A stretch of DNA of 64,000 nucleotides from an uncultured Erythrobacter sp. (GTDB lineage Bacteria; Pseudomonadota; Alphaproteobacteria; Sphingomonadales; Sphingomonadaceae), in assembly GCA_913055155.1 (NCBI GenBank), contig CAJXJR010000005.1:62001-126000 (forward strand), read 5' to 3'. Both the position numbers and the translations under genes were made by a program. Below are positions 1-64,000 of this stretch, one piece after another (position 1 is the stretch's first letter; each line of letters begins with the position of its first letter). The notes beneath the pieces are model-generated. The model was not told where the DNA came from. It was given only the letters and a program-made list of their open reading frames with translations, and did not search any database.

Positions 1-205
1 TATCGTCGACCGCTTCCAGTATGGCTATGTCATCGACTATGCCGACTTCCACATCGGCACCTTCCGCCCCTTCCTGATTTTCAACATTGCCGACGCGGCG
101 ATTACACTTGGCGTGGTGTTTATCCTTGCCCGCGCCTTGTTCATGCGCGAGAAACCGTCCAATGAGCAGGACGCTGCTGCACCCGAACAGACCGAAGGCC
201 AGTGA
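1..205 (+). CDS. lspA: Signal peptidase II (lipoprotein signal peptidase), C-terminal fragment
   Basis: Inner-membrane aspartyl protease that cleaves the signal peptide of diacylglyceryl-modified prolipoproteins. The window opens inside the gene and the frame is open to the left edge, so about 67 C-terminal residues remain. They carry the hallmark IVDRFQYGYVIDYADFH stretch followed by FNIADAAI. The aspartates of VID and IAD lie 19 residues apart, as expected for the catalytic pair. A hydrophobic last helix and a short acidic tail follow before TGA at 203-205. The DUF3035 lipoprotein gene starts 19 bases downstream on the same strand, so the two are probably co-transcribed. The call is firm even though the gene is cut. 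Confidence 0.93.
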   Translation, partial: IVDRFQYGYVIDYADFHIGTFRPFLIFNIADAAITLGVVFILARALFMREKPSNEQDAAAPEQTEGQ

Positions 206-224
206 GCCCGGAGAATTGAAGACC

Positions 225-632
225 ATGACCAAGATCACCAGCGCTATCATCGCCAGCGCCGCCGCGCTTGCCCTCACCGCTTGTGGCGGCATCAACATCG
301 CGCGCGAGCGGCCGGACGAGTTCGCCGTGCAGCGCCAGGCACCGCTGGTGATCCCGCCCGATTTCCACCTTGTCCCGCCTGCACCCGGCGCCCCGCGCCC
401 GGCCGAAGGCACCGCCTCGCAGCAGGCGCTGGAAGCCCTGTTCGGCGGCAGCGCCCCGCGCAGCGATATCGAGACCAGCGCGCTCGACCAGGCCGGCGAC
501 GCCGCCCCGGGCATCCGTTCGGCCATCGGCGATGCGCAGACCTATACCGTGGACAAGGGCACCGCGACGCAGGCGATCATCGCTGCGCCGGAAGGTGACG
601 GCCAGGCCGCGCGCGTGGTCATTCCCGGTTGA
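225..632 (+). CDS. DUF3035 family putative lipoprotein
   Basis: A 135-residue exported protein of unknown function. The N-terminus MTKITSAIIASAAALALTAC is a lipoprotein signal peptide with lipobox LTAC|G, so the mature protein would start at Cys20. The PDEF...PPDF..PPP core is typical of DUF3035, a family often found next to lspA in alphaproteobacteria. The reading frame is open further upstream, but ATG 225 is chosen because it begins the signal peptide and has GGAGAA about nine bases before it. The stop codon lies in the loop of a strong hairpin (613-650) that looks like the terminator. No enzymatic residues are visible. Confidence 0.85.
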   Translation: MTKITSAIIASAAALALTACGGINIARERPDEFAVQRQAPLVIPPDFHLVPPAPGAPRPAEGTASQQALEALFGGSAPRSDIETSALDQAGDAAPGIRSAIGDAQTYTVDKGTATQAIIAAPEGDGQAARVVIPG

Positions 633-662
633 GACCGGGAATAACCACGCTTCATTTGTTTT
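613..662 (+). terminator. Rho-independent terminator with stop codon in the loop
   Basis: The arms 613-629 and 634-650 pair over 16 of 17 positions (GCGTGGT-C-ATTCCCGGT against ACCGGGAAT-A-ACCACGC) and close a TGAG loop. That loop holds the TGA stop of the DUF3035 gene. A T-rich tail (TTCATTTGTTTT) follows at 651-662. It would end the lspA-DUF3035 transcript and overlaps the left edge of the repeat element that follows. Confidence 0.7.
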
Positions 663-1020
663 AGTCCCTCAAGCGCCGGGCGCAGCGCGTCCGCGCTGCT
701 TGGCTTTCGGCCTACCGGCCGGCCCGCAGTCGCGGGCTGTCGGTCGCTTGTCGCGACCGAGACTTTCGCAAAACTCCAATGAATGCGCTGAAAACGGTCG
801 GCGCCTAGCCGATCGCAAGGGCGAACGGCCGCCCATAGTAACAGGCTGTCGTCGCCTTTCAGGCGCCGATACTTGCGCGAATTTCGAATTGGCGCGCTAT
901 TCTCGGTCGCGACCAGCGACCGACCGAGCGCGAACGCGCGAGCCGCAGGTGCCGCGCAGTCCGAAGGACGGAGCGAATAGCACCGAGGACGCACCCACGG
1001 AGGTGGGCGCATGAAACAAA
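655..1020. repeat. Hairpin-rich intergenic element, copy A
   Basis: This fills the convergent gap between the DUF3035 gene and the CNNM/CorC gene. It resembles the gap at 3147-3440: 901-991 matches 3312-3410 almost base for base, apart from an extra CGACCGAC in the second copy, and the 5' ends (CCCTCA[AG]GCGCCGGGCG) also match. It is a series of small hairpins at 682-699, 709-720 (loop TACC), 722-737, 904-922 (loop GACCA), 959-969 (loop GAA) and 994-1007 (loop GGAG). TTTGTTT at 655-661 and AAACAAA at 1014-1020 are inverted terminal motifs. Open frames crossing it look like shadows. Function unknown. Confidence 0.75.
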
Positions 1021-2313
1021 CTATTCCCGGCTCACCAGCAATTTATCGATCTTGCGGCCGTCCATGTCGACCACCTCGAACCGCCAGCCCTGGTCGTGGA
1101 AGTGTTCACCCTCCGCAGGCAGGTGCTTGAGCACGAACAGCGCGTAACCGGCGGCGGTCGCGAATTCCTTGTTCTCGGGGAAGTCGATATCCAGCCGCTC
1201 GGCCAGGGCATCGGCGGCCAGCGCGCCGGAGACGAGGAAGCTGCCATCCTCGCGCTCGGTGAACATCGGCGTATCGCCTTCGTCCTGGTGGCTGGCGAAG
1301 TCCCCGGCGATGGCAGAGAGCAGGTCTGCCGTCGTCACGATGCCGTCGAGGTGGCCGTACTCGTCGTGCACCATGGCCATGCCGGTGCCCGATTGCTGCA
1401 GCACCCGCAACGCGTCCATCGCATCGAGCTGGTCGGGCAGCACCTCGCTCTTGCGAATCAGGTCGGCCAGCACCACCGGCTGCCCGCCCACCAGCAGTGC
1501 CAGCACTTCGCGCACCTTCACCACGCCCAGCACCTTGTCGGGCGAGCTTTCTGCCACCGGCAGCAGCGAGTGCGGGGATGCCGCGATGGTGGCGCGGATC
1601 TGCTCCTCGTCGGCATCCGCGTCCAGCCAGTCCACCTCGGTACGCGGTGTCATCAGTTCGCGCACCGGCCTGTCGGCCAGCCGCATGATGCCGGAAAGGA
1701 TGGCGCGCTCCTGCTCCTCGATCACGCCGGTGCGCGTGGCATCGGCGAAGATCATCTGCAGTTCCTCCGCCGTCAGGCGATGGTCGCCCTTGTTGCGGAT
1801 GCCCATCGCCGACAGCAGCAGGCTGGACGAAGCATCGAGCAGCCACACGAACGGTGCCGCCACCCTGGCCAGCAGCGCCATGGGCCGCGCCATGACGATG
1901 GAAATCGGCGTTGCCGCGCGCAAGGCCAGTTGCTTGGGCACCAGTTCGCCCACCACCAGGCTGAAGAACGTGGTGAGGCCGATGACCAGCGTGAAACCGA
2001 GGTTGTAGGCCGTGCCCTCATCCATACCCAGCGCCGCCAGCCGTTCGCCCACTGGCTCGCCCAGGGTCGCCCCCGAGACCGCACCGGCAATGATGCCGAT
2101 CAGGGTGATGCCGATCTGCACGGTGGAGAGGAACTTGCCCGGATCGGCAGCCAGCGCCATCGCGACTTCGGCGCTCTTGCTGCCTTTTTCGGCCGCCATC
2201 CGCAGGCGCGCGGTGCGGGCAGAGACGATCGCCAGCTCGGACATGGCAAAGACGCCGTTGAGCACGATCAGGAATGCGAGCGCGGCGAGGTAATGCCAGG
2301 GAAACGGGCTCAT
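1021..2313 (-). CDS. CNNM/CorC-family transmembrane protein (hemolysin-related)
   Basis: A 430-residue inner-membrane protein of the CNNM/CorC family, which is linked to Mg2+/Co2+ transport or resistance. Domains in order are an N-terminal DUF21 transmembrane module (residues ~1-190, with SELAIVSAR and VGELVPKQLALR), two CBS domains (~205-330, beginning near MTPRTEVDWLDA) and a C-terminal CorC_HlyC domain (~350-425). The frame extends 18 codons upstream, but ATG 2313 (MSPFPWHYLAAL) sits at the first membrane helix and has GGAA upstream. It ends at the edge of repeat copy A and converges with the DUF3035 gene. Transport substrate is not predictable. Confidence 0.85.
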   Translation of the reverse strand: MSPFPWHYLAALAFLIVLNGVFAMSELAIVSARTARLRMAAEKGSKSAEVAMALAADPGKFLSTVQIGITLIGIIAGAVSGATLGEPVGERLAALGMDEGTAYNLGFTLVIGLTTFFSLVVGELVPKQLALRAATPISIVMARPMALLARVAAPFVWLLDASSSLLLSAMGIRNKGDHRLTAEELQMIFADATRTGVIEEQERAILSGIMRLADRPVRELMTPRTEVDWLDADADEEQIRATIAASPHSLLPVAESSPDKVLGVVKVREVLALLVGGQPVVLADLIRKSEVLPDQLDAMDALRVLQQSGTGMAMVHDEYGHLDGIVTTADLLSAIAGDFASHQDEGDTPMFTEREDGSFLVSGALAADALAERLDIDFPENKEFATAAGYALFVLKHLPAEGEHFHDQGWRFEVVDMDGRKIDKLLVSRE

Positions 2314-2462
2314 CAGGATTCCGGCGCTAGCAGGTTTCTCAGCGCCCGCAAAAGCCCTTGCAAGCATCCATTCACGGAACAGCCTTCACAAACCGGCGTT
2401 TAAAGGTTCAGATAGTGCGGCGCAGGCCTTGCGGGCCGGTGCCTATTCGGAGGAAGGACGTT

Positions 2463-3146
2463 ATGAAAATCAAGAAGATGCTTGTCTCGACGACAGCCGC
2501 GGTCGCCCTGGTCGGCACCACCAGCGCCTGTGTCACCGACCCCAACACCGGCGAGCAACACATTTCGCGCACCGCCATCGGCGGTATTGGCGGGGCGGGC
2601 CTTGGCTACCTGCTGGGCGGCCTCGTGGGCGGCAAGACCGCGCGCATCGTGGGGGCAGGCATCGGTGCGGCAGCCGGCGGCTATGTCGGCTATCGCATGG
2701 ACGAGCAGATTCGCGAGCTCGACGAGGTTACGGCGGGCACCGGGGTAGAGGTTTCCGAGACGCCCAACGGCGACGGTATCCTGGTGAACTTCCCGGATGT
2801 CACCTTCGCGGTGAACTCCACCACGATCTCGCCCATGATGCGCGATACGCTGGACGGCGTGGCACAATCGATGATCGACTATCCCAACTCGCTGATCGAC
2901 GTAATGGGCCACACCGATTCGACCGGCAGCGAGCAGTACAACCTCGACCTGTCGCGTCGCCGCGCCGAATCGGTCGCCAACTACCTCGTCTCGCGTGGCG
3001 TCTCGCGCGCGCGCATCGAGACCATCGGCTATGGCGAGCAGTACCCGATCGCGGACAATTCCACCGAAGCAGGCCGGTCACAGAACCGCCGCGTGGAAAT
3101 CCGCATCACGCCGATTACCGAAGAGGACGTGGAAGCGGCTTATTGA
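2463..3146 (+). CDS. OmpA-family lipoprotein with glycine-zipper segment
   Basis: A 227-residue outer-membrane-associated protein that should bind peptidoglycan. It has a signal peptide with lipobox TSAC|V (Cys near 22), then a Gly-rich zipper (GGIGGAGLGYLLGGLVGG, ~40-75), then a C-terminal OmpA/MotB domain (~110-220). The domain shows the NPNS-like loop, VMGHTDSTGS and LSRRRAESVANYL followed by GYGEQYPIADNSTEAGRSQNRRVEI, including the conserved Asp and Arg that contact diaminopimelate. ATG 2463 has an excellent GGAGGAAGG ribosome site. It is an orphan gene, and repeat copy B starts right after its stop. Confidence 0.9.
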   Translation: MKIKKMLVSTTAAVALVGTTSACVTDPNTGEQHISRTAIGGIGGAGLGYLLGGLVGGKTARIVGAGIGAAAGGYVGYRMDEQIRELDEVTAGTGVEVSETPNGDGILVNFPDVTFAVNSTTISPMMRDTLDGVAQSMIDYPNSLIDVMGHTDSTGSEQYNLDLSRRRAESVANYLVSRGVSRARIETIGYGEQYPIADNSTEAGRSQNRRVEIRITPITEEDVEAAY

Positions 3147-3440
3147 TTTAGGCCCTCAGGCGCCGGGCGGACACCGTCCGGCGTCCTTGGCTACGCCCTA
3201 CCGGGCGGCGCGCGTTGGTGCGCGGTGGCCTATGGCCATCTTCGGCTACGCCTTCGGTTCCGTCGCCTTTCAGGCGCCGATCCTGGTACTTCGCTGCGAT
3301 GGAAGTTCTGGTCTCGGTCGCGACTAGCGACCGACCGACCGACCGAGCGCGAATGCGCGAGCCGCACGTGCCGCGCAGTCCGAAGGACGGAGCGAATAGC
3401 ACCGAGGACGAAGCCGCGGAGGCGGCTTCGCAAACAAACA
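3147..3440. repeat. Hairpin-rich intergenic element, copy B
   Basis: This fills the convergent gap between the OmpA-like gene and the CysQ-like gene. It shares the 5' motif, the CCTTTCAGGCGCCGA block (3267-3281) and the long 3' block (3312-3410) with copy A at 655-1020. Hairpins are at 3161-3183 (10 bp, one G-U, loop ACA), 3195-3206 (loop TACC), 3209-3224, 3315-3333 (loop GACTA), 3378-3388 (loop GAA) and 3409-3430 (9 bp, loop GGAG). Three loops equal those of copy A exactly, and some stems differ in both arms. I see no credible gene inside it. Confidence 0.75.
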
Positions 3441-3443
3441 AGC

Positions 3444-4241
3444 CTACCCGTTCCCAACCAACCGCCTGGCGCGCTCGCCAAGGCGCTCCACCGCTGCGCT
3501 GTGGATCGCTGGCGCGCTGACCAGCAAGCCAAAGGCGCGGGGGTCGCGCTTGTTGTAGGCCAGCGGCTGGCCGAAGGCGTCGGTCACTGCAGCACCCGCC
3601 TCGCGCGCAATCAGCGCGGCAGCGGCGATATCCCACTCGAAACCCCAGCGCACTGTCGCCACCAGGTCTGCCCTGTCATCGGCCACCATGGCCACGCGCA
3701 AGGCAATGGAATTGGGCTGCTCCACCTTGGTCAGGTCCCGGTCTTCCTTCGGCAGGTCGTGCACGGGCACGCGGGCGCCGGTGAATTCCTGCCGCGTGCT
3801 GGCCTTGAGCCGCTGGCCGTTCAACCATGCGCCACGCCCTGCCACCGCCGTCCACACTTCTTCGCGCGCCGGCGCCACCAGAGAACCGATCAGCGGCCTG
3901 CCTGCAGAGATCAGCGCGACGGAGACTGCCCAGCCCTTGCGCCCGCGAATATAGTCGCGCGTGCCGTCGATCGGGTCGACCAGCCAGATCAGCCCCTTGT
4001 CGAGTCGCTCTTCGCTATCGGCGGTTTCTTCGGACAGCCAGCCCGCCGCCGGCAGCAGCAGGCCCAGTTCGCGGCGCAGGAAATTGTCGACTTCCAGATC
4101 GGCCTCGCACACCGGGCTGCCGGGGGTTTTCTCCCAGCTTTCAAGCGCATGGCCGCCGCCATTGGGGTCTCCGGGCCACTTTCGAAGCGCCATATGACCC
4201 GCCTCGCGGCAGATCTGTTCAAGTTTCATACTGTCGATCAT
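3444..4241 (-). CDS. Inositol-monophosphatase superfamily, CysQ-like 3'(2'),5'-bisphosphate nucleotidase
   Basis: A 265-residue Mg2+-dependent phosphatase of the IMPase fold. The metal site is visible as SEE (near residue 70), WLVDPIDGTRDYIRG (near 87) and, later, EWDIAAAALIAREAGA (near 205), all in the family order. CysQ hydrolyses 3'-phosphoadenosine 5'-phosphate from sulfate assimilation; a histidinol- or inositol-phosphatase role cannot be excluded by sequence alone. The frame runs upstream to 4334, but ATG 4241 (MIDSMKLEQICREAG) begins the conserved fold; ATG 4229 is an alternative. It is divergent from sucC, with which it shares a 119-base upstream region. Confidence 0.82.
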   Translation of the reverse strand: MIDSMKLEQICREAGHMALRKWPGDPNGGGHALESWEKTPGSPVCEADLEVDNFLRRELGLLLPAAGWLSEETADSEERLDKGLIWLVDPIDGTRDYIRGRKGWAVSVALISAGRPLIGSLVAPAREEVWTAVAGRGAWLNGQRLKASTRQEFTGARVPVHDLPKEDRDLTKVEQPNSIALRVAMVADDRADLVATVRWGFEWDIAAAALIAREAGAAVTDAFGQPLAYNKRDPRAFGLLVSAPAIHSAAVERLGERARRLVGNG

Positions 4242-4360
4242 GGGTGCCCTGGCAGATGCGCGCGCCCGGAACCGATTGCAAGCGTCGCGCGATGATGCTT
4301 TAGCGCCTGCAACATAAATCCCCCCGACTCCCAATCTCCCGGAAACGAAGGTCCTTTTCC

Positions 4361-5560
<1,200 letters not shown>

Positions 5561-5579
5561 AGCGCAGCTCCCGCCGCAG

Positions 5580-6101
5580 TCAGTCGACCGGCGAGAAGGT
5601 GAATACCAGTTCGTGGATTTCGTCGTCGTCCGATTGCATGCGGACGGCGACGACAATCCCGTCATCGGTATTCTGCCCATTGGCGCAGCGATAGGTCAGC
5701 GCGCTGAAATAGGCGGCGCACGGCTCCAGCGCGACGAGGCGGAAGGTGACCATGTCGTCCTTCTCCTCCCAGCCCGTCAGGTCCGGGTTGAAATGCTTCA
5801 GTCGCACCGCCAGCGAACCGTCGACCTCACTGATATACATGTGCTCGGTGAACGTCAGGCCGCCCTCGGCCTGCTCCTGCGCGAACAGGCCCACCATCGT
5901 GTCGCCTGTGGGCGGCAGCCATGTTTCGTGCGCAGGCGCACCGTCGATACCCGTCCCGCTCCAGCTACCCGCCAGCCACGCGACCTCCTCGATCTGTGCA
6001 GGTGGTGGTACGTGGCCTTCGGCTGCCACGCGCGTCTCCTGCGCAGCGGCAGGCCCCGCCACGGCGGCAAACATCGCCAAAACGGGAACGATCGGGCGCA
6101 T
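5580..6101 (-). CDS. Exported DUF6265 family protein
   Basis: A 173-residue protein with a clear signal peptide ([21 protein letters not shown]) and a lipocalin-like DUF6265 domain, recognised by [24 protein letters not shown] and the following beta-rich segment. It is periplasmic or secreted; family function is unknown. The start ATG 6101 has AAGGAG eight bases upstream. It is divergent from etfBA, and the 131-base region between them holds a promoter and palindrome on the etfB side. The two cysteines near residues 128 and 138 (EPCAAY, TYRCANG) might form a disulfide. Confidence 0.8.
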
Positions 6102-6169
6102 GGCAGAGTCTCCTTTACAGTGCCCAAGCGAACGCTAAGTCGAACAGGAAGCAGGGTAAAGCACTCTTG

Positions 6170-6198
6170 CTTGACCTATACGTCAAGCTGTTTACATA
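6170..6198 (+). promoter_or_regulatory. etfBA promoter overlapped by an 18-bp palindrome
   Basis: A sigma-70-like promoter is visible: -35 TTGACC at 6171-6176, a 16-base spacer and -10 TACATA at 6193-6198. The -35 box lies in the dyad CTTGACCTATACGTCAAG (6170-6187), which departs from perfect symmetry at only one base pair. An operator covering -35 suggests control by a dimeric regulator. The layout resembles MerR-family LiuR-type sites that control acyl-CoA and branched-chain amino-acid catabolism, but that link is inference. Confidence 0.55.
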
Positions 6199-6232
6199 AG
6201 CGGCAGTTTCGAATCCGAGAGAGGAAAGCTCC

Positions 6233-6979
6233 ATGAAGATCCTCGTGCCCGTGAAGCGGGTGATTGACTATAATGTGAAACCGCGCGTGAAGGCGGATGG
6301 TTCGGGTGTTGATCTTGCGAATGTGAAGATGAGCATGAACCCGTTTGACGAGATCGCGGTGGAGGAAGCGCTGCGGCTGAAGGAAGCGGGCAAGGCCGAG
6401 GAAGTCGTGGCCGTGTCGATTGGCCCGGCCAAGGCGCAGGAAACGCTGCGTACGGCGCTGGCCATGGGCGCGGACCGGGCGATCCTTGTCGAGACGGACG
6501 AGACTGTCGAGCCGCTCGCCGTGGCCAAGATCCTCAAGGCGATTGCCGAAGCGGAAGAGCCTGGCATTGTCATGCTCGGCAAGCAGGCGATCGACGACGA
6601 TAGCAACCAGACCGGCCAGATGCTGGCCGCGCTGATGGGGCGTCCGCAGGGGACCTTTGCCAGCAAGGTGGAGATCGACGGCGATGCCGTGTCGGTCACC
6701 CGCGAGGTGGACGGCGGCCTCGAGACGGTGAAGCTGAGCCTGCCTGCCATCGTCACCACCGACTTGCGCCTGAACGAGCCGCGCTATGCCTCGCTGCCCA
6801 ACATCATGAAGGCGAAGAAGAAGCCGCTCGATACCAAGACGCCGGCTGACTACGGCGTCGACGTTACCCCGCGTCTGACCACTACCAACGTGTCCGAACC
6901 GCCGGTGCGCCAGGCAGGCGAGATCGTGGAAGACGTGGATGCGCTGGTCGCCAAGCTCAAAGCCCTGGGAGTTGCCTGA
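6233..6979 (+). CDS. etfB: Electron transfer flavoprotein beta subunit
   Basis: A 248-residue AMP-binding subunit of the soluble ETF heterodimer, which takes electrons from acyl-CoA and related dehydrogenases and passes them to ETF-ubiquinone oxidoreductase. It has the typical [20 protein letters not shown] start, [16 protein letters not shown], the ETF-beta signature near [43 protein letters not shown] (residues ~160-205) and full family length. The start is supported by GAGAGGAAAG upstream. Its TGA overlaps the ATG of etfA by one base, indicating translational coupling. Confidence 0.97.
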
Positions 6980-7905
6980 TGACTGCTCTTGTTTTTGCCG
7001 AACCGCATGGCGACAGCGTCGCCGATGCAACCCTTGCCACGGTAACGGCTGCGGCCGCGCTTGGCGGCCCGGTGCACGTGCTGGTGACGGGAACTTCCGC
7101 CGCGGGCGATGCCCACGCTGCCATCGCCGGTGTCGAGAAGGTGCTCGTTGCCGACGATGCCGCCTATGCCGATGGCCTGGCCGAGAACGTCGCACCGCTG
7201 ATCGCCGGGCTCTTGGATGGCTATGACGCCGTGCTGGCCCCTGCCACCACCACTGGCAAGAACGTGCTGCCGCGCGTGGCTGCCCAGCTCGACGTGATGC
7301 AGGTCTCCGATATCATCAGCGTGGAAGGTCCCAAGAGCTTCAAGCGCCCGATCTATGCCGGCAACGCCATCGCCACGGTCGAGAGCAGCGATCCCAAGCT
7401 GGTGATCACCGTGCGCACCACGGCCTTCGACAAGGCAGAGGCGAGCGGCGGCAGCGCTAGCGTGGAGGCCGTCTCCGGCCCCGGCGATGCGGGTCTCTCC
7501 AGCTTCGTGGGCCTCGATGCAGTCAACTCCGACCGTCCCGAACTCACCAGCGCCGGGATCATCGTCTCGGGCGGGCGTGCGCTGAAGGATGCCGAGACCT
7601 TCGAAGCCACCATCACCCCGCTGGCCGACAAGCTGGGCGCGGCCATCGGTGCATCGCGCGCCGCGGTGGACGCAGGCTATGTGCCCAACGATTACCAGGT
7701 CGGCCAGACCGGCAAGATCGTGGCGCCCGAAGTCTACATCGCCATCGGCATCAGCGGCGCGATCCAGCACCTTGCGGGCATGAAGGACTCCAAGACCATC
7801 GTCGCCATCAACAAGGACCCCGATGCGCCGATCTTCCAGGTCGCCGACATCGGGCTGGTGGCAGACCTCTACAACGCCGTGCCGGAACTGATGGAGAAGC
7901 TGTAA
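6979..7905 (+). CDS. etfA: Electron transfer flavoprotein alpha subunit
   Basis: The 308-residue FAD-binding alpha subunit of ETF. The C-terminal FAD domain (~185-308) shows [85 protein letters not shown], the full ETF-alpha signature. The start codon overlaps the etfB stop (TGATG). A 15-bp perfect hairpin with a short T-run begins 29 bases after its stop and may terminate the operon while also covering the ribosome site of the next gene. Confidence 0.97.
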
Positions 7906-7934
7906 CCAGCGGTTTCGGACAAAGTCATTGAAGC

Positions 7935-7975
7935 ACTCCTCCCGCGCGGTTAACTTTCCGCGCGGGAGGAGTTTT
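7935..7975 (+). terminator. Perfect 15-bp hairpin: etfA terminator and/or ribosome-site occluder
   Basis: Arms 7935-7949 (ACTCCTCCCGCGCGG) and 7958-7972 pair perfectly around the loop TTAACTTT, and a short T-run occupies 7972-7975. The right arm contains GGGAGGAG (7964-7971), which is the Shine-Dalgarno sequence for ATG 7979. It can therefore act as a terminator for etfBA and as a structure hiding the next ribosome binding site. Confidence 0.75.
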
Positions 7976-7978
7976 CAT

Positions 7979-8950
7979 ATGCGAATTCGGAAAGTTGCAC
8001 TTGCCTTCGCCGCTTCGGCGATGGCCCTGGCCATGCCCGCACAGGCGCAGTCCGAAGCGCCGCAGGTCTTCGAACGCACCGGCAACTGGACGGCGGATTT
8101 CGGGGAGGACTACTGCCGCCTGCTGCGCACGTTCCGCAGCGGCGATGACGAGATCACGCTGGCCTTCGAGCGGATCCAGCCAGGGCCGATGATGCGCATG
8201 CTCATTATCGGCGACAGCTTCCGTCCCTATCGCGGAGCGGACCGCGTAGGCTATCGCTTCGAGCCGCGCGAAGAGGCCCCGCCGTCCGATCTGTCGACGG
8301 AATTCGCTTCGTCACGCACGCCGGATGGCGAGCGTTTGACAATCCTCAGTTCCATATCGCTGGCCGAGGCGCCACAATTCACGCAGGTTTTCCAGCAACG
8401 CAGCAATGCGGGCGACCAGACGACCGATGCCGCGCTTCCGGCGCAGGGCGAGCCACCCCGGTTTCCCGCCTATGACCCCCAAGCCGAGCAGGCGCGGGCA
8501 TCCGCGATCCGCAGCCTCGTGTTCGAAGAAGGGTTGTCGCGACCAATCCGCTTCGACACGGGCAACATGGGTGACGTGATGGGAGTATTGCAGACCTGCA
8601 CAAGCGATCTTGTCAGTAGCTGGGGCGTCGATGCCGAAAGGCACGCAAATCTCCAGCGAGGCGCTTTTCCCGAGCCCGGACCGATTATCGCCAACAACAC
8701 CATTCCCTTCGACCAGTTCGCCAGATTGACCGGCAATTACAACCAGGTACGCGTGATGGTGAGCGAAGAAGGCGAACCCACGTCGTGCCACATCCACTTC
8801 CCGACCTTGGAAGAAGGAGTGAACCAACGAGTCTGCGAGCAGGTAATGGAAAACGCTGAATTCCAGCCCGCCCTTGATGCGGAGGGGCAACCGATCGCTT
8901 CATATTGGCTGGTCCCGGTCTTCGTCTTGCTTGGTCCCCCGGAAAGCTAG
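7979..8950 (+). CDS. Exported protein with C-terminal TonB-C-like domain
   Basis: A 323-residue periplasmic protein. The signal peptide is MRIRKVALAFAASAMALAMPAQAQ. The middle part is not recognised. The last ~80 residues (CHIHFPTLEEGVNQRVCEQV, then the AEFQPALDAEGQPIASYWLVPV segment) resemble the TonB C-terminal fold seen in many sphingomonad secreted proteins, with a pair of cysteines (near 281 and 298) that may form a disulfide. There is no transmembrane anchor or Pro-rich linker, so it is not a classical TonB. The frame is open from 7928, but ATG 7979 follows GGAGGAG. That ribosome site lies inside the 7935-7972 hairpin. Confidence 0.7.
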   Translation: MRIRKVALAFAASAMALAMPAQAQSEAPQVFERTGNWTADFGEDYCRLLRTFRSGDDEITLAFERIQPGPMMRMLIIGDSFRPYRGADRVGYRFEPREEAPPSDLSTEFASSRTPDGERLTILSSISLAEAPQFTQVFQQRSNAGDQTTDAALPAQGEPPRFPAYDPQAEQARASAIRSLVFEEGLSRPIRFDTGNMGDVMGVLQTCTSDLVSSWGVDAERHANLQRGAFPEPGPIIANNTIPFDQFARLTGNYNQVRVMVSEEGEPTSCHIHFPTLEEGVNQRVCEQVMENAEFQPALDAEGQPIASYWLVPVFVLLGPPES

Positions 8951-8958
8951 GCAAGGAA

Positions 8959-10212
8959 CTAGAACAACTGCGTCAGCAGGTGGATCGTCAGGCCCACGAG
9001 CCCGCCGACCAGCGTGCCGTTGATGCGGATGAATTGCAGGTCGCGGCCCACCGCGCGTTCGATGCGCATGGTGATGGTTGTGGCATCCCAGCCCTTCACC
9101 GTGTTGGAGACGAGGCTGACGATCTGCTCGCCATAGCGCGTCACCACGCCCACCAGCGTGCGGCGAGCAAAGCGGTTGACCTGCACCTGCAGGGCGGGGT
9201 CTTCCTGCAAGGCCTTGCCCAGCTCCGCGAAGCTGTGACCCAGCTGCCCTTCCATGGCCTTGTCCGGGTTGCGCACGGTTTCGATCAGCGACAGGCGCAT
9301 GCGCTCCCACACCCCCATCCACCAGTCGCCCACCGCCGGGTTGGCGAGCAGGTCGTTCTTCATCCGCTCCACCTTGGCGCGGGTTTCGGGATCGTGCTGC
9401 AGGTCCTGCGCCAGCTTGGCCAGGCCTTCCTCCACCTTGTGACGCACCGGGTGTTCGGGATCGACATGCATTTCCGCCAGCAGGCGATAAAGCCCGTCGA
9501 GCACCGAGTTCGCCAGCCGCGAATCCAGCCCGGTCCAGCGGATCACGGCGTTGGCGCGCTGTTGCACCATGTCGCGCACCATGTCCTCGTTGTCTTCCAG
9601 CGTCAGTCCGGTCCAGCGGATGAAGCCGTCGATCAGCGGGCGGTGGCGATTGTCGGCCATGGCAGTTTCCAGCACGCGGCCAAGCAGCGGGGAAACATCG
9701 AGCTTTTCCGCCTGCCGCGCGAGGCCCGCTTTCACTTGCAGGCCAAGCCGGTCGGGGTCGAGCGATTCGAGCAATTCGACGACCAGCTCCGCAGCCCCGG
9801 CCCGCAGGCGGCCCTCGGTAGTGTCACCGCGCTTGACCAGGAAATCGCCCGCCGCCCTGGCCACGTTCATCTCGCTCATCCGCCGGGCCACCACCACGGG
9901 GGTGAGGAAGTTCGAGCGCAGGAAGCCCGCCATGGTGTCAGCGATGCGATCCTTATTTTCAGGGATGATGGCGGTGTGCGGGATGGGCACGCCCAGCGGG
10001 TGGCGGAACAGGGCGGTCACCGCGAACCAGTCGGCCAGCCCGCCCACCATGGCCGCTTCGGCAAAGGCGTGGACATAGCCCCACGCGGGGTGAACCGAGA
10101 GCATGTTATGCGCCAGCAGGAAAACACCGGCCATCGCCACCAGCAGCAGCGTGGCGGTGATACGCATACTGCGCGCACGGTCAGGTGGCAGCAGGGGAGC
10201 GGCGCCCTGCAT
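8959..10212 (-). CDS. DUF445 family membrane protein
   Basis: A 417-residue protein of the DUF445 family (YjiN-like), function unknown. It has an N-terminal membrane helix (MRITATLLLVAMAGVFLLAH, ~16-35), the conserved AFAEAAMVGGLADWFAVTALFRHPLGVPIPHTAIIP segment, a long alpha-helical middle and a C-terminal membrane segment (GTLVGGLVGLTIHLLTQLF). A GTG at 10215 immediately precedes ATG 10212; ATG 10167 is also possible. It lies 13 bases after the RND pump stop on the same strand, so it is probably the last gene of that efflux operon. The pairing suggests an envelope role but does not prove one. Confidence 0.82.
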   Translation of the reverse strand: MQGAAPLLPPDRARSMRITATLLLVAMAGVFLLAHNMLSVHPAWGYVHAFAEAAMVGGLADWFAVTALFRHPLGVPIPHTAIIPENKDRIADTMAGFLRSNFLTPVVVARRMSEMNVARAAGDFLVKRGDTTEGRLRAGAAELVVELLESLDPDRLGLQVKAGLARQAEKLDVSPLLGRVLETAMADNRHRPLIDGFIRWTGLTLEDNEDMVRDMVQQRANAVIRWTGLDSRLANSVLDGLYRLLAEMHVDPEHPVRHKVEEGLAKLAQDLQHDPETRAKVERMKNDLLANPAVGDWWMGVWERMRLSLIETVRNPDKAMEGQLGHSFAELGKALQEDPALQVQVNRFARRTLVGVVTRYGEQIVSLVSNTVKGWDATTITMRIERAVGRDLQFIRINGTLVGGLVGLTIHLLTQLF

Positions 10213-10225
10213 CACCGGGTTGCGC

Positions 10226-13200
10226 TTACTCGGCAGGCTCGGCCCCCGCCTTGGAGGGAATCTCGTCGCCCGGCTTGTAGGTCAGCAGGCGATCGCGCAG
10301 CCAGGGTCCGAGCTTCTTCTCCAGCCCGTCTGCCAGGCTGAAGCCGGCCGGCACGATCAGCAAGGTGAGCAGGGTGGACAGCAGCAGGCCGCCGATCACA
10401 ACCGTGCCCATGGGCGCGCGCCAGGCGCTGTCGCCAGTCAGCGAAAGCGCGGTGGGCACCATCCCCGCCGTCATGGCGACAGTGGTCATCACGATCGGCT
10501 GGGCACGCTTGTGCCCGGCTTCGATAATGGCCGTGAGCTTGTCGGCACCGGCTTCCATTTCCTCGATCGCGAAGTCGATCAGCAGGATCGAGTTCTTGGC
10601 GACGATGCCCAGCAGCATCAGCATGCCGATGAACACCGGCAACGAGATGGGATCGGGCTGGCCGTTCTTGATGAAGCCCACCACCACCAGAGCGATGAAG
10701 CCGCCCAGCGGGGCCAGCAGCAGCGAGGTCATGTTGACCAGCGGCGAGACCAGTCGGCGATAGAGCAGCACCAGCACAGAGAAGACCAGCAGCAGGCCGA
10801 CGATCACCGCAGTCACGAAATTGTCGATCAGGTCTGCCTGCCATTCGTCCGCACCTACCGGCTGGTTGGAAACACCGGTCGGCAGGTTTTCCATGATGGG
10901 CAGGCTGTTGATGGCATTGAGCACGTCGCCGCGGGCAAAACCGGGCGCCACGTCCACGCCCACGAAAACGCGCCGGTTCTGGTTGTAGCGCTCGATCGAG
11001 GTCGGGCCCATGCCCAGCGAAATGTCGGCCACACGGCTGAGCGGAACGGAGCCGCCGGTTGCCGTGGGCACCGGCAGGTTCTGGATGGTGGACAGGTTGC
11101 GGCGATCCCCTTCGGCCAGGCGCACGCGGATCGGGATCTGCCGGTCCGACAGCGAGAACTTGGCGGCGTTCTGGTCGATATCGCCCAGCGTGGCGATACG
11201 GATCGCCTGGCTGAGCGCGCTGGTGGTTACACCAAGGCTGGAGGCCAGGTCCTCGCGCGGGACGATAATGAGCTCGGGACGCTGCAGGTCGTAATCGATG
11301 CGCGGCGCCACGGCGCCTTCAACGGTTTCCATCTGCTGCACCAGCGTGCCCGCGGTTTCGAACAGCAGGTCGGGGTCGGAGCCGGAAAGCATGATCGAGA
11401 TCGCCCGGCCCGTGCCGCCACCGCCGCCCTGGTTGTTCTGGAAGTTGACGCGGGCGTCGGGAATGTCCTGCAACACCGGTGTCATCTCGCGCTCGAAATC
11501 GAGGCTGGAACGCTCGCGATCGTCGCGCAGAACCAGGCTTATGCGGCCAGAGCCTTCGTTCACGATGCCCAGCGCCAGAGCCACTTCCTGCTCCTGGCTG
11601 AGGCGCTCGGAGATGCGGTCGATCACCGCCTCGGTCTGCTCCAGCGTGGTGCCGGGCACCATCGATACGCTGACGCGGCTGAAATCGCTGTCGTTGTCGG
11701 GGAAGAACTGCTGCGGCACGTTGGCGGCGATCACCACCGTCAGGATCAGCGAGACGACGCCTACCAGCATCATCCACACGCGGTGATCGAGGAAGCGCGC
11801 GGCCAGGTAGCGGGCGCGTGCCGTGTAAGGTGTCGAATAGCCGTTGAAAAGGCCAAGGATCAGCCCGATGATAAAGGTGGCCAGGCCACCGACGACATAG
11901 GCCGGCACGGCCATCCAGACGAAGGTGGAAAGCCCCGGCATGGTGAAGGTGGAAGGCGGCGCTTCGCCTGCCACTGCCGGATCGCTGGCCCAGAAGGCAG
12001 GCAGGATGACAAGCAGCAGGTAGCCGACCAGCAGCGATGCAACATGGAAATTCCAACGCGTGGGGGCGTGGCCGATCCGCTGGCGCATGGCGCGGAAGGC
12101 GCTGGTATCCAGCGTCCAGCGCAAGACCGACATGTAGCGGTCCATCAGCGGGCCTTCGCCGTGTGCGGCCTGCCCCTTCGCTTTCAGGAAATAGGCCGCC
12201 ACCATTGGCGTGATCAGGCGCGCGACGGCAAGGCTCATCAGCACCGATGCCACCACGGTCAGGCCGAAGTTCTTGAAGAACTGGCCGGAAATGCCCGGCA
12301 TCAGGCCCACCGGCAGGAACACCGCGACGATGCAGAAGGTGGTCGCCACCACCGGCAGGCCGATCTCGTCGGCCGCGTCGATAGATGCCTGGTAGGCGCT
12401 CTTGCCCATGCGCATGTGGCGCACGATGTTCTCGATCTCGACGATGGCATCGTCGACAAGCACACCGGCCACCAGACCGAGGGCGAGCAGCGACAGGGTG
12501 TTCAGCGAGAAGCCGAGCAGGTCCATGAACCAGAAGGTGGGGATGGCCGACAGCGGGATGGCCAGCGCGGCGATGATCGTCGCGCGCCAGTCACGCAGGA
12601 ACAGGAACACCACCACCACGGCCAGCAGCGCACCTTCAACCAGCAGCGCCATCGAGCTTTCGTACTGGTCCTTGGTGTAGTCCACCTCGGTAAACAGGCG
12701 GGTGAAGGTGACGCCGGGGTTTTCTTCCTGCAGTTGCTGCAACACTTCCACGGCATCGTCATAGACGCGCACGTCGGATTCGCCGCGCGCGCGAGTGATG
12801 GAGAAGACCACCACCTGCTTGCCGTCGACCTTGGCCAGGGTGCGCACTTCGCCATAGGAATCGCGCACCTCGGCAATGTCGGCCAGCTTGATCGAACGCC
12901 CGCCGCCCAGCGAAATCTGCGTCTGCGACAGTTCGTAGGCATCCGCCGCATTGCCCAGCACGCGGACCGACTGGCGCGATCCGGCGATTTCCGCCTGGCC
13001 ACCGGCCGCGTTCACGTTCAGCTGGCGCAGCGCGTTGTTCACCTGGCTGGCAGTAACGCCCAGAGATTGCATCCGGCCGGGGTCGAGGATCACCAGGATC
13101 TCGCGGTCGACGCCGCCGCTGCGGTTGACTTCGGCCAGCCCTTCCACGGTCAGCAGGCGCTTGGTCACGGTATCGTCGATGAACCAGCTGAGCTGTTCCA

Positions 13201-13657
13201 GCGTCATGTCGTCCGCGGTCACGCCGAACGAGACGATCGGCTGCGAACTGGTCTGCTGCTTGAACACGCGCGGCTCGAGGATGCCGTCAGGCAGCTCGCC
13301 GCGGATGTTGTCGATCTCGCTCTTCACCTCGTTTGTGGCTTCGGCAATGTCGGTGCCCAGCGCGAATTCGATCACCGTCTGCGAATTGCCTTCGGACGCG
13401 GTGGAGCGGATGTTCTCCACCCCGTCGAGCGTCTGCACCGCCGCCTCGACACGCTGGGTGATCTGGTTCTCGACCTCGGGCGGCGCGGCACCCGGCTGCG
13501 AGATGGAGATGATCACCACCGGGAATTCGATATCCGGCTGGTCCTGCACGTCCATGTCCTGAAACGCGAACAGGCCGGCCAGCATCAGGCCGATGAAGGC
13601 CAGGATGGGGACGATCGGGTTGCGGATCGACCAGGCAGAGATCTGGTTAAGGCTCAT
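10226..13657 (-). CDS. RND-family efflux pump inner-membrane transporter (AcrB/HAE1-like)
   Basis: A 1143-residue proton-driven exporter that would act in a tripartite complex with the adaptor encoded just upstream. Hallmarks are the N-terminal membrane helix after [17 protein letters not shown], the porter-domain start near [13 protein letters not shown], and helix 4 with [19 protein letters not shown] carrying the proton-relay Asp pair. The second repeat carries [28 protein letters not shown]. It is slightly longer than typical AcrB (~1040) because of a loop around residues 510-590 with extra hydrophobic helices. Substrates cannot be predicted. ATG 13657 follows the adaptor stop by nine bases. 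No outer-membrane channel gene is in the window. Confidence 0.93.
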
Positions 13658-13666
13658 CTGTGCGGC

Positions 13667-14890
13667 CTACTGCGCCGTTTCGCCGGATGCCTGGGCGGCG
13701 CCTTCGCTGGCCGGGCGGACCTGTTCGCCCTCGCTCAGGAAGCCGCCGGCACGCAGCACCACGCGTTCGTCGCCGGTCAGGCCGGATTCGATGACGATGC
13801 CTTCGTCGCTGATCATGCCAAGCTGTACCGGACGGCGCACCACGGTGTTGCTGTCGTCGACGATATAGACATAGCTGCCGCGGTCATCCGACAAGATGGC
13901 GCTTTCGGGCAGGCGCGGCGCGACCACCGTCTCGCTCGCCAGTTCGATGCTGGCAAAGCCGCCGGGGCGCAGCGCGGGGTCATAGCCCAGCGCGCAGCGG
14001 GCGGTGCCCTGGCGGGTCTGCTCGTCGATCACCGGGCTTTTTTGCCATACGGTGCAATTGAACTGCTGGTCCGTCCCCACCGGAGTCACCACGCCGACGG
14101 CGCCGACCGAAACCGAATCCAGCTCGACTTCGCCGATCCGCGCGAGCAATTCCATCTCGCCGCCGCGGGCCAGGCTGAACAATACGCCGGAGCCGGGGCT
14201 GACGACCTGGCCGGGCTCGACATTGCGGGTGAGCACGAGGCCGGCCGCGGGGGCGACGATGTTGAGCTGGGCGTTGCGCGCGCGGCGTTCGGCCAGCTGC
14301 GCCTCGGCCACGTTGACGCGCGCCCTGGCGGCGTCGCGGGTGGCGGTCAAGCGATCGATATCGGCCTGGCTGATGAAGCCGCGCTCCACCAGCTGCAGCG
14401 CCCGGTCGAGGTTAGCCTGGGCCAGGTCGGCATCGGCCTGCGCCACCTCGATCTGCGCTTCCTGCGCGCTGAGCTGCTGGTTCTGCACAGAGCGATCGAT
14501 CACTGCCAGCACCTGGCCGGCCTGCACCCAGTCACCCGGCTCGACCGGCACGGAAACCACGCGGCCGCCTTCGCCAACCACGCCAACGGGCATCTCGCGG
14601 CGCGCGGCCAGCGTGCCGGTGGCATTGATTGCGCCCTGCAGCGTGCCGGCGCCCGGGGAAACCACGGTTACAACGGGCAGGTTGCCGTCTTCGCTGGGAG
14701 CGAAGGGCACTTCCTCTTCCCCACCGGAAAGCAGCAGCGCCGCCAGCAGCGCGCCGCCCACGATGATGGCCAGCACGATCCACAGCTTCTTGCGGCGCTC
14801 GCGCGACTCGTCGGCGGCGTCATCGCCGTGCATTACAATGCCATCTTCTGTGTCAGTCGTATCGACTCGGGTTTCGTAATTCATCGGCAT
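13667..14890 (-). CDS. RND efflux periplasmic adaptor (membrane fusion protein)
   Basis: A 407-residue AcrA/MexA-type adaptor. It has a short cytoplasmic tail, one membrane helix (KLWIVLAIIVGGALLAALLLSGG, ~36-58), a lipoyl/barrel-sandwich domain (VSVPVEPGDWVQAGQVLAVID, ~110-130 and NIVAPAAGLVLTRNVEPGQVVSPG, ~200-225), an alpha-helical hairpin between them (~135-190) and a beta-barrel domain. ATG 14890 has AAGAGG six bases upstream; the in-frame ATG at 14884 is less well placed. It is the first gene of the adaptor-pump-DUF445 unit and probably carries its promoter in the 232-base gap upstream. No regulator gene is adjacent. Confidence 0.92.
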   Translation of the reverse strand: MPMNYETRVDTTDTEDGIVMHGDDAADESRERRKKLWIVLAIIVGGALLAALLLSGGEEEVPFAPSEDGNLPVVTVVSPGAGTLQGAINATGTLAARREMPVGVVGEGGRVVSVPVEPGDWVQAGQVLAVIDRSVQNQQLSAQEAQIEVAQADADLAQANLDRALQLVERGFISQADIDRLTATRDAARARVNVAEAQLAERRARNAQLNIVAPAAGLVLTRNVEPGQVVSPGSGVLFSLARGGEMELLARIGEVELDSVSVGAVGVVTPVGTDQQFNCTVWQKSPVIDEQTRQGTARCALGYDPALRPGGFASIELASETVVAPRLPESAILSDDRGSYVYIVDDSNTVVRRPVQLGMISDEGIVIESGLTGDERVVLRAGGFLSEGEQVRPASEGAAQASGETAQ

Positions 14891-15122
14891 GATGCCTCTT
14901 TATGGGCGCGCGCAATTATTACCATAGCCGGCAATCCCGCGCGACCGGCCCCTTTGGCCGTGTCCGGGCGCCATAGCCGTTATATGGTGCACTGCGCAAT
15001 GCGGCCTTCTGCCAAGACCCGATCGCCTCCGACAAAGCGCCTGCGCAGGGTGCGAAAAAGGGCAGAAAACCTAAGCTTTCCACCCTTTCGCGCAAATTGT
15101 ATCATTTTGTCGTTTCAGGCGT
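14891..15122. other. Intergenic region upstream of the RND operon
   Basis: A 232-base gap between two minus-strand genes. On the minus strand, TTGCGC (near 15000) and GCTATGG 17 bases on resemble weak -35/-10 boxes, but no strong promoter or clear operator stands out. I see no small gene, tRNA or repeat. The segment 15085-15115 is locally AT-rich relative to its surroundings. Confidence 0.4.
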
Positions 15123-15389
15123 TCAACGCACCCGGCCACGCTGGATGAGATTGACAATGCCCAAAAGGACGATGGCGCCAACGACCGCGACCACCAGGCC
15201 CATGATGGAAAATTCCTGCACGCTGGTGTTGATGCCAAGCAGCGGTCCGGCAATCCAGTTGCCGACGACGGACCCGACGCAGCCGACCACGATATTCCAG
15301 AAAATGCCCATCGAGGCATCGCGGTTCATCACCATGCTTGCCAGCCAACCGGCCACGCCGCCCACGATCAGTGCAACAATCCAACCCAT
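15123..15389 (-). CDS. GlsB/YeaQ/YmgE-family stress-response membrane protein
   Basis: An 88-residue inner-membrane protein of the 'transglycosylase-associated' family, whose name is historical and does not imply enzyme activity. Three hydrophobic helices are visible: WIVALIVGGVAGWLASMVM, GIFWNIVVGCVGSVVGNWIAG and FSIMGLVVAVVGAIVLLGIVNLI. Gly-rich packing and length match the family, whose members are often stress-induced. ATG 15389 has GGAGGAA upstream, a strong site. It is single and lies between sciP's terminator and the efflux operon. Confidence 0.9.
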   Translation of the reverse strand: MGWIVALIVGGVAGWLASMVMNRDASMGIFWNIVVGCVGSVVGNWIAGPLLGINTSVQEFSIMGLVVAVVGAIVLLGIVNLIQRGRVR

Positions 15390-15431
15390 CTCTATTCCTC
15401 CATCGTTTGTCCCTGTCGCAGGGCTACGACG

Positions 15432-15460
15432 AAAAGAACGCCCCCATCAAGGGGACGTTC
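15432..15460 (-). terminator. Terminator downstream of sciP
   Basis: GAACG and CCCC at 15436-15444 pair with GGGG and CGTTC at 15451-15460 around an ATCAA loop, with a single mismatch. Reading the minus strand, the hairpin is followed by TTTTCG. A second hairpin (15490-15508, GCGCCTTG-CGG-CAAGGCGC) lies nearer the sciP stop. Confidence 0.55.
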
Positions 15461-15511
15461 CGACTTTCCAGATGGATGTGATGGATCGGGCGCCTTGCGG
15501 CAAGGCGCGCG

Positions 15512-15811
15512 TCAGTACTTCAGCTGGCGCTCGTAGAGATCGCGATAGTGCTGGATACGGGTGACACGCAGGCCCTGCATGCCCGACCGGTCGACTGCTC
15601 GCTGCCAGCCGGCAAATTCTTCCAGCGTCAGGTTATAGCGCTCCAGCACCTCGTCGATGGTCAGCAGGCCGCCGTTGACCGCAGCCACGACTTCGGCCTT
15701 GCGGCGCACGACCCAGCGCTTGGTCTTCGGCGAAGGCAGATCATCGATGGTAAGCGGCTCTCCCAGGGGGCCGATTACCTGCGCCGGACGGATTTTCTGG
15801 TTCTCGATCAT
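15512..15811 (-). CDS. sciP: SciP, CtrA-inhibiting cell-cycle regulator (DUF1153)
   Basis: A 99-residue helix-turn-helix protein. In Caulobacter, SciP binds the response regulator CtrA and prevents it from recruiting RNA polymerase at early-cell-cycle promoters. The DUF1153 core is complete: YxxxxR-like N-terminus, VIGPLGEPLTIDDLPSPKTK, RWVVRRKAEVVAAVNGGLLT, then DEVLERYNLTLEEFAGWQRA and GLRVTRIQHYRDLYE. Its ATG overlaps the last four bases of an upstream 112-residue ORF (ATGA), so the two are translationally coupled. Two hairpins follow the stop. The family assignment is strong; the regulatory role is inferred from homologues. Confidence 0.92.
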   Translation of the reverse strand: MIENQKIRPAQVIGPLGEPLTIDDLPSPKTKRWVVRRKAEVVAAVNGGLLTIDEVLERYNLTLEEFAGWQRAVDRSGMQGLRVTRIQHYRDLYERQLKY

Positions 15812-16146
15812 GTATTTCCTCGGGTGGCCGGTGTGGCGCGGTCAGCGCGTAGCTCTTGTTCTGCCGCAGGCCATTTGCCATTGCCTAAATCATCAGGGTT
15901 AACATCGCGTTCGTCTTTGCCGGCGCGAAACGATTCGTGCTGCGAAGCCAGGTGGCGGGCAGAGCACGCATCGAAGCTCGCCAGCGTGCCGGCATCGCTT
16001 GCCGCCAGTTCGGCGCGCAGCTCGCGCGCGGCGGAAAGCCGCGCGACCAGATCGCCCCAGTGCAGCTCGCACAGACTATCCTCCGGCGTATCGCCGGTGG
16101 CAGAATTGCGCGAGTCGGGCGCCTGCAGGGGTTTGCCTTCGAACAT
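15808..16146 (-). CDS. Hypothetical protein coupled to sciP
   Basis: A 112-residue protein I do not recognise. It is soluble, without signal peptide or membrane helix. It contains an Ala/Arg/Glu-rich helical stretch (GDLVARLSAARELRAELAAS, ~31-50) and a DACSARHLASQHESFR segment, and ends in a low-complexity, charged tail with NPDDLGNGKW. The reason to accept it as a gene is the four-base ATGA overlap with sciP and the lack of any alternative frame. It is divergent from mnmA. Its position before sciP suggests a shared promoter and possibly a cell-cycle link, which is inference only. Confidence 0.6.
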   Translation of the reverse strand: MFEGKPLQAPDSRNSATGDTPEDSLCELHWGDLVARLSAARELRAELAASDAGTLASFDACSARHLASQHESFRAGKDERDVNPDDLGNGKWPAAEQELRADRATPATRGNT

Positions 16147-16262
16147 GGTCCCGACTTTTAGCGGGGAAGCGTCAAGAACAGGTAAAGCCGCCCTTAACCG
16201 AAGATTGAGAGGTGCGCGCCGGGTTTTGCGCTTGGCGCCTGCTGGTGTATGCGCGCGCCATC

Positions 16263-17414
16263 ATGTCCAGCATCGCTGACCTTCCGCTCTCGGTTAATGC
16301 CGAGGAGCTTTTCGACCTGCCCCGCCCCGCGGCGCAGTGCCGTATCGTCGTCGCCATGTCGGGCGGGGTGGATTCCTCGGTCGTGGCCGCGCTGGCAGCA
16401 CGCAGCGGCGCGGAAGTGGTGGGCATCACCCTGCAGCTCTACGACTATGGCGCGGCGACGGGCCGCAAGGGTGCCTGCTGCGCGGGCGACGACATTCGCG
16501 ACGCGCAGATGGTGGCCGACCGGCTGGGCATCGCGCACTACGTGTTCGACCATGAAAGTTCGTTTCGCGAAGAAGTGGTCGAGACTTTCGCCGACGAATA
16601 CCTGGCCGGCCGCACGCCAATTCCCTGCATACGCTGCAACATGGGGCCCAAGTTCACCGACCTCTTGCGCATGGCAAAGGAACTGGGCGCCGATTGCCTC
16701 GCCACCGGCCACTACGTGCGCCGCGTGCCCGCCGATACGGGTGCGCAACTGTGGCGCGCGCTCGATCCGGCGCGCGACCAGTCCTATTTCCTCTACGCCA
16801 CGACCGAGCAGCAGCTCGACTTCCTGCGCTTCCCGCTGGGCGGCCTGCCCAAGACCGAGGTGCGCGCAATTGCCGAAGAGTTCGGACTGCGCGTTGCCAA
16901 CAAGCCCGACAGCCAGGATATCTGCTTCGTGCCCGATGGCGACTATGCCGAGATCGTGAAGAAGATGCGCCCCGAAGGCGGGCGCGCGGGCGAGATCGTG
17001 CATGCCGAAAGCGGCGAAGTGCTGGGCCAGCATCCCGGCATCATCCACTATACCGTGGGCCAGCGCCGCGGGCTGGAGATCGGCGGCCAGCCGGAACCGC
17101 TCTATGTCGTCGGGCTTGACCCTGAAAAGGCCGAAGTGCTGGTGGGGCCCAAGCGCATGCTGGCGGTGCAGGCCGCGCAGGTTATCGAAACCAATCGCAT
17201 CGGCCCGCTGCCGGACGAGCCACTCACCGCCAAGGTGCGATCCATGGCCAGGCCCGTGCCGATCGCGCTGGAGGGCGAGCTGGGCGACGGAAAGACCGTC
17301 ACAATCCGCTTTGCCACGCCCGAATACGGTGTTGCGCCGGGGCAGGCGGCAGTGATCTATGCCGGGGACCGGGTGGTCGGCGGGGGCTGGATCGAAGGCA
17401 CCGAGAAGGCCTGA
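16263..17414 (+). CDS. mnmA: tRNA-specific 2-thiouridylase MnmA
   Basis: A 383-residue enzyme that thiolates U34 of Lys, Glu and Gln tRNAs, using sulfur relayed from a cysteine desulfurase. Visible motifs are the PP-loop [14 protein letters not shown] (residues ~30-43), the catalytic cysteine in [10 protein letters not shown]-type context and [12 protein letters not shown] (~120). Later come [26 protein letters not shown] and the C-terminal PUA-like region with GQRRGL. The frame opens at 16212, but ATG 16263 ([12 protein letters not shown]) fits the family start better. It is monocistronic and convergent with the small membrane protein gene downstream. Confidence 0.95.
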
Positions 17415-17423
17415 CCGGGCTTC

Positions 17424-17774
17424 TTACCGGTCTGCCCAGCTCTCCAGCACGCAGCCATAGCCTTCGCGGTAAGTCGCCGTGGCGCTTTCCACCAGCGGTA
17501 CGCTGGCGGTGACGCTTTGCTCGGCCTCGTCCTCGCTCAGCCAGATCGCTTCCATGCCCGGCATCAGGTCGTCATAACACTGGTCCAGCTCGCGCCCGCC
17601 GATGTAGCGGCAGGAACAGGCGCCCTTGGCCGCATAGCCCGTGCCGGCCTGCGTGAACCCGGCAATCGCCTCGCCATAGAACCACGTGACACCGCCGACC
17701 AGGATCACCATTGCAGCCAGCAGCTTGAGCCACGGGGTGCCGCGTTTGTTACCTGCCTGATTTGCGGTTGCCAT
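17424..17774 (-). CDS. Small membrane-anchored protein with conserved Cys motif, unknown function
   Basis: A 116-residue protein with one membrane helix (WLKLLAAMVILVGGVTWFYGEAIAGF, ~15-40) and an outer domain containing ACSCRYIGGRELDQCYDDL (~52-70) and a further Cys near 110. Four cysteines in an exported domain suggest disulfides or metal binding. I recognise no named domain. It is divergent from the serine hydrolase gene (start 17807, 32 bases apart), so the two could share regulation. It converges with mnmA with a nine-base gap. Function unknown. Confidence 0.65.
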   Translation of the reverse strand: MATANQAGNKRGTPWLKLLAAMVILVGGVTWFYGEAIAGFTQAGTGYAAKGACSCRYIGGRELDQCYDDLMPGMEAIWLSEDEAEQSVTASVPLVESATATYREGYGCVLESWADR

Positions 17775-17806
17775 TTGCCTGGTCCTGCCGGAAAGGGGGT
17801 GCGCCG

Positions 17807-18973
17807 ATGACGCTTCGCAAGTTCCCTAGCCGCCTGCCTGCCCGCTCGCCAAGTGTCTTGGCGGCGCTGGCGCCGATTGCGCTGCCAGTTGCGCTTCTGG
17901 CCGCCTGCTCGCAGGACGGGCCGCCGCCCGAACCGCCGCTGCCCGCAGAGGCGCTGGAAGCAGTGGTGGAAGACCCCGGTGTCCCGCGAGAGCAGCTGGC
18001 CCGCGCCGTGGACGCGCTGTTCACGGCAGACGGCATCGGCGAAACCCGCGCGCTGCTGGTGCTGCACGGCGGAGAGGTGGTTGCCGAGCGCTACGGCGAA
18101 GGCTACGGGCCCGACATTCGCTTCACCGGCTGGTCGATGTCGAAAAGCGTCACCGGCGTGCTGCTGGGCATGATGGTGGCCGACGGTCGGCTGCGGCTGG
18201 ACGATCCGGCTCCCGTTCCCAGCTGGCAGCGCCCCGGCGACCCGCGCAGCGCCATCACCCTGCGCCACCTGCTGCAGATGCGATCGGGCCTGCGCCACGA
18301 CGAAGCCAGCGAGCCGCTGTACGAATCGGACGAAGTGCGCATGCTGTTCCTCGACGGGCGCGACGACATGGCCGGCTGGGCCGAGGCGCAATCGCTTGAG
18401 CACGACCCGGGTAGCACCTTCCAGTATTCCACGCCGACCACGGTGATCCTTGCCGATATCGCCACCAATACCATCGCGCCCGGCGCCGGCGCCGACGAAC
18501 GCCAGGCGGCGATGGCGGAGTTCGTCGATGCGCGCCTGGCCGTGCCGCTGGGCATGACCTCGCTGGTGGGCGAGTACGACGCCAGCGGCACGCTGGTGGG
18601 CGCCAGCCATTTCTGGGCGACAGCGCGCGATTGGGCCCGGTTCGGCGAGTTCCTGCGCAACTACGGTTCCGTCGCGGGCGCGCAGATCGTGCCACGCGCC
18701 TGGATCGAGTTCATGCGCCGCCCCAGCCCCGCCTCGCCCGATTACGGCGCGCAGCTGTGGCTCAACCACCCGTCGGGCGAGGAGCGCGACAACCTGTTCG
18801 ACGGTGCCATCAACGAGGATATCTTTGCCGCCATCGGCCACCTGGGCCAGTACATCGTCGTCGCGCCCGACCGCCGGCTGACCGTGGTGCGGCTGGGCCA
18901 GACCGAGGAATCCGAGCGCGACCTGCTGGTCGACATGCTGGAAGACGTGGTGGCGCTCTACCCGCCCAGGTAG
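17807..18973 (+). CDS. Serine hydrolase, beta-lactamase/penicillin-binding-like lipoprotein
   Basis: A 388-residue exported enzyme of the class C beta-lactamase/esterase fold. It has a signal peptide ending in lipobox LLAAC|S (Cys near 33). The active-site SxxK appears as GWSMSKSVTGVLLG (~123), the Tyr motif as QYST (~210, where YSN is usual) and a late HLGQY segment. The frame is open from 17762, but ATG 17807 follows GGAAAGGGGG. It may be an esterase, peptidase or amidase; resistance to beta-lactams should not be assumed. Its 3' end overlaps the convergent PhzF gene by 16 bases. Confidence 0.85.
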   Translation: MTLRKFPSRLPARSPSVLAALAPIALPVALLAACSQDGPPPEPPLPAEALEAVVEDPGVPREQLARAVDALFTADGIGETRALLVLHGGEVVAERYGEGYGPDIRFTGWSMSKSVTGVLLGMMVADGRLRLDDPAPVPSWQRPGDPRSAITLRHLLQMRSGLRHDEASEPLYESDEVRMLFLDGRDDMAGWAEAQSLEHDPGSTFQYSTPTTVILADIATNTIAPGAGADERQAAMAEFVDARLAVPLGMTSLVGEYDASGTLVGASHFWATARDWARFGEFLRNYGSVAGAQIVPRAWIEFMRRPSPASPDYGAQLWLNHPSGEERDNLFDGAINEDIFAAIGHLGQYIVVAPDRRLTVVRLGQTEESERDLLVDMLEDVVALYPPR

Positions 18974-19761
18974 ATCCGCCCCTCCACCACCGTCACGCAG
19001 TCGCCCGCCAGCACCGCCCGGTCGCCCTCCAGGCGGCAAGTCGCATGGCCGCCGCGCTGCGAGGCCTGGAAGGCGGTAAAGCTCTCGCGCCCCAGCCGCT
19101 CGGTCCAGAACGGCGTCAGCACGGCATGGGCAGAGCCGGTGAAACTGTCTTCGTCCACGCCGCCGCCGGGCACGAAATTGCGGCTGATGATATCGGTCTC
19201 CTTGCCCGGCGCGGTGCAGATGAACTGCTGGTCGCCCAGCCTTGCCAAGCCGCGCAAGTCCGGCTCGAGCGCACGGATCGCGGCGGCATCCTCGAACACG
19301 AAGATGTTGTAGCCATCGGGGTTGCGCCACACCTCCAGCGGTTCTGCGCCCAGCAGCGCCACCGCTTCGGGGAACTCGGCCTTTTCGGTCGGGATCGCAG
19401 GCAGGGCCAGGTCGTAGCCCTCCTTCACGCGCCGCACTTCGAGAATGCCGGCCTTGCGGGTGGAAAAGGTCACGACATCGCGGCTGCCATCGCGTGCCAG
19501 CAGCACGTGCCCCGATGCCAGCGTGGCATGGCCGCACAGCGCCACTTCCACCGTCGGCGTGAACCAGCGCAAGGCATAGTCCGCTTGCGCCTCGGGCGTG
19601 GCGACCAGGAAGGCCGTTTCGGCAAACATGTTCTCCTCGGCCATGGCCACCATGGTGGCATCGCTGGGCCATTGGTCCACGATCACCACGGCGGCCTGGT
19701 TGCCGGAAAACGGCTTCGAAGCGAAGGCATCGACATGCCAGTAGGGGATGGAGTTCGTCAT
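18958..19761 (-). CDS. PhzF-family isomerase/epimerase
   Basis: A 267-residue protein of the PhzF/diaminopimelate-epimerase fold. It shows DAFASKPFSGNQAAVVI (~11-27), AEENMFAETAFLV with the catalytic Glu (~43-49), RWFTPTVEVALCGHATLASGHVL (~65-88), and the second-half GGGVDEDSFTGSAHAVLTPFW. This is the generic family that includes phenazine biosynthesis PhzF, but no phenazine genes are nearby, so the substrate is unknown. Start ATG 19761 has AAGGA upstream and overlaps the CDF transporter stop by four bases (ATGA). It is the last gene of the pdxH-CDF-PhzF unit and overlaps the serine hydrolase at its 3' end. Confidence 0.88.
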   Translation of the reverse strand: MTNSIPYWHVDAFASKPFSGNQAAVVIVDQWPSDATMVAMAEENMFAETAFLVATPEAQADYALRWFTPTVEVALCGHATLASGHVLLARDGSRDVVTFSTRKAGILEVRRVKEGYDLALPAIPTEKAEFPEAVALLGAEPLEVWRNPDGYNIFVFEDAAAIRALEPDLRGLARLGDQQFICTAPGKETDIISRNFVPGGGVDEDSFTGSAHAVLTPFWTERLGRESFTAFQASQRGGHATCRLEGDRAVLAGDCVTVVEGRIYLGG

Positions 19762-20717
19762 CGTGCGGGTCCTTCAGCATCGGGCCTTTCGGCAAGTTCG
19801 GGCAGCAGTTCCTCTGCCGCCACGCCTTCCTCGTCCACCAGCCCTTCGGGGTCGGGGTGGATCAGCACTTCCACGCCGGGAAACTCGTGCCCGATCCATT
19901 CCTCCAGCTCGTCCATCACCTCGTGCGCGCGCGCCACGGTCATCTGCGGGTCGACGGCGGCGTGGAACTGCACGAAATCGCGCGTCCCCGAGGTGCGCGT
20001 GCGCAGGTCGTGCACGCCGCGCAGCTGCGGGTGCCGCGCCAGCACGTCGAGGAATTCCTGCCGCTTTTCTTCCGGCCATTCCTTGTCCATCAGGTGGTCG
20101 ATCGCCTCGCCCGCAGCGCGCCACGCGCCCCAGCCCAGCCACAGCGCGATGGCCAGGCCGAACAGCGGGTCTGCCCCGGCAACATGCAGGTAACGGTCAA
20201 GCACCAGCGCGGCGATCACGCCGAGGTTGAGCAGCAGGTCCGACTTGTAGTGCAGGTGATCGGTGGCAATCGCCACGCTGGTGGTGCGGGCGATGACATG
20301 GCGCTGCCACAGCAGCAGGCCAAAAGTCGCGGCGATGGCAATGGCCGAGACGACAATGCCCTCCTCCGCCGAAGCCACGCGGCCGCCGGCCAGCCACTGT
20401 TCGACGGCACGGATGGCAAGGCCAAAGGCAGACAGCGCAATCAGCACCACCTGGAACATGGCGGCCAGCGCTTCGGCCTTGCCATGGCCAAAGCGGTGGT
20501 CCTCGTCCGCCGGCTGGGCTGCGATGGAAACCCCGGCCAGCGTGGCGATCGAGGCGATCAGGTCCAGCGTGGTATCTGCAAGGCTGCCCAGCATGGCGGT
20601 GGAATCGCTTTGCCAAACCGCCCACAGCTTCATCCCCGCCAGCAACAGCGCCACGCTGATCGAGGCAATCGCCGCGCTGCGCGTCAGGCGCGCGCGTTCA
20701 AGGTCGGCAGGCGTCAT
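19758..20717 (-). CDS. Cation diffusion facilitator (FieF-like) metal transporter
   Basis: A 319-residue inner-membrane divalent-metal/proton antiporter. Six membrane helices occupy ~15-205. The metal site is visible as SLADTTLDLIAS (Asp-x3-Asp, helix 2) and TDHLHYKSDLLLN (His-x3-Asp, helix 5), a pattern used by Zn/Fe/Cd exporters of the FieF type. DHRFGHGKAEALAAM is the family signature. The C-terminal cytoplasmic domain (~215-300) ends in an acidic tail. Both ends overlap their neighbours by four bases, so it is translationally coupled to pdxH upstream and PhzF downstream. Confidence 0.9.
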   Translation of the reverse strand: MTPADLERARLTRSAAIASISVALLLAGMKLWAVWQSDSTAMLGSLADTTLDLIASIATLAGVSIAAQPADEDHRFGHGKAEALAAMFQVVLIALSAFGLAIRAVEQWLAGGRVASAEEGIVVSAIAIAATFGLLLWQRHVIARTTSVAIATDHLHYKSDLLLNLGVIAALVLDRYLHVAGADPLFGLAIALWLGWGAWRAAGEAIDHLMDKEWPEEKRQEFLDVLARHPQLRGVHDLRTRTSGTRDFVQFHAAVDPQMTVARAHEVMDELEEWIGHEFPGVEVLIHPDPEGLVDEEGVAAEELLPELAERPDAEGPAR

Positions 20718-21316
20718 GGATAGAGCAGCGTGCTGGTCCAGCCGCCTTTCCCATCGGGCACGAAGCGGCGCCGTTCGTGCAGGCGGTTGGGCCGGTCGAG
20801 CCAGAACTCCATCGCCGTGGGCGACAGGCGAAAGCCTGTCCAGTGCGGCGGGCGCGGCACTTCGCCGGCGTCCTGGTACTGCTGGCGGATTGCCTCCACC
20901 CGCGCTTCGTAAGTCGCGCGTTCGTCCAGCGGGCGCGACTGGTCGCTGGCGGCAGAGCCGACCTGGCTGACGAAGGGGCGCGAGTGGAAGTAGGCGTCGG
21001 CCTCTTGCCCGCTCACTTCGGCCAACGGTCCCTCGATGCGGATCTGGCGCCGCAGGCTTTTCCAGTGGAACAGCAACGCAGCCTGCGGGTTGGCCAGGAT
21101 CTCGCCACCCTTGCGGCTGTGCGCATTGGTGTAGAACACGAAGCCGGACTCGTCCTTGCCCTTCAACAGCACCATGCGCACCGAAGGCACGCCTTCGGGC
21201 GTGGCCGTGGCCAGCGCCATGGCATTGGAATCGTTGGGCTCGCTTTCGCGCGCCTCGGCATACCAGGCGTCGAACAGGTCGAACGGATCGGTGACGGGAA
21301 TGGCGTTGTCGCTCAT
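20714..21316 (-). CDS. pdxH: Pyridoxamine 5'-phosphate oxidase
   Basis: A 200-residue FMN enzyme that oxidises pyridoxamine or pyridoxine 5'-phosphate to pyridoxal 5'-phosphate. Seen: MALATATPEGVPSVRMVLLKGKDESGFVFYTNAHSRKGGEI (~32-72), ALLFHWKSLRRQIRIEG, FHSRPFVSQVGSAASDQS, PPHWTGFRLSPTAMEFW and the C-terminal RLHERRRF.PDG..GW....LYP signature. Length is slightly below E. coli PdxH (218). It leads a three-gene minus-strand unit whose later members (metal exporter, PhzF) have no obvious vitamin B6 role. Confidence 0.96.
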   Translation of the reverse strand: MSDNAIPVTDPFDLFDAWYAEARESEPNDSNAMALATATPEGVPSVRMVLLKGKDESGFVFYTNAHSRKGGEILANPQAALLFHWKSLRRQIRIEGPLAEVSGQEADAYFHSRPFVSQVGSAASDQSRPLDERATYEARVEAIRQQYQDAGEVPRPPHWTGFRLSPTAMEFWLDRPNRLHERRRFVPDGKGGWTSTLLYP

Positions 21317-21598
21317 GGGTTCAACCTAATGTGGAGCACTTGGAGCACTGTTCTAGACACAAAATCCCGCCCGTTGCGAGAGCCCTTGTCAGGCTGGATA
21401 AAGAAGCGGGCACAGACCATGCCGGGCACCTATCGCGGCGCGGCCGCGTAGGGAAGACCTGTCGGCCCCGCCACGGGCCATGCGGCCCGGGAATACGCCT
21501 TGCTTGGCCGAAAGCTGAAATCGGTTCACATTGGCACCGTTACCGGGCAGGACTGCGCTCTCTTGCCGAATCCCTCCGCATTACCTAGCTAACACACC
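21317..21598. other. Divergent upstream region of pdxH and the dnaJ-like gene
   Basis: A 282-base gap. TGGAGCAC occurs twice in tandem (21332-21339 and 21341-21348), just upstream of pdxH, and could be a regulator site. An open frame at 21331-21588 has codon use unlike the neighbours and no domain, so I do not call it. No convincing -35/-10 pair or terminator was found on either strand. Confidence 0.4.
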
Positions 21599-22561
21599 AT
21601 GGCCGATCCCTATTCCACCCTCGGTGTAAGCCGTTCCGCCAGCGAAAAGGACATCAAGTCCGCCTATCGCAAGCTGGCCAAGGAACTGCACCCGGACCGC
21701 AACAAGGACAATCCCGAAGCGGCAGACCGTTTCGGCAAGGTCACGCAGGCCTACGACCTGCTGTCCGACAAGGACAAGCGGGCCCAGTTCGACCGCGGCG
21801 AGATCGACGCCGAAGGCAACCCCACCAACCCGTTCGGCCAGGGCGGCTTCGGGGGTGGCGGCTTCGGCGGCGCGCGACCGGGACGCGATTACCAGGGTTT
21901 CGGCGGTGCCGAGGACCTGGACCTGGGCGACCTGTTCGAAGGGCTGTTCGGTCGCGGAAACGGGCGCAGCGGGCGCGCGGCGGGCATGGGCGGAATGGGC
22001 GGCCAGCAGGGCTTTCGCCGTCCACCGCCCCCGCCGCCGCAGAAGGGTGCGGATATCCGCTACAAGCTGGCTGTGCCGTTCGTGGATGCCGCGACCCGCG
22101 CCAAGCAGCGCATCACGCTGGCCGATGGCAAGACCATCGACCTGTCGCTGCCCGAAGGCGTGGAAGATGGCACCACCATGCGCCTGAAGGGCAAGGGCCA
22201 GAAGGGCCCCGGCGGCAATGGCGACGGTATCGTGGTGATCGACATCCAGCCACACCCGTTCTTCTACCGCGAAGGCGACGACGTTCGCGTGGAACTGCCG
22301 ATCACGCTGGACGAGGCGGTGAACGGGGCCAAGGTGAAGGTGCCCACGGTGGATGGCCCGGTCATGCTCAGCATCGGCGCAGGGTCCAGCTCGGGCAAGG
22401 TGCTGCGGATGAAGGGCAAGGGCTTCAGCAAGAAGGGCGGTGCCCGCGGCGACCAGCTGGTGACGCTGGAAATCCAGTTGCCCGAAGACGTTTCGGACCT
22501 TGCTGCCAAGCTGGAAGGCTGGAGCGACGAGGGCAACCCGCGCGAGCACATGGGGCTGTGA
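21599..22561 (+). CDS. DnaJ-family co-chaperone without zinc finger (CbpA-like)
   Basis: A 320-residue type II J-protein that should stimulate a DnaK-type Hsp70. The J domain (~1-70) has YSTLGVSRSASEKDIKSAYRKLAKELHPDRN with the essential HPD motif. It is followed by a Gly/Phe-rich linker (~85-145, including FGGGGFGGARPG and PPPPPP) and two C-terminal substrate-binding barrels (~150-310). No CxxCxGxG zinc-finger repeats are present, which separates it from DnaJ proper. No dnaK or grpE is nearby. Two small hairpins (22570-22609) lie between it and the next gene. Confidence 0.9.
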   Translation: MADPYSTLGVSRSASEKDIKSAYRKLAKELHPDRNKDNPEAADRFGKVTQAYDLLSDKDKRAQFDRGEIDAEGNPTNPFGQGGFGGGGFGGARPGRDYQGFGGAEDLDLGDLFEGLFGRGNGRSGRAAGMGGMGGQQGFRRPPPPPPQKGADIRYKLAVPFVDAATRAKQRITLADGKTIDLSLPEGVEDGTTMRLKGKGQKGPGGNGDGIVVIDIQPHPFFYREGDDVRVELPITLDEAVNGAKVKVPTVDGPVMLSIGAGSSSGKVLRMKGKGFSKKGGARGDQLVTLEIQLPEDVSDLAAKLEGWSDEGNPREHMGL

Positions 22562-22569
22562 TTCCGCCT

Positions 22570-22609
22570 GCCTGCACGACAGGCGCTCGACAGCACCGAA
22601 CGCGGTGCT
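22570..22609. other. Two tandem small hairpins
   Basis: GCCTG-CACGA-CAGGC (22570-22584) and AGCACCG-AACG-CGGTGCT (22592-22609) are perfect stems between the J-protein gene and the YihY gene. There is no T-run, so they are not a classical terminator. They could stabilise or process the mRNA. Confidence 0.4.
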
Positions 22610-22623
22610 AGAACCTGAAAGCG

Positions 22624-23649
22624 ATGGAGCAATCCACTCGCCAGAACGGCACGACCGAAAAGCCGCAGCCTGCGGAGTATACGCCCGAAGCACGGCGCCG
22701 GACGGTGCAGGCGGGCGGCCATAGCAAGACCTTTCATAGCCGTTTCGGCCCGGGGAGTCGCTTTTTCGAAGTGATTCGCCGGGTGGCGGTGGGCTGCTTC
22801 AACGACGGCACGATCCATGCCGGCAACCTTGCCTACATGTCGTTGCTGGCGATCTTCCCCTTCTTCATCACCGTCGCCGCGATCCTTTCCGCCATCGGTG
22901 ACGGCAGCGAACGCACGGCCACGATCAGCGCCATCGTCTCAACCCTGCCACCCACGGCCGCCAACCTGATCGAACCGGTGGCGCGCAACGTAATCGATGC
23001 GCGCACCGGCTGGCTGTTGTGGGCAGGTGCGGCTGTCGGCCTGTGGACCGCGGGCAGCCTGGTGGAAACCATCCGCGACATCCTGCGCCGGGCCTATGGC
23101 ACTCGCGCGACCAAGGCCTATTGGCGATATCGCGTCGGCTCGATCGGGGTCATCATCGGCGCCGTACTGCTGCTGATCGTTTCGCTGGTGGCACAAGTGA
23201 CGATTGCTGCCGCGCAGAACGTGATTATCGAGAATTTCCCGGACCTTGGCCATGCGCTGGAAGAACTGACGCTGTCGCGCGCCGTCACCGCGCTTGGCCT
23301 GTTCGGATCGATCTGGATCCTGTTCGTGGTGCTGACGCCCACCGAATATCGCGCGCGGCGCTATCACAAGTGGCCCGGTGCGCTGCTGGTCACCTTGTGG
23401 TGGATTGGCGTTGCCGAAGCCTTCCCGCCGATCCTGCGCAGCCTTTTTGCCTATAACCTTACCTACGGTTCGCTGGCGGGCGTGATGATCACGCTTTTCT
23501 TTTTCTGGCTGGTGGGCTTAGGGATAGTTGCAGGTGCCGAACTGAATGCGGCCCTGGCCGAAACTCCTGAGGAGGAACAGGATCGGCTGGAACAGGGTGA
23601 AGGCAGGAAGGCAGGCACGGCGGACGAAATGGAGGAAAGTGTCCGATGA
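22624..23649 (+). CDS. YihY/BrkB-family membrane protein
   Basis: A 341-residue polytopic inner-membrane protein. After a ~45-residue cytoplasmic head come about six hydrophobic helices, including LAYMSLLAIFPFFITVAAILSAIG, TGWLLWAGAAVGLWTAGSLVETI, VGSIGVIIGAVLLLIVSLVAQV and GVMITLFFFWLVGLGIVAGAELNAAL. The family was once called ribonuclease BN in error and has no proven activity. The C-terminal tail is acidic. The stop overlaps fabI by four bases (ATGA), so the two are co-translated. A second, shorter paralogue is at 57910-58722. Confidence 0.88.
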   Translation: MEQSTRQNGTTEKPQPAEYTPEARRRTVQAGGHSKTFHSRFGPGSRFFEVIRRVAVGCFNDGTIHAGNLAYMSLLAIFPFFITVAAILSAIGDGSERTATISAIVSTLPPTAANLIEPVARNVIDARTGWLLWAGAAVGLWTAGSLVETIRDILRRAYGTRATKAYWRYRVGSIGVIIGAVLLLIVSLVAQVTIAAAQNVIIENFPDLGHALEELTLSRAVTALGLFGSIWILFVVLTPTEYRARRYHKWPGALLVTLWWIGVAEAFPPILRSLFAYNLTYGSLAGVMITLFFFWLVGLGIVAGAELNAALAETPEEEQDRLEQGEGRKAGTADEMEESVR

Positions 23650-24449
23650 CTGGATTGATGGCAGGCAAGAAGGGCCTGATAATGGGCCTGGCGAACGACA
23701 AGTCGCTGGCCTGGGGCATCGCGAAGAAGCTGCACGAACAGGGCGCGGACATGGCCTTTTCCTACCAGGGAGAGGCGCTGAAAAAGCGCGTCGGCCCGCT
23801 GGCAGAGCAGGTAGGCAGCGACTTCCTCATCGAATGCGACGTTTCCGACATGGGCGCGATGGATGCAGCCTTCGCCGAGATCGAGGCGAAATGGGGAAAG
23901 CTGGATTTCCTCGTCCACGCCATCGGCTTTTCGGACAAGAGCGAGCTGCGCGGCAAATATGTCGATACCAGCCTCGACAACTTCCTGATGACGATGAACA
24001 TTTCCGCCTATTCGCTGGTCGCCGCCGCCAAGCGGGCCGCGCCGCTGATGAAGGACGGCGGTTCGATCGTCACGCTAACCTACTACGGCGCCGAAAAGGT
24101 GGTGCCGCACTACAACGTGATGGGCGTGGCCAAGGCCGCGCTGGAAACCAGCGTGCAGTACCTCGCCAACGACCTGGGTCCGGACAATATCCGCGTCAAC
24201 GCCATCAGCGCCGGGCCGATCAAGACGTTGGCCGCCAGCGGCATCGGCGATTTCCGCTACATCCTGAAGTGGAACGAATACAATGCGCCGCTGCGCCGCA
24301 ATGTCACCATCGAGGACGTGGGCGGCGCGGGGCTGTATTTCTGCTCCGACCTGTCATCCGGCGTGACGGGAGAGACGCATCATGTCGATGCGGGCTACCA
24401 CGTCGTGGGCATGAAGCAGGAAGACGCGCCGGATATCACGCTGAGCTAG
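23646..24449 (+). CDS. fabI: Enoyl-[acyl-carrier-protein] reductase (NADH) FabI
   Basis: A 267-residue short-chain dehydrogenase-like enzyme that performs the last reduction of each fatty-acid elongation cycle. It has the FabI-type nucleotide motif GLIMGLANDKSLAWGIAKKL (~12-31) rather than the SDR GxxxGxG. Tyr146 (TYYGAEKV), Tyr156 and Lys163 (YNVMGVAK) are at the same numbers as in E. coli FabI. GPIKTLAASGI and the C-terminal substrate loop are also present. The start overlaps the YihY stop. FabI is the triclosan target; no resistance substitution was assessed. Confidence 0.96.
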   Translation: MTGLMAGKKGLIMGLANDKSLAWGIAKKLHEQGADMAFSYQGEALKKRVGPLAEQVGSDFLIECDVSDMGAMDAAFAEIEAKWGKLDFLVHAIGFSDKSELRGKYVDTSLDNFLMTMNISAYSLVAAAKRAAPLMKDGGSIVTLTYYGAEKVVPHYNVMGVAKAALETSVQYLANDLGPDNIRVNAISAGPIKTLAASGIGDFRYILKWNEYNAPLRRNVTIEDVGGAGLYFCSDLSSGVTGETHHVDAGYHVVGMKQEDAPDITLS

Positions 24450-24455
24450 GCAGGA

Positions 24456-25040
24456 TCAGCTGTCCGGAATGGTGTCGGGATCGACGACTTCGGGCAGCGC
24501 CTCTTCCTCTTCACCGGGCAGCGGCTGCCCCTGGGCTTCGCGGCGGCGTTGCAGTTCGGCCTCTTCCAGTTCCTCCACACGCGCCTGCGTGGCCGCGGCT
24601 TCGGCGTCGATTGCGGCGAGGCGCTCGGCACGTTCCTCGGCGATCAGCTCGGCAAAGCGCACGTCGCTGGAGCTGGCACGTTCGGCATAGGCCTGTTCGA
24701 TCATCTGCATGGTGCAGCCAAGATCGCCCCCGGCGCCCACCGGCGTGCAGCTCAGGGGGCCGAAGTCGCCGACAGCTTCCAGCGCCAGCGCGCGCTGGGT
24801 CCAGCTTTCGTTTTCGGGCGAAGTGCTGGTGCGCAGGTTGGGCGGAATGCGATAGCGCTCGCTCTCGTCCAGCCGGGCGCAGACCGTGATCGTGTCCCCG
24901 GTGCTTTCCGGGCACTCGTCGTCACCGAAGATGATGACCTGGTTCACGCGGTCTCCACCCTGGTCCTGCGCGGCGGCAGGAGTGGCGGCCGCGCCCATGG
25001 CGATGGCGGCGGTGGCAGTCAGGGCAAGCAAGCGAATCAT
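24456..25040 (-). CDS. Exported hypothetical protein with Glu/Ala-rich coiled-coil tail
   Basis: A 194-residue protein I cannot name. The signal peptide (MIRLLALTATAAIAMGAAATPAAAQ) is followed by VNQVIIFGDDECPESTGDTITVCARL (~32-57), a motif I associate with sphingomonad secreted proteins. Then comes a Cys-containing region (LSCTPVGAGGDLGCTMQM) and a long charged helix (~123-170) predicted by eye to form a coiled coil. Four cysteines suggest two disulfides in the periplasm. It is convergent with fabI six bases apart. It is a real gene by signal peptide and codon pattern; its function is unknown. Confidence 0.7.
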   Translation of the reverse strand: MIRLLALTATAAIAMGAAATPAAAQDQGGDRVNQVIIFGDDECPESTGDTITVCARLDESERYRIPPNLRTSTSPENESWTQRALALEAVGDFGPLSCTPVGAGGDLGCTMQMIEQAYAERASSSDVRFAELIAEERAERLAAIDAEAAATQARVEELEEAELQRRREAQGQPLPGEEEEALPEVVDPDTIPDS

Positions 25041-25113
25041 GGTCGATCCTTAGGTTGGCGTTCCGGTGCATCTGGCACCATAGCGGTTGAACGCATGATG
25101 AAATTGGGCGGCG

Positions 25114-25644
25114 TCAAATCTTTTCCGAAATGCGGATAGCCGCGCGGCAGCCCAGCCGGATGGCGGCGGACAGCAGCGGATAGGCGGGCGCCCGTTCGGC
25201 CCCGGCTTCCAGCGCGGCATCGCGATGCTCGCGCTCGTCCTCGCGGAAACGGTGGATCATGTCGGCCAGTTCCGGATCGTCGCCGTCGGCTTCCAGCTCT
25301 TCCAGCTGGCGCGAATAGTGTTCGTCGATCTCGGTCTCGATGGCAGCGGTGCAGGCCATGGCGGCTTCCGGCCCCAGCAGCGCGGTGCCCGCCCCCAGCG
25401 CATAACCGGCCACGTTCCAGAACGGATGAAGGGCAGTAGGCCGCACGCCGCGCCTAGCCATCAGCGCATCGAATTCGGCGCGGTGGCCTTTCTCCTGCTC
25501 GGCCATGCCGCGAATTTCCGCGGAGTGCGGACCGCGCTCGCCCATCACCGCCAGCTGGCCGGCATAGATGCGCGTGGCGCCGAATTCGCCCGCTTGGTCG
25601 ACGCGAATCATTTCGGAGCGGTCCTTGCGGGCTGTGTCGGTCAT
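25114..25644 (-). CDS. coq7: Demethoxyubiquinone hydroxylase Coq7
   Basis: A 176-residue di-iron monooxygenase that hydroxylates demethoxyubiquinol, the penultimate step of ubiquinone synthesis. The ferritin-like iron ligands are visible: DQAGEFGATRIY (Glu), MAEQEKGHRAEF (ExxH), ETEIDEHY (Glu) and FREDEREHRDAA (ExxxExxH), in order. It belongs to the short Coq7 type common in alphaproteobacteria. Its ATG overlaps the dsbB stop by four bases. Its position at the end of the nadD-rsfS-rlmH-ctpA strand may make it part of that long transcript. Confidence 0.93.
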   Translation of the reverse strand: MTDTARKDRSEMIRVDQAGEFGATRIYAGQLAVMGERGPHSAEIRGMAEQEKGHRAEFDALMARRGVRPTALHPFWNVAGYALGAGTALLGPEAAMACTAAIETEIDEHYSRQLEELEADGDDPELADMIHRFREDEREHRDAALEAGAERAPAYPLLSAAIRLGCRAAIRISEKI

Positions 25645-26111
25645 GCAGTCCTATCTCCAGTCGGCTTGTCTCGGGCCAGCAACAGTAACCATATGGCGAC
25701 GGCGCTGCCGATGGAAAGCATCGCGTTGAATCCGGCCAGCGAAATTCCCATCAGCGTCCACGCCGGTTCGTCGCAGCGTACGAATTCCAGCGAGAAGGGA
25801 TCGCTGGCGGTGCAGCCAAGCGGGCTTTCCCACCAGCGGTATTCCACGCCGGCGTGGAACACCCCGATTGCGCCCGACACCGCCACGGCCAGCGCGGCCA
25901 GGGCGATCCACGCCCTCTTCGGCGGAGCAACGTAGGAAACAATCGCCAGCGCCACGGCGACGAAATGCGGATAGCGCTGCCACCAGCACATCTCGCAGGG
26001 GAACAGGCCGAAACCGTATTCGGAAATATAGGCCCCGGCGAGCAGAAGCGCCGGCACGGCAAGCGCCAGGCGCTGAGCGTGCCGGTCGGATGTGGAAAGC
26101 GCGTTACTCAT
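25641..26111 (-). CDS. dsbB: Disulfide bond formation protein DsbB family
   Basis: A 156-residue inner-membrane quinone reductase that reoxidises a DsbA-type periplasmic oxidase. There are four membrane helices. The first periplasmic loop carries FPCEMCWWQRYPHFV (CxxC in the usual CxxC-W-Q-R context). The second periplasmic loop carries two cysteines (LGCTASDP...EFVRCDEPAW). The frame continues to 26147, but ATG 26111 (MSNALSTSDRHAQRL) is the better start because the extra 12 residues translate a sequence shared with the rlmH leader (see 29248-29281). Coupled to coq7 by an ATGA overlap. Confidence 0.88.
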   Translation of the reverse strand: MSNALSTSDRHAQRLALAVPALLLAGAYISEYGFGLFPCEMCWWQRYPHFVAVALAIVSYVAPPKRAWIALAALAVAVSGAIGVFHAGVEYRWWESPLGCTASDPFSLEFVRCDEPAWTLMGISLAGFNAMLSIGSAVAIWLLLLARDKPTGDRTA

Positions 26112-26145
26112 AGGCCGCCTTATCGGGCCGCGATCACCGGACCGC
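26112..26145 (-). promoter_or_regulatory. Leader motif shared with the rlmH upstream region
   Basis: Reading the minus strand, TTGCGGTCCG, then TCGCGG[CG]CCGATA, lies just before the dsbB start here and just before the rlmH start at 29249-29276. About 26 of 33 positions agree. It may be a leader or repeat remnant. It is not a recognisable promoter. Confidence 0.4.
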
Positions 26146-26167
26146 AAGCCCGCTCAAGCCGAGATCG

Positions 26168-27505
26168 TCAATCCCGCAGGGCGACGTTCACACCCGCCGT
26201 GCGGCGCAGGGTGCGCACCGCGTAATCGAGCTGGAAGTCGTCGATACCCTGCTCTTCCAGGTCGGCGGCAGTGAGCTGGAAGCGCGGGTCGTCAAGCCGG
26301 TCACGCTCGAGGTTCTCGTCTTCCACGCCGATTTCACCCACAAGGTGGCCGCGCAGGTCGCTTTCGCGCAGGGCCAGGCGCTGGCGGCGTTCGGCATCGG
26401 GATCGGACAGCTGCGGCACGCGGATATCGGGTTCGATCCCGCCTTCCTGCACGCTGCGGCCCGACGGGGTGTAATAGCGCGCAGTGGTCAGCTTCAGCGC
26501 GGCATCGCGGCCCAGCGGCAGCAGCGTCTGCACGCTGCCCTTGCCAAAGCTGCGCTCACCCATCACCAGCGCGCGGCGATGATCCTGCAGCGCACCGGCC
26601 ACGATTTCGCTGGCCGAAGCAGAGCCTTCATCGATCAGCACGATGATCGGCAGGCCCGCCGCCGCATCGCCGCGATAGACGGTTTCGGCATCGTAGTAGA
26701 TCGTCTCGCGCCGCGAACGCCCGCGCTGCGACACGATCTGCCCTTCGGACAGGAACAGGTCGGAAAGCGCCACCGCCTCGTCCAGCGAGCCGCCGGGATT
26801 GCGGCGCAGGTCGAGCACCAGGCCCGCAAGGCGACCGGTCGCCTGTTCCTGCAGTTCGCGCAGGCCCGTGCGCACGTCGGCACCCACGTCGGCAGAGAAT
26901 TCGTTGACGCTGATGTGGCCGACATTGCCGTCCAGCAGTTCCCAGGTCACCGGCTCCAGTTCGATCACGCCGCGCGTCACCACCACGTCGAAGCTGTCCT
27001 CGCGACCGGGGCGGAACACCGTCACTTCGATGTCGGTGCCCGCAGGCCCGCGCATCTGCGCCACGGCATCGTTCAGTTCCATCCCGTAGATCAGGTCGCC
27101 GTTGATATGGGTGATATAGTCGCCCGCCTTCAGGCCGGCCGCTTCGGCAGGGCTGCCGCGGAAGGGCGAGATCACCTTCACCGCGCCGTCTTCCATCTGC
27201 ACGGAAATGCCCAGGCCCTGGTAATTGCCGTCGATCATCGTGGTCAGCCGCTCCAGCGCGGTGCCATCGAGATAGGCGGAGTGCGGATCGAGCGAGGCCA
27301 GCATGCCGTCAATCGCGCCGCGAATCAGCACCTCGTCGTCCACCGGTTCGACATAGCTGGCCTTGATCCGCTGGTAAGTGGCGAACAGGCGCGCGAATTC
27401 CGGCGATGCACGCCCTTCGACCTGCGCGATGGCGGCAGTGGTGGCGGGCACAAGCGCAACAGCCGTGCACAGGGCTGCGGCGCGAATGGCGGGTGCAAAT
27501 TTCAT
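26168..27505 (-). CDS. S41-family C-terminal processing peptidase (CtpA/Prc)
   Basis: A 445-residue periplasmic serine protease. It has a signal peptide (MKFAPAIRAAALCTAVALVPATTAAIAQ), an N-terminal helical segment, a PDZ domain (~90-170, GLGISVQMEDGAVKVISPFRGSPA and AGDYITHINGDLI) and the S41 catalytic core (~190-375). The core carries LRRNPGGSLDEAV, IDEGSASASEIVAGAL with the nucleophile Ser and RSFGKGSVQT with the general-base Lys. A TTG at 27523 is in frame, but ATG 27505 has GAGGA seven bases before it. It follows the EnvC-like gene, a common arrangement; such proteases control murein hydrolases and lipoproteins. Confidence 0.94.
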   Translation of the reverse strand: MKFAPAIRAAALCTAVALVPATTAAIAQVEGRASPEFARLFATYQRIKASYVEPVDDEVLIRGAIDGMLASLDPHSAYLDGTALERLTTMIDGNYQGLGISVQMEDGAVKVISPFRGSPAEAAGLKAGDYITHINGDLIYGMELNDAVAQMRGPAGTDIEVTVFRPGREDSFDVVVTRGVIELEPVTWELLDGNVGHISVNEFSADVGADVRTGLRELQEQATGRLAGLVLDLRRNPGGSLDEAVALSDLFLSEGQIVSQRGRSRRETIYYDAETVYRGDAAAGLPIIVLIDEGSASASEIVAGALQDHRRALVMGERSFGKGSVQTLLPLGRDAALKLTTARYYTPSGRSVQEGGIEPDIRVPQLSDPDAERRQRLALRESDLRGHLVGEIGVEDENLERDRLDDPRFQLTAADLEEQGIDDFQLDYAVRTLRRTAGVNVALRD

Positions 27506-27605
27506 ACGTATCGTCCTCGGCAAGGAGGGAGTCCCAGCTGCCTGTTTATCGCATGGCGGTGCTTAACGCCAGATGAGGAGGACTTGCCGCCTCACAAGGG
27601 GACAA

Positions 27606-28811
27606 TCACCCGACGAACTCCAGCGGATTCACTGCTTCACCGCCGCGACGCAGTTCGACCGAGACGCTGGGATCGGTCGGGCCGGCAGCGCCTAGCGGCG
27701 AACCGCTGACGACTTCCTCGCCCACATCGACATCGCTGCGCGCCAGGCCGGTGACAAGGCTGGTCCAGCCGCCGCCGTGTTCGATGATTACAATATTGCC
27801 ATAGCCGCGATAAGGCCCGGCAAAGGCCACGCGGCCTGCCGCAGGGGCGACGACCTGTGCCCCGCCGATGGGAGCCAGGGTCAGCCCCTGGCTGAGGCCC
27901 GAGGCCTGCGGCGCGCCGAAGCCTGTCAGCGTGCGACCGGCGACGGGCAGGATGTAGGGCGATGGCGCATCCGCCTCTGCCAGCGTGGCGGCGGGTGTGG
28001 GTGCACTGGCGACTTGCGCTTGCTCCGGCCGGTCAGGTCGCAAGCGCGGTCCCGGCAAGGCGGCCAGACGGCTGCGCAACTCCGCCGCGCGGTCGAGTTC
28101 GTCGACCAGCCCGTCAAGGTCGCGCACTTCCTCTGCCAGGGCGAGCGCACGCTCTGCCTCGCGGCTGGCAGAGCCACCGGCGGCGCGTGCCGCCAGGCGC
28201 TGGCGGGTTTCGATCTCGGCCAGTTCCTCGCGCCGCTGGGCCAGCGCCATTTCCTCTGCTTCGAGTACTTGCGTCGCCGCCAGCGCTTCGCGGCGCAGTT
28301 CGCGCGCGCGTTCGATCCGGTTGCGCAGCTCTGCCGTGCCGGCGCGCACCTGCGGCACGGTGTCGTGCAGCATGGCGCGCAGGTAGACCACGTCCTTTAC
28401 CGATCCCGGCTGCAGGATCGACAGCGCCAGCGGGCGACGGGAGAATTGCTGCAAAGCAGCCGTCAGCCGTACCACCGGCTGCTGCTCGCGCCCCAGCTGT
28501 TCGCGCAAGTCTGCCTGTTCGCGGTCGACCATGGCGATGCGCGCGCGGGCGGCGGCGATGCCGGCCTCGGCTTGCTGGACGCGCGCGGCCAGCGCGGCGG
28601 CCTCACTGGCGGCGCGTTCGGCTGCATCCTGCGCCGCCTGCGCCTCTTCCTCGAACCGCTGGCTGCGCGCTTCGGCATTCTCGCGCTCTGCCAGCGCTTC
28701 GGCGAGGGCTGCGCGCATTTCCTGCGGATCGTCGGTCACCGGCGCGCGCTGGGCGAATGCTGCCGCGGCGCAGAAGGCGAAGGAGCCGAACAGGAGGAGG
28801 GCGCGATGCAT
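27606..28811 (-). CDS. EnvC-like murein hydrolase activator with degenerate LytM domain
   Basis: A 401-residue periplasmic protein. The signal peptide MHRALLLFGSFAFCAAAAFA is followed by a long Ala/Glu/Arg coiled coil (~30-235), a Pro-rich linker and a C-terminal LytM/M23 domain (~285-401). In the LytM domain the usual zinc ligands are absent: the HxGxD position reads SQGLTLAP and the final HxH reads VSVELRRGG. Loss of the site is the hallmark of EnvC-type activators, which switch on amidases during division, rather than cutting peptidoglycan. It starts five bases after the rlmH stop and precedes the CtpA gene. Confidence 0.88.
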   Translation of the reverse strand: MHRALLLFGSFAFCAAAAFAQRAPVTDDPQEMRAALAEALAERENAEARSQRFEEEAQAAQDAAERAASEAAALAARVQQAEAGIAAARARIAMVDREQADLREQLGREQQPVVRLTAALQQFSRRPLALSILQPGSVKDVVYLRAMLHDTVPQVRAGTAELRNRIERARELRREALAATQVLEAEEMALAQRREELAEIETRQRLAARAAGGSASREAERALALAEEVRDLDGLVDELDRAAELRSRLAALPGPRLRPDRPEQAQVASAPTPAATLAEADAPSPYILPVAGRTLTGFGAPQASGLSQGLTLAPIGGAQVVAPAAGRVAFAGPYRGYGNIVIIEHGGGWTSLVTGLARSDVDVGEEVVSGSPLGAAGPTDPSVSVELRRGGEAVNPLEFVG

Positions 28812-28816
28812 CGTCG

Positions 28817-29239
28817 CTATCCTGCCCGATGATAGGGATGGCCGGCAAGGATGGCGGTGGCGCGGAACAGCTGCTCTGCCAGCATGGCGCGGGCCAGGAG
28901 GTGCGGCCAGGTGGCCTTGCCGAAGGAAATCAGCAGGTCCGCCGCCTCGCGTTCGGCTTGCGTGTGCCCGTCAGCCGCGCCGATCACGAAGCGACACTCG
29001 CGCATGCCATCGTCACGCCAGCGCTCGAGGATCTTGGCGAAGTCTTCGGAGCCAAGGTTCCTGCCGCGCTCATCCAGCAGCACGGTCTTGCAGGGAGTCT
29101 GCGGTTCGGGAATGCGCCCGCCGGTTTCGGGCAGTTCGGTCACCTTCAGCGGCCACTGGATGCGCCTGGCATAGCGCTCGACCAGCTCTTGCTCCGGCGA
29201 GCGGGCGATCTTGCCGCGAGCGATGATGTGTAAGAGCAT
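28817..29239 (-). CDS. rlmH: 23S rRNA (pseudouridine1915-N3)-methyltransferase RlmH
   Basis: A 140-residue SPOUT-class methyltransferase acting on Psi1915 in helix 69 of 23S rRNA on assembled 70S ribosomes. Seen: a short N-terminus, LLDERGRNLGSEDFAKIL, CRFVIGAADGHTQAEREAADLLISFGKATWPHLLARAMLAEQLFRATAILAGHPYHR, containing the knot motif with the Gly-rich SAM loop and the conserved terminal Tyr-His. ATG 29239 (MLLHIIARG) is preferred to 29248 because the family starts there. It clusters with rsfS and nadD, the usual arrangement. Confidence 0.95.
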   Translation of the reverse strand: MLLHIIARGKIARSPEQELVERYARRIQWPLKVTELPETGGRIPEPQTPCKTVLLDERGRNLGSEDFAKILERWRDDGMRECRFVIGAADGHTQAEREAADLLISFGKATWPHLLARAMLAEQLFRATAILAGHPYHRAG

Positions 29240-29249
29240 GAAGAGCACC

Positions 29250-29400
29250 CTATCGGCCCGCGACTAGCGGACCGCAAGGCCGAATGGCCGCCCCCTTTCG
29301 GCTGCCTGCCAAGGCAGGCGCTCAGGATAAGCTGCGCGGGCGCAGCTTGCCCGCGCGTCCAGCAAGGACGAACGCGCGCAAGGCGCGTTCGAAAAGCAAA
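29250..29400. repeat. Five tandem hairpins between rsfS and rlmH, element C
   Basis: The 161-base spacer between two co-directional genes holds five perfect stems: 29278-29289 (GGCC, loop GAAT), 29304-29319 (7 bp, loop AA), 29329-29348 (9 bp, loop GG), 29357-29369 (GTCC, loop AGCAA) and 29371-29389 (7 bp, loop GCAAG). Segments match copies A and B: GCGACTAGCG, the CGCAAGG[CG]CGAA[CT]GGCCGCCC block of copy A, and on the minus strand the TTCGTCCT...GGACNGCGCGG order. It looks like a shorter mosaic member of the same family. Confidence 0.65.
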
Positions 29401-29865
29401 TCAGGCCGATCCGACCGCGCTGGCCTTCGTCCCGTCCTCGCCAAAGCCCCACATCCGTTCCAGGTTGTAGAAGCTGCGCACTTCGGGGCGGAACAGGTGG
29501 ACGACGACGTCGCCGGCATCGATCAGCACCCAGTCGGCAGCCGGAAGGCCTTCGATGCGCGGGCTCGGCTCGCCCGCCTGCTTCAGCTTTTCGGCCAGCT
29601 TGTTCGCCATGGCGGCGACCTGCCTGGTCGAGCGGCCCGAAGCGACGACCATGTGATCGGCGATCGAGCTTTTGCCTTCGAGCGGGATGGTGACGATTTC
29701 CTGCGCCTGATCGTCATCGAGCTGTTCGAGGACGAGGGCAAGCAGGGAGCCGGGTTCGGCGTTATGGGTGGTATCGAGATCAGGCATGGAGATGATGGTT
29801 GCTGTTGCGGTGCTGTTGCCGTGCTCGGCGGAACGCGGCTGCGTTCCAGAATGGGCATTGGTCAT
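29401..29865 (-). CDS. rsfS: Ribosome silencing factor RsfS
   Basis: A 154-residue Iojap/RsfS protein, which binds uL14 on the 50S subunit and blocks subunit joining under starvation or during maturation. The DUF143 domain (~40-145) shows DDQAQEIVTIPLEGKSSIADHMVVASGRSTRQVAAMA, WVLIDAGDVVVHLFRPEVRSFYNLERMWG. The N-terminal ~26 residues are Thr/Ser-rich and not part of the family; ATG 29787 (MPDLDTT) is an alternative start, and neither start has a clear ribosome site. It lies 59 bases after nadD. Confidence 0.93.
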   Translation of the reverse strand: MTNAHSGTQPRSAEHGNSTATATIISMPDLDTTHNAEPGSLLALVLEQLDDDQAQEIVTIPLEGKSSIADHMVVASGRSTRQVAAMANKLAEKLKQAGEPSPRIEGLPAADWVLIDAGDVVVHLFRPEVRSFYNLERMWGFGEDGTKASAVGSA

Positions 29866-29924
29866 CGCGAAAGGTCATGCTCCGTATATGGGGTGATGGA
29901 CGAAAGCGTAAAGGAGCAGGCGCC

Positions 29925-30584
29925 TCACGCGTCCACCCCCTTTGTGCCGTCATGTATGAGGGAATGCGTCACTTCATCCCTTGGGGCAGGACCGGCCATG
30001 CCGTCTGCCCAGTGAGGATCCGCCCGGCGTATCTGTGTGGCCGAACGCGGATCGGGATCGAAACGCAGCTCTATCAGCGCTGGTGCGCTCCATTCGCCCC
30101 GGTTGCGTAATCCGGCGGCGGACAACCGGTAGTCGCGCAGCCAGGCCATTGCGGGGCTCGCAATAGCCTTGTCCTCATACCCCGGACGGGCGATCACGGC
30201 AATGGGCATTTCCCGGGCGATCTGCCGCCAGTTCTTCCAGCGGTGGAATTGCGCCAGGTTGTCGCTGCCCATCAGCCAGACGAACCGCCTGTGCGGATAG
30301 CGGCGCTTCAGGGCACGCAGGGTATCGACCGTGTAGCGCGTGCCCAGCTCGCGCTCGATTGCCGTCACCCGGATCGGGGCACGGCGGCTCATCGCCATGG
30401 CCGAGCGCACGCGGGCAGGCAGCGCGGCCATGCCCGCCTTCGGTTTCAACGGGTTGCCGGGCGATACCATCCACCACACCTCGTCCAGCCCCAGCGCGGC
30501 CTTGGCGAACAGGGTGATGCGACGATGGCCCGCATGGGCGGGGTTGAAACTGCCACCCAGCAGGCCGGTAAGCGGTCCGCGCAT
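29925..30584 (-). CDS. nadD: Nicotinate-nucleotide adenylyltransferase
   Basis: A 219-residue enzyme that makes nicotinic acid adenine dinucleotide from NaMN and ATP in NAD biosynthesis. The nucleotidyltransferase motif GLLGGSFNPAHAGHRRI (GGSFxPxHxGH) opens the protein. WWMVSPGNPLKP, RYTVDTLRALKRRYP, FVWLMGSDNLAQFHRWKNWRQI and the late S/T-x-IR motif (SATQIRR) follow. Its ATG overlaps the aldo/keto reductase stop (TGATG), so the two are coupled. The C-terminal ~25 residues extend past the usual family end. Confidence 0.95.
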   Translation of the reverse strand: MRGPLTGLLGGSFNPAHAGHRRITLFAKAALGLDEVWWMVSPGNPLKPKAGMAALPARVRSAMAMSRRAPIRVTAIERELGTRYTVDTLRALKRRYPHRRFVWLMGSDNLAQFHRWKNWRQIAREMPIAVIARPGYEDKAIASPAMAWLRDYRLSAAGLRNRGEWSAPALIELRFDPDPRSATQIRRADPHWADGMAGPAPRDEVTHSLIHDGTKGVDA

Positions 30585-31636
30585 CAGTCGGCGGGTCGCC
30601 GTTCGGACACGCGGAAGCCGTGGCGATGGTTCTGCGCCTCGATCGCCCAGCTCGGATACTCGTGCTCGAGTTCGCCGATGGCGTTCAGTTCGGCAAGCTC
30701 GTGCGAGGAAAGCTCGACATCGGTGGCTGCAAGGTTTTGTGCCAATTGCTCCTTGCGCTTGGCGCCCACGATAACCGATGCGGTTACAGGTTGGTGCAGC
30801 AGCCAGGCCAGTGCAATGGCCGGCACGGTGACGCCGCGCTGTTCGGCCATCGGGCGCATCGCCTGCACCGCCTTGGCAGCCAAATCCTTGTCTGCCCTGG
30901 GGAAATCAAGCTTCGCCCGGCGCCCCTCGCCGCTGACGTCGCCCTCTGCCCCGAAATCATACTTGCCCGACAGCAGGCCGCCCAGCAGCGGGCTCCACAC
31001 CATCAGGCCCAGTCCTTCGGACAGCATCATCGGCACCAGTTCGCGCTCCAGCTCGCGCGCGGTCACGGCATAGAGCGCCTGGTTGGATACGAACCTGTCC
31101 CACCCGCGCTTCTCGGCAATGCCCAGCGCCTTGGCAATCTGCCACGCCGCCCAGTTGGACACGCCGATGTAGCGCGCCCGGCCGGAACGCACGATGTCCT
31201 CCAGCGCACGCAGGCCTTCCTCCATCGGCGTGTTCGGATCCCAGCCATGGATCTGGTAAAGATCGACGTGATCGAGCTGCAAGCGCGCCAGGCTGGCATC
31301 GATCTCGTTGAGGAGGTGGTATCGCGAGTAGCCGGCATCGTTCGGCCTTTCGCCCATCGGCCCCATGCCCTTGGTAGCAACAACCACCTGGTCGCGCGCC
31401 ACGCCCAGATCGCGCAGCGCCTGGCCGAGATATTCCTCGCTCTGGCCCGCCGAATAGACGTTGGCGGTGTCGATGAAGTTCACCCCCGCATCCAGCGCCT
31501 GTTGCACCAGCGCGGTGGAACCGGCCTGGTCCAGGTCGTGCTGAAAAAAGGCAGAAGGCGCCGTACCGAAAGTCATCGTACCAAGGCACAGTTCGGAGAC
31601 GACAAGCCCCGAGTTGCCCAATCGGTTATAGCGCAT
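30584..31636 (-). CDS. Aldo/keto reductase
   Basis: A 350-residue NADPH-dependent oxidoreductase of the TIM-barrel AKR family. The catalytic set is present: Asp and Tyr in NFIDTANVYSAGQSEEYLG (~54-72), Lys in VVVATKGMG (~88) and His in VDLYQIHGWDPNTPMEEGLRAL (~125). The C-terminal NADPH-binding segment PVTASVIVGAKRKEQLAQNL follows. ATG 31636 has AGAGGGG upstream. It leads the operon that continues into nadD and rsfS, an unusual first gene for that cluster. Natural substrate not predictable. Confidence 0.9.
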   Translation of the reverse strand: MRYNRLGNSGLVVSELCLGTMTFGTAPSAFFQHDLDQAGSTALVQQALDAGVNFIDTANVYSAGQSEEYLGQALRDLGVARDQVVVATKGMGPMGERPNDAGYSRYHLLNEIDASLARLQLDHVDLYQIHGWDPNTPMEEGLRALEDIVRSGRARYIGVSNWAAWQIAKALGIAEKRGWDRFVSNQALYAVTARELERELVPMMLSEGLGLMVWSPLLGGLLSGKYDFGAEGDVSGEGRRAKLDFPRADKDLAAKAVQAMRPMAEQRGVTVPAIALAWLLHQPVTASVIVGAKRKEQLAQNLAATDVELSSHELAELNAIGELEHEYPSWAIEAQNHRHGFRVSERRPAD

Positions 31637-31666
31637 TTCGGCCCCTCTTCCGCTTGCGTTGGCTGG

Positions 31667-32941
31667 CTAGGGTCGGGCCTGTCCCGATCCCAGCACCTGC
31701 CACTTGTACGTTGTCAGCCCTTCCAGCGCCACCGGGCCACGCGCGTGCAGGCGCCCCGTGGCAATGCCGATCTCCGCACCCAGCCCGAATTCGCCGCCGT
31801 CGGCGAACTGGGTGGAGGCGTTGTGCATCACGATGGCGCTGTCGACTTCGTTCAGGAAACGCTGCGCGGCCTCTTCGTTGTCGGTGATGATCGCTTCGGT
31901 ATGGCCGGAGGAATGGGCAGCGATGTGCTCCATCGCGGCGTCGATATCGTCGACCACGGCGACCGACAGGATGGCATCGAGATACTCGGTATCCCAGTCC
32001 TCCGCCGTGGCGGGCTTCACGCGCGGGTCGAGCTTTTGCGCCCGCTCGTCGCCGCGCAGTTCGCAGCCGGCATCGGCAATGGCGGCCAATACTTCCGCAC
32101 CCTTGGGGAAGTTGGCGTCGATCAGCAGCGTTTCCATCGCCCCGCAGATGCCGGTGCGGCGCATCTTCGCGTTGACCGCGATGGCGCGCGCCATGGCGGG
32201 ATCGGCATCGGCGTGGATATAGGTGTGGCAAATACCGTCGAGGTGGGCCAGCACGGGCACGCGGGCATCCTGCTGGACGCGGGCGACCAGCCCCTTGCCC
32301 CCGCGCGGCACGATCATGTCCACCAGACCGGCCGCCTTCAGCATGGCGCCCACGGCTTCGCGGTCCTGCGTGGGCATCAGCTGGATCGCGTCGGCAGGCA
32401 GGCCCGCTTCGGCCAGGCCCTTCACGAAGGCGGCATGCAGCGCACGGTTGGAATGGATCGCTTCGCTGCCACCGCGCAGCAGCGCGGCATTGCCCGAACG
32501 CAGGCACAGCGCGGCCGCGTCTGCGGTCACGTTGGGGCGGCTTTCGTAGATGATCCCGATCAGGCCGATGGGAATGCGACGCCGCACCAGGCCGAAGTTC
32601 GAAGGCGAAGTGCTCTCGTCGATGATCTCGCCCACCGGATCGGGCAGGCTGGCGACGTTCTCGATGGCGCTGGCGATGGCATCCAGCCGGTCTTCGTCCA
32701 GCTTCAGCCGGTCGAGCATGGCGCCGGTCAGGCCACGCTCCTCGCCTGCTGCCATGTCCCTGGCATTGGCTTCGAGGATGGCGGGCGCATCGGCGCGGAT
32801 GGCCTTGGCCGCGGCGCGCAGTCCCGCAGCCTTTTCCTCGTCGCTGGCGCGCGCCAGCTTGCGCTGTGCCGCGCGCCCCTTGCGGGCAAGGTCTGCGATA
32901 AGGGTGGAATAGTCGGTCTTGGTGTCTGTGTCTGTTTGCAT
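31667..32941 (-). CDS. proA: Glutamate-5-semialdehyde dehydrogenase (gamma-glutamyl phosphate reductase)
   Basis: A 424-residue NADPH enzyme that reduces gamma-glutamyl phosphate to the semialdehyde in proline biosynthesis. Landmarks are VRRRIPIGLIGIIYESRPNVTADAAALCLRSGNAALLRGGSEA (~105-150), LIVPRGGKGL-type loop, the catalytic Cys in KMRRTGICGAMETLLID (~260) and the C-terminal HNASTQFADGGEFGLGAEIGIATGRLHARGPVALEGLTTYKW signature. The frame is open to 33076, but ATG 32941 (MQTDTDTKTDYS) has AGAGG upstream. proB is not in the window. A dyad (32988-33009) lies about 50 bases upstream. Confidence 0.96.
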   Translation of the reverse strand: MQTDTDTKTDYSTLIADLARKGRAAQRKLARASDEEKAAGLRAAAKAIRADAPAILEANARDMAAGEERGLTGAMLDRLKLDEDRLDAIASAIENVASLPDPVGEIIDESTSPSNFGLVRRRIPIGLIGIIYESRPNVTADAAALCLRSGNAALLRGGSEAIHSNRALHAAFVKGLAEAGLPADAIQLMPTQDREAVGAMLKAAGLVDMIVPRGGKGLVARVQQDARVPVLAHLDGICHTYIHADADPAMARAIAVNAKMRRTGICGAMETLLIDANFPKGAEVLAAIADAGCELRGDERAQKLDPRVKPATAEDWDTEYLDAILSVAVVDDIDAAMEHIAAHSSGHTEAIITDNEEAAQRFLNEVDSAIVMHNASTQFADGGEFGLGAEIGIATGRLHARGPVALEGLTTYKWQVLGSGQARP

Positions 32942-32987
32942 GAAAGCGCCTCTACCATCCTGCCGGGGGCCTGTCAGGGGGCGAATC

Positions 32988-33009
32988 ATACCCCCCGAAT
33001 ATGGGGTAT
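32988..33009. promoter_or_regulatory. ATACCCC-N8-GGGGTAT dyad between proA and an M23 peptidase gene
   Basis: Seven-base arms (32988-32994 and 33003-33009) are perfectly inverted around eight bases. The G-tract dyad with flanking AT resembles operators of the CsoR/RcnR/FrmR metal- or formaldehyde-sensing family. The resemblance is by pattern only, and no such regulator gene is in the window. A second dyad, CGATGAA-CGA-TTCATCG, is at 33062-33078. Confidence 0.4.
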
Positions 33010-33184
33010 CGACATGCACGAGACGCAGTTTAGTTCCCGCATTTGTGCAAAGTTTTCTCGCCGATGAACGATTCATCGTGCGACGGGTTCGACTCGCCCC
33101 AAAGGTTAACGGCGGCCCTCGACCTGCCGCGTGCCTCCGCTATCGCTGCTGCAACATAAATTTAAGCGAACTGACGGGGTCGTC

Positions 33185-34363
33185 TTGGAACAACAATCGA
33201 CAGGTGGAATACTGGACCGCCTGCGCACCTGGTTTCCGGAGCGTGAGTTTTTCATGCGCTCGCAAGGGCAGGTACGTTTCATCACCATAACCACGCGGAT
33301 GCAGATGGTTGCGGCGGGCACTGTTGCCGCCATCACGCTGGGCTGGGCGGTTTCCATGGGCGTGATGGGCATCAGCCAGTGGCAGGCCAGCGCAGAGCGC
33401 GCCTCGCTGCTGGAGCGTGAGGCCCAGGTCGCCACCGCCGAAGACCGCTTCGACCAGTATTCCGAAAACCTCGCCTCCACCGTCGCCGACCTCGAAGCGC
33501 GGCAGGACCTGCTCGACGGCATCGTGGATATGCTTCCCGAAGACGTGATGAGCGAGGCCGGGCACACGGTCACCGATTCCGCCGCCGAAAGCGAAGAACT
33601 GATCAGCATGATTCGCGAAGTCTTCCCCGAAGCGGAAGGCCTTGCCCGGATGGAAGCGCGCCAGCTGGCCTTCGCCGAACGGCTGACGCTCTATGCCGAT
33701 CGCCGCGCCGAACGCGCCGAACAGGCGATCCGCCAGCTGGGGCTCGATCCGCGCGCGGTGATGGCATCGAACGAACAGGCCATGGGTGGTCCGCTGGAAA
33801 GCCTCGCCTCGGAAGGTGACGGCTCGCTGGATCCGCGTTTCGAGCGCCTCGGCCTGAGCCTTGCCCGGATGAGCGCGCTGGAGCGTGGGCTCGACCAGAT
33901 CCCGCAGGTGATGCCAGCAGACCTGAACTCGATCTCCTCGGGCTTCGGTTATCGTCGGGACCCGTTCAGCGGCGGCGCCGCCATGCACCGCGGCCTCGAT
34001 TTCCGCGCACCCTATGGTTCGCCGATCCACGCTGCCGCCGATGGCCGCGTCTCCTACGTCGGCTGGAAATCCGGCTATGGCAAGGTGGTGGAAATCGACC
34101 ATGGCGCCGGCCTCGTCACCCGTTATGCCCACATGTCGCGCTGGAACGCGCAAGTCGGCGCAGATGTTTCCGCCGGCGACGTAATTGGCGCCATCGGCAG
34201 CACCGGTCGTTCCACCGGCCCGCACCTGCACTTCGAAGTGCGCATCAACAACCAAGCGGTGAACCCGCGCCCGTTCCTGGAGACAGCCCCCCATGTTCTC
34301 GAGCAAGTCAGAGCGGAATTCGCCCCGGGTAGCGGCGAGTCCGGCAGTGAAATCGATGGCTAG
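33185..34363 (+). CDS. M23 (LytM) family metallopeptidase, membrane-anchored
   Basis: A ~392-residue peptidoglycan endopeptidase. It has a short cytoplasmic N-terminus, one membrane helix (RMQMVAAGTVAAITLGWAVSMGVMG, ~40-60), a coiled-coil periplasmic stalk (~65-220) and a C-terminal M23 domain. All zinc and catalytic positions are present: MHRGLDFRAPYGSPI (HxxxD), HMSRW and GPHLHFEVR (HxH). The frame is open from a GTG at 33131; TTG 33185 is my choice because LEQQSTGGILDRL starts like relatives, but it is uncertain and ATG 33254 is possible. Its last 71 bases overlap the bactofilin gene in another frame, a functional pairing known in other bacteria. Confidence 0.85.
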   Translation: MEQQSTGGILDRLRTWFPEREFFMRSQGQVRFITITTRMQMVAAGTVAAITLGWAVSMGVMGISQWQASAERASLLEREAQVATAEDRFDQYSENLASTVADLEARQDLLDGIVDMLPEDVMSEAGHTVTDSAAESEELISMIREVFPEAEGLARMEARQLAFAERLTLYADRRAERAEQAIRQLGLDPRAVMASNEQAMGGPLESLASEGDGSLDPRFERLGLSLARMSALERGLDQIPQVMPADLNSISSGFGYRRDPFSGGAAMHRGLDFRAPYGSPIHAAADGRVSYVGWKSGYGKVVEIDHGAGLVTRYAHMSRWNAQVGADVSAGDVIGAIGSTGRSTGPHLHFEVRINNQAVNPRPFLETAPHVLEQVRAEFAPGSGESGSEIDG

Positions 34364-34757
34364 TCCCGGCGGTACCTTTTCCGTGATCGGCCCCGATGTC
34401 ACCATTCGCGGCGATATCGAGGCATCGGTCGACCTGCACGTGGATGGCAAGGTGATCGGCAATATCGAATGCGCCAGCCTGGTGCAGGGCGAAAGCAGCC
34501 GCGTCGAAGGCGAGATCAAGGCCGAAAGCGCGCGCCTTTCGGGCGAAGTACAGGGCACTATCGAAGTGCGTAACCTGGTGGTGCTGAAGACAGCGCAGAT
34601 CGACGGCGATGTCAGCTACGACACTTTGACGATCGAACAGGGTGCCTCTGTCGACGGGCGATTCGCACCGCTGCGCGCCAAGGCCACGCAGGCCGCCAAG
34701 CCTGCCGCCGACAAGAGCGACGAAGACGGTCAGCGCGGGCTCTCGCTCGCGGGCTGA
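34293..34757 (+). CDS. Bactofilin (polymer-forming cytoskeletal protein)
   Basis: A 154-residue protein with a right-handed beta-helix core (~28-130), seen as repeating short strands: FSVIGPDVTIRGDIEASVDLHVDGKVIGNIECASLVQGESSRVEGEIKAESARLSGEVQGTIEVRNLVVLKTAQIDGDVSYDTLTIEQGASVDG. Bactofilins polymerise without nucleotide at membranes and localise cell-wall enzymes. The N-terminal MFSSKSERN and the basic, Ala/Lys-rich C-tail are typical. GGAGA lies nine bases before ATG 34293. The first 71 bases overlap the end of the M23 peptidase gene. ATG 34356 would remove the overlap but cut the usual N-terminus. Confidence 0.92.
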   Translation: MFSSKSERNSPRVAASPAVKSMASPGGTFSVIGPDVTIRGDIEASVDLHVDGKVIGNIECASLVQGESSRVEGEIKAESARLSGEVQGTIEVRNLVVLKTAQIDGDVSYDTLTIEQGASVDGRFAPLRAKATQAAKPAADKSDEDGQRGLSLAG

Positions 34758-34781
34758 TACCAGCTTAGATGTTGGAGGGGA

Positions 34782-34806
34782 TGGGGCGGTCCGTGTGGCC
34801 GCCCCA
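34782..34806. terminator. Hairpin in the convergent gap after the bactofilin gene
   Basis: TGGGGCGGTC (34782-34791) pairs with GGCCGCCCCA (34797-34806) over ten positions, one a G-U, around CGTGT. No T-run follows on either strand, so its role as a bidirectional terminator between the bactofilin and trcR genes is only probable. Confidence 0.45.
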
Positions 34807-34848
34807 CGTCGTTTGGGCGCTTGCTTGAAGCTCGGCCGGACCGGACTG

Positions 34849-35580
34849 TTACTGTTCCGCTTCGCCCTTCTCTTCGGCAGCGCGCTTGGCTTCCAGCCAG
34901 GCTTCGGCTTCGGCTTCCTGCGCGGCTTCGGCAGCGGCCTTTGCCGCTTCCTCGCGCTCGCGGCGCAGCTGCGCGATCAGTTCCTGCTTGTCGTCACGCG
35001 GCGCGGCAGGCGCTTCGACTGCCTCTTCGCCTTCGGTGGCGGGTTCTGCAGCGGCGGCGCGCTTGGCCGCCTTGGCCACGGCCGCATCCAGTTCGCGCTG
35101 CGAGCACAGGCCCAGGGTCACCGGATCCTTGGGCTGGATGTTCGCGATGTTCCAGTGACTGCGCTCGCGAATGGCGTTGATCGTGTTCCGGGTGGTGCCG
35201 ATCAGGCGACCGATCTGCGCGTCGGAGATTTCCGGGTGGTTGCGCAGGATCCAGGCGATGCCGTCGGGCTTGTCCTGGCGCTTGGACACCGGCGTGTAGC
35301 GCGGGCCCTTGGTGCGGCTCACGTCGACCGGGGCCTTCTGCATCACCAGCTTGTAGTTCGGGTCGGCCTGGCCGCGCTCGATCTCCTCGTGCGTCAGCTC
35401 GCCCGAGTGCACCGGATCGCGGCCGGTGTACTTGGCGCTGGCGAGATCGTCCGCCATCGCCTGCACTTCGAGGATGTGCAGGCCGCAGAAATCGGCGATC
35501 TGGGTGAAGCTGAGCGCAGTGTTGTCCACCAGCCAGCTGGCAGTGGCGTGAGGCATCAGGGGCTTGGCTTGGTCAGCCAC
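34849..35580 (-). CDS. trcR: TrcR-like cell-cycle transcriptional regulator (DUF1013)
   Basis: A 243-residue cytoplasmic protein of the DUF1013 family. In Caulobacter, TrcR associates with RNA polymerase and is needed for normal cell-cycle transcription. The conserved core spans ~1-160: MPHATASWLVDNTALSFTQIADFCGLHILEVQAMADD (helix-turn-helix-like), DPVHSGELTHEEI, and DGIAWILRNHPEISDAQIGRLIGTTRNTINAIRERSHWN. A lineage-variable Ala/Glu/Lys coiled tail (~165-243) follows. The start is GTG 35580, with GGAGAA upstream; the frame is open to 35643 but enters a terminator. The role is inferred from homologues. Confidence 0.88.
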   Translation of the reverse strand: MADQAKPLMPHATASWLVDNTALSFTQIADFCGLHILEVQAMADDLASAKYTGRDPVHSGELTHEEIERGQADPNYKLVMQKAPVDVSRTKGPRYTPVSKRQDKPDGIAWILRNHPEISDAQIGRLIGTTRNTINAIRERSHWNIANIQPKDPVTLGLCSQRELDAAVAKAAKRAAAAEPATEGEEAVEAPAAPRDDKQELIAQLRREREEAAKAAAEAAQEAEAEAWLEAKRAAEEKGEAEQ

Positions 35581-35600
35581 GGCGTTTCTCCAATCGGAAA

Positions 35601-35628
35601 TAAAAGGGCCGCCCCTCACGGGACGGCC
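35601..35628 (-). terminator. Rho-independent terminator of the glycosyltransferase unit
   Basis: On the minus strand GGCCGTCCC (35628-35620) and GGGGCGGCC (35615-35607) form a nine-pair stem with one G-U around a four-base loop, followed by CTTTTATTT (35606-35598). It lies after the glycosyltransferase stop and just before trcR. Confidence 0.75.
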
Positions 35629-35689
35629 TTGGTTGCCCATCATGTAGAGCCTTTGCGCGCTCTGGGCAAGCTTTAGCCGATTCCGCCGC

Positions 35690-36733
35690 TCAGGCCGGCG
35701 CGTGCGACAGGCCCGGCTGCTGCGCCCGCCGCGCTATCTGCGCAAGGCCGCCAAGGAACTGGTCCGCACTGGCTTCCCAGGTGAAGGCGCGGCCGATCCG
35801 GTGGCAGGCATCGCGGTCGAGCTGCAGCGCACCGGCAATCGCGTGCTCCAGCCGATCCGCCATGACACCGCTTTCGGCTTGCAGCACGTCGAGCGGGCCA
35901 GGGACCGGGTAGGCCGCCACCGGCGTGCCGCAGGCCAGCGCCTCTATCATCACCAGACCGAAGGTGTCGGTTGTGCTGGGAAAGACGAACACGTCAGCCC
36001 CGGCATAGCAGGCCGCCAGCGCATCGCCGGTGCGCCTGCCCAGGAAATGGGCGTCGGGAAACTGCGCCCTGAGCCTGGCCAGCGCCGGGCCGTTGCCCAC
36101 CACCACCTTCGATCCGGAATGGCCGTTGGACAGGAACGCCTCGATGTTCTTTTCCACCGCAACCCGACCGACATAGAGCTGGATCGGGCGCGGCAAGGTG
36201 AAAAACAGGTCGGGCGGCGCATGGTTCGGGTGGAAGGTCTGCACGTCCACACCGCGGCCCCAGTGGTGCAGCGGGCCCACTCCCTGTTCGTGCAGCTGGT
36301 CGCGGATGGTCCGGGTCGCCACCATGGTGCGCGCGGCGGGCGCGTGAAAGCGGCGGATGAACGGCCACAACCAGCGTGCGGGCAGGCGCGTGCGCCGCGC
36401 GATGTAGTCGGGAAACTGGGTGTGATAGGCTGTGGTGAACGGCAGGCCCTGGCGCAGGCAATAGCGTCGCGCGGCCCAGCCCAGCGGGCCTTCGGTGGCA
36501 ATATGGATGGAATCTGGGCGGAACCGCTCCAGCCGCCGTGCCACGGCGCGCGGTCCCGCCAGGGCCAGCCGGATTTCCGGGTAGGACGGGGCGGGAACCG
36601 AGCGGAACAGGTCCGGCGAGGTCACCTCGACTTCGTGCCCGCGACCGCGCAGCTCGGCGATCACGGTATCCAGCGTGCGCACCACGCCATTCACCTGGGG
36701 GTGCCAGGCATCGGTGATGATAGCGATCTTCAT
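35690..36733 (-). CDS. GT4-type glycosyltransferase (mannosyl/glycolipid-type)
   Basis: A 347-residue GT-B fold enzyme. The N-terminal domain begins MKIAIITDAWHPQVNGVVRTLD, typical of GT4 enzymes related to MgtA-like mannosyltransferases and sulfoquinovosyl or digalactosyl lipid synthases. The C-terminal nucleotide-sugar site shows PIQLYVGRVAVEKNIEAFL, then FPSTTDTFGLVMIEALACGTPVAAYPVPGP (E-x7-E type). The frame continues upstream inside the neighbouring gene, but ATG 36733 starts the fold. It is four bases downstream of the LpxH-like phosphatase gene, so the pair probably acts together on a membrane lipid. Sugar and acceptor are unknown. Confidence 0.87.
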   Translation of the reverse strand: MKIAIITDAWHPQVNGVVRTLDTVIAELRGRGHEVEVTSPDLFRSVPAPSYPEIRLALAGPRAVARRLERFRPDSIHIATEGPLGWAARRYCLRQGLPFTTAYHTQFPDYIARRTRLPARWLWPFIRRFHAPAARTMVATRTIRDQLHEQGVGPLHHWGRGVDVQTFHPNHAPPDLFFTLPRPIQLYVGRVAVEKNIEAFLSNGHSGSKVVVGNGPALARLRAQFPDAHFLGRRTGDALAACYAGADVFVFPSTTDTFGLVMIEALACGTPVAAYPVPGPLDVLQAESGVMADRLEHAIAGALQLDRDACHRIGRAFTWEASADQFLGGLAQIARRAQQPGLSHAPA

Positions 36734-36737
36734 GGCG

Positions 36738-37649
36738 TCAGGCCGCGACCGGGACGGATTGCCCCGCCTGTTGGTCGCGCGCTTCACGCCTGGCGATCTC
36801 GTCGGGCCAGTGGAGGATTTCCATGGTCCCGTCGGCGTGTTCGACCAGGGCGTTGCAGCCCTCCACCCAGTCGCCGTCGTTCCAGTATTCGATCCGGTTG
36901 CCGTGCTGTTCGAACAGACGGTGTTCGGCGGTATGGATGTGGCCGCAGACCACCCCGTCCACCCCGCGCTCGGCAGCGGCGCGGGCAACCACTTCCTCGT
37001 ACTTGCCGATGAATTCGACCGCGTTCTTTACCTTGTGCTTGGCCATTTTCGACAATGACCAGTAGGGCAGCCCCAGCTTGCGGCGAGCGGCGTTCACCCA
37101 GTTGTTCAGGCCCATCATGAAGGTGTAGAGCGCGTCTCCGACGAAGGCGAGCCAGCGGTGCGAGAGCATGACGGCGTCGAATTCGTCGCCGTGCAGCACC
37201 ATCAGCCGCCGCCCGTCTGCAGTATCGTGGAAAGCCGCGCGGCGGATCTCGATGCCGCCGAAGTTGAGGCCGGTAAACTGGCGGAACATTTCGTCGTGGT
37301 TGCCGGGGATGTAGACGATCCGGGTGCCACGCTTGGCCCGCTTGAGCACGCGCCAGAGCACGTCATTGTGTGCATCGGGCCAGTAAAACTTCTTCTTCAG
37401 CCGCCAGCCGTCGATGATGTCGCCGACCAGGTACATGGTGTCGGAATCGACATGGTCGAGGAAGTCGATCAGCAGCTCGGCATTGCAGCCCCTGGTGCCG
37501 AGATGGATATCCGAAATCCAGATCGTGCGGTACTTGCGCCGGCCTTCCGGCGATCGTTCGGGAATCGTCGGCTCGCGCTTGTCGAAGTCGCGGAAGGCCG
37601 AGACCGCCGCCTTGTTGCCGAATTCACCTTCGATATAGTTGCCAAACAT
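36738..37649 (-). CDS. Calcineurin-like phosphoesterase, LpxH-related (UDP-2,3-diacylglucosamine diphosphatase-like)
   Basis: A 303-residue metallophosphoesterase of the group containing LpxH-type lipid A enzymes. The two-metal motifs are complete: TIWISDIHLGTRGCNAELL (DxH, ~45-60), MYLVGDIIDGWR (GDxxD), VYIPGNHDEMF (GNHD), MVLHGDEFDAVM (H) and VVCGHIHTAEHR (GHxH). It is longer than E. coli LpxH (240). ATG 37649 has AAGG eight bases upstream; a GTG at 37658 also fits. It is four bases upstream of a GT4 glycosyltransferase, suggesting a glycolipid or phospholipid role. A strict lipid A function is not proven by sequence. Confidence 0.85.
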   Translation of the reverse strand: MFGNYIEGEFGNKAAVSAFRDFDKREPTIPERSPEGRRKYRTIWISDIHLGTRGCNAELLIDFLDHVDSDTMYLVGDIIDGWRLKKKFYWPDAHNDVLWRVLKRAKRGTRIVYIPGNHDEMFRQFTGLNFGGIEIRRAAFHDTADGRRLMVLHGDEFDAVMLSHRWLAFVGDALYTFMMGLNNWVNAARRKLGLPYWSLSKMAKHKVKNAVEFIGKYEEVVARAAAERGVDGVVCGHIHTAEHRLFEQHGNRIEYWNDGDWVEGCNALVEHADGTMEILHWPDEIARREARDQQAGQSVPVAA

Positions 37650-37769
37650 GATGCGCACCTTGTCGCTGCCTGTTCGGCTTCGAGCCTATGCGCCCGCGTT
37701 GTTACAGGGGCGCCACAGTTCAGCGGCAGTTCGGCGACAGTATGACGCTTTCGAGTCAGCGCCCCCTAA

Positions 37770-38675
37770 TCAGCGCACCACGTAGGGCTGCGGCGCAATC
37801 CACGGTGACGGCATGTTGTAGGGGACGGTGATGAACACCGCCTCCACGTCGGCGATCTTGCCGTCCACCACCTTGAACAACTCCAGCAGGGCAAAGCTGT
37901 GCGGGAAGTGGAAGATGGAATCGTGCCGGGAGCCGTCGGTCCAGGTGACTTCGGTCATGCGGCCCGAATGGTCGATGAAACCGCCCGCCAGCACCAGCCC
38001 CTTCTGCTCGTCCACCAGCGGGAAGCGGCGGTCGCGCAGGCGATCGTCGTACTTGTACTGTCCCAGCCGGAACTGGTCGGCAGTGCCCATCGCAGCGATG
38101 GGATAGCCTTCGATCTCGACATTGGTGGTCTGCAGCCCGTTCTCGATCCGGTCGCAGTTGTCGGTGAAATGGGTGAACAGCTTGCCGTCGTTCAATTGCA
38201 GTGTGTCGAAATAGCCGTTGGCGAGCGCGATCATGCGCTCTCGCCCGACACGCTGGCTTTCCGGCACGTCGGCCAGCAGGCTTTCGCGCGGGCGCCGGTC
38301 GAGGTCGATCACGGGGAACGGGCCAAGCTCGTGCGGGCGGCAGATGATCGCTTCGGCTTCGGCAACGCGGTGTTCGCTTACGCGCAGGCGCAGGCACATC
38401 ACCGCCGTATCGGGTCCTTCCACGATATGGCCGAACCAGCTCACCTGCCCGGTCGATGGGTCTGCGGCCTTCAGGTCATAGTCGCGCGGGATCGCGGTAC
38501 AGGTGCTCCACACGCCGTCACCGACGACCAGCTGCACGTTGTTTTCTGTAAAGACCACATGCTCGGCCCACGGCACCGCAGTGGCATCGCGCGCAGCCAG
38601 CGCATCGAGGAAGGCATCCATCTGCGCGGTCAGCTCTTCCAGCGAATGTTCGCTCGTCGGCATCGAATTGGTCAT
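37770..38675 (-). CDS. NTF2-like family protein, unknown function
   Basis: A 301-residue soluble protein without signal peptide. Two regions look like SnoaL/NTF2-type cone folds: ~10-110 (LTAQMDAFLDALAARDATAVPWAEHVVFTENN) and ~140-290 (MIALANGYFDTLQLNDGKLFTHFTDNCDRIENG, ending FKVVDGKIADVEAVFITVPY). A short Pro-rich linker joins them. NTF2-like pairs occur in small-molecule isomerases and hydrolases, but I cannot assign a reaction. It overlaps the upstream quinone oxidoreductase by four bases (ATGA), so the two are co-translated and may share a catabolic or detoxification route. Confidence 0.7.
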   Translation of the reverse strand: MTNSMPTSEHSLEELTAQMDAFLDALAARDATAVPWAEHVVFTENNVQLVVGDGVWSTCTAIPRDYDLKAADPSTGQVSWFGHIVEGPDTAVMCLRLRVSEHRVAEAEAIICRPHELGPFPVIDLDRRPRESLLADVPESQRVGRERMIALANGYFDTLQLNDGKLFTHFTDNCDRIENGLQTTNVEIEGYPIAAMGTADQFRLGQYKYDDRLRDRRFPLVDEQKGLVLAGGFIDHSGRMTEVTWTDGSRHDSIFHFPHSFALLELFKVVDGKIADVEAVFITVPYNMPSPWIAPQPYVVR

Positions 38676-39667
38676 CGGTCACTCTCCCCTGAGACATCGA
38701 GCACGATCTTGCCGACGTGTTCGCCCGCTTCCATCCGGGCATGGGCACCGGCTGCATCGGCCATGGCGAAGGTCTGGTCCATCACCGGTCGCAGTTCGCC
38801 GCTTTCGACCATGGGCCAGACCTCGCGGAACAGCTCGTCAGCCAGCATGCCCTTGAACACGTTGCTGCGCGGACGCAGGGTGGAGCCGGTGATGGACTGG
38901 CGTCGCACCATCATTTTGGCCACGTTGATCTCCGACACCGGCCCGCCCAGCACCGCGATCACCACCAGGCGCCCGTCCTCGCCCAGGGCATCGAGGTTGC
39001 GCTGGGTATAGCTGCCCGCCACCACGTCGAGCACCAGCTGTACGCCATTGCCCTGCGTGAAGTCCTTCACCTCCTCGACGAAATCCTGCGCCTTGTAGTT
39101 GATCGAAAGGTCGGCACCGACCTTCAGCGAGGCAGCACACTTTTCGTCCGATCCGCAGGTGGTGATGACCTGCAGGCCGAATGCCTTGGCCAGCATGGTG
39201 GCCATGGTGCCGATGCCCGAGGTGCCGCCGTGGATCAGGATCGTCTCGCCATCGCGGGCATAGCCGCGCTGGAAAACGTTGTGCCACACGGTGAACAGGG
39301 TCTCCGGCATGGCCGCCGCTTCGGCCATGGAAAGGCCTTCCGGCACCGGCAGGCCATGTTCGGGCCGGGCAATGCAGTATTCGGCGTAGCCGCCGCCGTT
39401 CACCAGCGCGCAAATGCGCTTGCCCTTTTCGCCCGGATCGACGCCTTCACCCAGCGCCACGATCTCGCCGGAAATCTCCAGCCCCGGCAGGTCGCTGGCA
39501 CCCTTGGGCGGCGGGTAGGAGCCGGCACGTTGCAGGCAATCCGGACGGTTCACGCCGGCATGGCTGACGCGCACCAGCACCTCGCCCGCGCCGGGCTGCG
39601 GCACGGCGCGCCGTTCGCGCTTGAGCACCTCCGGTCCGCCAGGCTCGCTGATGACGATGACGTTCAT
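38672..39667 (-). CDS. Zinc-free NAD(P)H-quinone oxidoreductase (MDR family)
   Basis: A 331-residue medium-chain dehydrogenase/reductase of the quinone oxidoreductase (QOR/PIG3) group. The GroES-like N-terminal domain carries VRVSHAGVNRPDCLQRAG. The Rossmann domain carries ILIHGGTSGIGTMATMLAKAFGLQVITT (~140-167), then VVAGSYTQRNLDALGEDGRLVVIAV. The structural and catalytic zinc cysteines of alcohol dehydrogenases are absent. ATG 39667 (MNVIVISEPGGPEVL) is chosen; the frame continues upstream without family similarity. AGGGAA precedes the start. Divergent from the DUF1192 gene. Confidence 0.9.
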   Translation of the reverse strand: MNVIVISEPGGPEVLKRERRAVPQPGAGEVLVRVSHAGVNRPDCLQRAGSYPPPKGASDLPGLEISGEIVALGEGVDPGEKGKRICALVNGGGYAEYCIARPEHGLPVPEGLSMAEAAAMPETLFTVWHNVFQRGYARDGETILIHGGTSGIGTMATMLAKAFGLQVITTCGSDEKCAASLKVGADLSINYKAQDFVEEVKDFTQGNGVQLVLDVVAGSYTQRNLDALGEDGRLVVIAVLGGPVSEINVAKMMVRRQSITGSTLRPRSNVFKGMLADELFREVWPMVESGELRPVMDQTFAMADAAGAHARMEAGEHVGKIVLDVSGESDR

Positions 39668-39747
39668 TTCCCTGGGCAAATCAATGTCCACCAAGGTTCC
39701 CCTTGTTCCCTTCGTTTCACGATGCACAGCCCTAGAGATGCCCACCA

Positions 39748-39776
39748 TTGACAGCAAGCGTCTGCGAGGGGATGTT
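39748..39776 (+). promoter_or_regulatory. Possible sigma-70 promoter of the DUF1192 gene
   Basis: A consensus TTGACA (39748-39753) is followed after 17 bases by GATGTT (39771-39776). The ATG at 39785 is only eight bases beyond the -10 box, so the transcript would be nearly leaderless. The -10 match is weak. Confidence 0.35.
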
Positions 39777-39784
39777 GCGCTGCA

Positions 39785-39991
39785 ATGGAAGAAGACGACC
39801 TTCCCCGGATGCGTTCCGACGCTGCCGGCCAACTGGCCGGGGAAAGCCTCGACAGCTATTCGCAGGACGAGCTGATGGCGCGCATCCAGCTGCTGGAAGC
39901 GGAAATCGCCCGCGTGAAGGCACATCACGGCAAGGCAGACGCGCACCGAAAGATGGCAGACGCGCTGTTCAAACCACGAGAGACCGACTGA
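39785..39991 (+). CDS. DUF1192 family small protein
   Basis: A 68-residue cytoplasmic protein. The DUF1192 core is the helix LDSYSQDELMARIQLLEAEIARVKAHHGKADAHRKMADALFK (~22-63), a short coiled coil with a final basic stretch. The family is widespread in alphaproteobacteria and of unknown function. The acidic head MEEDDLPRM is typical. It is alone between the divergent quinone oxidoreductase gene and clpA. A G(TTCG)C-capped hairpin with a T-run (40063-40085) may end its transcript. Confidence 0.85.
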   Translation: MEEDDLPRMRSDAAGQLAGESLDSYSQDELMARIQLLEAEIARVKAHHGKADAHRKMADALFKPRETD

Positions 39992-40062
39992 TGGGCCGCC
40001 CCCGGCCCTTCGTACCCCTCGAAAATGCGCAGTTGCGCACCATATGTCCTACCAGCAGCCCT

Positions 40063-40085
40063 GCAGGTTCGCCTGCGGACCTTTT
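40063..40085 (+). terminator. Short hairpin with TTCG loop and T-run before clpA
   Basis: GCAGG-TTCG-CCTGC (40063-40076) is a five-pair stem with a stable tetraloop, followed by GGACCTTTT. The stem is short, so efficient termination after the DUF1192 gene is uncertain. A GGCC-TAA-GGCC hairpin sits just before the clpA ribosome site. Confidence 0.4.
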
Positions 40086-40173
40086 AACCGCACCCGTTAG
40101 GCTGGGATTCACCAAGCCTTGCGCACCATCATCCACCAGCCCCGTCATGGCCTAAGGCCAGCCAAGGACCCAC

Positions 40174-42564
40174 ATGCCAAGTTTCGCGCAAAACCTCGAA
40201 AAGACCCTCCACACCGCGATCCAGCACGCGATCGACCGGGCGCATGAATATGCAACGCTCGAACATCTGCTGCTGGCGCTGGTGGATGACCCGGACGCGG
40301 CCGAGGTGATGAATGCTTGCGGGGTGGACCTGGAGGAACTGGCCGGCGTGGTGCGCCAGTACCTTGACCAGGAATACCAGTCGCTCAAGACCGACGACGA
40401 TGCCGATCCGCAGCCCACCGCCGGGTTCCAGCGGGTCATCCAGCGCGCGATCCTGCACGTGCAATCCAGCGGCAAGGACACGGTGACCGGCGCCAACGTG
40501 CTGGTCGCATTGTTCTCCGAACGTGACAGCTACGCCGTCTATTTCCTGCAGCAGCAGGACATGAGCCGCCTCGATGCGGTCAGCTTCATCAGCCACGGCA
40601 TCGGCAAGGGCGGTCGCCAGCTGGAAGACCGTTCGCCCACCGGCGCCGAAGACGAATCGCAGGCGCGCGGCGAGGAAAAGCCGGAGAAGAACAAGAAGGA
40701 TTCCGCGCTTGACCAGTTCTGCGTCAACCTCAACCAGAAGGCGCTGGACGGCAAGGTCGACCCGCTGATCGGGCGTGGCCCAGAAGTGGATCGCACGGTG
40801 CAGATCCTCTGCCGCCGGTCTAAGAACAACCCGCTCTACGTGGGCGATCCAGGCGTCGGCAAGACCGCCATCGCCGAAGGCCTGGCGCGCAAGATCGTGG
40901 AGGGCGACGTGCCCGAAGTGCTCGAGCCTGCCGTGATCTACGCGCTCGACATGGGCGCGCTGCTGGCGGGCACGCGCTACCGCGGCGATTTCGAGGAGCG
41001 CCTGAAGCAGGTCGTCAACGAACTCGAAAAGATGCCCGATGCCATTCTTTTCATTGACGAAATTCACACCGTAATCGGCGCAGGCGCCACCAGCGGCGGG
41101 GCCATGGATGCCTCCAACCTGCTGAAGCCCGCACTTTCCAGCGGGGCGATCCGCTGCATCGGCTCGACCACCTACAAGGAATTCCGCAACCACTTCGAGA
41201 AGGACCGCGCTCTGCTGCGCCGGTTCCAGAAGATCGACGTGAACGAGCCGAGCATCGAGGACACGATCAAGATCCTGAAGGGCCTGAAAAGCGCCTTCGA
41301 GGAGCATCACGGCGTCAAGTACACGCCCGATGCGCTGAAGACTGCGGTGGAGATGAGCGCTCGCTACATCAACGACCGCAAGCTGCCCGACAAGGCCATC
41401 GACGTGGTCGACGAAGTGGGCGCCATGCAGATGCTTGTCCCGCCCAGCCGCCGCCGCAAGACGATCACCGCCAAGGAGATCGAGAAGGTCGTGGCGACCA
41501 TGGCGCGCATCCCGCCGAAATCCGTCTCCAAGGATGACAAGAAGGCGCTCGGCAGCCTCGAGAAGGACCTGAAGCGTGTCGTCTTCGGGCAGGACGAAGC
41601 GATCGAACGCCTCTCCGTCGCCATGAAGCTGAGCCGTGCAGGGCTGCGCGAAGCGGACAAGCCGATCGGCTCGTTCCTGTTCAGCGGTCCCACCGGCGTC
41701 GGCAAGACCGAAGTCGCGCGCCAGCTCGCCTCGATCATGGGGATCGAGCTCAAGCGGTTCGACATGTCCGAATACATGGAGCGCCACAGCGTCTCCCGCC
41801 TGATCGGCGCGCCTCCGGGCTATGTCGGCTATGACCAGGGCGGCCTGTTGACCGACGCCATCGACCAGCACCCGCATTGCGTGCTGCTGCTGGACGAGAT
41901 CGAGAAGGCCCACCCCGACCTGTTCAACATCCTGCTGCAGGTGATGGACAACGGCAAGCTGACCGACCATCACGGCAAGACCGTGGATTTCCGCAACGTC
42001 GTGCTCATCATGACGACCAACGCGGGCGCCGCCGATGCCGCCAAGCAGTCGATCGGGTTCGGTGCCGGGCAGAAGACCGAGGCTTCGCAAGAGGCGGTGA
42101 AGAAGATGTTCACTCCGGAATTCCGCAACCGCCTGGATGCCGTGGTGCCGTTCACCTACCTCGGCCCGGAAACCATCAGCCGCGTGGTCGACAAGTTCAT
42201 CCTGCAGCTGGAACTGCAGCTGGCCGAGCAGAACGTGCACATCCAGTTCGACGGCGACGCGCGCGACTGGCTGGGCAAGCGCGGCTATGACAAGCTGATG
42301 GGTGCCCGCCCGATGGCGCGCCTGATCCAGGAGAAGGTGAAGCAGCCGCTGGCCGAGGAACTGCTGTTCGGCAAGCTGGCCGGCGGCGGCGAGGTGCATG
42401 TCAGCGTGAAGGACGACAAGCTCGCCTTCGAACTGACGCCCGCACCGCCGAAAGCCAAGCCGAAACGCAAGCCGCGCAAGGCAGCAGCAAAGAAGGCCGC
42501 TCCGAAAAAGCCGGAAACGCCCGCGGCCGACAAGGATGCCAAGGACGACAAGTCCGAGGACTAG
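40174..42564 (+). CDS. clpA: ATP-dependent Clp protease ATP-binding subunit ClpA
   Basis: A 796-residue AAA+ unfoldase that delivers substrates to ClpP. The N-terminal Clp_N domain (~1-145) is followed by the first ATPase module with GDPGVGKTAIAEGLAR (Walker A, ~227) and AILFIDEIHTVIGAGATSGGAMDASN (Walker B). The second module has FSGPTGVGKTEVARQL (~507) and CVLLLDEIEKAHPDLFNILLQVMDNG. The IGF/L-type ClpP loop is plausibly at SIGFGAGQ (~628). A Lys/Pro-rich tail (~765-796) is unusually basic. ATG 40174 has AAGGA upstream. clpS, often directly upstream of clpA, is absent here. Confidence 0.96.
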   Translation: MPSFAQNLEKTLHTAIQHAIDRAHEYATLEHLLLALVDDPDAAEVMNACGVDLEELAGVVRQYLDQEYQSLKTDDDADPQPTAGFQRVIQRAILHVQSSGKDTVTGANVLVALFSERDSYAVYFLQQQDMSRLDAVSFISHGIGKGGRQLEDRSPTGAEDESQARGEEKPEKNKKDSALDQFCVNLNQKALDGKVDPLIGRGPEVDRTVQILCRRSKNNPLYVGDPGVGKTAIAEGLARKIVEGDVPEVLEPAVIYALDMGALLAGTRYRGDFEERLKQVVNELEKMPDAILFIDEIHTVIGAGATSGGAMDASNLLKPALSSGAIRCIGSTTYKEFRNHFEKDRALLRRFQKIDVNEPSIEDTIKILKGLKSAFEEHHGVKYTPDALKTAVEMSARYINDRKLPDKAIDVVDEVGAMQMLVPPSRRRKTITAKEIEKVVATMARIPPKSVSKDDKKALGSLEKDLKRVVFGQDEAIERLSVAMKLSRAGLREADKPIGSFLFSGPTGVGKTEVARQLASIMGIELKRFDMSEYMERHSVSRLIGAPPGYVGYDQGGLLTDAIDQHPHCVLLLDEIEKAHPDLFNILLQVMDNGKLTDHHGKTVDFRNVVLIMTTNAGAADAAKQSIGFGAGQKTEASQEAVKKMFTPEFRNRLDAVVPFTYLGPETISRVVDKFILQLELQLAEQNVHIQFDGDARDWLGKRGYDKLMGARPMARLIQEKVKQPLAEELLFGKLAGGGEVHVSVKDDKLAFELTPAPPKAKPKRKPRKAAAKKAAPKKPETPAADKDAKDDKSED

Positions 42565-42572
42565 TCGGCAGG

Positions 42573-42599
42573 CATGGCGCGGGTTAGGCTCGCGCCATG
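42573..42599 (+). promoter_or_regulatory. Hairpin containing the M1 peptidase start codon
   Basis: CATGGCGCG (42573-42581) and CGCGCCATG (42591-42599) are perfectly complementary around a nine-base loop GGTTAGGCT. The final ATG is the start codon of the M1 peptidase, and the only ribosome-site-like bases (TTAGG) are in the loop. This could tune translation initiation. Confidence 0.5.
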
Positions 42600-44300
42600 A
42601 CGCCACGAACAGCTTTTGCGATACTGGCGGCGGGGGCTCTTGCTCCCGCCGCTCCGCTTTGGGCGCAGGATAGCGCGCCGCCCCTGCACGAACGCACGGC
42701 GCAAACCGACCTGCCGCTGGAGGGCCCGCGGGCGGCCATGCGCCTCGAGCATGTCGGCCTGTCGTTCGAGCTGGATCCCGAACGCAAGGCGATCAACGGC
42801 GATGGCCATTACCGTGTGCGAGCGGAAGAGGCGCTTGCGCAGCTGGTGTTCGATCTCGATCCGCGCTTCCGGGTGAGCGTAGTGCGGGTGGATGGCGCGA
42901 GCGTAGAGCCTGAACACTGGGAGAGTGCCGAAGGGCTGCTGACCATAGAGCTGCCCCACAGCCTGCCAGCGGGCGAGACCACACAAGTGCAGATCGGCTG
43001 GGACGGCGTGCCGCACGAAGCGGAAAACGCGCCGTGGCAAGGCGGCTTTGTCTGGGCGGAAACCGAGGATGGCCAGCCGTGGATCGCCACCGCCGTGCAA
43101 GGCGAAGGGTGTGACCTGTTCTGGCCGTGCATCGACCATTCCTCTCACCGCATCGGCACGCTGGACCTGATGGTCACAGTGCCAGATGGGTTGATTGCTG
43201 CAGGAAACGGTCGCCATATTGGCACTATGGATGCAGGCGATTCCACCACCTGGCACTGGCGTGCACGCGATCCCAGCAACTACGGCGTCACCCTGCAGGT
43301 CGGGCCCTACGAAGTCGCGCAGCGCGACTATGCCAGCCGCCATGGCAACACCGTGCCGTTGAGGTTCTGGCACCTGCCGGGCCATGCCGATGGCGCAAAC
43401 CGCCTGCTGGGCGAAATGGCCGACCAGCTGGCCTTCATGGAAAGCCGCTTCGGCCCCTATCCCTTCGGCGACGAAAAGGCGGGCGTAGCGGAAACACCGC
43501 ACCTCGGCATGGAGCACCAGACCATCAACGCCTATGGCAACGGCTTCCGGCCCGAAGCCTATGGCCACGAGTGGCTGTTGCAGCACGAATTCGCACACGA
43601 ATGGTTCGCCAACCAGCTGCGCAACGAAACGATCAACCACATGTGGCTGGCCGAAGGCATAACCACCTGGACCCAGCCGCTTTACCTCGAATGGTCGCGC
43701 GGCGAGATGTTCTACCAGGCGGAAATGTGGAAGCTGCGCCAGCGGGTGTGGAGCCGCGTGCCGCTGGTCCCGCCCGAGGGGACGCTGCCCGACTACAACG
43801 ACCAGCAGGCGATGTGGGGTGACGACATCTACTTCAAGGGCGCGTGGATCATGCACACCCTGCGCTACCTGCTTGGGGACGAGGTGCTATTCCCCGCGAT
43901 CACCCGCCTCACCTATGGCACCGACGAGCCCCGGCCGGGCGCGATCCACCCGGTGAACCGCACGACACGCGATTTCCGCGCAATCCTGGAAGAGATGAGC
44001 GGACAAGACCTCGCGTGGTTCTTCGATGCCTATTTTACACAAGCGCCCCTGCCGCGGCTTACGTCCCGGCGCGAGGGCGATGGACTGCGCCTGGCATGGG
44101 AAACGCCTTCGCCTCTGCCGTTCGAAATGCCGGTGGAAGTGCGCGTGGGCGACACCGTGCACCGGGTCCAAATGCCGGGTGGACAGGGGTACCTCGACCT
44201 CGGCAGTGACGGGGTCCATGTCCTGCTTGACCCCGCCAACCGCGTGCTGCGCTACGACGCCGCTGTCGAAGCCTGGCAGAACCGGGAATCGGACGGCTGA
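42597..44300 (+). CDS. M1-family zinc aminopeptidase, exported
   Basis: A 567-residue periplasmic metallopeptidase. It has a signal peptide (MTPRTAFAILAAGALAPAAPLWAQ), an N-terminal beta-saddle domain (~45-215) and a thermolysin-like domain. The latter has GMEHQTINAYG (substrate-binding, GxMEN-like), HEFAHEWFANQL (HExxH, ~330) and WLAEGITTW (third zinc ligand Glu, 18 residues on). A Tyr for transition-state binding is likely near ~410. It is shorter than ePepN-type M1 enzymes (~870) and lacks the large C-terminal helical domain. The start codon is inside a hairpin (42573-42599). Confidence 0.9.
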   Translation: MTPRTAFAILAAGALAPAAPLWAQDSAPPLHERTAQTDLPLEGPRAAMRLEHVGLSFELDPERKAINGDGHYRVRAEEALAQLVFDLDPRFRVSVVRVDGASVEPEHWESAEGLLTIELPHSLPAGETTQVQIGWDGVPHEAENAPWQGGFVWAETEDGQPWIATAVQGEGCDLFWPCIDHSSHRIGTLDLMVTVPDGLIAAGNGRHIGTMDAGDSTTWHWRARDPSNYGVTLQVGPYEVAQRDYASRHGNTVPLRFWHLPGHADGANRLLGEMADQLAFMESRFGPYPFGDEKAGVAETPHLGMEHQTINAYGNGFRPEAYGHEWLLQHEFAHEWFANQLRNETINHMWLAEGITTWTQPLYLEWSRGEMFYQAEMWKLRQRVWSRVPLVPPEGTLPDYNDQQAMWGDDIYFKGAWIMHTLRYLLGDEVLFPAITRLTYGTDEPRPGAIHPVNRTTRDFRAILEEMSGQDLAWFFDAYFTQAPLPRLTSRREGDGLRLAWETPSPLPFEMPVEVRVGDTVHRVQMPGGQGYLDLGSDGVHVLLDPANRVLRYDAAVEAWQNRESDG

Positions 44301-44341
44301 TCCGGAACGAATGTCGCGCGGCGCAACTTTTTAAGGCAGCC

Positions 44342-45346
44342 ATGGCAGCTCCGTTCTCCTGGATCAGGCCCGAACCGCACGGGATCCACATCACGCCGGC
44401 CGACGTGTGGATCGATCCCTCGCGCGCGGTCGATCGCGCGCTGGTGACGCACGGCCATGCCGACCATGCGCGCGGCGGGCACGGGCAGACCTATGCCACC
44501 CCCGCAACGCTGGCGATCATGGAACTGCGCTACAACACCCGCGAAGGCGCGACCCCTGTGGAATATGGCGAGACGGTGCGGCTGCGGGGCGGCGTCGATG
44601 CCACCTATTTCCCCGCCGGCCACGTGCTGGGCAGCGCGCAGATCCTGCTGGAACATGCCGGCGAGCGGGTGGTCATCACCGGCGATTACAAGCGGCGCGC
44701 CGATCCCACCTGTCCGCCGTTCGAAGTGGTGCCGTGCGACGTGTTCATCACCGAGGCGACGTTCGGCCTGCCGGTCTTCACCCACCCGCCGATCGAGGAC
44801 GAGATGGCCAGGCTGCTGATGCGGCTGGAGGCCCATCCCGCAGCCTGCGTCCTAGTAGGCGCCTATGCGCTAGGCAAGGCGCAGCGGGTGATAGCGGAAT
44901 TGCGCGCAGCCGGACACACCCAACCGATCTACCTGCACGGCGCGATGGAGAAGATGTGCCGCCTGTATGAAGACTTCGGCGTGGACCTGGGCGAGCTGCG
45001 GCTGGTTTCGGATTACGATAAGGATGCCATGCGCGGCCATATCGTGGTCTGCCCACCATCGGCGCTGAACGATCGCTGGAGCCGCCGCCTGCCCGATCCC
45101 ATCACCGCCATGGCGTCAGGCTGGATGCGCGTGCGCCAGCGCGCCCGGCAGCGCAATGTCGAACTGCCGCTGGTAATTTCCGATCATGCCGACTGGCACG
45201 AGCTCACCCGTACCATCGAGGAAGTCGATCCTTACGAGACCTGGATCACCCACGGCCGCGAGGAAGCGCTGCTGCGCTGGCACCAGCTGCACCAGCGCCG
45301 CGCCCGCGCACTGGCGCTGGTCGGCTACGAGGATGAGGACGACTAG
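44342..45346 (+). CDS. Ligase-associated DNA exonuclease (beta-CASP metallo-beta-lactamase)
   Basis: A 334-residue nuclease of the metallo-beta-lactamase superfamily, SNM1/Artemis-like. Motifs in order are VTHGHADHARGGH (HxHxDH, ~40), TYFPAGHVLGSAQILLEH (His, ~95), VVITGDYKRRADPTCPPF (Asp, ~115), and in the C-terminal part ISDHADWHEL (HAD). The family name comes from its fixed association with an ATP-dependent DNA ligase, here two bases downstream. It should process DNA ends before ligation. Confidence 0.92.
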   Translation: MAAPFSWIRPEPHGIHITPADVWIDPSRAVDRALVTHGHADHARGGHGQTYATPATLAIMELRYNTREGATPVEYGETVRLRGGVDATYFPAGHVLGSAQILLEHAGERVVITGDYKRRADPTCPPFEVVPCDVFITEATFGLPVFTHPPIEDEMARLLMRLEAHPAACVLVGAYALGKAQRVIAELRAAGHTQPIYLHGAMEKMCRLYEDFGVDLGELRLVSDYDKDAMRGHIVVCPPSALNDRWSRRLPDPITAMASGWMRVRQRARQRNVELPLVISDHADWHELTRTIEEVDPYETWITHGREEALLRWHQLHQRRARALALVGYEDEDD

Positions 45347-45348
45347 GC

Positions 45349-46944
45349 GTGGAAGGATTCGCCGCCTTGCTGGACGCGCTGGTCTATACCCGCAGCCGCA
45401 ACGAGAAGCTGCGCCTGATCGCCGAGTACCTGCGCACAACGCCCGATCCCGATCGCGGCTGGGCGCTGGGCGCGCTGACCGATGGCCTGGATTTCAAGGC
45501 GGTGAAAAGCTCCACCATCCGCGCCTTGCTGAAGGAGCGGGTCGACCCGGTGCTGTGGAGCCTCAGCCGCGATTTCGTTGGCGATACGGCGGAAACCGCC
45601 AGCCTCTTGTGGCCCGAACCCATCGGTGACGCCATGCCGCCGCCCACCGTCAGCGAAGCGGTGGAGGCGCTGGCAGGCATGACCCGTGTCACCGTGATGA
45701 GCGAACTGCCCGCCTTGCTCGACCGGCTCGACCCGGCGGGCCGCTATGCACTGTTCAAACTGGCGACGGGCGGCATGCGCATCGGCGTATCCAGCCGCCT
45801 CGCCAAGCTGGCCTTTGCCCAGGCCTTCGCCGTGCCGGTGGACGAGGTGGAGGAATACTGGCACGCGCTGGAACCGCCCTATGCCGAACTGTTCGCCTGG
45901 GCGGCGGATGGCGCAGCACCGCCCGACACCGCCAACATGCCGCTGTTCCGCCCCTTCATGCTCGCACACCCGCTGGAAGACACGCAAGTCGACCTTGCCG
46001 ACTATGCCGCCGAGTGGAAGTGGGACGGCATCCGCGTGCAACTGGTGCATGTTGCGGGAGAAACGCGCCTCTATTCGCGCAGCGGCGACGATATCGGCGC
46101 CAGCTTTCCGGAAATGGTCTCCGCACTGGAAATTCCCGCCCTGCTCGATGGCGAACTGCTGGTGCGCGGCGCCCACCAGGGCGGCGAGGCAGGCGGCGCG
46201 GCCAGTTTCAATGCCCTGCAACAGCGGCTGGGGCGCAAGACCGTCAGCAAGACAATGCTCACCGAGAGCCCGGCCTTCGTGCGGCTGTACGACGTGCTGA
46301 TGCTGGATGGCGAAGACCTGCGCGACCTGCCGTGGACGCAGCGGCGCGCGCGACTGGAAGCGCTGATGCCGCGCTTGCCTGAAAGCCATTTCGATCTCAG
46401 CCAGCTCGTCGAGGCGCGCGATTTCGATCACCTGGCGCAGATCCGCGAAGGCGCGCGCGACGATGCCATCGAAGGGCTGATGCTGAAGCGGCGCGATTCG
46501 CTCTACGTCGCCGGCCGCAAGACCGGGCTGTGGTACAAGTGGAAACGCGATCCGCTGCTGGTGGACTGCGTGCTGATGTACGCGCAGCGCGGCAGCGGCA
46601 AGCGGTCGAGCTTCTATTCGGACTATACTTTCGGCTGCTGGGACGGCGATCCCGATGCAGGCGCGGACCTGCTGCCGGTGGGCAAGGCCTATTCAGGCTT
46701 CACCGATGCCGAACTGAAGAAGCTCGACAAGCTGGTGCGCCAGACCACCCTCAACCGCTTCGGCCCGGTGCGCGAGGTGGAGCGCACGCTGGTGTTCGAA
46801 GTTGCCTTCGATTCGGTGCACACCAGCAAGCGTCACAAGAGCGGGCTCGCCATGCGCTTCCCGCGCATCCACCGCATCCGCTGGGACAAGCCGGTGCACG
46901 AAGCCGACCGGATCGAAACGCTGCGCACGTTGATCCGTGACTAG
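45349..46944 (+). CDS. ATP-dependent DNA ligase (LigC/cisplatin-type)
   Basis: A 531-residue ligase of the bacterial 'cisplatin ATP-dependent ligase' type. It has an N-terminal DNA-binding domain (~1-200), an adenylation domain with the nucleophile Lys224 in EWKWDGIRVQL, then RSGDDIGASFPEM, ELLVRGA, MLDGEDLRDLPW, EGLMLKRRDSLYVAGRKTGLWYKWKRD (motifs III-V) and a C-terminal OB domain. The start is GTG 45349, two bases after the exonuclease stop, with GAGGA in the preceding codons. The usual partners, an Lhr helicase and a ligase-associated phosphoesterase, are not next to it. Confidence 0.93.
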   Translation: MEGFAALLDALVYTRSRNEKLRLIAEYLRTTPDPDRGWALGALTDGLDFKAVKSSTIRALLKERVDPVLWSLSRDFVGDTAETASLLWPEPIGDAMPPPTVSEAVEALAGMTRVTVMSELPALLDRLDPAGRYALFKLATGGMRIGVSSRLAKLAFAQAFAVPVDEVEEYWHALEPPYAELFAWAADGAAPPDTANMPLFRPFMLAHPLEDTQVDLADYAAEWKWDGIRVQLVHVAGETRLYSRSGDDIGASFPEMVSALEIPALLDGELLVRGAHQGGEAGGAASFNALQQRLGRKTVSKTMLTESPAFVRLYDVLMLDGEDLRDLPWTQRRARLEALMPRLPESHFDLSQLVEARDFDHLAQIREGARDDAIEGLMLKRRDSLYVAGRKTGLWYKWKRDPLLVDCVLMYAQRGSGKRSSFYSDYTFGCWDGDPDAGADLLPVGKAYSGFTDAELKKLDKLVRQTTLNRFGPVREVERTLVFEVAFDSVHTSKRHKSGLAMRFPRIHRIRWDKPVHEADRIETLRTLIRD

Positions 46945-46965
46945 ACCCGCTTTAGGGCAAAGCCC

Positions 46966-47610
46966 ATGGACCGATTCGACCCGCAACGCCGACGCATGGC
47001 CATCGGCATTGCCCTGCTGGCGGGTTACGTCGATGCGACCGGTTTCCTCCAGGTCGATGGCTATTACGTCTCGTTCATGACGGGGAACACCACGCTACTG
47101 GCGCTCGACATCGTTTCCGCAGGCCGGCGGGTGCTGGTGCCCGCCCTGCTGATCGCCGGCTTCGTTGCAGGCGTGGCGCTGGGCACGTGGCTGGGTGACT
47201 TGCGCGACGTGGGGCGCAAGCGCCGGGTGCTGAGCAGCGTCATCGCCTTGTTGGTCGGCGCCGCCACCGCACGCGGGCTGGGCTGGCAGGAGGTTTCGCT
47301 TGGCTGCCTCGTGCTGGCCATGGGCGCTCTAAACACCACGCTCAGCGGCAATCGCCGCAACCCCGTGGGGCTGACCTACATGACCGGGGCGTTGGTGCGC
47401 GTGGGGCAGGCGATCGGCGACCGGATCAGCGGCATGCGACCAGGCGGTTGGTCGCCCTTCATGCTGCTGTGGCTGGCCTTGCTGGCAGGCGCCCTGCTCG
47501 GCGGGCTGGTTGCGATGCATCTGCCGTCTGCCTCCCTGTGGCTGGGCGTTGCCTATGCCGCCGGGCTGCTTGGCTGGAGCGAGATCATGGCGCGGCAAGC
47601 GCGGGCCTGA
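46966..47610 (+). CDS. DUF1275 (YoaK-type) membrane protein
   Basis: A 214-residue polytopic membrane protein of unknown function. The family signature is ALLAGYVDATGFLQVDGYYVSFMTGNTTLLALDI (~17-50), followed by about five more hydrophobic helices including VPALLIAGFVAGVALGTWLG and FMLLWLALLAGALLGGLVAM. No enzymatic residues are evident. It lies 21 bases after the DNA ligase on the same strand but has no known DNA-repair role. Confidence 0.87.
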   Translation: MDRFDPQRRRMAIGIALLAGYVDATGFLQVDGYYVSFMTGNTTLLALDIVSAGRRVLVPALLIAGFVAGVALGTWLGDLRDVGRKRRVLSSVIALLVGAATARGLGWQEVSLGCLVLAMGALNTTLSGNRRNPVGLTYMTGALVRVGQAIGDRISGMRPGGWSPFMLLWLALLAGALLGGLVAMHLPSASLWLGVAYAAGLLGWSEIMARQARA

Positions 47611-47699
47611 CGCAAAGGGGTTTGCGCGGCATCAAAGACGCCTGGGCAAAACGCCCACATGGTTCGGTTCAACAGTTTCCGATCCAAGGATGTGCCCGC

Positions 47700-48104
47700 A
47701 TGAACGCCGAAACCGGCAAGCCGCAGACACCCTACGAGGCGCTGGGCGGCAGGGAGGTGATCGCCCGCATGGTCAATCGCTTCTACGACCTGATGGAGAG
47801 CGAGGCGCAATATGCGCCGCTGCGGACCATGCATGCCGCAGACCTTGGCCCGATGCGCCAGTCACTCACCGGCTGGCTGTGCGCCTGGGCCGGCGGCCCG
47901 CGCGACTGGTTCGAGGAAAACCCCGGCAAGTGCATGATGAGCGCGCACCGTGACCTTGGCGTATCACGCGAAACGGCAGGGCAATGGGCTGACGCCATGG
48001 CGCGCGCCATCGCCGAGTGCGGGCCGGAAAACCGTGAGCTGGGCAGGATGATGGCCGAACGGCTCGACATGATGGCGCAGGCGATGGTGGTGGAGACGGA
48101 CTAG
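47700..48104 (+). CDS. Truncated (2/2) globin, group II-like
   Basis: A 134-residue haem protein of the trHb fold. Features are TPYEALGGREVIARMVNRFYDLMES (helices A-B), the LRTMHAADLGPMRQSLTGWLCAWAGGP segment and CMMSAHRDLGVSRETAGQWADAM, with the proximal His at SAHRDL. It is likely an O2, NO or redox-handling protein; the ligand is not predictable. The frame is open from 47448, inside the DUF1275 gene, but ATG 47700 (MNAETGKPQTPYEA) is the natural start. Converges with the DUF167 gene over four bases. Confidence 0.85.
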   Translation: MNAETGKPQTPYEALGGREVIARMVNRFYDLMESEAQYAPLRTMHAADLGPMRQSLTGWLCAWAGGPRDWFEENPGKCMMSAHRDLGVSRETAGQWADAMARAIAECGPENRELGRMMAERLDMMAQAMVVETD

Positions 48105-48382
48105 CCGTCGATCCGGAACACCTTCTCGCGCGAAGTTGCGCCGCGCAACAAATCGACCCGCGAAGGCGCCGTGCCAAGCGCCTTCGCCAGCAGGGCAATC
48201 ACGGCGGCATTGGCAGCGCCATCCTGCGGCTTGGCGCGCACTTTCACCTGCACCTGCCCGCCCTTGATCGAAACGCCTTCGGTCTTTGCGCCCGGCGTCA
48301 CGCGCACGGCCAGCCGCCCCTCGCCATCGGCCAGGGCGCGCAGCTCCTGCGCTGAAGGGAGGTCAATCTTCGGGCGTGCCAC
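48101..48382 (-). CDS. DUF167 (YggU-type) family protein
   Basis: A 93-residue small protein. The DUF167 fold appears as RLAVRVTPGAKTEGVSIKGGQVQVKVRAKPQDGAANAAVIALLAKALGTAPSRVDLLRGATSREKVFRI, almost the complete family. GTG 48382 is the likely start. It lies within the end of the gamma carbonic anhydrase gene, a 20-base overlap in another frame, so translation is probably coupled. It is the last gene of the hemB-led operon. Function unknown. The long frame upstream is a shadow of the carbonic anhydrase gene. Confidence 0.85.
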   Translation of the reverse strand: MARPKIDLPSAQELRALADGEGRLAVRVTPGAKTEGVSIKGGQVQVKVRAKPQDGAANAAVIALLAKALGTAPSRVDLLRGATSREKVFRIDG

Positions 48383-48956
48383 GCAGCTGTGCCAGGTGCT
48401 TTTGCGCCAGCTTGCAGTACCGTTCGGTCTGGAAGCGGATCTTGGCGATCTGCGCTTCATCCTGCGTGCGATAGTACTTCGCCGGGCGACCGATCCAGAT
48501 CTCGCCCTTGCCGATCTGCTTGCCGGGGCTGAGCAACGCGCCGGCCCCCAGCATGCCGCCTTCGGCAATGCGCGCGCCGTCCATCGCCACCGCACCCATG
48601 CCGACGAAGGCGCGGTTGTCGAGCTGGCAGCCGTGCACCACGGCCATGTGGCCGATCACGCAGTCTTCGCCGATGATGGTCGGCTCGCCATCGGTATCGG
48701 GGCGCGGTCCTTCGACGTGGAAGACGCTGCCGTCCTGCACGTTGCTGCGCGCGCCGACCACGATCTTGTGGATGTCGCCGCGTAGCACGCAATTGTACCA
48801 GACGCTGGCCTGAGGGCCGATCGTGACATCGCCGATGATCCGCGCACCGGGCGCGACAAAGGCGCTTTCGTGGATCTGCGGCACCTTGCCTTCGAACGGC
48901 ACGATGGTGGCTCCGGGAAAGCGGGGATCGCCATCGATCCGGGATTTCAGGGTCAC
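48363..48956 (-). CDS. Gamma-class carbonic anhydrase family protein
   Basis: A 197-residue left-handed beta-helix trimer-forming protein of the CaiE/PaaY/YrdA type. Hexapeptide repeats run from ~20 to 155. The zinc histidines appear in GSVFHVEG and GHMAVVHGCQL, and LRGDIHKIVVGARSNVQDG carries the Arg-Asp pair. Catalysis as a carbonic anhydrase is plausible but not shown for this subgroup. The start is GTG 48956, overlapping the stop of the spermidine-synthase-like gene by four bases (GTGA). Its own end overlaps the DUF167 gene by 20 bases. Confidence 0.9.
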   Translation of the reverse strand: MTLKSRIDGDPRFPGATIVPFEGKVPQIHESAFVAPGARIIGDVTIGPQASVWYNCVLRGDIHKIVVGARSNVQDGSVFHVEGPRPDTDGEPTIIGEDCVIGHMAVVHGCQLDNRAFVGMGAVAMDGARIAEGGMLGAGALLSPGKQIGKGEIWIGRPAKYYRTQDEAQIAKIRFQTERYCKLAQKHLAQLRGTPED

Positions 48957-51145
48957 AGGAAATTCTCCCACACGAGATAGGGCAGCACGGAGGCGTAGTC
49001 GTCCGTCCACACGGGACCTTCGGGTGCCACCAGCAGGCGCCAGTCTGCAGTGGTCGACAGCGCATCGAGCGGCGCGCGCGAAGGCGACAGCGCAATCCAT
49101 GTGGAGGAATAGAGGTCGTTGCGGCGCACCGGCTCGTCCTGCCAGACCATGGCATTCAGCCCGCGCACCTCGGCCAGCCGCGCTACCACCGGCTCCAGCC
49201 GCACATAGCGGTTGGACGTGTGCAGCAGCAGCAGGCCGCCCGGCGCCAGCGCGCGCTCGTAAATCGCCATCGCTTCGACAGTCAGCAAGTGGAGCGGGAT
49301 GGCATCGGAAGAGAAGGCATCGATAACCAGAATGGCGAAACTGGCAGGAGGCAGGTCCTCCATGCGAAGGCGGGCATCACCGATCAGCACGCGCGCCTCT
49401 GGCGCACATTGCTGCAGGAAGGTGAACTCTCCGGCTTGCGAGAAATGCAGAACGGTCGGGTCGATCTCGAAGAAGGTCCAGCGCTGGCCCGGCTGGCGAT
49501 AACAGGCCAGCGTGCCAACCCCCAGGCCAACGGCGCCCACGCGCGCATCGGGGCCGACAATGGACTGCGCATTGGCCAGCGCCAGCCCGACGCCCGAGCT
49601 GCGCCCGTAATAGGCCGTGGGCTCGCGCGAATCCGCGCCGCTGCGCTGGATTCCGTGGATGGTGGTGCCGTGCATCAGCACCTTGTCGCCGTCGCCACGC
49701 TGAGTGATCGAATAGATGCCGAAATAGCTGCGCTCGCGCTCGCCCTCCATGCTGGCACGCAAGTTGGTGAGCCCGCCAAGCGACAGCAGCAGCGCCGCAC
49801 AAGCCAGTACGAACGACAGTCGCCGAGCTGCCAGCAGCATGGCCAGGAACAGGATCACCAGCAGCCCGGCCCAGTCGGCCCAGGTCAGCGCGGTTTCCGC
49901 CTGTACGCGGGTGTACAGCAGCAGCGCGGCATTGAAGATGAGGAACAGGCCCACGATCAGCACCACCCGCGTGGTCTGCGGGTTCTTCGTGATCAGGCGC
50001 ACCAGGCCGCGCCAGGCGCCCAGCGGGATCAGCGCGGCGGAAGCGAGGATCAGCAGCGGGTGTTCCCACGTCCAGTCGAACAGGACCGGGGCGACAATGG
50101 CAGTAAACACACCGCCCAATGCGCCGCCCGCCGCCATGAACAGGTAGAACTGCGATAACCGCGCCGGACCAGGGCGCAGGTCATACAGCCGGGCGTGCAG
50201 CGCCGTGGCCACCACGAACAGCAGCATCACGCTGGCCGCAGCCGCCAGCAGGTCGGCCCGACCGGCAGCGAAGATCGCCAGCCCGCCGTCCACCAGCAGC
50301 ACCAGCGGCGCCAGGAACAGGAACAGCTGCGCCGGGCCGCGGTGCGCGGCAAAGGCGATGGTGTAGCTTAGCAGGTAGAGCCCCAACGGGATCACCCACA
50401 AGAGCGGGATCGCCATGATATCGGTGGTAAGGAAAGTGGTGGTCGACAGCATCAGGCCCGAGGGCACGGCTGGCAGCAGCAGCCACAGCGCCTTGCGCTG
50501 CCAGCCGATTGCTTCTGCGTCCTTTTCGGTTGCCTCTTCGAAGGCGACGTCGCGGCGGCTGAACACGGCCCAGGCCACCAGCCCCAGCATGGCGACGTAG
50601 CCCAGCGTCCAGCTCCAGCTCTGCGCGCCCAGCGGCAGCAGCGGCTCTGCCAGCAACGGATAGGCGAGCAGCCCGGCAAAGCTGCCAAGGTTGCTGGCGG
50701 CATAGAGCGGGTAGGGGTTACCGGCGTGCGGGTGCGCGGCAAACCAGCGCTGGATCAGCGGCGCCTGCGCCGACACTGCGAAAAAGGCCGGGCCCACGGT
50801 CAGCAGGAACAGCCAGGGCACCCAGACAACTTCCCACCCCGTCTGCGGCGGGGAAAGCGGCGCCAGCGCCAGCGGCAGGGTCAGTCCGGCCAGCGCCAGC
50901 ACGGCCAGGTGGATGATCCCCTGCCGGCGCAGCGTAAAGCGACCGATCGCATGGGCATAGGCATAGCCGGCCAGCAGCAGCGCCTGGTATACCAGCATGG
51001 CGCTGTTCCAGACGTTGGGCGCACCGCCGAGGCGTGGCAGTGCCATGCGCGCCACCATCGGTTGCACCAGGAACAGCAGGAAGCTGCCGGCAAAGATCGC
51101 CAGCGTGAATAGCCAGCGGCGCGGATTGCCCGCTACTTCAGTCAT
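48953..51145 (-). CDS. Membrane-fused spermidine synthase-like protein
   Basis: A 730-residue protein joining about 12 membrane helices (~10-445) to a C-terminal Rossmann methyltransferase-like domain (~470-720). The membrane half starts WLFTLAIFAGSFLLFLVQPMVARMALPRLGG, the usual signature of fused spermidine synthases. The soluble half shows VGAVGLGVGTLACY (nucleotide loop), WTFFEIDPTVLHFSQ and LVIDAFSSDAIPLHLLTVEAM. Whether it makes polyamines is unproven; the family includes members with unknown reactions. It overlaps the GNAT gene by eight bases and the carbonic anhydrase by four. Confidence 0.88.
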   Translation of the reverse strand: MTEVAGNPRRWLFTLAIFAGSFLLFLVQPMVARMALPRLGGAPNVWNSAMLVYQALLLAGYAYAHAIGRFTLRRQGIIHLAVLALAGLTLPLALAPLSPPQTGWEVVWVPWLFLLTVGPAFFAVSAQAPLIQRWFAAHPHAGNPYPLYAASNLGSFAGLLAYPLLAEPLLPLGAQSWSWTLGYVAMLGLVAWAVFSRRDVAFEEATEKDAEAIGWQRKALWLLLPAVPSGLMLSTTTFLTTDIMAIPLLWVIPLGLYLLSYTIAFAAHRGPAQLFLFLAPLVLLVDGGLAIFAAGRADLLAAAASVMLLFVVATALHARLYDLRPGPARLSQFYLFMAAGGALGGVFTAIVAPVLFDWTWEHPLLILASAALIPLGAWRGLVRLITKNPQTTRVVLIVGLFLIFNAALLLYTRVQAETALTWADWAGLLVILFLAMLLAARRLSFVLACAALLLSLGGLTNLRASMEGERERSYFGIYSITQRGDGDKVLMHGTTIHGIQRSGADSREPTAYYGRSSGVGLALANAQSIVGPDARVGAVGLGVGTLACYRQPGQRWTFFEIDPTVLHFSQAGEFTFLQQCAPEARVLIGDARLRMEDLPPASFAILVIDAFSSDAIPLHLLTVEAMAIYERALAPGGLLLLHTSNRYVRLEPVVARLAEVRGLNAMVWQDEPVRRNDLYSSTWIALSPSRAPLDALSTTADWRLLVAPEGPVWTDDYASVLPYLVWENFL

Positions 51146-51728
51146 CGCGGCGCTGCGCCCACTCCTGCGCGGTGATCAGGTAGACGATGGTGGGGTTGAG
51201 TTCTGGCGGATAATGGTCGTCGACGTAGTCGAGGTCTTCCCTGCGGCGCATGCCCAGCTTGCGCATCAGGCCCCAGCTGGCGGCGTTGCCGACCACCGTC
51301 AGGGCGATGATTTCGTCCGCGCCGAAACGGTTGAAGCCCAGGTCCAGCGATGCCGTGGCCGCTTCCTTGGCATAGCCGTGGCCCCAGGCATCCTCGCGCA
51401 TACGCCAACCGGCCTCGACCATGCCGAACACGGGCGAACCTTCGACATTGGCGCATTTCAGCCCGCAAAAGCCCAGCATCTCGCCCGATAGGTGGCCGCC
51501 ATCATGCTTGCGCTCAAGCAACCAGAAGGTGTGGCCGAACCTTTCGCGGTAACCTGCCAGCCGATCCATCGCGCCCTGGCGGGTCGCCTCGTCCGCCACA
51601 CCGCCCAGCCAGCGCATAACGGCAGGCGTGTTGGTCAGCTGCCAGAAACGCGGCCAGTCTTCCGCGCGCCAGTCCCGCAGCACCAGACGGTCGGTTTCGT
51701 GGCGGAAGTCGGCTTCCATCTCAGCCAT
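51138..51728 (-). CDS. GNAT-family N-acetyltransferase (RimJ/RimL type)
   Basis: A 196-residue acetyl-CoA-dependent acetyltransferase. The family start is TDRLVLRDWRAEDWPRFWQL. The acetyl-CoA site lies in GWRMREDAWGHGYAKEAATASLDLGF (R/Q-x-x-G-x-A loop, here WGHGYAKEA), then IIALTVVGNAASWGLMRKLGMRR. This subgroup acetylates ribosomal protein N-termini or small amines; the substrate is unknown. It overlaps hemB and the spermidine-synthase-like gene by eight bases each. Confidence 0.88.
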   Translation of the reverse strand: MAEMEADFRHETDRLVLRDWRAEDWPRFWQLTNTPAVMRWLGGVADEATRQGAMDRLAGYRERFGHTFWLLERKHDGGHLSGEMLGFCGLKCANVEGSPVFGMVEAGWRMREDAWGHGYAKEAATASLDLGFNRFGADEIIALTVVGNAASWGLMRKLGMRRREDLDYVDDHYPPELNPTIVYLITAQEWAQRRDD

Positions 51729-52716
51729 TGAGGATACGTGCCGCTACCGGCGCATGATAGGTCAGCACGCCCGAACAGCCCGCGCGCTTGAACGCCACGA
51801 GCTTTTCCATCAGCAGCACGTCGCGATCTGCCAGCCCGGCGGCGGCGCCAGCCTCGATCAGGGCATATTCGCCACTGACCTGGTAAGCGAAGACAGGCAC
51901 TTCGAAACGGTCCTTCACCCGCCAGATCAGGTCGAGATAGGCAAGTCCCGGTTTCACCATCACGCTGTCGGCGCCTTCGGCGAGGTCCAGCTCGACTTCG
52001 GCCAGCGCTTCCAGCGCGTTGGCGGGGTCCATCTGGTAGGTCTTCTTGTCGCCTTTCAGCACGCCGCTCGACCCCACGGCATCGCGGAACGGGCCATAGA
52101 AGGCGCTGGCGAACTTGGCGGAATAGCTCATGATCTGGACATTGGCGTACCCGCCCATTTCCAGCGCCATGCGGATCGCCTTTACCCGGCCATCCATCAT
52201 GTCGGACGGGGCGATGATGTCGGCGCCCGCCTCGGCCTGGTTCAAGGCCTGGTCGACCAGCACGGCGACGGTATCGTCGTTCACGACATAGCCGCCCTGG
52301 TCCACCAGCCCGTCCTGCCCGTGGGTGGTATAGGGATCGAGCGCGACATCGGTGAGGATCCCGATGTCATCGCCGCAAGCATCGCGGATCGCGCGAATCG
52401 CGCGGCACATCAGGTTGTCGGGATTGAGTGCCTCGTCACCCTTTTCGCTGCGCAGGCTGGCAGGCGTGTGCGGGAACAGCGCAATGCAGGGGATACCCAG
52501 CTCGACCGCCTCTTTCGCGCGCGCGGCAATGCCATCGACCGACCAGCGCGAAACGCCGGGCAGGCTGGCAACGGGGTCTTCCACGCCTTGGCCTTCGGTG
52601 ACGAACAGGGGCCAGATCAGGTCTGCGCTGGTCAGTACCGTTTCGCGGTGCATCGCGCGGCTCCACGCGCTGGCACGGGTGCGGCGCAGGCGGGTGTTGG
52701 GATAGCTGCGGGTCAT
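51721..52716 (-). CDS. hemB: Porphobilinogen synthase (5-aminolevulinate dehydratase)
   Basis: A 331-residue TIM-barrel enzyme that condenses two 5-aminolevulinate molecules in tetrapyrrole synthesis. The Schiff-base lysines are in MVKPGLAYLD and FYGPFRDAVGSSGVLKGDKKTYQMDP contexts. The metal-binding loop reads DVALDPYTTHGQDGL, with Asp in place of the Cys cluster, so it is the zinc-independent, Mg/K-dependent type. PSDMMDGRV is present. The frame extends to 52770, but ATG 52716 (MTRSYPNTRLRR) has AGAGGGGG upstream. It is the first gene of a five-gene overlapping operon. Confidence 0.96.
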   Translation of the reverse strand: MTRSYPNTRLRRTRASAWSRAMHRETVLTSADLIWPLFVTEGQGVEDPVASLPGVSRWSVDGIAARAKEAVELGIPCIALFPHTPASLRSEKGDEALNPDNLMCRAIRAIRDACGDDIGILTDVALDPYTTHGQDGLVDQGGYVVNDDTVAVLVDQALNQAEAGADIIAPSDMMDGRVKAIRMALEMGGYANVQIMSYSAKFASAFYGPFRDAVGSSGVLKGDKKTYQMDPANALEALAEVELDLAEGADSVMVKPGLAYLDLIWRVKDRFEVPVFAYQVSGEYALIEAGAAAGLADRDVLLMEKLVAFKRAGCSGVLTYHAPVAARILNG

Positions 52717-52790
52717 GGTGCGCCCCCTCTGCCGGAAAAGCGGCCTTTGAGCAATCAGGCAGGCGGGCAATCGGGCTGCGGCAAAGCGCC

Positions 52791-54428
52791 TCAGGTCACG
52801 CGCTGGCGGTTCTCGATCCGGTCGATCTCGCGCACCGGCTCTTCCGCCAGCGAAGGGTCGGGCGGCAGGTCTGCCAGGGCAGCACCGGGCTCGATCATCT
52901 GCAGGCGCACCAGCTGTTCGCGGAAATTGGCCATTTCGGATGCCGACAGCTGCGCCCGGTTGACGAAGCGCACGCTGGCAGGATCGATCTTCTGCCCGCC
53001 GCGATACATTTCGTAGTGCAGGTGCGGCCCGGTGGAGAGGCCGGTCGACCCGACATAGCCGATCACCTGGCCGCGGCGCACCTGTTCGCCATTGCGCACG
53101 GCGATGCGGCTCATGTGGGCATAGCCGGTGGCAAGGTTGCCCGCGTGGCGAATGCGCACGTAGTTGCCATAGCCGCCGTTGCGACCGGCGTAGTTCACCG
53201 TGCCATCGGTGGCGGCATAGATCGGCGTGCCGTGGCGAGCACGGAAATCGAGGCCCGAGTGCATGCGGCGATAGCCCAGGATCGGATGGCGACGCATGCC
53301 ATAGCGCGAGGTGATGCGACCCGGCACCGGGGCAATCAGCCCTTCCTGCGCCACGCCTTCGCCCGAGGCGTCGTAGAACTCGCCTTCACGCCCGAAACGC
53401 ATCATCTGCTTGCGCGGGCGGTCGTCACGGATGATCGCGGCATAGAGCAGGTCGCCCACTTCCACTTCGCCCGTGGCGGCGCGGCGGTATTCCACGATCA
53501 TGTCGAACTCGTCGGTCGCGGCGATTTCGCGGTTCACGTCGAGGTTGGTGCCGATCGTGCGCAGGAATTCCTGGACCGCGCTGGGCGGCGCGCCCGCGGC
53601 GCGGGCAGAGCGATAGAGGCTGTCACCGACCTTGGCGCGGATGCGCAGCGGGGTGGTATCGACCATGATCGGTCGTGGATCGAGCACCAGCTTGCCGTCA
53701 CGCCGCTCCACCGCCAACTGCAGGTCGAACCGGGCACGGAACGAAAGCGCGTCGAGCGGGCGCGGCGCATCGGGGCCGGCGCGGCGACCCAGGGTGATGT
53801 CCACCTGCGTGCCGGGCTCTATGGATTCCAGGTCCACCGCGTCGCTGACCATGCCGGCGATCAGCGCCGCCTCGTCCGTGCTTACTCCGGCGCGGCGCAG
53901 CATACGATCGAAGCCGTCGCCCTGCGCCAGCGTGGCGACAAGGTCCACGCGCGGGCGTTCCGGCGCCGAAGCCAGCGGCGAAACCGCCATGGTCGCGCCC
54001 ATGCGACGACCGGAATCGGCGCCCAGCGCCAGCGGCAGGATCATCTGGCTGCGGAATTCGTCGCGCACCCGATCATCGATACGCATGGCCGGTGCGGCCT
54101 CGACAGCGGAAAAGCCCGGCCAGCCGGCGATGGCGATGGCGGAAAGGCCGATCAGCGTGGCAACGCCGCGCAGCCACCGGCGCGAGCCGATATCGGCGCC
54201 AAGGTCGGGCGCCAGGTCTGCGCGCGACAGCTTCGCCGACAGCGCCGCGCGCCAGCTGCCGGTTGTTTCCGCCAGGGTGGAGGCATCGCGCGTGTGGCGC
54301 TTGCGGCGGCCCGCACCGTCACCGACGACATGTGCCAGCGACAGCTCGGCGGGCGGATGGGCGCCCGCAGCTGCAGCTTGTCCGGCAGTCTCTCGATCGG
54401 TGAACAACGCGCCCTCCTCGATGGTCAC
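52791..54428 (-). CDS. M23-family metallopeptidase, large form
   Basis: A 545-residue cell-wall endopeptidase. A ~85-residue cytoplasmic head precedes a membrane helix (LRGVATLIGLSAIAIAGWPGFSA, ~86-108), a long periplasmic region with an OapA/LysM-like module (~160-330) and a catalytic M23 domain. The zinc site is complete: GYRRMHSGLDFRARHGTPIY (HxxxD, ~400), ATGYAHMSR and GPHLHYEMYRGG (HxH, ~475). A ~70-residue tail follows. The start is GTG 54428. It is divergent from the helicase gene. Of the three M23-type proteins in the window, this one and 33185-34363 keep the metal site. Confidence 0.92.
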   Translation of the reverse strand: MTIEEGALFTDRETAGQAAAAGAHPPAELSLAHVVGDGAGRRKRHTRDASTLAETTGSWRAALSAKLSRADLAPDLGADIGSRRWLRGVATLIGLSAIAIAGWPGFSAVEAAPAMRIDDRVRDEFRSQMILPLALGADSGRRMGATMAVSPLASAPERPRVDLVATLAQGDGFDRMLRRAGVSTDEAALIAGMVSDAVDLESIEPGTQVDITLGRRAGPDAPRPLDALSFRARFDLQLAVERRDGKLVLDPRPIMVDTTPLRIRAKVGDSLYRSARAAGAPPSAVQEFLRTIGTNLDVNREIAATDEFDMIVEYRRAATGEVEVGDLLYAAIIRDDRPRKQMMRFGREGEFYDASGEGVAQEGLIAPVPGRITSRYGMRRHPILGYRRMHSGLDFRARHGTPIYAATDGTVNYAGRNGGYGNYVRIRHAGNLATGYAHMSRIAVRNGEQVRRGQVIGYVGSTGLSTGPHLHYEMYRGGQKIDPASVRFVNRAQLSASEMANFREQLVRLQMIEPGAALADLPPDPSLAEEPVREIDRIENRQRVT

Positions 54429-54585
54429 ACCGCGATACTCCGGCAGGAAATCGGCGCGACCCGGTCATGGCCCAGGTAATTGTCCGAAAGCGTGCCGCAA
54501 TAAAGTAAATTTGCGCTTAACGGCGATGAGTCGAGTCTCCGCAGCGTCGAACCGAGTCCGGTTGCGCCCGCCGCACGGAATCGCC

Positions 54586-57201
54586 ATGTCTGTCGGCACT
54601 GTGTCACCGCCCCACTCCGACAGCCGGATTCGCGCCGTTCTCGGCCCCACCAACACCGGCAAGACCCACCTCGCGATAGAGCGCATGTGCGGCCATTCCA
54701 GCGGCGCCATCGGCTTTCCGCTGCGACTGCTGGCGCGCGAGGTCTACGACAAGGTCTGCCACATCAAGGGCGAAGCGCAGTGCGCGCTGATCACGGGCGA
54801 GGAACGGATCGAGCCGGATACCGCGCGCTATTACCTGTGCACCGCCGAAGCCATGCCGCGCGACGGTGGAGGAAAGGCTTTTGTGGCGCTGGACGAGGCG
54901 CAACTGGGTGCCGACCGCGAGCGCGGGCACGTGTTCACCGATCGCCTGCTGAACGCGCGGGGCCGCGAGGAGACCATGCTGCTGGGCTCCGCCACGCTGG
55001 AGCCGATGGTGCGACAACTGCTTCCCGGTGCACAGGTGGAGGAACGCCCGCGCTTTTCCACGCTCAGCCATGCGGGCAGCGCCAAGCTTTCGCGCCTGCC
55101 GCCGCGCAGTGCGATTGTCGCCTTCTCGGTCGAGCAGGTCTACCAGGTGGCGGAACTGCTGCGCCGCTTCCGTGGCGGGGCAGCCGTGGTGATGGGTGCG
55201 CTCTCACCGGAAACGCGAAATCGTCAGGTGGAATTGTTCCAGTCCGGTGAGGTCGACTATATCGTCGCCACCGATGCCATCGGCATGGGGCTGAACCTCG
55301 ATGTGCGCCATGTCGCCTTTGCTGCGCTGTCGAAATTCGACGGCGTGCGCCAGCGGCGGCTGACCCCCGCGGAAATGGCGCAGATTGCCGGTCGCGCCGG
55401 GCGGCACCAGGCCGATGGCACTTTCGGCACCTTGTCGGGCAATCGCCGCGGTGCCCCGCTGGAACTGAGCGAAGACGAGATCTACGCCATCGAGAACCAC
55501 AAGTTCGCGCCGATCACCAAGCTGTACTGGCGCGAACCCGAACCGCGCTTCGATACGCTGGGCATGCTGATCGGCGATCTCGAGGCAAAGCCCCGGCAGG
55601 AGGGCCTTGCGCCCGCGCCCGAAGCCATCGACCTGGCCGTGCTCAAGCGCCTGGCAGAGCAGGACGATGTGGCCCGCGGCGTCACGACAGCCGGGCAGGT
55701 CCGCCGTTTCTGGGAGGCTTGCCAGCTGCCCGACTTCCGCCAGCAGGGCGCCGATGCCCATGCGCGTTTCGTCGCCCGCTTGTGGAGCGACCTGAAAGGC
55801 GGCCATATCGGCGCGGACTTCGTTGCCGCGCGCATTTCCGAGCTGGGCAATACCTCCGGCGATATCGATACGCTGCAAGGCCGGTTGTCGGGTATTCGCA
55901 GCTGGGCCTATATCTGCCAAAGGCCCGACTGGGTGCTGGCGCGCGACGAAATGGCCGCGCGGGCGCGCGCGGCCGAGGCGAAACTGTCCGATGCGCTGCA
56001 CCAGAAACTGACGGAACGTTTCGTAAACCGCCGAACCTCGGTATTGATGAAGGGTATGGGAAAGGATGCAGGGCTCTTGCGCGTAGAATTGAATGACGAT
56101 GGCCGGGTGACGGTGGAAGGCCACGCCATCGGCCATCTCGAAGGCTTCCGCTTCGTGGTCGATGCCGAGGCGTCGAGCGAAGAACGCAAGCTGATGCTTG
56201 CCGCTGCCGAAAAGCACATGGCCGGCCTGCTGGCACAAAAGGCGCAGAAACTGGTGGCCGACGAGCTGGGCGACCTGCGGATAGAACACGGGCAGGTGCT
56301 GCGCGGCGAGCAGCCTGTGGCCGTGCTGGAAAAGGGCAAGAGTGCCAGCCGCCCGCGCCTGGTGATGGCCAAGGAGCTGGGCCAGCTCGATCCTGCGCAC
56401 CGCACCCGGTTGCAGGAAGCGCTGGAATTGTGGCTGGAGGAACAGCTCGCCCCGCTCGCCCCCTTGCGCGCGCTGGAAGATGCCGCAACCGATCCCGAAG
56501 CCGGCACCGAAGTGCGCGCCCTCCTGCTGACGCTGGCCGACCGCAACGGCACCACCCGGCGCGAGGATGCCGGCCTTGCCCACGTGCCCAAGGAAAAGCG
56601 CCCGTTCCTGCGACGACTTGGCGTCACTATCGGCTCGCTCGACGTGTTCGTGCCCGCTCTGCTCAAGCCCGCCCCGCGCCGGTTGCTGAACCAGCTCGGC
56701 CTCGATCCGCGCCCGGTGCGCGAAGCGATGGAAGCCGTGATCGAAGGCGGCAAGCGGCTGCCCGCGGGTTATCGCCACGCGGGCAAGCAGGCGATCCGCA
56801 TCGACATGGCGGAAAAGCTGTTCCGCGCCGCGCACGAACAGCGCGCCAAGGCGCCGCAGGGCGAGGGCGTGCGCGGGTTCGCCGTCGACACCGCGCTGGG
56901 CACCAGCATGGGATTGCTGCCGGAAAGCTTCCGCAGTTTGATGAAGGATGCCGGCTTCCGTCCCGGGCAGCCGGTGGAGTTGGCAGAAGGCATGCTCGGC
57001 CCGCCTCGCCCCGTTCCATGGACCTGGCGCGCCCCACGCAAGGATTTTGCCCCGGCGCGTGGGGGAAGCGGCCCGCGCAAGCCACGCGGCAATGCAAAGG
57101 GCAAATCGGGCAAGGGCGCCCCGCCGCGGCGGCCGCCGGAACCCAGAGGCGACGGCGGCCAGGCCTTCGCAGGCCTTGCGGACCTGCTCAAGAAGGGGTG
57201 A
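54586..57201 (+). CDS. SUV3-like superfamily II RNA/DNA helicase
   Basis: An 871-residue helicase related to mitochondrial SUV3, whose homologues are common in alphaproteobacteria. Motif I is VLGPTNTGKTHLAIERM (~18-34), motif II VALDEAQLGA (DEAQ, ~102), motif III GSATLEP, motif V VATDAIGMGLNLDV and motif VI AQIAGRAGRHQADGTFG (~263). A large helical C-terminal half and a Gly/Lys/Arg-rich tail (~820-860), probably RNA-binding, follow. The frame is open far upstream, but ATG 54586 (MSVGTVSPPHSDSRIRA) is the first start near the fold. The S4 gene begins one base after its stop. Confidence 0.9.
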   Translation: MSVGTVSPPHSDSRIRAVLGPTNTGKTHLAIERMCGHSSGAIGFPLRLLAREVYDKVCHIKGEAQCALITGEERIEPDTARYYLCTAEAMPRDGGGKAFVALDEAQLGADRERGHVFTDRLLNARGREETMLLGSATLEPMVRQLLPGAQVEERPRFSTLSHAGSAKLSRLPPRSAIVAFSVEQVYQVAELLRRFRGGAAVVMGALSPETRNRQVELFQSGEVDYIVATDAIGMGLNLDVRHVAFAALSKFDGVRQRRLTPAEMAQIAGRAGRHQADGTFGTLSGNRRGAPLELSEDEIYAIENHKFAPITKLYWREPEPRFDTLGMLIGDLEAKPRQEGLAPAPEAIDLAVLKRLAEQDDVARGVTTAGQVRRFWEACQLPDFRQQGADAHARFVARLWSDLKGGHIGADFVAARISELGNTSGDIDTLQGRLSGIRSWAYICQRPDWVLARDEMAARARAAEAKLSDALHQKLTERFVNRRTSVLMKGMGKDAGLLRVELNDDGRVTVEGHAIGHLEGFRFVVDAEASSEERKLMLAAAEKHMAGLLAQKAQKLVADELGDLRIEHGQVLRGEQPVAVLEKGKSASRPRLVMAKELGQLDPAHRTRLQEALELWLEEQLAPLAPLRALEDAATDPEAGTEVRALLLTLADRNGTTRREDAGLAHVPKEKRPFLRRLGVTIGSLDVFVPALLKPAPRRLLNQLGLDPRPVREAMEAVIEGGKRLPAGYRHAGKQAIRIDMAEKLFRAAHEQRAKAPQGEGVRGFAVDTALGTSMGLLPESFRSLMKDAGFRPGQPVELAEGMLGPPRPVPWTWRAPRKDFAPARGGSGPRKPRGNAKGKSGKGAPPRRPPEPRGDGGQAFAGLADLLKKG

Positions 57202-57202
57202 C

Positions 57203-57508
57203 GTGCGGCTCGACTTGCTCCTCGTGCGGCTGCGCTTTGCCAAAAGCCGCGCGATTGCGCAGCGCTGGATAGAGCAAGGCCATATCCGCTGCAATTCGCT
57301 GCGGGTGACTCGCGCGGGGCATGCGGCGGCCGAGGGGGACGTGCTCACCCTGCCCGTCGGTCGCCATGTGCGGGTGATAGAAATCCTTGCTTTACCCGAG
57401 CGGCGCGGTCCGGCAGGCGAAGCGCGATCGTGCTATCGGGACCTTGACGCTGGCGGTTCTATCGCCATAGCAGGATCGCGAAACGCGGCCCCTGCCGGCC
57501 GAGACTGA
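57203..57508 (+). CDS. S4-domain RNA-binding protein
   Basis: A 101-residue protein whose N-terminal half is an S4 RNA-binding domain: RLDLLLVRLRFAKSRAIAQRWIEQGHIRCNSLRVTRAGHAAAEGDVLTLP (~2-52), close to heat-shock protein HslR-type S4 proteins. The rest is short and basic with a Gly/Ala-rich end. The start GTG 57203 lies one base after the helicase stop, so the two are almost certainly co-translated and may act on the same RNAs. Function inferred from domain only. Confidence 0.85.
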   Translation: MRLDLLLVRLRFAKSRAIAQRWIEQGHIRCNSLRVTRAGHAAAEGDVLTLPVGRHVRVIEILALPERRGPAGEARSCYRDLDAGGSIAIAGSRNAAPAGRD

Positions 57509-57523
57509 AGGATACGCTTACCC

Positions 57524-57862
57524 ATGACCTATGTCGTCACCGACGCCTGCATCAAGTGCAAGTACACAGACTGCGTCGAAGTCTGTCCGGTGGATTGCTT
57601 CTACGAAGGCGAGAACATGCTCGTCATCAACCCCAGCGAATGCATCGATTGCGGCGTGTGCGAACCCGAATGCCCGGCCGAGGCTATCCTGCCCGATACC
57701 GAAGGCGGGCTGGAAAAGTGGCTGGAAGTGAACACCAAGTTCTCCGCCGAATGGCCCAACATCACCGAGAAGAAGGACCCGCCGGCCGACGCGGACGACT
57801 TCAAGGGCGAAGAGGGCAAGTTCGAAAAGTACTTCTCCGAAGAACCGGGCGAAGGCGACTGA
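57524..57862 (+). CDS. fdxA: Ferredoxin FdxA (7Fe type)
   Basis: A 112-residue ferredoxin. [19 protein letters not shown] supplies the 3Fe-4S cluster cysteines together with a later Cys, and [12 protein letters not shown] the 4Fe-4S cluster. The pattern C-x2-C-x4-C-x3-C followed by C-x2-C-x2-C-x3-C is that of seven-iron ferredoxins. A long acidic C-terminal extension (~65-112) is typical of the alphaproteobacterial FdxA family. A ribosome site GAAGGA precedes ATG 57524. It is 15 bases downstream of the S4 gene in the helicase unit. Redox partner unknown. Confidence 0.95.
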
Positions 57863-57909
57863 TCGCCACTCGCAATTGAACCTTTGCCCGTTCCCTTCGT
57901 TGGCCGGGT

Positions 57910-58722
57910 ATGGGGTATGCTGACAGACTGAAACGCGCCTTTGCGGCGGCTGGCGAAGACAACATCGCACTGCTTGCCGCGGGCGTTTCCTATTACGCGT
58001 TCCTGGCCATGGTGCCGCTGCTGGCGGCGGTGGTACTGGTCTACGGTCTGTTTGCCGATCCGGCGATGGTGGCCGATCACCTGCGGACGCTGGCCGAACG
58101 CCTGCCGCAATCGGCGGCACAGCTGATCGGCGGCCAGCTGCAAGCTATGGTGGAAACATCGGGCACGGCAAAGGGGTTCGGCCTGCTGCTGGCGCTGGCC
58201 GTGGCCCTGTTTGGCGCACGCAATGGAGCGGGTGCGCTGGTGACAGCCATCTCGCTGGCGTTCAACGACGACGAGCAGCGCGGCTTGCTGCGTGCCACCG
58301 CGCTGGCGCTGGCGATCACGCTGGGTGCCATCGTGGTGCTGGGCCTGGTGGTTGGCGTACTGGCGCTGGCGACATCGCTAACTGGCGAAAGCGGGGCCGG
58401 TCGCACGATCGCGCAGGCACTGGCCTATGGCCTGCTGGCCACGATCGGCACGCTGGGTGCTGCCTGGATGTATCGCCGGGTACCGAACTGCTCTTCGCCT
58501 CGTTTCCGCCAGGTGCTGCCCGGCGCCGTGTTCGCCAGCGTGGCGGTGGCGCTGCTGACTGCGGGCTTCGGGTTCTATGTCGCCAACTTCGGCAGTTACA
58601 ACGCCACCTATGGTTCGCTGGGTGCGGTGATCGTGCTGCTCACCTGGCTTTACCTGTCGGCCTATGCGCTGTTGTTCGGGGCGGAAGTGGCGGCCGTTTG
58701 CGTGCAGGACGAAGCCTGCTGA
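57910..58722 (+). CDS. YihY/BrkB-family membrane protein, second copy
   Basis: A 270-residue polytopic membrane protein. Six hydrophobic segments include VSYYAFLAMVPLLAAVVLVYGLF, GLLLALAVALFGARNGAGALV, TALALAITLGAIVVLGLVVGVLALA and YGSLGAVIVLLTWLYLSAYALLFGAEVAAV. It shares family motifs (YGSL...LTWLYLS.YALL.GAE) with the 341-residue protein at 22624-23649 but lacks its N-terminal head. No activity is established for the family. It follows fdxA by 47 bases. A dyad at 58741-58761 lies just after its stop. Confidence 0.87.
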   Translation: MGYADRLKRAFAAAGEDNIALLAAGVSYYAFLAMVPLLAAVVLVYGLFADPAMVADHLRTLAERLPQSAAQLIGGQLQAMVETSGTAKGFGLLLALAVALFGARNGAGALVTAISLAFNDDEQRGLLRATALALAITLGAIVVLGLVVGVLALATSLTGESGAGRTIAQALAYGLLATIGTLGAAWMYRRVPNCSSPRFRQVLPGAVFASVAVALLTAGFGFYVANFGSYNATYGSLGAVIVLLTWLYLSAYALLFGAEVAAVCVQDEAC

Positions 58723-58936
58723 AGCGATGCACCGGCGCGGGAATTGCAAGACTCGCAATTCGGACACGAATCTGTTATATACTTGCGTCAACTGCACGAC
58801 ATTTCGTGTGTCTGCAGGCGGATAGGAAGGCAGGTCCCCGCTTCTAGCTACAGAATTGGCTCTTCACATGGCGTCGCTTTACTTGGCGGCGTGGAGAGAC
58901 TTTTCGCTGCGGTGACCGCCAAAGAAAGGAATGTCC
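58723..58936. other. Region between the YihY gene and carD, long carD leader
   Basis: A 214-base gap. GAATTGC-AAGACTC-GCAATTC (58741-58761) is a perfect seven-base dyad that may be a hairpin or an operator. TTATAT at 58775-58780 is a good -10 box, but the -35 position (near 58753) is poor. CACGA-CATT-TCGTG (58795-58808) is a second small dyad. If the -10 is used, carD mRNA has a leader of about 150 bases. Confidence 0.45.
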
Positions 58937-59470
58937 ATGGCTGCGAATGCGCCCGCCTTCGATGTAGGCGATTACGTTGTTTACCCCAAGCACGGCGTGG
59001 GCCGTGTGATCGAATTGCAGAGCGAGGAAATCGCCGGCATGCAGCTCGAACTCTACGTTCTGCGTTTCGAAAAGGAGCGCATGACCCTGCGCGTGCCCAC
59101 CAACAAGGTGGAATCGATCGGCATGCGCAAGCTTTCCAGCGACAAGACGCTGAAGGAAGCGATGGAGACCCTGAAGGGCAAGCCCAAGGTGAAGCGCACC
59201 ATGTGGAGCCGCCGTGCCCAGGAATACGAAGCGAAGATCAACTCCGGCGACCTGGTGTCGATCGCCGAAGTGACGCGCGACCTGTTCCGCCCGGAAGACC
59301 AGCCCGAGCAGTCCTATTCCGAGCGGCAGATCTTCGAGGCCGCTTCCAGCCGCCTTGCCCGCGAACTGGCGGCGATGGAAAAGACCGACGAGCCGACCGC
59401 GCTCACCAAGATCCTCGACGTGCTGAAGGAGCATGCTCCGCAGTACTACGAGAACACCGAAGACGCCTGA
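58937..59470 (+). CDS. carD: CarD/CdnL-family RNA polymerase-binding regulator
   Basis: A 177-residue global regulator. The N-terminal RNA-polymerase-interacting domain (~5-65) is FDVGDYVVYPKHGVGRVIELQSEEIAGMQLELYVLRFEKERMTLRVPTNKVESIGMR, shared with TRCF. The C-terminal helical domain (~75-165) contains the conserved WSRRAQEYEAKINSGDL and the EAA..RLARELAA helix. In Caulobacter and Myxococcus CdnL stabilises open complexes at growth promoters. ATG 58937 is preferred because AAAGGA lies six bases before it; ATG 58931 is directly adjacent to that site and too close. A strong terminator follows. Confidence 0.94.
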   Translation: MAANAPAFDVGDYVVYPKHGVGRVIELQSEEIAGMQLELYVLRFEKERMTLRVPTNKVESIGMRKLSSDKTLKEAMETLKGKPKVKRTMWSRRAQEYEAKINSGDLVSIAEVTRDLFRPEDQPEQSYSERQIFEAASSRLARELAAMEKTDEPTALTKILDVLKEHAPQYYENTEDA

Positions 59471-59512
59471 GGGGCACCGAAAGAGGCCTGAACAAGGCCG
59501 AACAGATACAAG

Positions 59513-59546
59513 GGGGCCGTTCGCAACGCGCGAGCGGCCCCTTTTT
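59513..59546 (+). terminator. Rho-independent terminator of carD
   Basis: GGGGCCGTTCGC (59513-59524) and GCGAGCGGCCCC (59530-59541) form a 12-pair stem with one G-U around AACGC, followed by TTTTTC. It is the clearest intrinsic terminator of the window. Confidence 0.9.
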
Positions 59547-59650
59547 CTTGCTCGTTCTACAAGCCACCAAGACAGCTCGACAAACGGCTTTGCGATTGGT
59601 CCTGCATTGCTGTATTGCTACGTTAATACGCATACAAACAGGAGTAGGGA

Positions 59651-60397
59651 ATGGGCATCGGAAAACTTATCGGCAAGGTCGTGCCGGTTGTCGCCATGGC
59701 AGCCGCAGCAGGCCTGGCGGGCTGCGACGGCCTGAACGTGGAGTTCGAAGGCGAAGGCGTGCCGCTGGCCGAACTTGACATGAGCGGCGACCCACCGACC
59801 GACGTCGCCCTGGCAGCGCCCGATACTGTGGTGATTACCAGCGGCGAGGATTTCACCATCGACGTGGAAGGCAGCGACGAGGCGCGCGATCGCATGCGCT
59901 TTGCCCTCGACGACGGCACGCTGGGCATCCACCGCGAGAACGGCAACTGGGATGACAGTGACACGGCCACCATCAACATCACCATGCCCGCGCCGGAAAC
60001 GCTGGTGATGGCCGGGTCGGGCACCATGACCACCGACGCCATGGGCGACAATCCCGATATCGTGATCGCCGGTTCGGGCACGCTCACGGCGACCGGCATT
60101 GCCGCGCAGAGCATGGAAGTTTCCGTGGCGGGCAGCGGTACCGTAAACGCCTCGGGCGAAGTCAACGATCTCGAGCTCACCGTCGCGGGCAGCGGCAGTG
60201 CGGATATGGATGGGCTGCAAGTCGGCAATGCCGAAGTCACCATCGCCGGTTCGGGCGACGCGGCCTTTGCCTCCGATGGCAACGTCGAGGCCTCGATCGT
60301 CGGATCGGGCACGGTTCGCGTCACCGGATCGGCCAGTTGCAGCGTCGATTCGGTCGGATCGGGCGAGCTGATCTGCGAAGAGCCAGAAGATGCGTGA
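59651..60397 (+). CDS. Exported DUF2807 beta-helix protein (lipoprotein)
   Basis: A 248-residue envelope protein. The signal peptide ends with lipobox GLAGC|D (Cys near 25). The DUF2807 domain (~60-235) contains at least seven [AV]GSG turns spaced roughly 20 residues apart (MAGSGTM, IAGSGTL, VAGSGTV, VAGSGSA, IAGSGDA, IVGSGTV, VGSGEL), a pattern expected for a right-handed beta-helix. Two cysteines near the end (SASCS, ELICEE) may bridge. ATG 59651 has AGGAG upstream. Binding partner unknown; the family is often called 'head GIN domain'. A 19-bp hairpin follows at 60437. Confidence 0.85.
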   Translation: MGIGKLIGKVVPVVAMAAAAGLAGCDGLNVEFEGEGVPLAELDMSGDPPTDVALAAPDTVVITSGEDFTIDVEGSDEARDRMRFALDDGTLGIHRENGNWDDSDTATINITMPAPETLVMAGSGTMTTDAMGDNPDIVIAGSGTLTATGIAAQSMEVSVAGSGTVNASGEVNDLELTVAGSGSADMDGLQVGNAEVTIAGSGDAAFASDGNVEASIVGSGTVRVTGSASCSVDSVGSGELICEEPEDA

Positions 60398-60436
60398 TCG
60401 GCGCACCTTGCCGTAAACGGCATTGCGGACAGGTAC

Positions 60437-60481
60437 TTGCGGGTCCATGGTGGGGCATCTTTCCCCGCCATGGGCCCGCAA
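60437..60481 (+). promoter_or_regulatory. 19-pair hairpin ending at the start codon of a lipoprotein gene
   Basis: The arms 60437-60455 and 60463-60481 pair over all 19 positions, 17 Watson-Crick and two G-U, around the loop CATCTTT. The next base begins ATG 60482. It is either a strong translation-control hairpin, a transcript end of the DUF2807 gene, or part of an N-terminally extended reading frame (TTG 60437). Confidence 0.6.
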
Positions 60482-60811
60482 ATGCATAGATCCTCCCTTA
60501 TCCTTGCCCCGCTCGCCACGCTGGCGCTGAGCGGTTGTATTGCCAGGACCGCCGTTGGCGTCGTGACCGCACCGGTGCGCGTCGCTTCGCAGGCGGCGGA
60601 CTGGGCCACCACCAGCCAGGACGAGGCAGACCGCGAACGCGGCCGCGAGATCCGCAGGCGCGAGGAACAGCTGGGAGAGCTGCAGGAAGAGCTGGCCGAG
60701 CTCGAGGAAGACTGCCTCGACGGAGACGACCAGGCCTGCCGTGAAGCCGTGGCCACCCGGCGCGAGATCGACGAATTGTTGCCGACGGTGCCGGTAGAGC
60801 CGGAAGACTAG
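60482..60811 (+). CDS. Small lipoprotein with coiled-coil tail, unknown function
   Basis: A 109-residue protein. The signal peptide MHRSSLILAPLATLALSGC ends in lipobox LSGC|I. After VVTAPVRVASQAADWATT (~31-48) comes a highly charged helix (~50-90) rich in Glu and Arg that looks like a coiled coil. Two cysteines (EEDCLDGDDQACREA) may pair. No named domain seen. The frame continues upstream to TTG 60437 through a hairpin; ATG 60482 is chosen because the signal peptide begins there, although no ribosome site is free. It ends convergent with the tsaC-like gene, overlapping by four bases. Confidence 0.7.
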   Translation: MHRSSLILAPLATLALSGCIARTAVGVVTAPVRVASQAADWATTSQDEADRERGREIRRREEQLGELQEELAELEEDCLDGDDQACREAVATRREIDELLPTVPVEPED

Positions 60812-61746
60812 GCCGCGGCGCGCTGCAAGCGATCGTTGATGGCGCGCCCCATGCCGTGCTGCGGGATCGGCGCCACCGCAATCCGGGCCTTGTCCGATGC
60901 TGCACCCTCGTGCAGCGCCGCGTAGAGCCTGGACGCCGCTTCGGCCAGGTCTCCGCCGGGCGAGAGGTTTACGTCGCCCACGATCTCGCCAAACCCGATC
61001 ATGAACGTATCCGCTTCGGGCGAAGTTACACCCAGCGCAACAGGCTTTCCGGGCGAATAGTGTTTCGCGAGTTGTCCCGGAGCCTGGATAGTTGCGCCGC
61101 GCGACTTGGCTTCCGGGCCGAGCACCTCTGCCAGCTCCTCCGCTGCAATCGGTCCAGGGCGCAGCAAGCGCCAGCCGCCTTGTGGATCGAGCGCGACTAT
61201 GGTCGATTCCAGCCCCGCTTCGCACGCACCGCCGTCGATCACCGAGGGAGCGTCCATCCCAAAGGATTCCAGCACGTGCTCGGGCCGCGTCGGGCTGACG
61301 GCATTGCTGCGGTTGGCAGACGGCGCCGCCAGCGGCAGGCCTGTTTCCGCCAGCAGCCGCGCGGCAATCGGGTGCCCCGGCTGGCGCAAGGCAATGGTGC
61401 CCAGCCCCGCCGTCACCGCGGGGGCAATTCCGGCGCCTTCGCGCAAGGGCAGCACCAGCGTGAGCGGACCCGGCCAGAAACGCGCCGCCAGTTTCTCCGC
61501 CACGGCATCGAACACGGCCAGCTTGCGCGCCATGTCCAGCGAGGAAACATGCACGATCAGCGGGTTGAAATCGGGCCGACCCTTGGTGCGATAGATCTGC
61601 GCCACCGCATCGGCGCTGTCGGCGCGCGCAGCCAGGCCGTAAACCGTCTCTGTCGGCATGGCGACAAGCCCCCCGGCGCGCAGGATCTGCGCCGCCTTGG
61701 CCATGCCTTCGTCGTCAGGCGCTATCAGGGCTTGCTTGCCGCTCAT
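60808..61746 (-). CDS. L-threonylcarbamoyladenylate synthase (Sua5 form)
   Basis: A 312-residue enzyme that makes threonylcarbamoyl-AMP from threonine, bicarbonate and ATP for tRNA t6A37. The TsaC/YrdC domain (~10-200) shows GGLVAMPTETVYGLAARADSADAVAQIYRTKGRPDFNPLIVHV, KFWPGPLTLVLP-type, RQPGHPIAARLLAETGLPLAAPSANRSNAVSPTRPEHV, and STIVALD. The C-terminal Sua5 domain (~215-305) makes it the long Sua5 type rather than the short TsaC. Divergent from the DUF815 ATPase by 26 bases. tRNA-modification partners are not nearby. Confidence 0.93.
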   Translation of the reverse strand: MSGKQALIAPDDEGMAKAAQILRAGGLVAMPTETVYGLAARADSADAVAQIYRTKGRPDFNPLIVHVSSLDMARKLAVFDAVAEKLAARFWPGPLTLVLPLREGAGIAPAVTAGLGTIALRQPGHPIAARLLAETGLPLAAPSANRSNAVSPTRPEHVLESFGMDAPSVIDGGACEAGLESTIVALDPQGGWRLLRPGPIAAEELAEVLGPEAKSRGATIQAPGQLAKHYSPGKPVALGVTSPEADTFMIGFGEIVGDVNLSPGGDLAEAASRLYAALHEGAASDKARIAVAPIPQHGMGRAINDRLQRAAA

Positions 61747-61772
61747 GGGCCCTGCCTATAGGGACGAACGCG

Positions 61773-62600
61773 ATGGAAGACCAAGCCGAACTCCTCGCCC
61801 GCATTGCTGCCGCGCTGGAACAGCTGGCGCCGGGCACACGCACAGGTGCCGACTGGCGCGCCAGCCCTGCCTATGTCTGGAATACCAGCGGCGCGCGCGC
61901 GGTGGCAGCGATCGATGCGCCTGCACTCAGCCTGCTACGCGGAATCGACAAGCAGAAGCACGCCGTCACCGGCAACGTCGCGCGGCTGGCGCAAGGCCTG
62001 CCCGCGCACGACATGCTGCTGTGGGGCGCGCGCGGCATGGGCAAGTCTGCATTGCTGCGCGCATCGGTGGCCGATGCCCAGGCGAGCGGAGGCGAGCTGG
62101 CACTGGTGCAGGTCGCAACGGACGCGGTGGCCTCGCTGCCCGCGCTGTTCGGCGATCTCGCAAGGGCAGAACGCAACTTTCTGGTGTTCATCGACGACCT
62201 GGGCTTTGCCGAAGGCGATTCCACCACCCCGCGCCACTTGCGCAGCTGGCTGGATGGCGGTGTCGAGGCGCGTCCGGCCAACGTGCGTCTTGCCGTCACG
62301 TCGAACCGCCGCGCGATCCTGCCGCGCCACGGCAGCGAGCAGGACGACCCGATCAACCCGCGCGACGCGGTGGACGACAACCTTGCCCTGGCAGACCGGT
62401 TCGGCCTGTCACTGGGGTTCCACAACGCCAGCCAGGACGATTACCTCGAAATCCTGCGCGGTTATGCCGCCGAGTACGAGCTGACGCTCGACGAAGCCGA
62501 AGCGCTGGAATGGGCCAAGCGGCGCGGCGCACGCTCGGGCCGCGTGGCCTGGCATTTCATCACCGAACTGGCCGGCCGCGCGGGAAAACCGCTCGGCTAA
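61773..62600 (+). CDS. DUF815-family P-loop ATPase
   Basis: A 275-residue AAA-like ATP-binding protein. Walker A is LLWGARGMGKSALLRAS (~84-100), Walker B FLVFIDDLGFAEGD (~135), then a sensor-like VTSNRRAILPRH and a C-terminal arginine-rich part. The family typically carries the leading helix DKQKHAVTGNVARLAQGLPAHDML. Function is unproven. It is divergent from the Sua5 gene and convergent with the sorbosone dehydrogenase gene four bases downstream. Confidence 0.85.
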   Translation: MEDQAELLARIAAALEQLAPGTRTGADWRASPAYVWNTSGARAVAAIDAPALSLLRGIDKQKHAVTGNVARLAQGLPAHDMLLWGARGMGKSALLRASVADAQASGGELALVQVATDAVASLPALFGDLARAERNFLVFIDDLGFAEGDSTTPRHLRSWLDGGVEARPANVRLAVTSNRRAILPRHGSEQDDPINPRDAVDDNLALADRFGLSLGFHNASQDDYLEILRGYAAEYELTLDEAEALEWAKRRGARSGRVAWHFITELAGRAGKPLG

Positions 62601-62603
62601 GCC

Positions 62604-64000
62604 TTACATGATGTCTTCGGGGGAGATCGCGCCTTCCTCGAAAGCGCGCGCCGGATCGCCGATCAGCTGGCGGCGCGGCGGCAGGCTTTCGCCCGAATTG
62701 CGCTCGATCGCTGCGGCTCCTTCGGCACCCGGAGCAGTCACGCGCCAGATGATGTTGCCGGTATCGTCGCTTACCAGCAGCGCGCCGGTGCGGTCCCACT
62801 CCACCCATGTCGGGCGGCCGTGGGTTTCGCCGTTCTCGGCCAGGAACGGTTCGAGCACCATCTTCGGCTTGTCCACCGGGTTGCCGCGTTCGTCGAACTC
62901 CACGAACACCACGTCATAGCCCGAAGGCGGCAAGCGATTCCACGAACCGTGGCGAGCGATGAAGGCACCGTGGCCGAATTGTTCGCCCATGGTCGTGCCT
63001 TCCTCGGTAAAGACCAGCCCCAGCGCGGCGACGTGGGCGCCCAGCGCGTATTGCGGCGTGCGGGTATAGTCGGTGAGGAAGCGTGGCATCGGCGCCTCTA
63101 CGCGTTCGTCCACCACGTCGTTGTAATAGACCCACGGCCAGCCGTAGTGCACGCCGATGGGCACGTTCGACATGTAATCGGGCACCAGGTCCGATCCCAG
63201 CATGTCGCGCTCGTTCACGGTGGTCCACAATTCGCCCGTCCACGGGTTCCAAGCCATGCCGTTGGGGTTGCGCAGGCCTGCGCCGAACAGGCGGGCAGAG
63301 CCGCTGGCCAGGCTGAGTTCGTGAATGGCGGCGCGGCCTTCCTCGATCTCCATCCCGCCTTCGCCGATGTTGGAGGCAGAACCGACCGCGATATACAGCC
63401 GCTCGCCATCTTCGGAGAGGATGATGTTGCGCATCCAGTGGTTGCCGGCAGGCGGCAAGTCGGCCAGCTTCTCCGGCTCTCCGGTCACTTCGTTCGCGCC
63501 TTCCTCGTAATCGAAGCGCAGCAGGGCATCGTGGTTGGCGATGTAGAGCTTGCCGTCGGCCCAGGCGATACCGGAGGGCGAATCGAGATCGTCCTCGCGC
63601 AGCACGTGGCGCTCATCCGCCACGCCGTCTTCATCAGTATCGCGCAGCAGCACCAGCTGGTTGGGCGATTCGCCCGCACTGCCTGCTTCGCTGAACAGGA
63701 TGCCGGCGACGAAATTGGTCAGCCAGCCGCCAGCCACTTCGGTCTTGGGCGCCCGGGTGAGCGTGACGAGGATATCGCCGTTGGGCATGGCATAGATCAC
63801 CCGTGGGTGGTCCAGCCCTTCGGCAAAGCGGTTCACCACCAGCCCTTCGGCCGCGGTGGGCGCCATGTCGTCTGCCCAGCCGATCGGCTTGGCGACGCGC
63901 ACCGTGGGCACCATCTGCGGATCGGGCGCCACCAGCACCGGGTCGGTGCCTGTGGTCTCTTCCAGCGAAATCGTGGCGGGTTCGCCCTGGAACAGCCACC
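62604..64000 (-). CDS. PQQ-dependent sugar dehydrogenase, sorbosone dehydrogenase family (N-terminus cut)
   Basis: The last ~465 residues of a periplasmic six-bladed beta-propeller enzyme. The frame is open through the right window edge (start outside). Typical segments are EGLDHPRVIYAMPNGDILVTLTRAP, NQLVLLRDTDEDGVADER, HDALLRFDYEEGANE, GNHWMRNIILSEDGERLYIAVGSASNIGEGG, GLRNPNGMAWNPWTGELWTTVNERD, YGWPWVYY and HGSWNRLPPSGYDVVFVEFD. These are conserved in soluble aldose/L-sorbosone dehydrogenases. Whether it binds PQQ and which sugar it uses are unknown. Confidence 0.88.
   Translation of the reverse strand, partial: WLFQGEPATISLEETTGTDPVLVAPDPQMVPTVRVAKPIGWADDMAPTAAEGLVVNRFAEGLDHPRVIYAMPNGDILVTLTRAPKTEVAGGWLTNFVAGILFSEAGSAGESPNQLVLLRDTDEDGVADERHVLREDDLDSPSGIAWADGKLYIANHDALLRFDYEEGANEVTGEPEKLADLPPAGNHWMRNIILSEDGERLYIAVGSASNIGEGGMEIEEGRAAIHELSLASGSARLFGAGLRNPNGMAWNPWTGELWTTVNERDMLGSDLVPDYMSNVPIGVHYGWPWVYYNDVVDERVEAPMPRFLTDYTRTPQYALGAHVAALGLVFTEEGTTMGEQFGHGAFIARHGSWNRLPPSGYDVVFVEFDERGNPVDKPKMVLEPFLAENGETHGRPTWVEWDRTGALLVSDDTGNIIWRVTAPGAEGAAAIERNSGESLPPRRQLIGDPARAFEEGAISPEDIM

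Follow-up and report, generated by a model that had tools for sequence, protein, structure and literature searches.

On balance, elements A and B, two intergenic repeats in the window (the whole stretch of 64,000 nucleotides that was analysed), appear to be composite palindromic repeats that work like REPINs and BIMEs, that is, as DNA hairpins kept by shape, with stems exchanged as cassettes and with unlike partners. Across the family, hairpin units are arranged in pairs of unlike types, carry near-fixed loops and junctions on variable, near-perfect stems, lie between genes with an avoidance of divergent gaps, and show wholesale differences in some stems. These repeats suggest how palindromic repeats can hold a shape without holding a sequence.

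The source genome, inferred to belong to the genus Aurantiacibacter, carries about 20 intergenic dimers, A and B among them; each dimer consists of two inward-facing hairpin units, and the unit types are X, Y1, and Y2. The window contains both elements and a third, single unit:

655–1020, plus strand: element A, an X unit and a Y1 unit set head to head and enclosing remnants of a second dimer
655–665, plus strand: A, T-rich leader of the X unit (TTTGTTTTAGT)
666–705, plus strand: A, X-model match with the 5' flank (666–682), H1 (683–698), and 3' flank (699–705) of the X unit
708–760, plus strand: A, X unit hairpins H2 (708–721, loop TACC), H3 (721–738, loop AGTC), and H4 (740–760)
768–794, plus strand: A, first copy-specific spacer, found once in the genome at up to 3 mismatches
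795–869, plus strand: A, mosaic remnant assigned by inspection, Y2-like (795–830) and X-type H4-like (848–869)
870–900, plus strand: A, second copy-specific spacer
901–1011, minus strand: A, inward-facing Y1 unit with H4 (901–923), H3 (928–939), flank (975–991), and H1 (991–1010, GGAG on the plus strand); model match 971–1011
1011–1020, minus strand: A, A-rich end (ATGAAACAAA); on the minus strand it forms the Y1 unit's T-rich leader
3147–3440, plus strand: element B, an X unit and a Y1 unit head to head
3153–3192, plus strand: B, X-model match with the 5' flank (3153–3169), H1 (3170–3185, one A·C mismatch), and 3' flank (3186–3192) of the X unit
3194–3280, plus strand: B, X unit hairpins H2 (3194–3207, loop TACC), H3 (3208–3224), and H4 (3262–3280)
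3281–3311, plus strand: B, central spacer
3312–3430, minus strand: B, Y1 unit with H4 (3312–3334), H3 (3347–3358), flank (3394–3410), and H1 (3410–3429, GGAG on the plus strand); model match 3390–3430
3430–3442, minus strand: B, A-rich end (GCAAACAAACAAG)
29350–29391, minus strand: third unit, a single, partly diverged Y2 found by model match (contig positions 91350–91391), with a body reaching to about 29253 by inspection

The long blocks that a sequence-only reading had described as common to A and B are confirmed (A 909–1003 and B 3327–3422, 92.7% identity over 96 bases), and the left ends of the two elements are 79% identical over 73 bases. The changed stems and kept loops that it had described are likewise found where it had placed them: (i) the TACC loop is closed as CGGCC-TACC-GGCCG in A (708–721) and as CGCCC-TACC-GGGCG in B (3194–3207); (ii) the GGAG-loop hairpin lies at 991–1010 in A and at 3410–3429 in B; and (iii) the stem ahead of CTTGGCT lies at 683–698 in A and, with its one A·C mismatch, at 3170–3185 in B. 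Its larger claim, of a multi-copy family in which loops are nearly fixed and paired stems change, proved real; further copies exist in the source genome, and the possibility that A and B stand alone is removed by these and by matches in other genomes.

Unit types and partner choice

A unit starts with a T-rich leader, followed by hairpin H1, whose loop is NTCC or TCC (GGAN on the opposite strand) and whose flanks are CCCTCAAGCGCCGGGCG/CTTGGCT, and GTCCTCGG or GTCCTCGC. H1 stems are near-perfect yet hypervariable, and their loops and junctions are nearly fixed. The source genome holds 16 X, 16 Y1, and 22 Y2 strong H1-model matches, and 49 blastn pieces match A at E ≤ 1e-3, many of which overlap or are inverted fragments of a single place, so that hand grouping gives about 21–25 places; 13 units have no partner. 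When distinct sites are selected on the conserved flank without regard to pairing, 7 or all 8 of the stem pairs form at 64/69 (Y1) and 66/71 (Y2). A relaxed X scan, which does demand pairing, returned 157 matches in the 119 loci listed (the set comprises at least 119), compared with 1 in the same loci read backwards. The stem of Y hairpins is 8 bp long in 88/95, and of the 131 paired sites located by flank alone, 120 carry CTCC or ATCC as their loop. In alignments A2 and A3, whose rows needed 7 of 8 pairs, the first stem pair is always G-C (30/30 rows in A2, likewise in A3), and the second is C-G, A-T, or T-A. The junction letters of the X flank are invariant in alignment A1 because the search pattern fixed them; a looser and noisy scan of 534 sequences gave no clear compensation in a possible three-way junction of this flank (TCAAG/CTTGG with CGC/GCG).

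Dimers strongly favour unlike partners. None of the 20 head-to-head dimers of the source genome is homotypic, compared with 6.4 expected (P = 4e-4), and in relatives only 2 of 23 typed dimers are homotypic, compared with 8.5 expected (P = 0.0017), a count that omits one dimer with an untyped end and draws on loci that resemble A or occupy the A or B site rather than on an unbiased census. The distance between the two H1 hairpins in the source genome is 81–266 bases, with 18 of 20 dimers at 147–198. Tips are T/A-rich (TTTGTTT...AAACAAA) and inward-facing in most copies inspected, and inner ends are heterotypic. Among the 13 X-X dimers found in other genera (H1-H1 gap 118–176 bases), 10 combine one partner carrying a CCTCGCATAAGCTCGGG-type H2 with another carrying a perfect-hairpin H2, as judged by eye. 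Unlike partners may be favoured because near-perfect long palindromes would be unstable.

This preference does not extend to the H1 stem itself, as a rule that stems are unlike within a dimer was considered and dropped: the stems are identical in 0/14 Y1-Y2 dimers of relatives but in 2/5 of the source genome (L012 and L014). Both partners also share an H1 stem in 2/13 X-X dimers (L088 and L110; by eye); stem sharing of this kind counts against the reading given at the outset. Five wider inward X pairs, candidates for an autonomous element with a gene enclosed by its X units, were listed besides the 13.

Stem changes among copies and between sister species

The claim that stems covary held by some measures and not by others. 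In each of three alignments, none of 500 shuffles reaches the observed number of double-changed cells or the observed covariation score (double-changed cells of 54 vs. 20 shuffled for X, 60 vs. 15 for Y1, and 73 vs. 22 for Y2), whereas two cruder measures, namely pairs with two-sided change and further pair types, do not.

How such changes arise can be followed in two sister species, in which 13 orthologous Y-type H1 hairpins were compared: 12 were paired by script (one further row, inside a gene, was dropped), and L346/L355, below the script cut-off, was paired by reading; L352/L361 and X-type hairpins were left out. Flank identity at these loci is 85–97%. In four units, the stem differs wholesale on both arms and the loop is kept, with 6–8 of 16 letters differing in the three scripted cases and 10 in the fourth, counted by hand. 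The remaining nine show no stem change (five units) or a single one-sided stem letter (four units), and their loops, which differ by 1–3 letters in four of the nine, are not strictly fixed. None of the 13 showed an H1 pair that had been compensated step by step. Two of the four swaps are clean, with a nearly unchanged inner neighbour (L342/L347 and L354/L345); at L346/L355 the leader and one inner hairpin also differ, and at L348/L343 a wider stretch differs, and therefore some swaps may represent replacement of a whole unit. Every one of the scripted swaps involves at least one stem that also occurs in other copies. One X-type hairpin could be seen, at L346/L355, with the same stem and one changed loop letter.

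Because 4 of 13 stems are swapped whole and the other nine show at most one one-sided change, exchange of ready-made hairpins is probably a nearer cause of two-arm change than pairwise compensation. The sequence-only reading, which had seen in stem change on both arms the outcome expected of selection for structure, is partly supported: the nearly fixed loops and changing paired stems stand, but the orthologues do not support the view that two-arm change shows selection acting pair by pair. Whole stems are replaced between orthologues of sister species, so a pattern in which both arms have changed and the loop is conserved does not on its own prove pair-by-pair compensation. The diversity of stems could then come largely from exchange of hairpin cassettes between copies, by ectopic gene conversion or template switching.

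Known repeats, distribution and mobility

The A/B family is a relative of known bacterial palindromic repeats, but it lacks the GTAG tag, and a Y1 transposase was not found in the source genome. BIMEs of E. coli are mosaics of alternating palindromic units, and attC sites of integrons, which are recognised by their folded shape, have hypervariable paired stems and few fixed bases. The A/B family is also a mosaic of alternating palindromic units, and it differs from BIMEs in sequence, size, and stem exchange. Shape recognition as at attC sites would give the pattern of the A/B family, which is a likeness of pattern only. BIMEs are named in PMC3733652 and in the abstract of PMC2817692.

According to Bertels and Rainey (2011; PMC3116915), REPINs (REP doublets) have inverted conserved ends and a less conserved spacer, their spacer length and hairpin capacity matter, and compensatory changes are common. 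In the A/B family, too, a pair of inverted units encloses a spacer whose length is kept. In contrast to REPINs as described there, it is built without a GTAG-tagged REP of 20–40 bp (no GTAG at the palindrome foot stands beside H1 in alignments A1–A3), its ends are multi-hairpin units of about 100–180 bases, its H1 stems are hypervariable, and its partners are almost always of unlike types.

Di Nocera (2013; PMC3733652) describes the CGTC-tagged REPs of Alphaproteobacteria as head-to-head dimers that lie beside 3' ends in convergent and co-directional gaps, with no dedicated transposase; family 1 has an 8-bp stem with a 4-base loop, and stems almost invariably carry A-T at the first and second pair. 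The paper lists "E. lithoralis" as one of the hosts in which REPs are intragenic. The stem and loop lengths, head-to-head dimers, and placement are common to the A/B family. On the other hand, no CGTC (or TGTC/CCTC) tag joined to an 8–9 bp stem with A-T at its first and second pair was found in the A/B family, in which the first pair is an invariant G-C, the loop is NTCC, and units are longer; this distinction is drawn from the text description in PMC3733652, not from a letter-by-letter consensus. That text also reports a heterodimer preference with "no obvious explanation", with homodimers predominating in family 1; a preference left unexplained there becomes a countable near-rule here. Palindromic repeats of the window's bacterial family have been counted before, as the RepRanger report gives 3,055 REPs in Erythrobacter cryptus (PMC12306157), a count that may or may not include X and Y units. 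Open-licence main texts, searched by sequence string and by topic, yielded no description of the X/Y1/Y2 family.

X is patchy in Alphaproteobacteria (45/385 genomes), and Y1 occurs only in the window's family among the 147 genomes of the order searched. The multi-genome scans scored a capped number of matches per genome, 17 in the X scan, and their copy numbers are lower bounds. The same flanks recur across the class. A further search of 299 genomes, an uncertain share of them outside this class, gave 11 matches, all in Alphaproteobacteria. A genome from a different family of the order (G038) gave 5 untyped blastn matches to A. A hairpin family of such breadth makes cassette exchange and palindrome avoidance measurable.

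A reading with some chance of being right is that X, Y1, and Y2 are interchangeable ends of MITE- or transposon-like elements, with the T/A-rich inward tips noted above, moved in trans by a recombinase that reads hairpins. The tips, near-rule of heterotypic ends, patchy distribution, and gain or loss of one Y2 unit (L356/L360, present in one sister species and absent from the other, with no obvious duplication beside it) all argue for this. Against it, single units are common (13 in the source genome), one X query had no match in 50,697 phage records, and neither a target duplication nor a clean empty site was found. At the A site, compared like the B site in 30 of 40 same-genus genomes, 8 of 12 unit-free species have gaps of 0–32 bases, and the insertion junction is unreadable because the sequences are too diverged. 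The central spacers of the source genome also look unrelated by eye and A's first spacer is unique, and so the dimers do not appear to be plain copies of each other; a role of the spacer as a guide or repeated sequence was set aside on that single occurrence, in the only spacer searched. Mobilisation by a Y1 (RAYT-type) transposase is ruled out for the source genome, which has no PF01797 match at E ≤ 1e-5; such matches occur in 6 of 20 X-bearing genomes searched and in 7 of all 30.

On the preferred reading, of shape-kept hairpins with exchanged stems, the kept feature would be a hairpin or cruciform in DNA (or a structure that either strand can use), and recognition would go by its shape, loop, and junction instead of the sequence of its stem. 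In a bolder form of it, rather unlikely in full, the repeats would be DNA elements found across Alphaproteobacteria and maintained for their shape instead of their sequence: a host protein would read the NTCC loop and a fixed junction, each element would have to combine two unlike units, stems would move between copies as ready-made, nearly sequence-free cassettes, and a structure-reading replication or recombination system would maintain the elements without a Y1 transposase.

Placement, strand and transcripts

The claim that the elements fill convergent gaps is correct for A and B, but applies to only about half of 21 sites examined in the source genome. Among 98 single X units, 32 lie in convergent and 6 in divergent gaps, compared with 45 and 110 of 354 unit-free gaps; in co-directional gaps, single X units are sense in 32 cases and antisense in 28, all of these counts resting on a home-made gene finder.

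The sequence-only reading points to a structured RNA: the elements would act in sense as part of a 3' UTR, or as a small RNA, and selection on the transcript would keep the hairpins pair by pair. The strong covariation in the X, Y1, and Y2 alignments would suit it, as would units close past stop codons (7 of 11 single Y2 units of the source genome are sense, 7–14 bases past the stop) and the hairpin plus T-run that follows some units (L311; G019 and G020 at the B site). Yet an RNA role has no specific support, because neither mismatch counts nor gene orientation show a strand preference, and this reading is unlikely. At flank-selected sites G·T and A·C mismatches are about equal (11 vs. 15), and in X, a set conditioned on pairing, they number 9 and 14, so that G·T is not above A·C on either strand; an apparent wobble bias in the GGAN orientation (14 vs. 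6), seen in a set selected for pairing and a GGA loop, is gone in the flank-selected set. A sense 3'-UTR element is rejected on the lack of orientation preference in single X units, some stems are swapped whole, and Rfam gave no match at gathering scores in the 64 kb or at E ≤ 5 in 600–3500. That the two-arm changes are a mutational by-product, left by template switching that corrects quasi-palindromes while structure is not under selection, is improbable: symmetric, strand-neutral, near-perfect stems would be expected of it, but not the constant stem length and loop, the presence of swapped stems in other copies, or the recurrence of the same flanks across the class.

As shape-kept DNA hairpins, resident copies might simply be tolerated, or might serve as insulating or terminating hairpins where genes converge or follow one another. 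The evidence for the latter role is weak. T-rich tracts precede H1, and our own scan for a canonical terminator (GC hairpin and T-run) found none in the A and B gaps. At the B site, a canonical terminator is present in 0/3 gaps with full dimers compared with 10/15 unit-free gaps (one-sided Fisher P of about 0.07, computed by hand), and in 7/13 gaps with any unit.

Elements, units and dimers

Re-inspection of the sequence and mutual alignment confirmed that intergenic elements A and B exist and are related to each other, as the sequence-only reading had described them (conserved loops, changed stems). The features in the window are as follows:

655-1020: element A, an X-Y1 dimer whose middle holds remnants of two further units, one Y2-like and one X-like (by inspection)
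3147-3440: element B, an X-Y1 dimer
29350-29391: a single diverged Y2 unit (model match)

The copies inspected are hairpin mosaics bounded by T-rich and A-rich tips, and their end units are of three recurring kinds (X, Y1 and Y2), every one of which reads inward. The H1 loop is NTCC or TCC, which on the opposite strand (GGAN) is the GGAG loop of the sequence-only reading.

Anatomy of the units (H1-H4, successive hairpins)
X: CCCTCAAGCGCCGGGCG-[H1]-CTTGGCT, then H2, H3, H4
Y1: [H1]-GTCCTCGGTGCTATTC
Y2: [H1]-GTCCTCGCTAGACGCG

With A as the query, the element's own genome (3.10 Mb, 21 contigs) gave 49 matching pieces at E ≤ 1e-3, which manual grouping reduced to approximately 21-25 places. The further copies expected from a covariance-type model search were found: models R1, R2 and R3 of the X, Y1 and Y2 H1 regions located 16 units of type X, 16 of Y1 (full-length) and 22 of Y2 (strong matches) in this genome, with weaker or partial matches besides.

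These units form 20 head-to-head dimers (X-Y1, 9; X-Y2, 6; Y1-Y2, 5), one alternative pairing at C5:170051 having been taken out beforehand. None of the 20 is homotypic (two units of like type), against 6.4 expected from random pairing (P = 4e-4); among 23 typed dimers of relatives, 2 homotypic ones were counted against 8.5 expected (P = 0.0017), and one of these two (L033) is by inspection a nested Y1-X plus Y1. Heterotypic pairing is a near-rule here. In other genera X partners X (13 dimers, H1-H1 gaps of 118-176 bases), and 10 of these 13 carry an H2 of type CCTCGCATAAGCTCGGG in one partner and a perfect hairpin in the other, the remaining 3 being unclassifiable by eye. X units also occur in head-to-tail tandem arrays with a period of approximately 90-110 bases (L155:5381-5630, L128:280-407, L152:1772-2013 and L157:5632-5771).

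Stem pairing and turnover at orthologous sites

When X rows were picked via their fixed flanks alone and pairing was counted from the outside in, 113 of 127 hits showed at least 4 consecutive pairs; all rows together contained 66 distinct stem strings, and the leftover loop was ATCC (53), TCC (25), TC (14), CTCC (7) or one of scattered others. At Y sites, for which the flank core was the sole criterion, 7-8 of the 8 stem positions are paired in 64 of 69 (Y1) and 66 of 71 (Y2); 131 sites have at least 6 pairs, and 120 of these carry a CTCC or ATCC loop. A set selected for a GGA loop comprised 95 distinct Y hairpins with 54 distinct stems, and the stem was exactly 8 bp long in 88 of the hairpins. 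Covariation, proposed from the changes on both stem arms, was borne out by two measures in the X, Y1 and Y2 alignments, where double-changed cells (observed vs. shuffled: X, 54 vs. 20; Y1, 60 vs. 15; Y2, 73 vs. 22) and a covariation score exceeded all 500 shuffles. Two cruder measures, pairs with two-sided change and further pair types, did not rise above shuffles in these alignments. Selection on one RNA strand should make the counts of G.T and A.C mismatches differ; the imbalance sought was not seen at flank-picked Y sites (11 vs. 15) or in X (9 vs. 14).

Eleven orthologous loci of two sister species (G010 and G012) were aligned, and 13 Y-type H1 units compared. Four differ wholesale in the stem (GAAAGCGC/GCACCTGC, GATTGCGC/GCTCCGAC, GCTCCGAC/GAACCCGC and GCACCTGC/GAAGCCGC), with the loop CTCC in both species each time. 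Among the other 9, the stem is identical in 5 and changed by one one-sided letter in 4, and the loop differs by 1-3 letters in 4. The inner neighbour is almost the same in two swaps (L342/L347 and L354/L345; 0 and 1 differences, respectively, in the 22 letters that follow), the leader and one inner hairpin changed too in a third (L346/L355), and a broader stretch changed in the fourth (L348/L343). In each of the three swaps measured by script, one or both stems recur in other collected copies. We infer paired palindromic repeats maintained by shape, in which exchange of hairpin cassettes would be a main source of stem diversity. At L356/L360, one Y2 unit (approximately 60 bases) is present in G012 and lacking in G010, which makes this a locus where an insertion junction might be read.

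The A site, flanked by a lipoprotein-like and a CorC-like gene (named by reading of the genes), holds a unit in 16 of 28 defined gaps from 30 same-genus loci, in the orders X-Y, Y-Y and reversed; 8 of the 12 unit-free gaps measure 0-32 bases. At the B site, a canonical terminator is present in 10 of 15 unit-free gaps vs. 0 of 3 full dimers, and in 7 of 13 gaps holding any unit. A hairpin lies across the stop codon of the gene upstream of A (window 617-640, ATTCCCGGT-TGAG-ACCGGGAAT), directly before the element.

Position relative to genes

Genes were called with a home-made gene finder retrained on four confident window genes, which placed the 21 own-genome sites in 12 convergent, 7 co-directional and 2 divergent gaps. 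Since L007, L023 and L026 adjoin tRNA genes (tRNA-Gln, tRNA-Trp and tRNA-Thr), these sites were reassigned as co-directional or probably so, which by reading gives 11 convergent, 10 co-directional and 0 divergent. The window's gaps measuring 40 bases or more number 3, 24 and 9, respectively. Of 106 single X units in 119 named loci, 8 at locus edges were set aside; the 98 classified lie in convergent gaps (32), in co-directional gaps as sense (32) or antisense (28), and in divergent gaps (6). The 354 unit-free gaps are 45 convergent, 199 co-directional and 110 divergent. Single X units are neutral in orientation and avoid divergent gaps. Own-genome single Y2 units lean to sense (8/11), 7 of the 8 sitting 7-14 bases after a stop codon. 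The elements may act at gene ends and would be spread by some copying mechanism. By eye, the X unit at L072:3321 immediately follows an apparent tRNA gene.

Spread and relation to known repeats

A matches 24 of the 25 same-genus genomes searched (its own included) and 1 of 16 from other families of the Sphingomonadales. R2 (Y1) matches 18 of 147 genomes of this order, all within the Sphingomonadaceae. At E ≤ 0.01, R1 (X) matches 45 of 385 alphaproteobacterial genomes, representing 35 of 276 genera; a hand count puts 29 genomes at E ≤ 1e-6. Against 299 genomes of the phylum, R1 gave 11 matches, every one inside the class. A pattern scan of public genomes returned at least 119 stretches, those listed including Azospirillum, Nitrospirillum, Niveispirillum, Roseomonas, Roseococcus, Magnetospirillum, Telmatospirillum, Nitratireductor, Sphingobium, Croceicoccus and Erythrobacter. 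The distribution of X across the class is patchy. Large plasmids of G215 (probably Niveispirillum cyanobacteriorum) also bear X units, one of them between two tryptophan halogenase genes.

The elements work like REPINs and BIMEs; REPINs are described as having ends that are conserved around a spacer of consequential length, and as showing compensatory changes (PMC3116915). The elements are not classed in either published REP super-family because the X, Y1 and Y2 alignments have no GTAG tag beside H1, the own genome has no Y1 transposase (PF01797, E ≤ 1e-5), and the H1 stems in the Y1 and Y2 alignments lack the A-T stem start of CGTC-type REPs. Beside a single Y2 unit at L303 (G000:C7:61807), approximately 130 bases downstream of its H1, lies CGTCACCCCGGACTTGATCCGGGGCCCA, which resembles a CGTC-type REP. 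A similar hairpin of type CCCCGGACTTGATCCGGGG fills an inner hairpin slot in L003, L004, L012 and L016, as if REP hairpins had been captured as cassettes.
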